Virus record (IMG/VR): IMGVR_UViG_3300044811_000086
Location: 1-24,389 of that record
Origin: a virus
Length of the DNA stretch: 24,389 bases
Strand: one strand, 5' to 3'
Below the pieces are notes generated by a model. It saw nothing but the letters and a program-made list of their open reading frames with translations, made no database searches and was not told the DNA's origin. Positions 1-24,389 of the stretch are shown one piece after another (position 1 is the stretch's first letter; each line of letters begins with the position of its first letter). The position numbers were made by a program, and so were the translations under genes.

Positions 1-1898
1 AGACCTCCGCCTGTATAAGTTCCAGATAAATTAGGGTAAACTACTGTAGCTCCAGTTAATGGATTTATTACAGTAGTAGGCTGATCAATGACAAAAGTAT
101 TTGCAGTAGCCTGAGTAACTTTATAAATCAGGCCTGCTGTAAATCCAGTAATTCCTTGAACTCCTGTAATCAAAACATATTGATTATTAGTCAAATTATG
201 GTTAGTAGCAGTTATGACTCTAGTTGCTACCACGATATTTGAAATTGGAATGCTAGGACTATTTTGTCCCAAATTATCCAATTGAGAAAATATGTAGACA
301 AAACCGCGCTGATTGCCGGCAATTACATCTGGAAATCTAGCTTGAAAAACTCCGCTATTCCAAGGAACAGTAGTAGCTTGCCAGGTAGATGAAAGAGATG
401 CCCACGTAGAATCGCTAAATCGTTGCCAATAACCAAAGCATGTGATGCAGTCGTCGAACTCAGCCCAACTTCCGTCCAGATAATTGTAAACCAAAACTTG
501 ATTGGGATAAGTCAAGTCATAAGATGGAGAGTCGTTGTCTTCTTCTAAATTTATAGGGAATGTCCAATAGACTAACTGAGCGCTATAATCGCGAATTCCA
601 TAGACGCGTTTGACACCATTATTTTTATTTTGGATTTGGAAAACTTCATCGGGGATTTTCTGATCAATGCGCTCCACATTTACGCTATCAGTAACGATGA
701 TGCCATAGTTGCCAACTGTCATAACTCCGCGATCAAAGGGGATAACGGAAAAGGTAGAATCAGCGCCAAGTTCTGTGTTTATTTTCTGCCATAGAAAGGG
801 AAGAGATTCGTTATTCGTGTATATCAATTGCCAGGTAGATCGCTCAAAATAGACGATCAACGTGTCTTTTATGAATTCAGCTGAGATGATTACTTCAGAA
901 GTAGGAGCATCAATGTATCCTCCTTTTCCTATAATATCATCTCTCCATGCATCTGCTTGGGCCGATCCATTTACAGGAAAAGCACTATAGAAAGGAGTAC
1001 CGTTCTGCGACCATCTTGCCCTCTGAGGATATTGAATTGATCCTGCTAAGTTAACCGCCTCATAAGTGCTAAGAACAAGCAATCTATCTTTGTAGGGAAG
1101 AATGATTAATCCTCCTAATAAATAAATCGGAGCTGCCGTCAATTTAGGATTAAAATTTCTCCAATCGGTCGTAGGAGCGCCAGCGACATTTACGACCCCT
1201 CTCCACCTAATTCCATCTTTTTCAGCCACCGGACTAGCGTCTTCAGCCGCATGGAAACCTGGTACATTATTAGTAGCCCAAAATGCCCTTTGATAATTAG
1301 CAGACCAGAAGAAATCACTATCCGTGCCAGTCCAAACAAACATATTTGTGGTTCCCGCAAATATGTTATCAAAGATAAAGTCATTAGAGGCTATGTCGAA
1401 AATGTAGGTGTATCTAGTATCGAAAGCTATTAGAAGTTCATCATTGATGGCCGCTTGTTCGAGAACTTTTAATCCCATGACAGGAAGCCCTGGGATATAG
1501 GTTACAACGCTATTTAATGCATTCGTAGCTAAAACGCCTGTTCCTCGGTTTAAAGTCCCAGTAGTTGCTCCCGTTGTTAGAAGGGTAGTTGGATTAGCTA
1601 CATCTCCTTTATCAATAAGTGTAACTCCACCTATTTTAAAGGTGACAACTCCCGTTGGAATTACCAATCCTGCTGTTCCATCGAGCAATGTAATATTTCC
1701 AGCACCGTCAGTAGATCCAGGACTACCTTTAAGCCTTCCATCGACGCCTACAGGGCTGAAACAGGATCGTCTTTCGATACGTCCACGAAAGAGATAGGCA
1801 TTTTCTAAAATGGGGAAAGCGTCATTGTCGACCAGGAAAGATTCAACATCTCGTCTGATGCCAGTTCGCATGTCAACAATTGCGAAATTAGATGACAT
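1..1898 (-). CDS. Large phage head-tail/tail structural protein (C-terminus cut by window edge)
   Basis: An open frame of 632 codons runs without a stop from ATG at 1898 to the window edge, so the C-terminus is missing. The protein begins MSSNFAIVDMRTGIRRDVES. It is rich in beta-strand-like Trp/Tyr/Gly repeats of the kind seen in beta-propeller head-tail stabilisation or tail-hub proteins of podoviruses such as P22 gp10, but that assignment is inference from texture and position. The last visible 60 residues (HNLTNNQYVLITGV and following) resemble the small FCCH-like beta module also present in the proteins at 4434-4772 and 5354-6340. Its ATG follows directly on the TAA stop of the upstream gene (1899-1901), which indicates translational coupling. 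It is probably a virion component near the portal or tail. Confidence 0.7.
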   Translation of the reverse strand, partial: MSSNFAIVDMRTGIRRDVESFLVDNDAFPILENAYLFRGRIERRSCFSPVGVDGRLKGSPGSTDGAGNITLLDGTAGLVIPTGVVTFKIGGVTLIDKGDVANPTTLLTTGATTGTLNRGTGVLATNALNSVVTYIPGLPVMGLKVLEQAAINDELLIAFDTRYTYIFDIASNDFIFDNIFAGTTNMFVWTGTDSDFFWSANYQRAFWATNNVPGFHAAEDASPVAEKDGIRWRGVVNVAGAPTTDWRNFNPKLTAAPIYLLGGLIILPYKDRLLVLSTYEAVNLAGSIQYPQRARWSQNGTPFYSAFPVNGSAQADAWRDDIIGKGGYIDAPTSEVIISAEFIKDTLIVYFERSTWQLIYTNNESLPFLWQKINTELGADSTFSVIPFDRGVMTVGNYGIIVTDSVNVERIDQKIPDEVFQIQNKNNGVKRVYGIRDYSAQLVYWTFPINLEEDNDSPSYDLTYPNQVLVYNYLDGSWAEFDDCITCFGYWQRFSDSTWASLSSTWQATTVPWNSGVFQARFPDVIAGNQRGFVYIFSQLDNLGQNSPSIPISNIVVATRVITATNHNLTNNQYVLITGVQGITGFTAGLIYKVTQATANTFVIDQPTTVINPLTGATVVYPNLSGTYTGGG

Positions 1899-2492
1899 TT
1901 AGTTTCCTGATTGAAAGACCCAAAACGAAATTGGAAGTGCATCGTCTACTCCAGAAGGAGCGCTCATAGATCGAAGAAGTATTTGGAAGCTTCCTACAAG
2001 GTAATTTGTCGTTCCTATAATGGCACCCGTATTGAAATTCGTGGCCATGCCCCCTAAAGCAACAACACCGTAGTTAGTAGTCGGTAACGTTCTGGTAAAA
2101 GAAACGGTATAATTGCCAGTAGAATTTCTCGTTATCGATGCGAAATTAAAACCATCGACAATAGTAGGGCCTACTTGAGGAACAAAAACGCCAAAAGCCC
2201 GCATGCTGCTGATGATGCTTGCAGCAGAAGCGCCCGAGTCATTTTGATAGTACAACTCCGTTCTTGCGCCAACCGTCTTAGAATACACAGTTGTTATAGG
2301 AGCTGCTGCGCCAGGATCAGCTATAGGAGCTGTTAAGGTTACCTTCTTATGAAATCCCTGATTAGCACCAACGCTAAACGCTGTATGATTGACTGCAAAA
2401 GCAGTGTCAGCTTGGCTGAAGTTCGTCTGAATTTGAGATTGAGATTGTGAAATAATATCATTCGCAGCAGGTATTGCGGGATTATACGTCAT
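1899..2492 (-). CDS. Putative tail fibre or virion protein, beta-rich, 197 aa
   Basis: This 197-residue protein is rich in Ala, Ser, Thr, Gly and Asn with no hydrophobic segment, the composition of phage tail-fibre or appendage proteins. The first 50 residues (SQSQSQIQTNFSQADTAFAV) read like an N-terminal anchoring helix. A beta-rich domain follows, ending near SFWVFQSGN. GAGG lies 4 nt before the ATG. The gene is the first of a minus-strand unit that continues into the gene at 1898, and it is divergent from the plus-strand cassette at 2570. The function is inferred from composition and context. No catalytic motif was seen. Confidence 0.6.
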   Translation of the reverse strand: MTYNPAIPAANDIISQSQSQIQTNFSQADTAFAVNHTAFSVGANQGFHKKVTLTAPIADPGAAAPITTVYSKTVGARTELYYQNDSGASAASIISSMRAFGVFVPQVGPTIVDGFNFASITRNSTGNYTVSFTRTLPTTNYGVVALGGMATNFNTGAIIGTTNYLVGSFQILLRSMSAPSGVDDALPISFWVFQSGN

Positions 2493-2510
2493 GGAGCCTC
2501 AAATAATTTT

Positions 2511-2530
2511 TACTATTTTACTTTACTATA
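2511..2530 (-). promoter_or_regulatory. Recurrent A/T-rich upstream motif, copy 1 (candidate phage promoter)
   Basis: Read on the minus strand this is TATAGTAAAGTAAAATAGTA, ending 19 nt before the ATG at 2492. It matches a motif (about TGTAAARTAAA) found upstream of four other minus-strand units in this window. Confidence 0.35.
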
Positions 2531-2545
2531 GCAGCGCGCTATAAT
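2517..2545 (+). promoter_or_regulatory. Sigma70-like promoter for the 2570-3335 cassette
   Basis: TTTACT at 2517-2522 and a perfect TATAAT at 2540-2545 are separated by 17 nt, 25 nt before the ATG at 2570. The inverted repeat TATAGC/GCTATA (2527-2532 and 2538-2543) overlaps the -10 box and could be an operator. The recurrent minus-strand motif lies in the same spacer, so the two divergent units share this control region. Confidence 0.5.
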
Positions 2546-2569
2546 AGACGCAAAAAAAGGAGGGTTTTC

Positions 2570-2740
2570 ATGAACTTGATTCAATTAGAATTAATCGAAG
2601 AAGATAAAATTGAAGTTTTAGAGCGCAAATTATTCAAAATGCAAGAAACTCTCGACGTTACTCGCAGAAGTCTCTTTGCAAGATTCAACGAACTTGAGAA
2701 GATAGTCCTAGAGATGCAGAAAAAGCCCGATGGAATTTAA
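2570..2740 (+). CDS. Small coiled-coil protein, 56 aa
   Basis: This 56-residue protein (MNLIQLELIEEDKIEVLERK start) has Leu/Ile heptad spacing and high charge along nearly its whole length, so it is predicted to be one amphipathic helix or coiled coil. A strong Shine-Dalgarno (AAGGAGG, 2557-2563) and a sigma70-like promoter precede it. Its last 11 bases overlap the next gene at 2730. The function is unknown. It is the first gene of a three-gene plus-strand cassette lying between two minus-strand virion genes. Confidence 0.7.
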   Translation: MNLIQLELIEEDKIEVLERKLFKMQETLDVTRRSLFARFNELEKIVLEMQKKPDGI

Positions 2741-3023
2741 GTGGTTTGATCAAGAAGGTAATGAAATTACGTGTGAAGAATACACGAAATTACGCGCCAC
2801 AACGGACACTTTATTTTTATACGAGGCGACATCTACTCACATCATTTCTACTGGTTACTTAGGAATCTGTGGTGAACATATGGGCCCGTTTTCCACGACC
2901 GTATACTATATTGATAAAAAATTTGCAGAAGTGGTAAGGAACTATAGGACAAGAGAGTCTGCCACCAAGGGACATTTTCATATATGCGCAGAGTTGGCTT
3001 TCCCAAATGAAGAAATCAGATAA
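2730..3023 (+). CDS. Hypothetical protein, 97 aa
   Basis: This is a soluble 97-residue protein (MEFKWFDQEGNEITCEEYTK start) with no signal peptide or membrane segment. It has two Cys and several His (HIIS, GEHMG, HFHIC), but no clear metal-binding pair. Its start overlaps the end of the preceding coiled-coil gene by 11 nt, which implies coupled translation. I do not recognise the family. It is probably an early accessory gene of the 2570-3335 cassette. Confidence 0.6.
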   Translation: MEFKWFDQEGNEITCEEYTKLRATTDTLFLYEATSTHIISTGYLGICGEHMGPFSTTVYYIDKKFAEVVRNYRTRESATKGHFHICAELAFPNEEIR

Positions 3024-3044
3024 AATTTAACAAATAGAGGATTT

Positions 3045-3335
3045 ATGATGGAATTTTTAAACAGTGTGGACTGGGTAATGGTGGTTTTCGGGGTCTATTT
3101 AGTAATTTTCTTTTGCAAGACAGCCTCTTTAAAAGAAAGTTTTTATTCTCTAAAAGAAAGAGTGGAATATATAAAATCTTTTTATTCAGATAGCTATAAT
3201 GATTATGTATCAAAGAATATGCATGATATGCATTTAGATCTACAGAATAGAGAAAACGAACACCTTCGAAACCGAACACATCGAATAGAATGTTTCCTGC
3301 AAAGCAAGCATTCTGAATTTAAGGATGTGCCTTAA
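3045..3335 (+). CDS. Single-pass membrane protein with helical tail, 96 aa
   Basis: Residues 8-26 (DWVMVVFGVYLVIFF region) form one transmembrane helix. A charged, probably helical cytoplasmic segment follows, so this is a type of small membrane-anchored coiled-coil protein. ATGATG at 3045/3048 offers two starts, and GAGG upstream suits either. The stop codon TAA at 3333-3335 shares bases with the minus-strand stop at 3332-3334 (TTAA), so the cassette converges head-on with the virion gene without any gap. The function is unknown. Confidence 0.6.
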   Translation: MMEFLNSVDWVMVVFGVYLVIFFCKTASLKESFYSLKERVEYIKSFYSDSYNDYVSKNMHDMHLDLQNRENEHLRNRTHRIECFLQSKHSEFKDVP

Positions 3336-4432
3336 AATCCGCTGAATAAATTCCCAAAAGGATATTGAGGGAACTGGCTTTGCTCCGTGTAAATAGTCGC
3401 CGTTCTCTCGGCCGTCTGTTGAACAATCGTCCTTCTTAAGGCAAGCCTCATCTGCTCTTCTAGAAGGGGGCGATATTTCTGCAAATTCTCAAAATCGGCA
3501 TTATCGGAAAAGATCTTATCCGCAGCTCCGTAGGCGAGCAGTTGCCACCATTCTGTAAGCTGCGGCGTTAAACCTCCATCGAATGTTCCATTGCTGGCTA
3601 CCGTGAAATCTGCTGGATATTTATAAACCTCGAAAGAGACCGTGTATGCCTGATCTGGAATTGGATAAACGATAAACTGATCCTGGAAAAAGACAACAGA
3701 CTGCGGCCTAGAAGCTACATATGGGATGTACTGAACATTAATCGAATTGCCGATAGGAATCGTTACAGGTGTCCCAGAACTGTCGACGAAATTTATTATA
3801 GACAAAGCTCCTGTGATGTAGTTGATAGAGCCGCGAGGAGTGACTAGCGAAGTATCTGTAGGGGCAAATAGATTTCCCTGACCGTCATCTATCAAACTGT
3901 AAGATGGCGCAATTCCCGAAATAATTCCCACAGAAGATCCTAAAGCCGACACCAGGACGTTCCAGTTTAAGAATTTAGCAGGCATCGATGTAATAGCTGA
4001 ATAAGCCCCTGGTGGGTTCGTTTTAAAGCCAGGTATAATCGGCGTCTGCGTTAAGAATTGCCCGCTATAGGCCAATGCGCCAGAACTAGTATAAATAGAC
4101 TGCTGAAGAAAATTTAGGCTAGGATTTATCCTAAAGAAATTCTCCCTGCTCTGCGTCATATACGACTGATATCCGCCAATGAAGACAGGAGGCATCGCAG
4201 TCAGATAAATTCCGGTGGGCATATCGTAAACAGGGATGTTTGCCGTCGTCGTGAACTGATAATTATATCGAAGAGATTCCATTTTAAGATGCTCTGGCAT
4301 ATCGTAAATATAAAAAGTATTTATGTACTTCACGATTTCAGCATCTGAGATCTGGGTAGACGAAGGACGTCCAGTAACGCGCCTCACCTTCGTAATGATA
4401 TCGCTCAATGTATTCGGCAATCCTATAGTCAT
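3332..4432 (-). CDS. Head-tail connector/tail structural protein, 366 aa
   Basis: I chose ATG at 4432 (MTIGLPNTLSDIITKVRRVT) because GGAGG sits 8 nt upstream. A GTG at 4441 would add three residues. The N-terminus, with helices TKVRRVTGRPSSTQISDAEI and the VKYINTFYIYDMPEHL segment, resembles phage adaptor or tail-tubular proteins that dock on the portal. The middle is beta-rich with Pro/Tyr strands. The C-terminus is a charged helical stretch around EEQMRLALRRT. It lies two genes downstream of a capsid-associated protein and is translationally coupled to the 112-residue FCCH-like protein. The connector role is an inference from order and texture. Confidence 0.6.
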   Translation of the reverse strand: MTIGLPNTLSDIITKVRRVTGRPSSTQISDAEIVKYINTFYIYDMPEHLKMESLRYNYQFTTTANIPVYDMPTGIYLTAMPPVFIGGYQSYMTQSRENFFRINPSLNFLQQSIYTSSGALAYSGQFLTQTPIIPGFKTNPPGAYSAITSMPAKFLNWNVLVSALGSSVGIISGIAPSYSLIDDGQGNLFAPTDTSLVTPRGSINYITGALSIINFVDSSGTPVTIPIGNSINVQYIPYVASRPQSVVFFQDQFIVYPIPDQAYTVSFEVYKYPADFTVASNGTFDGGLTPQLTEWWQLLAYGAADKIFSDNADFENLQKYRPLLEEQMRLALRRTIVQQTAERTATIYTEQSQFPQYPFGNLFSGF

Positions 4433-4433
4433 T

Positions 4434-4772
4434 TTATCCACCTATCGGAGTAAGAGTGTTTTCCTCGCGATTTGCCAGCGTATCGGCAGTCTCGCCAACT
4501 GGTATGACCTGTGGGCTTTGAGACGTTGTAATAACGCTATAAGAATCGAATTTAGAGGTATCGCTATTGAGAGAGAAAGTCGTGTCAGAAAGAACGGTAA
4601 TGCGATAAACCTGACCGTTCACCTGATTCATTCCAAAGTTCCCTGGCAGCACTATCCGCACAAACAAATTGTCAAGATAACCATGGGCTTGCGTGGTAGT
4701 GACAACGCCAGGGTTTGCTTTACTGATAGTCGAAATGATCCGCATAACCGGATTCCACGTCGAAATCGTCAT
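4434..4772 (-). CDS. Small virion protein with FCCH-like beta module, 112 aa
   Basis: The protein is essentially one module: ISKANPGVVTTTQAHGYLDN, then VRIVLPGNFGMNQVNGQVYR, then a strand pair ending LSDTTFSLNSDTS. The same N-P-x-V...HGY...G-M-x-Q-x-NG pattern recurs in the 328-residue protein at 5354-6340. This is the module that annotation pipelines often label ubiquitin-activating enzyme E1 FCCH-like in phage structural proteins. Here it is surely structural and not related to ubiquitin. The start ATG overlaps the stop of the upstream gene (TGATG at 4770-4774). Confidence 0.65.
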   Translation of the reverse strand: MTISTWNPVMRIISTISKANPGVVTTTQAHGYLDNLFVRIVLPGNFGMNQVNGQVYRITVLSDTTFSLNSDTSKFDSYSVITTSQSPQVIPVGETADTLANREENTLTPIGG

Positions 4773-5308
4773 CAGGCAGCCTGTCCCGCAAACTCAAGAG
4801 ACTGGAAGCCGAATCTTTTAACGCGTCGAGAAACGCCCACGATCGGCACCGGCATCTCAACCATTCCGCCTCTACTTCCGTCAGATGCAAGACCCATCGC
4901 GCTTTGAGGCGCTGGAGCTCCTTTATTCCAAAGGAATCCATGAACTGGATAAGAACACGAACCAATGTTGCTGTTTCTTAATTCAGGAGGCCCCATAGCC
5001 CCTGCTGTTATATCCGTGCCATTTAAATGGCGCGCAACATACAGAGGAACCTCATAGATCATCCCATCTGTCATAGTCTTGTCAAAATGAGGAACGCCGC
5101 CCTTGTCAATTCCTGGATACTTCTTCACGGTAATCTTCACCGTCGAACCAGGCGTTTCAAAGCACTGAAAAATTCCTTTAACAAGCTTGCTTTCTTCTTG
5201 CATAAGTTCTCGCAATTTTTCTTTGGCTTTTTCCTTATCAGTTTTGGTAACATGAAATGTCTCCGCTGGGGTTACATTTTTTGCCATATTTAAATCTTTA
5301 CTTGTCAT
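4772..5308 (-). CDS. Conserved virion-associated protein downstream of capsid genes, 178 aa
   Basis: The first 45 residues are a charged helix (KTDKEKAKEKLRELMQEESK). A beta-rich body follows with IGSCSYPVHGFLWNKGAPAP and a C-terminus RRVKRFGFQSLEF. From general familiarity, proteins with this YPVHGF...GFQSL pattern commonly follow N4-gp56-type capsid genes. Their function is unassigned. ATG at 5308 is preceded by AGGTG, and an internal ATG at 5287 (MAKNVTP) is an alternative start. The gene starts right after a Rho-independent terminator, so it may depend on read-through or on a start site inside the hairpin region. Confidence 0.6.
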   Translation of the reverse strand: MTSKDLNMAKNVTPAETFHVTKTDKEKAKEKLRELMQEESKLVKGIFQCFETPGSTVKITVKKYPGIDKGGVPHFDKTMTDGMIYEVPLYVARHLNGTDITAGAMGPPELRNSNIGSCSYPVHGFLWNKGAPAPQSAMGLASDGSRGGMVEMPVPIVGVSRRVKRFGFQSLEFAGQAA

Positions 5309-5317
5309 TTTACACCT

Positions 5318-5340
5318 AAAAAAACCCCTCCGAAGAGGGG
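5318..5340 (-). terminator. Rho-independent terminator after the 328-aa structural gene
   Basis: On the minus strand, CCCCTC-TTCG-GAGGGG forms a 6-bp GC-rich hairpin with a TTCG tetraloop, followed by seven T (5318-5324). It follows the stop at 5354 and should terminate or attenuate transcription coming from the capsid genes. Confidence 0.85.
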
Positions 5341-5353
5341 CGATTGTTATTGA

Positions 5354-6340
5354 TTAAACACTCACTCCACGTTGGGCAATGTATTGATAGAGCTTTCCAG
5401 TTGTCTGGACAGTTCCGCCGACAGTGATGCCTGAAATGGATTGGTTGTCTGTTGCATCATCCAGCAAATTACCGTAAGGGTAAGTCGAGCTGTTGATAGC
5501 TGTTTCTCCAACAGGAACAACAATTGGGAAGCTGACTCCAGCTGCCGCAATTGCCGATGTTGGGAAAGCAAAAGCCGTAAACGCAGAACTGTCGATATCG
5601 ACAGTAATCGTGTTATTGGCTGTGCTTACAGCAGTGATGTTTCCAAGAAGTCCGTTCATCTGAGTCATCCCAAATTGAGATGGCACATAGATGCGGACAG
5701 CCTGACCTGCCGTATAGCCATGAGTCACAGACAGCGTGATTACAGCAGGATTAGCAGCTGTAATGGCTGTTATGAACCGACGTCTAGGATAGAACCTATC
5801 CAAAGCATTGATGATGCGATAAGCGCCTGTAGTTCCAGCAGCTGCAAAGCCGGAGGCATTAAGGTACTTCAACTGAAAGCTAACACCAGCGCTGATAGTC
5901 CCTATGGTGAAGTCCATAGAACTTATCTGCTGCATGTTAGTTTCATTGTAAATTCGGACAACGCTGCTAGACGCCACAAGACCCGTTGTCGTGCCAGTTG
6001 ACACCACAGCAGGATTAGCCGCCGTAATGGCCGTAATAGCGACAGACGAACCAATAGCAGTAGAGGCACTCTCCGCAAGGAAAGTGAAACCTCCGCTTGT
6101 GATCGTCACAGGAGGATCGAGCGTAGCCGCGCCGCTTGTTTTTGGCGTGTAGATAGCCGATCCAGCTGACATAGAGCTTAACCCCAACGCGATCATCACG
6201 TTGTTGTTGGCAGCTGTTGAGCCTAAATCTGTGATGTTGAACATCTCAAATTTGTTATAACCCGAAGGAATGCTGATATTGAGAGGATTACCGTCAGAGG
6301 TAAAAGTTCCGCTCACGATTGCATGAATTGGTGTACTCAT
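5354..6340 (-). CDS. Capsid-associated (decoration/spike-like) protein with FCCH-like modules, 328 aa
   Basis: This 328-residue Ala/Thr/Ser-rich beta protein lies immediately downstream of the major capsid gene, behind a perfect AAGGAGG Shine-Dalgarno 5 nt from ATG. Residues about 100-160 (ITAITAANPAVVSTGTTTGL) and about 190-255 (ITAANPAVITLSVTHGYTAG then FGMTQMNGLLGNIT) are two versions of the FCCH-like module, the first more diverged. The position suggests a head decoration or vertex protein. That role is inferred and no enzyme motif is visible. Codon use matches the neighbouring capsid gene. Confidence 0.65.
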   Translation of the reverse strand: MSTPIHAIVSGTFTSDGNPLNISIPSGYNKFEMFNITDLGSTAANNNVMIALGLSSMSAGSAIYTPKTSGAATLDPPVTITSGGFTFLAESASTAIGSSVAITAITAANPAVVSTGTTTGLVASSSVVRIYNETNMQQISSMDFTIGTISAGVSFQLKYLNASGFAAAGTTGAYRIINALDRFYPRRRFITAITAANPAVITLSVTHGYTAGQAVRIYVPSQFGMTQMNGLLGNITAVSTANNTITVDIDSSAFTAFAFPTSAIAAAGVSFPIVVPVGETAINSSTYPYGNLLDDATDNQSISGITVGGTVQTTGKLYQYIAQRGVSV

Positions 6341-6349
6341 TGTTCCTCC

Positions 6350-6658
6350 TTATGAAGATAATGTGCAGCGCAGGTTGAATACCCACGTGTCGTTTTCAAT
6401 GCGAGGAACTTCGGCGAATTTATAACCAACCGATGCGTTGAGTGCTAAAGCTGAATCATAAATAGGAGGCCGATAGATGAACGAGGCTGAGTACCCGTCT
6501 TGTTCGATAGATGCAAACGCTTCCCGTCCACAGACAAAAATGTTGTAGATTGTCGCGCCAAGCAAACTAGCATTTGGACTTGTAGATCCAATACTAGAGA
6601 GCAAGAAACGGACATTAGAAGCCGTTCCCCATTCAGAATCCAGAGTGGACTGTTGATT
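6350..6658 (-). CDS. Major capsid protein exon 4 (102 codons plus stop)
   Basis: It encodes NQQSTLDSEWGTASNVRF through the C-terminus NLRCTLSS. AAT at 6658 follows the terminal G of the 609-nt intron. The stop TAA at 6350-6352 lies just before the Shine-Dalgarno of the next virion gene. Confidence 0.88.
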   Translation of the reverse strand, partial: NQQSTLDSEWGTASNVRFLLSSIGSTSPNASLLGATIYNIFVCGREAFASIEQDGYSASFIYRPPIYDSALALNASVGYKFAEVPRIENDTWVFNLRCTLSS

Positions 6659-8722
6659 CAATCTGTTACTTTTATGACCAACTATTCGGAAATTCCGAAG
6701 CGTTGGCGGGGACTTTCTCTACTTATCCCTCTCTATGTTTCCATAGAGTTCAGAGCACCGCATCTTTGATAATTTAATGATATGACTTTCTTCTCCACAA
6801 TTCCTACACCATGATTCTTCGGTGGTCGGAATGCCAATGTAATCATGTCCCAAATTATCAGAGTCTTCTCGCTTGCTACGTTCAGACTGAATGAATTTAT
6901 CACAACATTCGTCACAAAAATATAATCCCCATCCAAAAAGCTCTGAAAGCTTTTCTATACAGGATTCTTTATTGCACTTATCACAATGCCATTTATTCAT
7001 TCTTGTCCCTTGTTGTCGCCGTCAGGTTTTTTCCCATAAAAATAAAACGAATCCATGATGCTAAAAACCGCATCCATTTGATCGAAAGTAAAGTTCTGAC
7101 CCTGCATAAATGTCTTCAGGTCGTTAAGGATTTTATCAAATCCTGGAGCTTCCATTATGCTTTTTTGCCTAAACCAACGTTCGCCAGATCCATTTATTTT
7201 TAAAAACATATACCTACGCTGCGAGTTCCAAGTCTATCAGAGAAGATTTTACTACCCCAATCGCTTTAGGGTAATTCCACTTCTGTATGAAGCCAGATAC
7301 GTTCTCTAGCTGACCGATCAAATCGGTATGGCCGAGGCCGAAGTAGGCATCGCGTACAGGAGCTGTTCCAAATCTATCTTCGCCTTCAACCCCTGTTAAG
7401 AAGCTGTAGGCATTATTTCCACGAAGAGTCCTAACAACAATATCCACGTCGGAACGTGTTATCTCTGTTGGGTTATCTCCGTTCGTACCACCCGTGCAAT
7501 TGATAAAGCTAGCAGTCGATGCCAGCATATCGCGCATGAGTTGGTCTTCCGTTTGACGAAGAGAAACGCCTAAGCGTTGGGCTGCTTCGTTCAAAACCGT
7601 TCTGTTACTTTCATGACCAAGAAAATAATTTACTTGGCGGGAAAGGCTCTTCGGCCCCTCCTCTCACGCTTTCGTCGTGAGATCAGACTATCGCATCTGC
7701 TTACGCAGCCAACACACTTAGTCGTTCAGCCTGTACATTAATATCACCTTCATTTATTATTGTATAACCATAAACGTAAGGAGTTTTATGGCTAAAATAG
7801 TTAAATTTTCTACCAGACAAACAACAGAGCAACTTGCCTATTTGGCAGGCATTGTTGATGGAGAAGGATGCTTTTACTTTGGAAAAGTTAAGCAAGGTAG
7901 ATACGGAAATGGAACGCAATGGCATTGCAAACTTGCTGTTACAAGTTGCGATAAATGCCTTACAGATTGGCTTAATGATTTGTTTGGAGGAACTAAGGAG
8001 CAAAGATATCGTTATATCAGCAAGCGAGCATTTGAACGACCCATTCATCGTTGGGACGCCTCTGGCTTGATGTTGAATTATCTTTTGCCTAAAATTCTTC
8101 CTTATCTTATTATTAAGCGCAAGCAATGCGAAACAATGATCGAGATACGAAAAACCTATGCAAATATAGGAAGTAAACGGCTGCCAGACGAAGTTGTCTT
8201 TCGTCGAGAAGAGTTTCTTCTTATTATGCGTAATCTTAATTCTCGTTATCATAACCATCCGTTAAAGGTTCATTAATACTTGGCCCTTGTTACCCTCGTC
8301 TTTACGTTAGGGACTCCAAGTCAATCAGTGTCGGTTTAAAGATCCCATTTTAAATTTAGGATCTTGGTTCTGGAGCGTTACTTGCTCATTGAGCAGTATG
8401 TAGGTCATTACTCCAAAACTCACTACGGCACCTACGCGGCGAATTCAAATAATTTTTTACCGTAGAAATCCATCTGCGCATCAATGTTAATCGCCGTCAG
8501 CGTCTGAGGAGGGGGAGTAATGCCACTGTTTCCTAAAGGAACAGGGGCTGTTGCCAGAGGATTGTATCGTCGCATTCTAAGCGTCGTACCGCCATTTCTA
8601 GGCATAGCTTTCAAGTCAGCTGGTATCTTGTGTATCATATAATGTACAGGAACCGATAACAGCTTAAACGAGAAAGACTGCTGAATTGGAGCAGGTAGAC
8701 CGCCTGTTGTCGTAATCGACAT
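6350..8722 (-). CDS. Major capsid protein, N4-gp56 family, interrupted (four exons)
   Basis: Four minus-strand pieces (8722-8459, 8405-8358, 7597-7268, 6658-6350) join in frame to a 316-residue protein. Recognisable N4-gp56-family segments are LRMRRYNPLATAPVPLGNSG (exon 1), TYILLNEQVTLQNQDP (exon 2), VLNEAAQRLGVSLRQTEDQL and NCTGGTNGDNPTEITRSDVD (exon 3), and STLDSEWGTASNVRFLLSS and IEQDGYSASFIYRPP (exon 4). The joins restore the family sequence exactly (FYG/TYILL, NQDP/VLNEAA, NYP/NQQSTL). The product forms the capsid shell. ATG at 8722 has AGGA 8 nt upstream. Unspliced, translation would stop after about 96 residues, so removal of all three interruptions is needed. Family assignment is from recalled family patterns. 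Confidence 0.9.
6719..7000 (-). CDS. Intron 2-encoded Cys-rich (zinc-ribbon-like) protein, 93 aa
   Basis: The protein has CxxC pairs at residues 6/9, 29/32 and 65/68 (HCDKC, FCDEC, WCRNC), consistent with two small zinc knuckles. It shows no LAGLIDADG, GIY-YIG or HNH nuclease signature. Its ATG overlaps the stop of the upstream 70-residue ORF. Its 3' end (SELYGNIERDK, then TAG) covers the candidate P7 strands of the intron core, so coding and ribozyme constraints overlap here, as in many intron ORFs. The function is unknown. It could be a remnant or replacement of a homing gene, or simply cargo. Confidence 0.6.
   Translation of the reverse strand: MNKWHCDKCNKESCIEKLSELFGWGLYFCDECCDKFIQSERSKREDSDNLGHDYIGIPTTEESWCRNCGEESHIIKLSKMRCSELYGNIERDK
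6997..7209 (-). CDS. Intron 2-encoded small protein, 70 aa
   Basis: This 70-residue soluble helical protein starts MFLKINGSGERWFRQKSIME. An internal ATG at 7155 (MEAPGFDKILNDLKTF) may be the real start, because that region is the well-folded-looking part. AGGT lies only 3 nt before the first ATG. The stop TGA overlaps the ATG of the 93-residue Cys-rich ORF, so the pair is translationally coupled within the intron. I do not recognise the family, and there is no nuclease motif. Confidence 0.5.
   Translation of the reverse strand: MFLKINGSGERWFRQKSIMEAPGFDKILNDLKTFMQGQNFTFDQMDAVFSIMDSFYFYGKKPDGDNKGQE
7268..7597 (-). CDS. Major capsid protein exon 3 (110 codons)
   Basis: It encodes VLNEAAQRLG through VSGFIQKWNYP, the central core of the capsid protein. 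It starts with GTT directly after the terminal G of the 760-nt intron. It ends TACCCT, which pairs with GGGGTA at 7253-7258 of the next intron. Read-through into that intron hits a stop at 7214. Confidence 0.88.
7598..8357 (-). ncRNA. Group I intron 1 in the major capsid gene (760 nt)
   Basis: Protein continuity (NQDP/VLNEAA) fixes both ends. P1 is exon GATCCT (8358-8363) with guide GGGATC (8341-8346), with U-G at the splice site. P3 is ACACT (8327-8331) with AGTGT (7714-7718). P7 is GACTA (7719-7723) with TAGTC (7686-7690). P8 is CTGC-GTAA-GCAG (7697-7708). A P9-like hairpin CTCACG/CGTGAG follows, and the terminal G is at 7598. The order P1-P3-P4/P6-P7-P3'-P8-P7' is that of group I ribozymes. 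The antisense endonuclease gene sits in the peripheral loop before P7, leaving the core intact. Confidence 0.9.
7788..8276 (+). CDS. LAGLIDADG homing endonuclease, antisense within intron 1
   Basis: The 162-residue product has a single LAGLIDADG motif, LAGIVDGEG, at residues 19-27 with its acidic catalytic residue. It is followed by the usual CFYFGKVKQ strand and, near the middle, LTDWLNDLFGG. One motif in this length implies a homodimer that cleaves the intronless capsid gene and drives intron spread. AAGGAG lies 5 nt before ATG at 7788, and TATAAC about 20 nt upstream could be a -10 box. The gene is read on the strand opposite to the intron and capsid gene, so it needs its own promoter and is not made from the spliced transcript. 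Confidence 0.88.
   Translation: MAKIVKFSTRQTTEQLAYLAGIVDGEGCFYFGKVKQGRYGNGTQWHCKLAVTSCDKCLTDWLNDLFGGTKEQRYRYISKRAFERPIHRWDASGLMLNYLLPKILPYLIIKRKQCETMIEIRKTYANIGSKRLPDEVVFRREEFLLIMRNLNSRYHNHPLKVH
8358..8405 (-). CDS. Major capsid protein exon 2 (16 codons)
   Basis: This 48-nt micro-exon encodes TYILLNEQVTLQNQDP, a conserved capsid segment. It lies between the 53-nt interruption and the 760-nt intron. It ends GATCCT, which pairs with the internal guide GGGATC at 8341-8346. Confidence 0.85.
8406..8458 (-). other. 53-nt core-less intron-like insertion in the major capsid gene
   Basis: Between exon 1 (FYG) and exon 2 (TYILL) lie 53 nt with in-frame stops and a frame change. The first base follows a T, and the last base is G, as in group I introns. 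Exon CTACGGT (8459-8465) pairs over 7 bp with GCCGTAG (8423-8429), with U-G at the junction. Nothing resembling P3-P8 fits. The stretch GAATTCGCCGCGTAGGT resembles GAACTCGCAGCGTAGGT near the 5' end of intron 2, so it may be a deleted intron. How it is removed or bypassed is unknown. Confidence 0.7.
8459..8722 (-). CDS. Major capsid protein exon 1 (88 codons)
   Basis: It encodes MSITTTGGLPAPIQQSFSFK through IDAQMDFYG, the N-terminal arm of the capsid protein. The exon ends CTACGGT, which is fully complementary (final pair U-G) to GCCGTAG at 8423-8429 inside the 53-nt interruption that follows. Confidence 0.8.
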
Positions 8723-8753
8723 AAGCAAATCCTAATTTGTATGCCAGAAATGC

Positions 8754-9479
8754 CTAAGCTCTCTTGGCGGCTTCTCTCATTTCCTTATACAATTGAGACT
8801 TGAGCTCTTTTGTCAGCCCATTTTCGAAAAGATGGGCATTGCCCAAAGCAGATTGTTTAGTGACTGCATTAACCGAGAGCGGTTTCTGCGCATTTTTAAC
8901 AGCCCTTTCCTTGTCGGGTTGAGGCGTTTCTTTATCACTAATGCCTAGTTTCTTCATAAGTTTATAGGCCGCTATGCCTTGAGCATAAGGATCGTCTTGA
9001 AGCTTCCATATCGATAAAGCAAGTTCTGGCTCTTCTTGTTTCAAAAGTTCAATATTTTCTTTCGAGACAACATCGGCATAATCCGAAAACTTCAGAGAAA
9101 GTCTCTCATCTACCGTCGCCGCTTCCCGCTGCCTTAAGATATTCTCCGCAATCTTTGCGGCCTTTTTCTCGATGAGCTTCTCCATTTGCGAGTAAGTGAC
9201 GATATCGTCCTTACCCATCGGAGATGCCTCTTCTTCAGGCTGCGATGCAGGCTTCTGCATCTGACTGACCTTCTCGGCAAGTTCCTTATTTTGCCGATCA
9301 AGCTCTTGCATTTTCTTCCTGGCCTCTGCCCAGTTATATTCCTGGTCATTTCGCTTCTTGCGTTCCGCAAGTTGCGCCTTCGGCTCAGGCGTCGATGCTT
9401 CCTGTGCTTGCTGTCCTTCGACTTGCGGTTCAGCGACCTCCGCTACCTCTTCAGCGCTTGGTTGTACCTCGGCAGACAT
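8754..9479 (-). CDS. Scaffolding-like protein, 241 aa
   Basis: This is a highly charged, Gln/Glu/Lys/Ala-rich protein. Residues 1-40 are acidic and disordered (AEEVAEVAEPQVEG). A coiled coil follows (ARKKMQELDRQNKELAEKVS), then a helical domain with DERLSLKFSDYADVVSKENI, and a basic C-terminal tail EMREAAKRA. Position directly before the major capsid gene, acidic N-terminus and basic C-terminus are typical of internal scaffolding proteins, which template procapsid assembly and then leave. I chose ATG at 9479 because AAGGA lies 8 nt upstream. An earlier ATG at 9488 lies too close to that site. Confidence 0.75.
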   Translation of the reverse strand: MSAEVQPSAEEVAEVAEPQVEGQQAQEASTPEPKAQLAERKKRNDQEYNWAEARKKMQELDRQNKELAEKVSQMQKPASQPEEEASPMGKDDIVTYSQMEKLIEKKAAKIAENILRQREAATVDERLSLKFSDYADVVSKENIELLKQEEPELALSIWKLQDDPYAQGIAAYKLMKKLGISDKETPQPDKERAVKNAQKPLSVNAVTKQSALGNAHLFENGLTKELKSQLYKEMREAAKRA

Positions 9480-9564
9480 AAAACACATCCTTTGGCCTTG
9501 GCGATGGCCATTGTTACGCCTATAAACAAAGCTGACCGCGCTTTACGGCGCAGACGATTGTCAA

Positions 9565-9586
9565 CTTATAATTTTATTTTTACAGG
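9565..9586 (-). promoter_or_regulatory. Recurrent A/T-rich upstream motif, copy 2
   Basis: The minus strand contains CCTGTAAAAATAAAATTATA, 86 nt before the scaffold ATG. It matches the motif at four other minus-strand units. TTGACA follows at 9557-9562, but no good -10 is spaced from it. The 9489-9657 intergenic region otherwise shows only the imperfect inverted repeat TGGCC/GGCCA near 9493-9510. Confidence 0.3.
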
Positions 9587-9657
9587 ATAAGAGAAGATGT
9601 GTCAAATTTTTAATTTAAAGTTAGAAAAACATTAGAACGATTTAATAACATGAATAC

Positions 9658-9900
9658 ATGATGATCCACGTCTCCGAAGACCTACCGCCAGAAGGGAAGC
9701 TAGTCATAGGCTATAGCGAAGTGCATCATACATATTATATCTGCAAGTGGACGGCGGCAAGAGGATGGTTGTCTCAAAAAGACGCAACTGTTCAGATAGT
9801 GACTCATTGGGATAACACCCAAGTCGACTTCTCACTTCAGATTTCAGATGATCCTAACAAAGAACTCGCCAAAAAGTACGGATTCGACGTGGCCGATTAA
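9658..9900 (+). CDS. Hypothetical protein, 80 aa
   Basis: This single-gene plus-strand cassette encodes a compact protein (MMIHVSEDLPPEGKLVIGYS start) with a Trp/Tyr-rich centre (HHTYYICKWTAARGW) and an acidic C-terminus. Tandem ATGs occur at 9658 and 9661, with no clear Shine-Dalgarno. It reads like the small phage proteins with a DUF551-like texture (short beta protein with W...W pairs), but that is a weak resemblance. Its TAA (9898-9900) overlaps the minus-strand TAA (9897-9899) in TTAA, so it converges directly with the next gene. Confidence 0.55.
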   Translation: MMIHVSEDLPPEGKLVIGYSEVHHTYYICKWTAARGWLSQKDATVQIVTHWDNTQVDFSLQISDDPNKELAKKYGFDVAD

Positions 9901-10343
9901 GCAAGCCTCCCTTCTCTGAAAAGCCTAAGCCACTTCACGACATCTCTATCGTAACTGTCAGGTGTCTTTAGTATAGCTTTGGCATCCTGAGCCGTCGGCA
10001 ATGACCATTCTAGATCAATCTGATGAGTTTTACCGTCTACTTTCCATACATCGTGATCGTGATTGGGATAATCCCTTCTCAAAACCTTAGCAGAAGGCCT
10101 GGTCTGACGCGCTACATACCACTGTCGAAGAACATTCATCGCCCACACTTCTTTTTTCCTCAGCACCACCACGTAAAAGGGGGATTTGTATTTCCCAATA
10201 TTTTTCTCAATAGTGTCGATAAGCTCTTTCCTATAGCGAGGAGACATCCCCTCGATCGTTTCGCCCACTTCTTGAGTGTGAGAGGGGTTTTTGCACAAAA
10301 TGTCATAGACAGCCTTTCCTACCTTGGTATCTTTTTCATTCAT
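9897..10343 (-). CDS. Conserved phage hypothetical protein, 148 aa
   Basis: The protein has an N-terminal helical part (MNEKDTKVGKAVYDILCKNP) and a conserved-looking centre, SPFYVVVLRKKEVWAMNVLR then RQTRPSAKVLRRDYPNHDHD. It ends with a helix, VVKWLRLFREGRLA. From general familiarity the same YVVVLRKKE...RQTRP...YPxxDHDV pattern is seen in many uncultured phage genomes near the scaffold and portal genes, without an assigned role. No catalytic motif is certain. An A/T-rich motif shared with other units lies 18 nt upstream. Confidence 0.6.
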   Translation of the reverse strand: MNEKDTKVGKAVYDILCKNPSHTQEVGETIEGMSPRYRKELIDTIEKNIGKYKSPFYVVVLRKKEVWAMNVLRQWYVARQTRPSAKVLRRDYPNHDHDVWKVDGKTHQIDLEWSLPTAQDAKAILKTPDSYDRDVVKWLRLFREGRLA

Positions 10344-10350
10344 TTCTCTT

Positions 10351-10380
10351 GGATATCAAAACTTTATTTTTAATGCAAAA
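10351..10380 (-). promoter_or_regulatory. Recurrent A/T-rich upstream motif, copy 3
   Basis: The minus strand reads TTGCATTAAAAATAAAGTTT then TGATAT. The core AAAAATAAAGTTT matches the copies at 9565-9586 and 14697-14714. It ends about 18 nt before the ATG at 10343 and lies in a divergent region with the plus-strand gene at 10420. Confidence 0.35.
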
Positions 10381-10419
10381 TTGACTTAATGCATTTATCT
10401 TATGTATAGGAGAAAAACA

Positions 10420-10839
10420 ATGGATTATTCGAATTTGATTATCGCTATTTGCTCAGGAATCGGAGTTGTCATTTCGCTTTACACATTTCTTTCTAAGAGA
10501 TTCGATCAAATCGATGATAGATTTATCAGAATGCAAGAAGACATGGACTCGCGATTCAACAAAGTAGATGAACAGTTTCAAAGAATAGATGAGAAGCTCC
10601 ACCGAATGGACGAAAAATTTGATCGAATGGATGAAAAGTTTGAAGGCAGATTTTCAAAGATAGATGAAAAATTAGACAAAATCCAAGAAGATGTAAGCGA
10701 CGTGAAAGAGCGCCTGTCTTTTTTGGAAGCCTCCTCCATCTATACTATGCCATCAGAGCCGCCTAAACCTACGACGAGAAGCGAAATAGCCAAGGCAATG
10801 TGGCGTAAAAGACGCTCTAAACAGATTGAGAAGAAATAA
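10420..10839 (+). CDS. Membrane-anchored coiled-coil repeat protein, 139 aa
   Basis: I chose ATG at 10420 because TAGGAG lies 7 nt upstream. An ATG at 10402 would put that site inside the gene. Residues 4-25 form a transmembrane helix (LIIAICSGIGVVISLYTFL). Residues about 27-105 then form a continuous coiled coil built from seven-residue repeats of the R/K-F/I-D-x-M/I-D-E-K type (HRMDEKFDRMDEKFEG). A short Pro-rich linker and a basic tail (WRKRRSKQIEKK) end the protein. The tail could bind nucleic acid or membrane. It resembles DUF1640/Bdr-like repeat proteins in architecture only. It is the first gene of the largest plus-strand cassette. Confidence 0.7.
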   Translation: MDYSNLIIAICSGIGVVISLYTFLSKRFDQIDDRFIRMQEDMDSRFNKVDEQFQRIDEKLHRMDEKFDRMDEKFEGRFSKIDEKLDKIQEDVSDVKERLSFLEASSIYTMPSEPPKPTTRSEIAKAMWRKRRSKQIEKK

Positions 10840-11210
10840 TGAAAACAACAAAAAAATGCACCATTGAATTAAAAGATTTTGGCCGTGAATTACGCAAGAA
10901 CTTCTCCGAGGATGAAATCACTTCTTTCATTATAACCATCATGGGCATGTCAGATATTTCACATAGATTTCTGTTTGAAGAAGTGCGAAAAGTCATGAAA
11001 CTACCAGTCCGAGTAAAATACTCAATGATTCAACACGCTGCTTTTTATAGAATGCTTGGCCGCGTCGCTAGAAAGGAAGAGCTCACGGGAGAAACAAAAT
11101 ACATGCCAATGGACTCCTCTTCATGGGAATCTGAAGAAGATTTTGAAAAAAGATTCATTTTCGTGGTCAAAGGTTACTACGAAGGCTTGAAGGAAGAAGG
11201 AAAGTTATGA
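10839..11210 (+). CDS. Hypothetical helical protein, 123 aa
   Basis: This soluble, mostly helical protein (MKTTKKCTIELKDFGRELRK start) has a charged C-terminus, EEDFEKRFIFVVKGYYEGLK. Its ATG overlaps the stop of the coiled-coil gene (TAATG), and its own end overlaps the next gene by 4 nt, so it is translated as part of one operon. I do not recognise the family. It resembles the other small helical accessory proteins at 18828, 19094, 22440 and 22670 in general pattern (two or three amphipathic helices of about 20 residues). Confidence 0.6.
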   Translation: MKTTKKCTIELKDFGRELRKNFSEDEITSFIITIMGMSDISHRFLFEEVRKVMKLPVRVKYSMIQHAAFYRMLGRVARKEELTGETKYMPMDSSSWESEEDFEKRFIFVVKGYYEGLKEEGKL

Positions 11211-11416
11211 TAATCAACAGCATCTCGGAATTCTTAAAAAGGTGTTTAGCTTTTTTCACAAGGCCAGAAAATCGGTGCTCTTATTGCTTTAAAAAAGTAG
11301 AACCATATATCTTAGAACGTTCTTCAATGACTAAGATTGTCTGTGAAGATCCTGATGTTGTAATTATCAGAAGAACCCTATGCGCATCATGCATTAGGAA
11401 AGGGAAATATCTATGA
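11207..11416 (+). CDS. Small zinc-ribbon-like protein, 69 aa
   Basis: It has CSYC at residues 24-27 and CASC near residues 59-62, a CxxC...CxxC arrangement consistent with one zinc ribbon. AAGGAAG upstream is a good Shine-Dalgarno. The first seven residues, MIINSIS, are nearly the same as those of the next two genes (MIIDCIS), and the DNA matches too. The function is unknown. Small zinc ribbons of phages often act on host transcription or nucleases, but nothing here identifies the target. Confidence 0.6.
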   Translation: MIINSISEFLKRCLAFFTRPENRCSYCFKKVEPYILERSSMTKIVCEDPDVVIIRRTLCASCIRKGKYL

Positions 11417-11553
11417 TCATTGACTGCATTTCTTGCGTGTTTAAATGGATGTGTACGTGTGAAGCAGCCAATCTTGGGAATCTCCTGCAAGGAGTTGCAA
11501 TATGCGGATTAGCCATAATGTCATTGATATGGTTTTTGGAGATTAAGAAATGA
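11413..11553 (+). CDS. Tiny membrane protein, 46 aa
   Basis: The sequence starts MIIDCISCVFKWMCTC and continues with a hydrophobic helix (LQGVAICGLAIMSLIWFLEI) before a basic end, so it is a one-pass membrane peptide with four Cys in the first 16 residues. It overlaps the genes on both sides by 4 nt (ATGA). The first 17 nt equal those of the next gene at 11550, so it may have arisen by duplication of a gene start. The function is unknown. Confidence 0.55.
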   Translation: MIIDCISCVFKWMCTCEAANLGNLLQGVAICGLAIMSLIWFLEIKK

Positions 11554-12277
11554 TCATTGACTGCATCTCCGATCTCCATGGCCATTATCCCAAATTAGAA
11601 TGCGGCGACTTACTGATAGTGGCGGGGGATGTAGATCCTCCCAATGAACATTGGATGGATCATTCATTTATAAACTGGCTAGAGAAACAACCATATAAGA
11701 AAAAGATTTTTGTAGCAGGAAACCACGACAATCGACAAGTATCTCATCCGTGGAACGCCTTTGACTATGAATATCTCTGCGACTCCGGCACTGAATTCGA
11801 ATACTGGGAAGAAGAACCTCATCCCGCTAGTACAGATTTCGTGAGCATAGATGCCTTGTGTCACACAAAAAAAAGCTCAAAATCTGGGGATCGCCGTGGA
11901 CAAAATCCTTCAAAGGCATGAATCCTCATTGCAAGGCATTTACCTTGGATACCGAAGAGAAGCTTGCTGAGAAGTGGGCATTGATTCCAAATGACACAGA
12001 CATACTTGTGACGCACAGCCCTCCCTATGGAATACGGGATGCTGTGAAGAATTATTCCAGCGGGAAAATAGAATGCTACGGCAGCAAGTCGCTGCAAATG
12101 GAGTTATTTCTTCGTTTGAATCCAAAACTAACGGTCTTCGGACATATTCACGAAGGATATGGAATTGAACCGCCAGGAGGGATTGTAGAAAGATGCGTCA
12201 ACGCCTCCCACGTCAACGCCTCCCACGTCAACGAGCATTATGAGCCGGTTAATAAACCAATCAGGATTATCTTATGA
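11550..12277 (+). CDS. Calcineurin-like metallophosphoesterase, split by a -1 frameshift
   Basis: Two frames together make a complete metallophosphoesterase. Frame one (11550-11921) gives SDLHGHYP (DxH), VAGDVDPP (GDxxD-type) and FVAGNHDNRQ (GNHD). Frame two (to 12277) gives LKIWGSPWTKSF, ILVTHSPPYG and VFGHIHEGYG (GHxH). All five metal-ligand motifs are present, and order and spacing match MPPED-type phosphoesterases. The switch needs a -1 shift within eight A at 11867-11874, where A AAA AAA is in frame zero. It could be programmed slippage, a natural mutation or a sequencing error. Read unshifted, the first frame stops at 11921. GTG at 11858 is a possible restart for frame two. Confidence 0.75.
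12196..12233 (+). repeat. 15-bp tandem repeat near the phosphoesterase 3' end
   Basis: CGTCAACGCCTCCCA occurs at 12196-12210 and 12211-12225, followed by a partial copy CGTCAACG. It adds the peptide VNASHVNASHVN, where related proteins would have one copy, so it is an in-frame duplication. Confidence 0.85.
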
Positions 12278-12477
12278 CCCTATGGACAGATTTTGAAAGA
12301 AAAACCCCTAAGAACAAATGCATATGTGATATCCTTGTTCTTCTAGAAACGGGCGATCTAGAACAGGAATTGGGTATATTTCATAAGAACCTGGGAACAT
12401 TTGTAATGCGCGCGTCAGATAAAATTCCATGCGGAACTACTGGCCGAGTTCTTTATTGGAAAGAGCAAGAAGATTAG
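12274..12477 (+). CDS. Hypothetical protein, 67 aa
   Basis: This 67-residue protein (MTLWTDFERKTPKNKCICDI start) overlaps the phosphoesterase stop by 4 nt (ATGA). It has two Cys (KCIC) and one more near the end (IPCGTTGR), but no full zinc site, and no membrane segment. It is tightly packed in the operon, so the reading frame is probably real. I do not recognise the family. Confidence 0.5.
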   Translation: MTLWTDFERKTPKNKCICDILVLLETGDLEQELGIFHKNLGTFVMRASDKIPCGTTGRVLYWKEQED

Positions 12478-12483
12478 GATAAA

Positions 12484-12639
12484 ATGCTCCACGACGAAGA
12501 AGGAATACATTTCTCACGGGAAGACCTATTAAATGATCTTGAATTATTGCAGAGATTTTACGATATTTATGGCAAGAAAAAGATTATAAATTGGATTGTA
12601 AGAGGAAAAAAAGAAAATCCTGAATGCAATATAAAATGA
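12484..12639 (+). CDS. Hypothetical protein, 51 aa
   Basis: This short frame starts MLHDEEGIHFSREDLLNDLE and is helical and charged, ending NPECNIK. It lies 6 nt after the previous stop, and its stop overlaps the ATG at 12636 (ATGA). The coupling at both ends supports it as a gene, although the length alone would not. No family is recognised. Confidence 0.45.
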   Translation: MLHDEEGIHFSREDLLNDLELLQRFYDIYGKKKIINWIVRGKKENPECNIK

Positions 12640-12851
12640 CATTTTACTTCTATAATTCCCATGTGTGCGTAACAGTTACTGAAGATAGGGCACTTGAAAT
12701 ATCTGACCAATTCAGAAAAGGGAAGGTAATCGGTATAGACAACGGGTCGAGGACAGTGCTTATCAATTCTTTGCAGGCGACCCATTCACAATCCCTTCAA
12801 CCTCAGCTCAGCACGACCACATTATTCCAGGTCAGATTCAAAATCATATGA
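12636..12851 (+). CDS. Hypothetical protein, 71 aa
   Basis: I chose ATG at 12636 (MTFYFYNSHVCVTVTEDRAL) because it overlaps the previous stop as ATGA, the pattern used throughout this operon. ATG at 12624 is in frame and would add four residues. The product is a small, probably beta-rich protein with no membrane segment or metal motif. Its stop overlaps the ATG at 12848, upstream of the methyltransferase. The function is unknown. Confidence 0.5.
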   Translation: MTFYFYNSHVCVTVTEDRALEISDQFRKGKVIGIDNGSRTVLINSLQATHSQSLQPQLSTTTLFQVRFKII

Positions 12852-12859
12852 GGGAAAAG

Positions 12860-14170
12860 ATGAAAAAAAAATCGTGCAAGCTAGAACTGACCTGGCCCGG
12901 TAAAGAAGACTGGGAAAAGCCAGAACCACGGCTTCTGCTTGAGAAGGTCCCTTATGGGACGAAGAAGGGTGCCGAAGAGAACTTATTGATTTACGGCGAT
13001 AATTTACTAGGGCTCAAGGCGCTTGAAAAAGACTACACTGGTAAAGTGAAATGCGCGTATATCGATCCACCTTACAATACAAAAAGCTGCTTTACTCACT
13101 ACGACGACTCCATGGAACCCTCAACGTGGCTCAATATGATGAAAGAACGCCTTGTTATTTTGCGTCGATTGCTGAAAGAAGAGGGATCGATTTGGATCAG
13201 CATTGATGACAGCGAGTGTCACTATCTCAAGGTGATGTGCGATGAAATTTTTGGGAGAAAGAATTTTGTCACAACGGTGATATGGCAAAAACGAACATCA
13301 AGAGAAAACAGGAGAACGTTTTCAATTAATCACGATTATGTTCTTGTATACGCAAAAGATTATCCAAAATTTTGCAAAACAAGAAACTATTTAGAATTAA
13401 ATAGTGATGTATTAAATAGGTATAAAAATCCTGATAATGACCCTCGAGGACGATGGCAGTCGGTCTCCATGACGGTGCAGGGCGGGCATGGTACTGCGTC
13501 TCAGTTTTATCTTTTAAAAGCACCAAACGGAAAAATTCACAAATTACCTAAAGGGTTATGTTGGAGATATACACAAGAAAAATTTCTTGCAGAAGTAAGA
13601 GGAAACAAGATTTGGTTCGGTGAAAATGGTGACGGGGTTCCTCGAGTAAAAAAAATTTTAAGTGGAGCTAAAACAGGGTTAACGCCAGATACTTTATGGT
13701 TTTCCGAAGAAACAGGAACAAATGACAAGGCTAAAAAGGATTTGCTAAAACTCCTTCCTTTACCCGATATTTTTGCAACACCCAAACCTGAAAATCTCAT
13801 AAGTAAAATTCTGTGTATTGCCACAAATCCAGGCGATCTCGTGCTTGATTGCTTCGCAGGCTCCGGAACCGCCGGCGCAGTCGCACATAAAATGAAACGC
13901 CGTTGGATCATGATCGAAATGAACGATCATTGCCGAACACATATTCTCCCTCGCCTTCAAAAGGTCATTGACGGTACAGACAAAGGCGGCATTACGAAAG
14001 CTGTGGGTTGGAAAGGCGGCGGCGGCTTCCAATATTCCGAGCTTGCCCCATCACTCCTTGAGAAAAACAAGTTCAATCGGTGGATGATCAGCAAAAAATA
14101 CAATCCTGGCCCACTTATCGAGGCAATGTGCCTCCACGCAGGATATACCTTATCGACTCTTGTTTCTTAG
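12860..14170 (+). CDS. Beta-class DNA adenine/cytosine-N4 methyltransferase (type III Mod-like)
   Basis: The catalytic motif IV, DPPY, is at residues 69-72. The SAM-binding motif I, FAGSGT, is at about 332-337. The order DPPY then FAGSGT with a long middle domain marks a beta-class N6-adenine or N4-cytosine methylase. LIYGDNLLGLKAL precedes motif IV, as in type III Mod subunits. ATG at 12860 has GAGGG 6 nt upstream. ATG at 12848 is an alternative start. The middle (about 13260-13800), which should recognise DNA, is clearly more A/T-rich than both ends. The C-terminus stops shortly after YNPGPLIEAMCLHAGY, where I expect roughly 100 further residues in related proteins. No restriction partner is present, so a self-protection (anti-restriction) role is likely. 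Confidence 0.88.
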   Translation: MKKKSCKLELTWPGKEDWEKPEPRLLLEKVPYGTKKGAEENLLIYGDNLLGLKALEKDYTGKVKCAYIDPPYNTKSCFTHYDDSMEPSTWLNMMKERLVILRRLLKEEGSIWISIDDSECHYLKVMCDEIFGRKNFVTTVIWQKRTSRENRRTFSINHDYVLVYAKDYPKFCKTRNYLELNSDVLNRYKNPDNDPRGRWQSVSMTVQGGHGTASQFYLLKAPNGKIHKLPKGLCWRYTQEKFLAEVRGNKIWFGENGDGVPRVKKILSGAKTGLTPDTLWFSEETGTNDKAKKDLLKLLPLPDIFATPKPENLISKILCIATNPGDLVLDCFAGSGTAGAVAHKMKRRWIMIEMNDHCRTHILPRLQKVIDGTDKGGITKAVGWKGGGGFQYSELAPSLLEKNKFNRWMISKKYNPGPLIEAMCLHAGYTLSTLVS

Positions 14171-14252
14171 GATCGCGCACCTTTATGCCTTTGCCCTTTA
14201 GCACGCGTTCAGCAACCTTCTGTGCTTTTCCGCTCTTTCGAATCATGACCAT
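14115..14252 (-). CDS. Small basic protein, 45 aa
   Basis: The frame from ATG at 14252 gives MVMIRKSGKAQKVAERVLKG and ends RYILRGGTLPR, strongly basic. It follows the gene at 14256 by 3 nt and so belongs to the minus-strand block. It overlaps the 3' end of the convergent methyltransferase gene by 56 nt, which may relate to the shortened methyltransferase C-terminus. The small size makes it tentative. Confidence 0.45.
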   Translation of the reverse strand: MVMIRKSGKAQKVAERVLKGKGIKVRDPKKQESIRYILRGGTLPR

Positions 14253-14255
14253 AGA

Positions 14256-14459
14256 CTATCTATAGTTTTCATGGATCTTAGATAAATCCTCTACACCACA
14301 GGCAGGATTATTCAAAATCCCGTCGCGATATCCATGATCAGTAGAGAAGGCCAAGATAGCCGCCTTACTCGGAAGATTGGCAAATGAACCGCTTCCCATA
14401 GGAGACTCAGGTTCCCTCTGCTTCGCCTTATTGTAATTTGCGTCTTTATTTTTCTTCAT
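14256..14459 (-). CDS. Small hydrophilic protein with GSFANLP motif, 67 aa
   Basis: This 67-residue polar protein (MKKNKDANYNKAKQREPESP start) contains MGSGSFANLPSKAAI, which lines up with WGHGKFANMPTDVKM in the next protein. The two look like diverged paralogs in tandem. The TAATG overlap with the upstream gene supports coupled translation. It has no membrane or catalytic motif. I recall similar FANMP-containing proteins in uncultured phages, without a known role. Confidence 0.6.
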   Translation of the reverse strand: MKKNKDANYNKAKQREPESPMGSGSFANLPSKAAILAFSTDHGYRDGILNNPACGVEDLSKIHENYR

Positions 14460-14674
14460 TAATGCTGATCAGATAAATATTTATGGGACTTTCCATGAGC
14501 TTTGGCGTTAACGCGGTCAATCTCCGTCATCGTATCATCTAAATTACTTGGGCCAAATTCATTTGCCTTTGGATAAGAATTCATCTTCACGTCAGTCGGC
14601 ATATTGGCAAATTTGCCATGACCCCAAGCTGCACCCTCTTTTTCAGAATCGCCATGCATCGCTGTTTTTTTCAT
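14459..14674 (-). CDS. Small hydrophilic protein with GKFANMP motif, 71 aa
   Basis: The 71-residue sequence starts MKKTAMHGDSEKEGAAWGHG and contains GKFANMPTDVKMNSYPKANE, followed by LDDTMTEIDRVNAKAHGKSH. It is polar and probably partly disordered. GGAG upstream is a good Shine-Dalgarno, and the recurrent A/T-rich motif lies 23 nt upstream, making it the first gene of the 14674-14115 unit. It appears paralogous to the 67-residue protein after it. The function is unknown. Confidence 0.65.
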   Translation of the reverse strand: MKKTAMHGDSEKEGAAWGHGKFANMPTDVKMNSYPKANEFGPSNLDDTMTEIDRVNAKAHGKSHKYLSDQH

Positions 14675-14696
14675 ATCGATACTCCACTAGTTGTAT

Positions 14697-14714
14697 AAAC
14701 TTTATTTTACATCG
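14697..14714 (-). promoter_or_regulatory. Recurrent A/T-rich upstream motif, copy 4
   Basis: The minus strand reads CCGATGTAAAATAAAGTT, ending 23 nt before the ATG at 14674. The core TGTAAAATAAA is the best match to the shared consensus. Confidence 0.35.
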
Positions 14715-14749
14715 GAAAATTTATTAATGACAAGAAGCGATGAAATTTT

Positions 14750-14902
14750 CTAAGGAATTGCCGGTACATTAAGAGTGGGGCTAACAGTAGGAGAAGCAGT
14801 TTGATTTTCATCGACAAGATCACTAGTTGTACCCTCCGAATGATTGAGAATGACGCTGATTGTGCAAGAAGACAAAAAGACTACAAAAAACAAATATTTC
14901 AC
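14750..14902 (-). CDS. Small phage lipoprotein, 50 aa
   Basis: The frame starts with GTG at 14902, which overlaps the stop of the upstream gene as GTGA. The product begins (V/M)KYLFFVVFLSSCTISV, a short hydrophobic signal with the lipobox LSSC. This would place a lipidated Cys at residue 14 and leave a mature peptide of about 37 residues rich in Thr, Asp and Pro (TSDLVDENQTASPTVSPT). The pattern of SSC...T-D-V-V-D...QT-SPTVSPT is familiar from other phages, but without a firm role. Outer-membrane attachment, exclusion or lysis are possible. Confidence 0.6.
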   Translation of the reverse strand: MKYLFFVVFLSSCTISVILNHSEGTTSDLVDENQTASPTVSPTLNVPAIP

Positions 14903-15126
14903 GCCCTCTTTCCTTTAAAGTACTTCGCGTAATCTGGAAACACTTCGGTATTTATTTTAGTGATTCCGATATCTCTCTCTAAATCCAAATCTTTAAGTTT
15001 TTTTCCTTTTTTTCTTGCTAAATCGACAATCTTGAATACATGTTCCTTAGCCCTTGCAAGCGAAGAGAAAAACATTTTCGACTTTGGAAGGGTTGTACCA
15101 GTACGGACTTGATATAAAATTGTCAT
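14899..15126 (-). CDS. Small basic helical protein, 75 aa
   Basis: This 75-residue basic protein (MTILYQVRTGTTLPKSKMFF start) has a helix SSLARAKEHVFKIVDLARKK and a C-terminal VFPDYAKYFKGKRA. It has no recognised domain. It begins just after the terminator of the collagen-like gene, with AAGAGA as a weak Shine-Dalgarno. Its stop overlaps the GTG start of the lipoprotein. The function is unknown. Confidence 0.6.
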   Translation of the reverse strand: MTILYQVRTGTTLPKSKMFFSSLARAKEHVFKIVDLARKKGKKLKDLDLERDIGITKINTEVFPDYAKYFKGKRA

Positions 15127-15135
15127 ATTTCTCTT

Positions 15136-15159
15136 AAAAAAAGCCCTCTTGCGAGGGCT
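15136..15159 (-). terminator. Rho-independent terminator after the collagen-like gene
   Basis: On the minus strand, AGCCCTC-GCAA-GAGGGCT forms a 7-bp hairpin with a GCAA tetraloop, followed by seven T (15136-15142). It lies 5 nt beyond the stop of the collagen-like gene. Confidence 0.88.
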
Positions 15160-15163
15160 ATAA

Positions 15164-15844
15164 TTATGGAAGCAATTTCACGCTTTGCACACAAAGAGAC
15201 GCTACATCCACTGGGAAAACAGATCCAATCAATATCGGATCAAGTTGAACGCTTGATGTTGAATAGTTAATCAACTTAATTATATCGCCAGGTTTGGCTT
15301 CAATTAATACATCTGCAGAGGAACTAATTGCCTGATCGTTAGGAGAACTGTTAAAGCCGGCACAAGCAGATCCCTGAACCTTTATTCCATTCACATCTAC
15401 ATAGAAAATCCAACTTGGAACAGGTTGAGGAAGTGGGGGCATTACCTTTGCTTTAACTTGCGCGGACACATAATAAATCCCGTGTTTTAAGAATTTAATA
15501 GAACCATCGATTGCCATTTGAGAAAAATCAAATCCAGAGGTAGTTTGATTAGACAAATTAAACAAAACAGCATTTCCAGCAGAAGGAAATGGGGCTACAG
15601 ATTGAGCCGTTTGTGAATAAACATCAAAATATTCATGGTCGCAACAATTTGATCCATTACCTTGACAGTCCTTTCCAGGAGCGCCTTGCAAGCCCTGAGG
15701 GCCTTGAATACCGCTAGGCCCCATTAATCCCTGGGCTCCAGGAACGCCCTGTACGCCCTGAGGGCCTTGTAAGCCAGGAACGCCCTGAGGGCCTTCTTGG
15801 CATCCACAACATTTTTTCGAAATTTCGTAATCTTCTTTACACAT
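15164..15844 (-). CDS. Collagen-like protein with C-terminal globular head, 226 aa
   Basis: A Cys-rich start ([17 protein letters not shown]) is followed by 14 uninterrupted Gly-X-Y triplets (residues 18-59, [19 protein letters not shown] and on). Then comes a Cys/Asn linker and a beta-rich domain of about 150 residues, with aromatic and Gly positions ([20 protein letters not shown]) like the C1q/TNF-type heads of bacterial BclA. It should trimerise through a collagen helix. In a phage, such proteins are usually capsid fibres or tail fibres that bind surfaces. AGGT lies 7 nt upstream of ATG. The GXY DNA is repetitive and liable to length change. Confidence 0.85.
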
Positions 15845-15922
15845 ACGTTACCTATAGGTTAGTTATGAAACGATCAATTCGTCCCATAGTTCAATTATAA
15901 CTTATAAATATATTTTCAATCA

Positions 15923-17983
15923 CTACGCAGCTTTCTTAGCATTCTTAGACGCGCCGCCCTCTGTTGCTTTAAGCGCCTTCGCGCTTTTTTCCTCGCCCTC
16001 TTCTTCTTCGTCTTCTTGCATGGCTTTAATAATCTCGACCGCTTTTTGTAAGTGCTCCAAGTCGATCGACATAAGCTCTTTAGCCGCTTTGACCCTATCC
16101 AGCGTGCCCATATCGCGATCTCTTTGAGCCTCAGCAAGCCGCTCGATGGCAAGAGCCCTATTTTCCTGTACTCGCGAGGCGCGCTCGATGCCCAATCCTT
16201 CATTGGCCACAGATCGAGCTTGCAAATCTTGTATTTGAGCATGGAGGACAGCGGTTTTAGCCTGTTCTTGTTGTTGAGCCATCTGCGACTGCTGTTGTTC
16301 AGCAGCGGATAGTGCCTTAACCAAATCTTCTTTATTCTGAAGTGTCGAGTTCTGCACGAGTACTTCGACAGGGACGGGGATGCCGAGTTCCCTGAGTTGT
16401 AATAACTGAGCAAACTGCATTTGCCTTTGGGTGCTAGTATTAAGACCCTCTTCGATAGTCGCACCGTACTTCTGCCAGGCTCTGTTGTAAAATTGGTCAG
16501 ACGGTTCCTCCCCGATTATCCTTCGCACCTTGCCAGGCGTCCAGTTTTGCTGAATAAGCCTTATCTGCAATTCGCCTAGCATCTTTTGAGCGAAGTCTAA
16601 ATTATCAAATAGCACTTGAAGCGTTGTAAGTCCAGCGCCTTGACGCAGCATCGATAAAACGCCCGCCTTGTCATCGGTGGCGGAGCCTAAAAGCTCCTCG
16701 TTTACACCAGAATCCTCCGATATCTCTTTTGCAAGAAGCTCGCTTAACTGAATCATCGAAGGAGGCACGTTAGGAGGCTGTATGGCCTGTACCATGTCGG
16801 ACAGCGGCTTATCACTGTCCTTAATCGCAAGACCGCGCCCTTGCCCTTGTAAAAAGGCATCCTTTGGATTGACTAAAGCATTCTCGCGGTAGATATAACC
16901 AGAATTTATCTGCGACTCAAGGATATCCAGCTCAATAATACGGCGCCGATTATACAAATACTGACTATCGCGAAGTCCCCGTACGACCCCTTGAATCCTC
17001 CATGGAAAATATGGCATTTGTGGTTCGTAGTAAGCCCATACGGGCAAGAATGGATACCTGTCGATTCCCAGTGGATTTTCTCCATGATACATCACCTTTC
17101 CTTGAACCACGATCGCTAGCTTAACCGTGGGTATTTCCTGATCGATTGCGATAACATTTCTATAAAGGCGCAAAAACTCCGATAAGTCTTCATTCTGTCC
17201 GCGCCATTCCATAGTCTCGCCGGTTGTGAGATCGACGAGCATCTTTTGCTTGCGAGAGTCTAAATACCAATATTCATCATATATAAGCAAATCTTGCATG
17301 CCGTAGTTGTATGATTCGGGCATGAACTGAAACTTGCCGTCTCTATTGCCCCATCCGCGCATCTGAACAATCTCATCGCTTCTTCCAGGAAGCAGCAAGT
17401 TGACTTGCTGGCGAGAGAGATATTTGCGTGTCCAAATAGAATTGCAATCCGATAAATCCATCTTCTTGAAATATGGGTCTATCAAGTAGCCGTTATACGC
17501 GACATTATCGACCTGAATCTCGCCGCTGACAGGATCGTGCCTATAGTCCATCCACACAGATAAAAGATTCATGCCGGCTGTTATAGCGCCGCTGAAAGCA
17601 TCCGATATCGTCTCAAGCACATGCGAATTCTTCGCAACATGCATCATAAGCTTGCTAAACTGATCCGCCGTCTTCTGATCGCTATTCTCTACGGGCACAA
17701 CAATCGTAGATTTTCTGTGCTGCCGCTGATATCCTGTGATCATGTTATGGATGCGCCTTATCCTGTTGAACGTGAAGTTGCGCTTCCTAAAGGCCGGCAA
17801 GTTGCCATAAATGTCATTCCAAAGCGTTTGATCGCCAACTAAAAAACGGGTATCAATATCTGCCTCGCTCCAAAAGCTTTGATTTATTGTTACGTACTTG
17901 GCATAGTCATAATCCATCCGTTTTAGTATATTCTGGTCATTGTCGACGTAATATGTATCGGAGAGTTGAGGGTAAAGCGTCAT
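15923..17983 (-). CDS. Portal protein (P22-type), 686 aa
   Basis: At 686 residues this matches the P22-like portal class (about 700 residues). The N-terminal third has FNRIRRIHNMITGYQRQHRK, followed by NSDQKTADQFSKLMMHVAKN and an NLLSVWMDYRHDP segment, which fit the conserved wing and clip of that family. The centre contains FPWRIQGVVRGLRDSQYLYN, and the stem-like part has IQLSELLAKEISEDSGVNEE. The C-terminus is a long coiled coil (RLAEAQRDRDMGTLDRVKAA) with an acid patch EDEEEEGEE and Lys/Ala tail, like a portal barrel. The portal is the dodecameric DNA channel at the capsid vertex. The Shine-Dalgarno is weak. The recurrent A/T motif and a 12-bp palindrome precede the gene. Confidence 0.85.
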   Translation of the reverse strand: MTLYPQLSDTYYVDNDQNILKRMDYDYAKYVTINQSFWSEADIDTRFLVGDQTLWNDIYGNLPAFRKRNFTFNRIRRIHNMITGYQRQHRKSTIVVPVENSDQKTADQFSKLMMHVAKNSHVLETISDAFSGAITAGMNLLSVWMDYRHDPVSGEIQVDNVAYNGYLIDPYFKKMDLSDCNSIWTRKYLSRQQVNLLLPGRSDEIVQMRGWGNRDGKFQFMPESYNYGMQDLLIYDEYWYLDSRKQKMLVDLTTGETMEWRGQNEDLSEFLRLYRNVIAIDQEIPTVKLAIVVQGKVMYHGENPLGIDRYPFLPVWAYYEPQMPYFPWRIQGVVRGLRDSQYLYNRRRIIELDILESQINSGYIYRENALVNPKDAFLQGQGRGLAIKDSDKPLSDMVQAIQPPNVPPSMIQLSELLAKEISEDSGVNEELLGSATDDKAGVLSMLRQGAGLTTLQVLFDNLDFAQKMLGELQIRLIQQNWTPGKVRRIIGEEPSDQFYNRAWQKYGATIEEGLNTSTQRQMQFAQLLQLRELGIPVPVEVLVQNSTLQNKEDLVKALSAAEQQQSQMAQQQEQAKTAVLHAQIQDLQARSVANEGLGIERASRVQENRALAIERLAEAQRDRDMGTLDRVKAAKELMSIDLEHLQKAVEIIKAMQEDEEEEGEEKSAKALKATEGGASKNAKKAA

Positions 17984-17985
17984 GA

Positions 17986-17997
17986 AATACCGGTATT
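17986..17997. promoter_or_regulatory. 12-bp palindrome in the portal leader (possible operator)
   Basis: AATACCGGTATT is a perfect palindrome lying 3 nt before the portal ATG and just after the A/T-rich motif. It could bind a dimeric repressor or block ribosome access. That is inference. Confidence 0.3.
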
Positions 17998-18000
17998 AAA

Positions 18001-18019
18001 TATTTACTTTACAATAACC
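18001..18019 (-). promoter_or_regulatory. Recurrent A/T-rich upstream motif, copy 5
   Basis: The minus strand reads GGTTATTGTAAAGTAAATA, ending 18 nt before the portal ATG. TTGTAAAGTAAA closely matches copy 1 (TAGTAAAGTAAA) upstream of 2492. Confidence 0.35.
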
Positions 18020-18027
18020 GTTGTAGA

Positions 18028-18050
18028 GATTTGATTCAAAAAACGTTTAT
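18028..18050 (+). repeat. 23-bp direct repeat, copy A
   Basis: GATTTGATTCAAAAAACGTT then TAT. It is identical to copy B at 18312-18334 except T/C at one position, and it lies in the leader of the gene at 18049. Confidence 0.85.
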
Positions 18051-18318
18051 GAATGAAGAAAAAGCCAACGAACCACAAATCGACGTGCAGTTTTACTCAG
18101 AATGGGTAGAATACATAAGCGAAGAAGAGCGCCATGAAGCAGTGCGCTATTTAACATCATGGAAAAAGTTTACTTTTAGAAAAATGCCGGAATTAGAGAT
18201 CGTCGAAGAGGTCTTAATAGATCGACCTTGCTTGTCAAAAGAATTTGAAGACACGTCGCTACTCGTTCCCAGGGCAACTCTTGGAGTAAAGGTTGGCGTT
18301 TCCAAGAAAAGGATTTGA
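18049..18318 (+). CDS. Hypothetical acidic protein, 89 aa
   Basis: I chose ATG at 18049 (MNEEKANEPQIDVQFYSEWV). A TTG at 18031 inside the direct repeat would add six residues, and GAGA upstream of it is a weak ribosome site. The product is a soluble protein with an acidic N-terminal half and a basic C-terminus (VKVGVSKKRI). It is flanked by a 23-bp direct repeat, with its stop codon inside the second copy, so it looks like a single-gene insert or duplicated leader. No family is recognised. Confidence 0.55.
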   Translation: MNEEKANEPQIDVQFYSEWVEYISEEERHEAVRYLTSWKKFTFRKMPELEIVEEVLIDRPCLSKEFEDTSLLVPRATLGVKVGVSKKRI

Positions 18319-18334
18319 TTCAAAAAACGCTTAT
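18312..18334 (+). repeat. 23-bp direct repeat, copy B
   Basis: GATTTGATTCAAAAAACGCT then TAT. It covers the stop of the preceding gene and the leader of the gene at 18358, 284 bp from copy A. Confidence 0.85.
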
Positions 18335-18357
18335 ATAGCTTAACCAAAAGGAGAAAG

Positions 18358-18831
18358 ATGAAACTCTACATAGCAGCAATCGCCGCATTGTCAATGGGCA
18401 GTGTATTTTGCAATGAAATCTTCGATGTTAAAGAAACCGTCGAAGAGCTGCGGACTATTTCCATTTCGGAAACAGCTCGCGCGATTCAAGACTACGCAAT
18501 AGTTTCTAATCTAGACGCCAAAGAGATAGCCTCGATGCTTTGCAAGCACTCTCATACGCCTGCGCATAAACACGGCCAGTTCGCACAAGAGAACATAGAC
18601 GCTATCAAGAATCAAGCCAAAGAGAGCAGGAACCAGGGCGTCATCGACGGCATCAAATCGCTTGAAAATGCAATCCACCTAAAACCTGGGCATTCCATAG
18701 AAGATGCAATGTCATCGTCTAAAAACCTGCGCGATGCGATAAGTGACTATAAAACGGCCTCTGAAATGCAAGATAGGTTAGACCACGGACGCATAGAGGT
18801 GTTTGGAAATGGAGTTCTGTTGCGGCCATGA
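18358..18831 (+). CDS. Secreted/periplasmic protein with signal peptide, 157 aa
   Basis: A clear Shine-Dalgarno (AAAGGAG) precedes ATG at 18358. Residues 1-18 form a Sec signal peptide (MKLYIAAIAALSMGSVFC) ending before NEIF. The last residues, SVFC, are not a good lipobox, so signal peptidase I cleavage is more likely. The mature part is helical and hydrophilic, with His-rich CKHSHTPAHKHGQ in the centre that might bind metal. Its stop overlaps the next ATG by 4 nt. Phage-encoded exported proteins often alter the host envelope or exclude other phages. That is inference. Confidence 0.6.
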   Translation: MKLYIAAIAALSMGSVFCNEIFDVKETVEELRTISISETARAIQDYAIVSNLDAKEIASMLCKHSHTPAHKHGQFAQENIDAIKNQAKESRNQGVIDGIKSLENAIHLKPGHSIEDAMSSSKNLRDAISDYKTASEMQDRLDHGRIEVFGNGVLLRP

Positions 18832-19097
18832 AGTACGAAGAAGAACTGCGCGACATGAAAAACGCCTATCTTTTGGCAAAAGAATCAGGAAAAGACGAAG
18901 CGTCTTTGTTTTTAGAAGGAGTTGTGTCTCATTGCAGATGCTTAAAGTTTGACCTCAGCAAAACCACGATGATTCTCGGAATGATAACTGGATGCGAACC
19001 CATTCCTAGTGAATTATGGAATGACATCAGAGCATACCATGAAGATGAGGTTAATTTTAATAAGTCCATTAAAGAAAAAGGGGAGGCCTTACCGTGA
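18828..19097 (+). CDS. Small helical protein, 89 aa
   Basis: This 89-residue soluble protein (MKYEEELRDMKNAYLLAKES start) is formed of amphipathic helices, with three Cys (HCRCL and GCEPIP). Both ends overlap neighbours by 4 nt (ATGA, GTGA), which supports a compact operon. I do not recognise the family. In general pattern it resembles the small helical proteins at 22440 and 22670. Confidence 0.55.
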   Translation: MKYEEELRDMKNAYLLAKESGKDEASLFLEGVVSHCRCLKFDLSKTTMILGMITGCEPIPSELWNDIRAYHEDEVNFNKSIKEKGEALP

Positions 19098-19531
19098 GCG
19101 GAGAATGCGATATGTGCGGCTGGCATTGCACAGAATGCAAATGTGCGATTATTAAAAAGAGAAGAGTCGATTGGGCAAAGCTCACTAAGCAGCAAGTTAA
19201 GGAGAGAAAAATGCTTCTTCAAGCCATCCCCGAGGAAGATCACAGACTAGCACTAACGATCGGCATCTGCAAGAGCGCATCTCACATAATCAACCACGTC
19301 TTTGAAAATGCAAGCTTAAGGGCGATGCACTTGCCAACAGAAATCTTATACAGAATGGCACTCATTCACAACGTTCTTCTCGGCATCTTTGGCGAGGGAA
19401 TTGAAAAAGATGGCTCTTTTGTGTTTGAATGCAAAAAGGTTCTAAAAGAGAGAGATGTCAATGAAAGGTTCGGTATCGTGATTAAGGAGCTCTACGAAGA
19501 GGCAATAAGACGAGGGATTGTAAAGCCATGA
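19094..19531 (+). CDS. Protein with N-terminal Cys cluster and helical domain, 145 aa
   Basis: The GTG start at 19094 overlaps the previous stop. Residues 5-17 hold CDMCGWHCTECKC, five Cys and one His arranged for a small zinc site. Later ATGs would remove it, which argues for the GTG. The remainder is a helical domain of about 110 residues (EDHRLALTIGICKSASHIIN then ILYRMALIHNVLLGIFGEGI). The function is unknown. The DNA or protein partner cannot be guessed. Confidence 0.6.
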   Translation: MSGECDMCGWHCTECKCAIIKKRRVDWAKLTKQQVKERKMLLQAIPEEDHRLALTIGICKSASHIINHVFENASLRAMHLPTEILYRMALIHNVLLGIFGEGIEKDGSFVFECKKVLKERDVNERFGIVIKELYEEAIRRGIVKP

Positions 19532-19755
19532 CCAAGCAAAACAAGACTGAGTGGATTGAGAGCAAATATTGCGAAGTCTTCAGAAAAGAAAACATCGCCT
19601 ATTGGTCGCTCGGCGAGACAACAAACGGCAAATACTCCATTCGCGCATATGTAACTTTCGGGAACTACCAAAGAGAATTCGAGCTTCCCAGTGAATTTGA
19701 CACACCGCAAGATGCTAGAAAGGCTTTAGTAGAAGTATTAAACAATGGAGGTTAA
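19528..19755 (+). CDS. Hypothetical protein, 75 aa
   Basis: This is a compact 75-residue protein (MTKQNKTEWIESKYCEVFRK start) with a likely alpha/beta fold (YSIRAYVTFGNYQREFELPS) and a C-terminal helix DARKALVEVL. It overlaps the preceding gene by 4 nt, and the next gene starts directly after its stop (TAAATG). It has no membrane or metal site. The family is unknown. Confidence 0.55.
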   Translation: MTKQNKTEWIESKYCEVFRKENIAYWSLGETTNGKYSIRAYVTFGNYQREFELPSEFDTPQDARKALVEVLNNGG

Positions 19756-20154
19756 ATGAAGCGTCTTTATACAGGCACTGAATTCTTCAATCTTGAGCCT
19801 GTGGTATTCAAACAAGGAAATAGATGGATTATTGCCTGTAAAAACGAAGAAAGAAAAGAACTCGTCTTTGTTTGCGACGCCCCCAGCGAAGAAGATTGCG
19901 CAGCGCGCGTAGAGCTATTAAAAGAAAGCCTCCTTAAGTTGTGTGTATTCATCGATAGCGCAGAAGAAATGACAGACACCGCTGGCTGGCGTTCTTTTTT
20001 AACATGCTCCGCGATTCTTCATGTTCTAACAAACCTCATGTTCAGGAGGTCTATCCATGAAGATGATCAAGAAAAAATGCTTGATGACTTTAAAGAAGCA
20101 GCGATGCGGCGTTTGTCGCTGCTAAGAGAAAGATTACCTGAAAAAACTCAGTAA
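19756..20154 (+). CDS. Hypothetical helical protein, 132 aa
   Basis: The N-terminal 45 residues look beta-rich (TGTEFFNLEPVVFKQGNRWI). The rest is helical (ARVELLKESLLKLCVFIDSA, then HEDDQEKMLDDFKEAAMRRL). GGAGG lies 4 nt before the ATG. It is soluble, with no recognisable catalytic residues. It is part of the 18049-20759 operon and is separated from the RAMP-like gene by 23 nt. Confidence 0.55.
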   Translation: MKRLYTGTEFFNLEPVVFKQGNRWIIACKNEERKELVFVCDAPSEEDCAARVELLKESLLKLCVFIDSAEEMTDTAGWRSFLTCSAILHVLTNLMFRRSIHEDDQEKMLDDFKEAAMRRLSLLRERLPEKTQ

Positions 20155-20177
20155 ATTGTTACAAAAAAAGGAAGAAA

Positions 20178-20759
20178 GTGAAAATACACGCGAAAATTGA
20201 AATAGAGGGCATAAAACCTCTGCTAATTAACACATTCCCTATCGATACATTGGACGCAGGAAAGAATAAATCGGGAATAGCCGGAAACGATGCCGAAGGT
20301 TGGAAGAAAACCGTTCTAATGACAGAAAAAAGAGAGCTTTATGTTTTTTCTTCTTATCTCACAGGTTCGATAATAAATGGGGCTAAACAGATTAAAGTAG
20401 GCAAGGGCAATCTATCGAAGAAAGTGGGAGCATCTTTAGAATGCATGGACGAAAAGATTCTCTTCGATGGCCTCATTGTCCCCGAAGAAAAAGACCTAAC
20501 GCGTCTCGCCACAGACATTGTTTACTTAGATGTGCGCTCTGTTGTCAACCCAATGACAAAGGGCAGGAACCTGCGCTATAGAATCGCCACAAAAGCGGGC
20601 TGGAAGATAAAAACCATAATCTCATGGGATGATGTAACGGTCAGCAAAGACCACATGAAAGAGTGCGTTAAAAATGCAGGCATTTACGAAGGAATTGGCG
20701 ACGGCAGAAAAATCGGCTTTGGAAGATTTAAACTGCTTTCGTTTGAGATGAAAGAGTGA
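20178..20759 (+). CDS. RAMP-like protein with glycine-rich C-terminal loop, 193 aa
   Basis: Translation starts at GTG 20178, with AGGAAG 6 nt upstream. The N-terminus (IHAKIEIEGIKPLLINTFPI) is a beta strand-turn, and the C-terminus ends GIGDGRKIGFGRF then KLLSFE at residues 172-190. A terminal G-rich loop of this form is the hallmark of RAMP-type ferredoxin-like folds (Cas6/Cas7 and relatives). Many phages encode lone proteins with this pattern, often starting with a G-x-x-PLL strand. RNA binding is therefore a reasonable guess, but no catalytic His is evident and no CRISPR array or other Cas gene is here. It is the last gene before the pentanucleotide array. Confidence 0.55.
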   Translation: MKIHAKIEIEGIKPLLINTFPIDTLDAGKNKSGIAGNDAEGWKKTVLMTEKRELYVFSSYLTGSIINGAKQIKVGKGNLSKKVGASLECMDEKILFDGLIVPEEKDLTRLATDIVYLDVRSVVNPMTKGRNLRYRIATKAGWKIKTIISWDDVTVSKDHMKECVKNAGIYEGIGDGRKIGFGRFKLLSFEMKE

Positions 20760-20774
20760 ACCTCAGCTGGGTGA

Positions 20775-21150
20775 GGTATGGTTTGTTCAGTTCTGGCGAG
20801 GCACGGTATGGCCTGGTGCGGCAGGGCTTGGCAGGGCTAGGCAAGGTGTAGTAAGGTATGGCCTGGTGCGGCGGGGCTTGGCAGGGCTAGGCAAGGTGTA
20901 GTAAGGTAAGGCTTGGTGTGGAGAGGTACGGTAGAGGTCAGGACAGGCACGGTATGGCAACGCTGAGTTAGGTGCGGCTTGGTGTGGCATGGTTTGATGC
21001 GAGTTGGGTTATCCACGGAATGGGAAAATTAGTATAAGTTTAATCGCGGCTGGGAATTGTGTGGTGTGGCCAGGTAGGGTTTGGCTTGAAACGGTAAGGC
21101 ATCGTGAGGCTGGGTTCGGTCGGGCTTGGCAGGGTTCGGTAAGGTTTGGG
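20775..21150 (+). repeat. Degenerate pentanucleotide array, consensus NNGGY
   Basis: For about 235 bp (20775-21010), and again over 21061-21150, GG plus T or C recurs every 5 nt with two variable bases between (GGTAT GGCCT GGTGC GGCAG and so on). Only a few units deviate, and one or two single-base phase shifts occur. A non-repetitive gap of about 50 bp separates the blocks. Each block ends with GGGTTATC. On this strand the G pairs with 3-nt loops match two-tetrad quadruplex spacing. It lies between convergent genes and ends exactly at the terminase stop codon. Open frames across it (Pro/Leu/Ala-rich on the minus strand) are artefacts. No other feature lies in 20760-21150 apart from a 5-bp hairpin CCTCA/TGAGG at 20761-20776. 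Confidence 0.9.
20805..20904 (+). repeat. 50-bp tandem duplication inside the pentanucleotide array
   Basis: 20805-20854 and 20855-20904 differ at one base (A at 20823, G at 20873). Fifty is ten pentamers. A third, decayed copy can be followed from 20905 for about 25 bp. Confidence 0.92.
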
Positions 21151-22419
21151 TTATCTAAAAAAGTGCGGCAAGTTATTATTGCCGTCCCTTGTCTGTAAGT
21201 AAAGCCTATCTAAATCTTGTGCCGTAAGGCGATTCTCATCCTTTCCAAAGAAATGAGAGTAAAGAGCATAGCGAAGAGCATCGAGCGCATGATCATTTTC
21301 CTTTAGCGGTTCATCAAGACCTATTTTCTGCTTTTTTGGATTCCATACATACGATTGGAATTCTTTAATGAGCGATGTGCACTGACGGCAAATCTTCAGT
21401 GTGCCATTATTAAGGTACATATCCACTTGGCAAATTCCATTCTTAACATCGTTCTTTGCCTCGTAAATATTCTGGAATCCTTGCTTTTGCAACTCGAGCT
21501 TAAACGATAAAGCGCTAGGATCAATATAGATCGCGCTGACGGGAACATCCTTTAAAAATGCCGAAAGGTCTTCCGCATACTCAGTGTCAGTTTTTTGCCT
21601 TTGATGTATCTTTGAATCGTAATAATAGACGCGCTCAACCCAATATCTACCAACACCCATGGAAGATATACCGATAAGAACAAAAGCGCAAGGATTGCTC
21701 GTGCCGTAGTCAATGCCCAATATCCAAGTATGAGCGGCATGCGGAGAATAGTCAATGACGTGCTCTTCATCGTTAAATGATCCATAAACCGCCCCCTCTG
21801 CTTGCACCCATAAACCCAATATAAATCGCTTGTGCCATAAACCTCTGTATTGTCTGTTAAAATAATCTTTTTCAATCGTAGTTAATTTCGGATTATCATC
21901 AAGTTGAAACTTCCAGCTTTTAACATCTACATTGTCATTAAGATAATCTGTATAAAGCCAGTGATAGGGCGAATCGGGATTGGTTGTGGCAAATATCTTG
22001 GCATTGCCAATGGCGCACCTTGCCACTAGCTGCTTGAATACAGAATGAGGAATGATAGATGCCTCGTCGACATATGCGCCGACAAAAGTGGGCCCTCGAA
22101 TCTTCGCCTCGGCGCGCTCATCGTCGGCGCCAATTACATAGATGGTTTTGCCGAATATGTTGAGTTGTCCGCGCCCAACAAGATGGCGAACATCTTGATA
22201 GCCAAGCATGTTCTTAAGCTGCTCAAGAACGTTCTCCTGAAACAATCGATAGGTTCTGCAAATGATCGCATAAGCACCCTTCTCGCCCTCGGTCAGCTCG
22301 CGGATGAATCGCCATAGGCTAGCATAAGTTTTGCCAGATCTAACCGCTCCTTCCCAAATATTGATCTTTGCGTTAGAATCTTGTATCGATAGAATTTGCT
22401 TTGCAGATAGGACATTCAT
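21151..22419 (-). CDS. terL: Terminase large subunit, 422 aa
   Basis: The ATPase domain has Walker A GAVRSGKT at residues 24-31 and Walker B with catalytic Glu in GAYVDEA (114-120). A coupling motif, TTNPDS, follows at 145-150. The nuclease domain has acidic ligands in GIDYGTSNP (D237), YIDPSA (D300) and NDHALDALRYAL (D376/D380). The length and motif order fit the PBSX/phage terminase family that packages DNA into the prohead. ATG at 22419 has no good Shine-Dalgarno. A divergent plus-strand gene begins 20 bp upstream. The stop codon TAA (21151-21153) sits at the exact edge of the pentanucleotide array. Confidence 0.92.
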   Translation of the reverse strand: MNVLSAKQILSIQDSNAKINIWEGAVRSGKTYASLWRFIRELTEGEKGAYAIICRTYRLFQENVLEQLKNMLGYQDVRHLVGRGQLNIFGKTIYVIGADDERAEAKIRGPTFVGAYVDEASIIPHSVFKQLVARCAIGNAKIFATTNPDSPYHWLYTDYLNDNVDVKSWKFQLDDNPKLTTIEKDYFNRQYRGLWHKRFILGLWVQAEGAVYGSFNDEEHVIDYSPHAAHTWILGIDYGTSNPCAFVLIGISSMGVGRYWVERVYYYDSKIHQRQKTDTEYAEDLSAFLKDVPVSAIYIDPSALSFKLELQKQGFQNIYEAKNDVKNGICQVDMYLNNGTLKICRQCTSLIKEFQSYVWNPKKQKIGLDEPLKENDHALDALRYALYSHFFGKDENRLTAQDLDRLYLQTRDGNNNLPHFFR

Positions 22420-22439
22420 TTAAAGATTTAAATATCATT

Positions 22440-22670
22440 ATGGAAGATTCAGAACAAGATTCTATAGAAAGAACAAAGATTCTGTGTGAAGAAATAGAAG
22501 GGCTTTTATACAAGAATAATCTCTCTGAACAAGAAACTTTAGCTGCTCTTTCATCTTGCTTTCTGGCAAGATGTTCTGAGTGTGAAATGGACGCTGATGC
22601 TGTTAACAGATCGTTACAGGGATTGTCCGATTGCTATAGAAAAATTTATGGAGTAAAGTTTAAGAACTAA
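22440..22670 (+). CDS. Small helical acidic protein, 76 aa
   Basis: I chose ATG at 22440 (MEDSEQDSIERTKILCEEIE). An ATG at 22401 would read into the terminase start region on the other strand. The protein is acidic and helical, with Cys-containing LAALSSCFLARCSECEMDAD. The pattern x-L-x-x-x-x-T/V-A-L-x-A-L resembles the minus-strand protein at 23458 (NVALSALFYCSRSIAEAM). It is the first of a two-gene insert between the two terminase genes. The function is unknown. Confidence 0.55.
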   Translation: MEDSEQDSIERTKILCEEIEGLLYKNNLSEQETLAALSSCFLARCSECEMDADAVNRSLQGLSDCYRKIYGVKFKN

Positions 22671-22909
22671 TGGGTTTTAACGAAATGTCGCAAGAAGTTG
22701 TGGTAGCAAAAGCTACTGGACTGTCGATTGAAATGGGCGAAATGTTTGCCGAAAGAGAGATTCCCCTTCAAATATGCTTCATGGCGACTATGTCATTAAT
22801 TAACTCAATTTTCATACAAACGGAAGACGACGAGCTTGTCGAAGAAGCTCTAGTGCATCTTCGGAGAGAGTATAAAAGGGTCATGCAAAAAAGGCGCGCT
22901 AAACCTTAA
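22670..22909 (+). CDS. Small helical protein, 79 aa
   Basis: Its ATG overlaps the previous stop (TAATG). The 79-residue protein (MGFNEMSQEVVVAKATGLSI start) is helical with a basic end, RREYKRVMQKRRAKP. Its middle (LQICFMATMSLINSIF) is similar in pattern to the previous protein, suggesting tandem divergence. It overlaps the convergent terminase small subunit gene by 11 nt. The function is unknown. Confidence 0.55.
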   Translation: MGFNEMSQEVVVAKATGLSIEMGEMFAEREIPLQICFMATMSLINSIFIQTEDDELVEEALVHLRREYKRVMQKRRAKP

Positions 22910-23312
22910 TCGCATCTAATGATTTAAAGAATTTCTTAACATCCGGTTCGACGCTGTTGATTACACGCGTTTCTTTATCCCAACCAAACTTGTTGCGCAT
23001 GAACATTTGGTAAATCGCCGGCTGGCATTTCTCTACTTTTCCAAGCATCATTTGTTTGCCTAGTCCAACCCAATGCTGATAACTCTTTGCCTCTGCTATT
23101 AATTTGTGATGAGGGGGGAATTCAATGGGGTCTTCTTCAATGTACTTTTCCATCGTTTGATGGGTGAGTGTAATCTCTGTATGCTCGAAATACCATTCCT
23201 CTTTTGATCCGCCACCGCCAATGTATTCACAATATTGCCGATAAGCTTCCTTGCGCAATTCGGAGGTCTTTAGCTTTGTGGCATTTTTATTGCCGAGAGG
23301 AGCGCCGGCCAT
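22899..23312 (-). CDS. Probable terminase small subunit, 137 aa
   Basis: The protein starts MAGAPLGNKNATKLKTSELR, the G-x-P-x-G-N-K-N/F start seen in many phage small terminases and DNA-packaging proteins. A helix-turn-helix-like N-terminal region follows, then the oligomerising helices FPPHHKLIAEAKSYQHWVGL and IYQMFMRNKFGWDKE. The MFMRNKFGWDK motif is typical of P22-gp3-like or related small subunits. It should recognise the packaging site and recruit TerL. AAAGGAA lies 8 nt before ATG. A two-gene plus-strand insert separates it from terL, which is unusual, since these genes are normally adjacent. Confidence 0.8.
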   Translation of the reverse strand: MAGAPLGNKNATKLKTSELRKEAYRQYCEYIGGGGSKEEWYFEHTEITLTHQTMEKYIEEDPIEFPPHHKLIAEAKSYQHWVGLGKQMMLGKVEKCQPAIYQMFMRNKFGWDKETRVINSVEPDVKKFFKSLDAIKV

Positions 23313-23354
23313 AGTAATAATTCCTTTAATGTTATTCTATAGAAAAGAAGATTC

Positions 23355-23504
23355 TTAGCACCCTTTTTTCATTGCGCGCTTAATCAGGGGATCTCTTACT
23401 TTCTGATCATAATCCGCAAGTTCAACGTTTTCCTTTTCGGCTTTCTTGAGAAACACTTCAGCTTTTCGGATTTTCTTCGTTACCTTTCTCATCTTTTTGT
23501 CCAT
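23355..23504 (-). CDS. Small basic helical protein, 49 aa
   Basis: I chose ATG at 23504 because AAGGA ends 5 nt upstream. The product, MDKKMRKVTKKIRKAEVFLK to KRAMKKGC, is Lys-rich and mostly one helix. It overlaps the 3' end of the preceding gene by 47 nt in another frame. The length is short, but the start signal and position in a tight operon upstream of the terminase small subunit support it. The function is unknown. Confidence 0.5.
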   Translation of the reverse strand: MDKKMRKVTKKIRKAEVFLKKAEKENVELADYDQKVRDPLIKRAMKKGC

Positions 23505-23739
23505 CGTCATCCTTTGTATTTCTTATTATTTGTTGTGCATAACTTAATGCCAGAAGCGTTGCGAGTTCGACGAAATTATCAGGACTAATTGCCATCGCTT
23601 CAGCTATCGACCGTGAGCAATAGAATAACGCGCTTAGGGCAACATTTGGCTGTAGGTTCTTTAGGTCGAACTCAGTGATAATTGCATCGCCAAGTCTGAT
23701 TACTTCTTTCTTAAAATCCTCGGCCTCTTTTTCATCCAT
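23458..23739 (-). CDS. Small helical protein, 93 aa
   Basis: I chose ATG at 23739 (MDEKEAEDFKKEVIRLGDAI) because it overlaps the previous stop (TAATG). A longer frame to 23811 would lie across the upstream membrane gene. It is an acidic amphipathic helical protein with a central NVALSALFYCSRSIAEAMAI and an acidic, disordered tail (KDDDGQKDEKGNEENPKS). The pattern matches small phage proteins of unknown role and the protein at 22440. Confidence 0.6.
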   Translation of the reverse strand: MDEKEAEDFKKEVIRLGDAIITEFDLKNLQPNVALSALFYCSRSIAEAMAISPDNFVELATLLALSYAQQIIRNTKDDDGQKDEKGNEENPKS

Positions 23740-23846
23740 TATTTCTTCTTTATTTTTCTGCATTTCCAAATGTCCAACAAGACAAATGTAAATATTCCCG
23801 CTATCGAACAAAGAAGACAGATGTCAGCGGTATCCATTTCGCTCAT
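23739..23846 (-). CDS. Tiny membrane protein, 35 aa
   Basis: The frame gives MSEMDTADICLLCSIAGIFT then FVLLDIWKCRKIKKK, an N-out/C-in one-pass membrane peptide with positive residues at its end. Its ATG overlaps the previous stop (ATGA), and its stop overlaps the next ATG (TAATG). The tight coupling on both sides makes it credible despite its size. Confidence 0.55.
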   Translation of the reverse strand: MSEMDTADICLLCSIAGIFTFVLLDIWKCRKIKKK

Positions 23847-24001
23847 TTCTTTTTCTTTTTTTTCATTGGAATTTTAGCGCCCGATTTACGCGCTACGTTT
23901 AGTGCTATTGCAACCGCTTGTTTTTGCGGCTTTCCAGCTTTCATTTCTTTTCTAACGTTCCCACCAATCGTCTTCTTGCTCTTCCCTTTCATCAATGGCA
24001 T
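23843..24001 (-). CDS. Small basic phage protein with AGKPQKQAVAIAL motif, 52 aa
   Basis: The protein reads MPLMKGKSKKTIGGNVRKEM then KAGKPQKQAVAIALNVARKS, with a Lys-rich tail. The KAGKPQKQAVAIAL-x-x-AR pattern is common among small phage proteins and is one of the most recognisable features of this window. Its role is undetermined. A basic helix that might bind DNA is likely. It overlaps the upstream gene by about 50 nt in another frame and the next gene by 4 nt. Confidence 0.65.
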   Translation of the reverse strand: MPLMKGKSKKTIGGNVRKEMKAGKPQKQAVAIALNVARKSGAKIPMKKKKKK

Positions 24002-24170
24002 TTTCTTGTTCTCCTTGTATATTTAGGCTTATAGCAACATTGCAATATTTTCCAAATATTTTTGTATTGCCTTCGATTAAAATATGCTGCTTTAGTTTTT
24101 CCCATTCTCTTATGGTTATTGAAATGTCGATGTAGTAGTCATTGTCTAATTTCTCGCTAATGATTTTCAT
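23952..24170 (-). CDS. Hypothetical protein, 72 aa
   Basis: This 72-residue protein (MKIISEKLDNDYYIDISITI start) has a likely alpha/beta N-terminal half and a very acidic C-terminus (EEQEDDWWER). Its ATG overlaps the previous stop as ATGA. Its 3' end overlaps the next gene by 50 nt. No family is recognised. Confidence 0.5.
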   Translation of the reverse strand: MKIISEKLDNDYYIDISITIREWEKLKQHILIEGNTKIFGKYCNVAISLNIQGEQENAIDEREEQEDDWWER

Positions 24171-24382
24171 ATAATCGAGTTGTCTTCAATCTCTGGATAT
24201 AGCTCTTCGTATTTGAATAATTTGATGAGAACACCAGGTTTCTCGCTGTATTTCTTTTCAGAAATGATGCGCGTAACGCCTGCGTCATCGTCAATTACGA
24301 TACCGATCAGGCAGTCTTCGTAAAGTTTTTGGTAATTAGTAGTATCAGGGCGTGCGATAGGGCCTAGCATATTGGCTAGCAT
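24167..24382 (-). CDS. Hypothetical protein, 71 aa (start may lie beyond the window)
   Basis: The frame from ATG at 24382 gives MLANMLGPIARPDTTNYQKL, then a beta-rich part (IGIVIDDDAGVTRIISEKKY) and an acidic end. It stays open up to the window edge, so an earlier start cannot be excluded. AGG lies only a few bases before this ATG, so the ribosome site is poor. It is the first visible gene of the minus-strand unit leading to the terminase. The function is unknown. Confidence 0.5.
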   Translation of the reverse strand: MLANMLGPIARPDTTNYQKLYEDCLIGIVIDDDAGVTRIISEKKYSEKPGVLIKLFKYEELYPEIEDNSII

Positions 24383-24389
24383 TTGCCTT

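What the first reader, a model, noticed from the sequence alone, without database searches (positions are those of the whole stretch)
8406..8458. 53-nt interruption with a perfect P1 but no ribozyme core
It breaks the capsid frame with stop codons, and an exact junction (FYG/TYILL) is restored only by removing 53 nt. Exon CTACGGT pairs over 7 bp with GCCGTAG, ending in U-G, and the insert ends in G, all as in group I introns, but no catalytic core fits in 53 nt. Options: a substrate spliced in trans by the core of intron 1, which lies only 48 nt downstream; translational bypassing like T4 gene 60 (50 nt); a deleted intron remnant in a dead copy; or an assembly collapse. The trans-splicing option would be new biology.
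Basis: partly seen in the sequence, partly recalled or inferred. Interest (0 to 1): 0.85.

Follow-up and report, generated by a model that had tools for sequence, protein, structure and literature searches.

The report
Coreless intron served by neighbour ribozyme
A 53-base insert in a phage capsid gene looks like a group I intron that has lost its own catalytic RNA and carries a guide to the exon next to a neighbouring intron, so it is probably cut out by that neighbour's ribozyme; no natural arrangement of this kind turned up in the papers I could search.

Summary
The 53-nt interruption is real. It is not an assembly collapse or a dead remnant: 48 distinct relatives (30-65 nt) sit at exactly the same FYG|TYILL codon junction in independent viral contigs. 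All have a group I-type P1 (TACGGT|...GCCGTA, U-G at the cut) and a final G. Nearly all have a P10 pairing that covaries with the 3' exon. None has room for a catalytic core.

The decisive new feature is a second helix, here called Pz. The 3' half of the insert pairs (8-13 bp) with exon sequence ending about 8 nt before the 5' splice site of the NEXT group I intron, so Pz abuts that intron's P1. This holds for three different neighbour sites (25, 18 and 4 cases), with strong covariation and repeated retargeting on the tree. Coreless inserts always have a neighbour intron (unbiased sample 10/10, against 13/73 of insert-free genes). The neighbours have complete group I cores; full-core introns occur at the same FYG site.

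Best explanation: a satellite intron, spliced by the neighbouring intron's ribozyme as in engineered trans-excision-splicing ribozymes. Translational bypassing is disfavoured (no matched landing codon in 47/47). Structure and coupling are shown by comparison; the splicing reaction itself is inferred and needs an in vitro test.

The parts
8459..8722 (-). capsid exon 1 (MSITTTGG...MDFYG); its last 7 nt CTACGGT (8465-8459) are the 5' strand of P1a
   Evidence: tblastn against relatives; PHROG 1357 major head protein E=1.5e-5
8406..8458 (-). 53-nt coreless satellite intron; in-frame stop after KKLFEFAA; ends in G
   Evidence: 48 distinct relatives at the same codon junction
8423..8429 (-). P1a 3' strand GCCGTAG (guide for the 5' exon, U-G at the cut)
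   Evidence: direct reading; 7th pair follows the exon base in most relatives
8430..8435 (-). P10 strand GTAGGT, pairs with 3' exon ACCTAC (8405-8400)
   Evidence: covaries with the 3' exon in relatives: own mean 4.8 bp, swapped 2.3 bp
8410..8419 (-). Pz 5' strand GTTTTGGAGT (guide towards the neighbour intron)
8367..8376 (-). Pz 3' strand GCTCCAGAAC in the small exon, ending 9 nt before the neighbour's 5' splice site
8358..8405 (-). small exon (TYILLNEQVTLQNQDP, 48 nt)
7598..8357 (-). neighbour group I intron (760 nt): P1 AAGATCCT|...GGGATCTT (8346-8339); P7 strands GACTA (7723-7719) and TAGTC (7690-7686); presumed supplier of the catalytic core
   Evidence: not detected by Rfam
7788..8276 (+). 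homing endonuclease-like ORF inside the neighbour intron, antisense to the capsid gene (LAGLIDADG-like motif LAYLAGIVDGEG)
   Evidence: PHROG 5046 'HNH endonuclease' E=4.6e-22
7268..7597 (-). capsid exon 3
6659..7267 (-). second full group I intron of the capsid gene (609 nt; P1 TACCCT|...GGGGTA, ends GTAACAGATTG)
   Evidence: direct reading, exon borders
6350..6658 (-). capsid exon 4 and stop codon

Best explanation
The 53 nt are a group I-type intron without a ribozyme: a satellite intron. It keeps the substrate parts, namely P1 with U-G at the 5' cut, a P10 guide for the 3' exon, and a terminal G. It replaces the core with a short guide that forms helix Pz with the exon directly upstream of the neighbouring group I intron. 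Pz lies next to both P1 helices and displays the satellite's 3' splice site in its loop, bringing P1a beside the neighbour's core. That core first cuts after FYG with guanosine and then joins FYG to TYILL at the satellite's last G, and also removes itself by its own P1. Shown by sequence comparison: location, P1, P10, terminal G, Pz, its retargeting, and obligate presence of a neighbour with a complete core. Inferred: that the insert leaves the RNA by splicing, that the neighbour's core is the catalyst, the order of the two events, and descent from a full intron at the same site.
For: Forty-eight distinct coreless inserts (30-65 nt) at one codon junction. Final G in 47/47 analysed; lengths spread over all reading frames, 14/14/19; in-frame stop inside the insert in 45/47. 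Own P10 averages 4.8 bp, swapped 2.3; the pairs ACCT/AGGT, ACAT/ATGT, ACGT/ACGT, ACTT/AAGT, CAAT/GTTG show covariation. Best guide-to-exon helix scores 21.9 on average, against 13.0 swapped within a site and 12.2 shuffled. It ends 6-11 nt (mode 8) from the neighbour's 5' splice site in 47/47, at three different sites. In an unfitted alignment of 21 sequences Pz is 90.7% paired with covariation 0.564, against 0.157 shuffled (0/500) and at most 0.16 when slid. P1a and Pz both appear in the unconstrained MFE in 44/47. Unbiased sample: neighbour within 34 codons in 10/10 with a coreless insert, 13/73 without an insert (p = 4.7e-7); all data p = 5e-22. FYG codons are TACGGT in 11/11 with an insert, 10/74 without. 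Full-core introns sit at the same site (L080, L171, L153, L175), mostly with no neighbour (4/5). L177's guide matches the QDP intron although another intron intervenes. Neighbour target switches many times on the exon 1 tree (QV 20 changes, at least 10 forced). Neighbours fold with P3-P9 and have P7 strands.
Against: No RNA or protein evidence; no spliced copy of this sequence is in the viral contigs. Rfam's group I model does not detect even the complete neighbours, so core completeness rests on my alignment. No P9.0-like 3' splice site pairing was identified. P1 of the pattern-selected loci is partly circular, because searched for it; the 10 unselected inserts also have it.
Confidence: 0.82

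Rival explanations
1. Translational bypassing, as in T4 gene 60: the ribosome lets go at GGT, skips the 53 nt and resumes at ACC, helped by the P1a and Pz hairpins.
For: Size close to 50 nt; a hairpin contains the take-off codon; in W a GGA codon lies in frame 6 nt before the resume codon.
Against: The codon just before the resume codon is never GGN (ATG 18, TTG 13, AAG 6, TAG 6, ACG 2, GTG 1, GAG 1), while gene 60 needs matched GGA codons (PMC5009743). It does not explain P10 covariation, the constant final G, full group I introns at the same site with the same P1, or why Pz follows the neighbour intron's position.
Confidence: 0.06
2. The insert is spliced as a group I substrate, but the catalyst is a different group I ribozyme or host factor acting in trans; Pz only folds or shields the pre-mRNA next to the neighbour.
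For: P1, P10 and final G need only some group I core; the contigs carry further introns (in W the intron at 6659-7267).
Against: Coreless inserts occur only with a neighbour within 34 codons, and the guide is retargeted to the neighbour's own 5' splice site.
Confidence: 0.09
3. A deleted intron remnant in a dead gene, or an assembly collapse.
For: There is no core, and full introns exist at the same site.
Against: 48 distinct inserts in independent contigs with covarying helices and an otherwise intact capsid gene.
Confidence: 0.02

Closest known systems
Engineered trans-excision-splicing ribozymes and group I spliceozymes (PMC4094466)
   Same: A group I core removes an internal segment from a substrate that brings its own two splice sites, using P1 and P10 (plus P9.0 or P9.2) and guanosine, and joins the flanks.
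   Different: Those are laboratory designs with the guide in the ribozyme. Here the guides lie in the insert, the core is a complete natural neighbouring intron on the same transcript, and Pz supplies the recruitment.
Trans-spliced (split) group I introns of organelles (for example Prasinoderma rnl, PMC3873408)
   Same: A group I splice event whose parts are not contiguous.
   Different: There one core is split in two and reassembled. Here one intron has no core at all and the other is complete.
Ordinary phage group I introns, including full-core introns at this very FYG site (L080, L171)
   Same: Same target, P1, P10, final G and early in-frame stop.
   Different: They carry their own core; the satellite carries Pz instead.
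Tandem phage group I introns with exon skipping (Twort orf142, SIOphi polymerase; PMC11878797)
   Same: Two intron splice sites around a small exon interact.
   Different: Both introns there have cores and the small exon is lost. Here most small exons (26 or 50 nt) are not a multiple of three and all are needed for the capsid.
T4 gene 60 bypass
   Same: A short untranslated gap in a phage gene with hairpins.
   Different: [quoted passage not shown] group I hallmarks instead.

Membership tests
Group I intron (autonomous) | P1 pairing of the 5' exon with a guide, U-G at the cut | tested here: met
   7 bp in W; present in all unselected coreless inserts
Group I intron (autonomous) | last intron nucleotide is G | tested here: met
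   47/47
Group I intron (autonomous) | P10 pairing with the 3' exon | tested here: met
   6 bp in W; covaries
Group I intron (autonomous) | own catalytic core P3-P8 with guanosine site in P7 | tested here: not met
   30-65 nt in total; only about 18 nt remain after P1 in W; no Rfam hit
Group I intron (autonomous) | self-splicing | not testable with these tools
   needs RNA work
Trans-excision-splicing / spliceozyme reaction | substrate bears P1 and P10 sites and the core is elsewhere | tested here: met
Trans-excision-splicing / spliceozyme reaction | P9.0 or P9.2 contact for the 3' site | not tested
   no systematic search was made; Pz may play this part
Trans-excision-splicing / spliceozyme reaction | excision and exon ligation | not testable with these tools
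   no RNA data
[quoted passage not shown]
   0/47 inserts end in GGN
T4 gene 60-type bypass | stop codon directly after the take-off codon | tested here: not met
   in W the stop is the ninth codon of the insert; positions vary in relatives
Split (trans-spliced) group I intron | one core divided between two transcripts | tested here: not met
   the neighbour core is complete on its own

The most novel reading that the evidence does not exclude
A natural class of satellite introns exists in phages: core-free group I introns that depend on, and are repeatedly retargeted to, a neighbouring intron's ribozyme through a covarying guide helix, so that one ribozyme removes two introns.
Probability: 0.78. 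Interest if true: 0.95.

Novelty: categorically new. Interest (0 to 1): 0.92.

Why it matters
Group I introns are known as self-contained ribozymes, or as one ribozyme split in pieces. A core-free intron that hands its splicing to a neighbour would be a natural intron-on-intron dependence, formally like the step proposed for the origin of the spliceosome (introns that lost their cores and rely on a shared catalyst). It would also be a natural counterpart of engineered trans-excision ribozymes, with a ready set of about 48 tuned guides to learn from. The prediction can be tested with one in vitro transcript.

Tried and rejected
Rfam at gathering and at permissive thresholds found no group I match in the window or in a compact neighbour, so the core was judged by alignment instead. 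My early idea that the insert's 3' end (AGTAATG) is a remnant of the neighbours' GTAACAG ends was dropped because relatives do not share it. A composite scan (P1a + P10 + Pz + P1b) of 1.74 Mb gave 68 hits, all but one at this site, against 3 in null sequence, so no second location of such elements was found in the fetched loci. Searches for spliced, insert-free copies found none. No isolated close phage relative: nucleotide search empty, one 31% protein match. The automatic 5' splice site was wrong for L034, L139, L190 and L219 and was set by hand to the conserved neighbour sites.

Full report
Observation. The window is a 24,389-base virus record with tailed-phage head genes (portal, large terminase, head protein). 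The major head protein gene runs on the minus strand and is interrupted three times. Exon 1 ends at 8459 (MDFYG). The 53 nt at 8458-8406 are followed by a 48-nt exon (TYILLNEQVTLQNQDP, 8405-8358), a 760-nt group I intron (8357-7598), exon 3, a 609-nt intron (7267-6659) and exon 4. Relatives without the insert join FYG directly to TYILL. The pairing goes further than reported: GTAGGT directly before GCCGTAG complements the first six bases of the 3' exon, so the guide matches 13 nt across the ligated exons with one G-U at the junction, as P1 plus P10 do in group I introns.

Recurrence. A protein search returned many capsid relatives (at least 561 encode one). In this sample, not chosen for inserts, 10 distinct genes carry a 30-65 nt insert at the identical junction. 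DNA pattern scans added more, giving 48 distinct inserts. Lengths fall in all reading frames, 45/47 contain an in-frame stop, and all 47 analysed end in G. The first insert bases, the stop position and the loop vary freely, while P1, P10, the final G and one further helix are kept. This excludes an assembly collapse in one contig.

Second helix, Pz. The stretch after GCCGTA pairs with the small exon. Searched freely over the whole small exon (26 to 86 nt), the best helix ends 6-11 nt, most often 8, before the 5' splice site of the next intron in 47/47 cases. That intron sits at three different places: after NEQV (25), after QDP/DPV (18) and after GVSL (4). Eight nucleotides is the length of the neighbour's P1, so Pz abuts it. 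Own pairs score 21.9, swapped pairs at the same site 13.0, shuffled guides 12.2. Position by position the pairs change together, up to four Watson-Crick types at one position. In an alignment not fitted to the structure the covariation score is 0.564 against 0.157 shuffled, and at most 0.16 when the partner is slid. P1a and Pz are both in the unconstrained minimum-energy fold in 44/47. Inserts with nearly identical 5' halves carry different guides according to the neighbour's place (for example L209 and L227), and on the exon 1 tree the neighbour label switches many times, with sister pairs such as L251 (NEQV) and L303 (GVSL) at 100/99 support. In L177 another intron lies between satellite and partner, yet the guide still matches the exon before the QDP intron.

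Dependence. In the unselected sample a neighbour intron within 34 codons is present in 10/10 genes with a coreless insert and in 13/73 without an insert (p = 4.7e-7). Over all loci the figures are 48/48 (one more is cut off by its contig end) and 13/73. Full-core introns at the same site mostly have no neighbour (4/5). Neighbours without a satellite exist, so the dependence runs one way. Neighbour introns align to a complete group I architecture (P1, P3-P9; 203 nt in L034) and all 43 whose 3' end was found have the two P7 strands (six failed only my strict test of the 3' end).

Mechanism. Most likely the neighbour's core binds P1a in place of its own P1, guanosine cuts after FYG, and the freed exon attacks after the satellite's last G, held by P10. 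This is the trans-excision-splicing reaction known from engineered ribozymes that use P1, P10 and P9.0 (PMC4094466). Pz probably recruits P1a and presents the 3' splice site in its loop. The substrate anatomy, the guide and the link to the neighbour are shown by comparison; catalysis by the neighbour, the order of events and descent from a full intron at this site are inferred.

Rivals. [quoted passage not shown] none of 47 inserts ends in GGN, and bypassing explains neither P10, the final G, the full introns nor the tracking of the neighbour. Splicing by another ribozyme remains possible but leaves Pz's position unexplained.

Limits. There are no RNA data. Spliced copies were not found in the viral contigs. 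Counts include related sequences. Searches selected for P1, so P1 should be judged on the unselected set. Rfam misses these introns. My literature search covered open-access papers only and found no natural precedent.

Noticed in passing
8432-8458 and 7214-7267 (minus strand); L034, L038, L123, L163, L171, L174, L177: Read-through from the exon into the insert or intron often ends in -AA*, -LAA* or -VA* (W insert KKLFEFAA*, W second intron ...LELAA*), like an ssrA-type degradation signal on the product of unspliced mRNA. 27 of 47 inserts end in Ala; partly confounded by a GCTGC-stop-GCAG hairpin.
   Followed up: partly
L080, L171, L153, L175, L187 at the FYG site: Full group I introns of 706-749 nt sit at exactly the same codon junction with the same P1, possible ancestors of the satellites.
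   Followed up: partly
window 7788-8276 (+): Homing endonuclease-like ORF antisense inside the neighbour intron (PHROG 5046 HNH label, but a LAGLIDADG-like motif).
   Followed up: no
window 6659-8357 (-), L121 3960-4320: Rfam's models miss these phage group I introns altogether, so automated annotation would call the capsid gene broken.
   Followed up: partly
window 11550-12277 (+): A metallophosphoesterase-like gene appears split by a frameshift near a run of A's at about 11866 (ORFs 11550-11921 and 11858-12277).
   Followed up: no
L309 (JANQJL010000105.1): Nearest cellular record of this capsid (81%) is a Simkaniaceae (Chlamydiota) MAG contig without the insert, a hint of the host; no close isolate in the phage collection.
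   Followed up: partly
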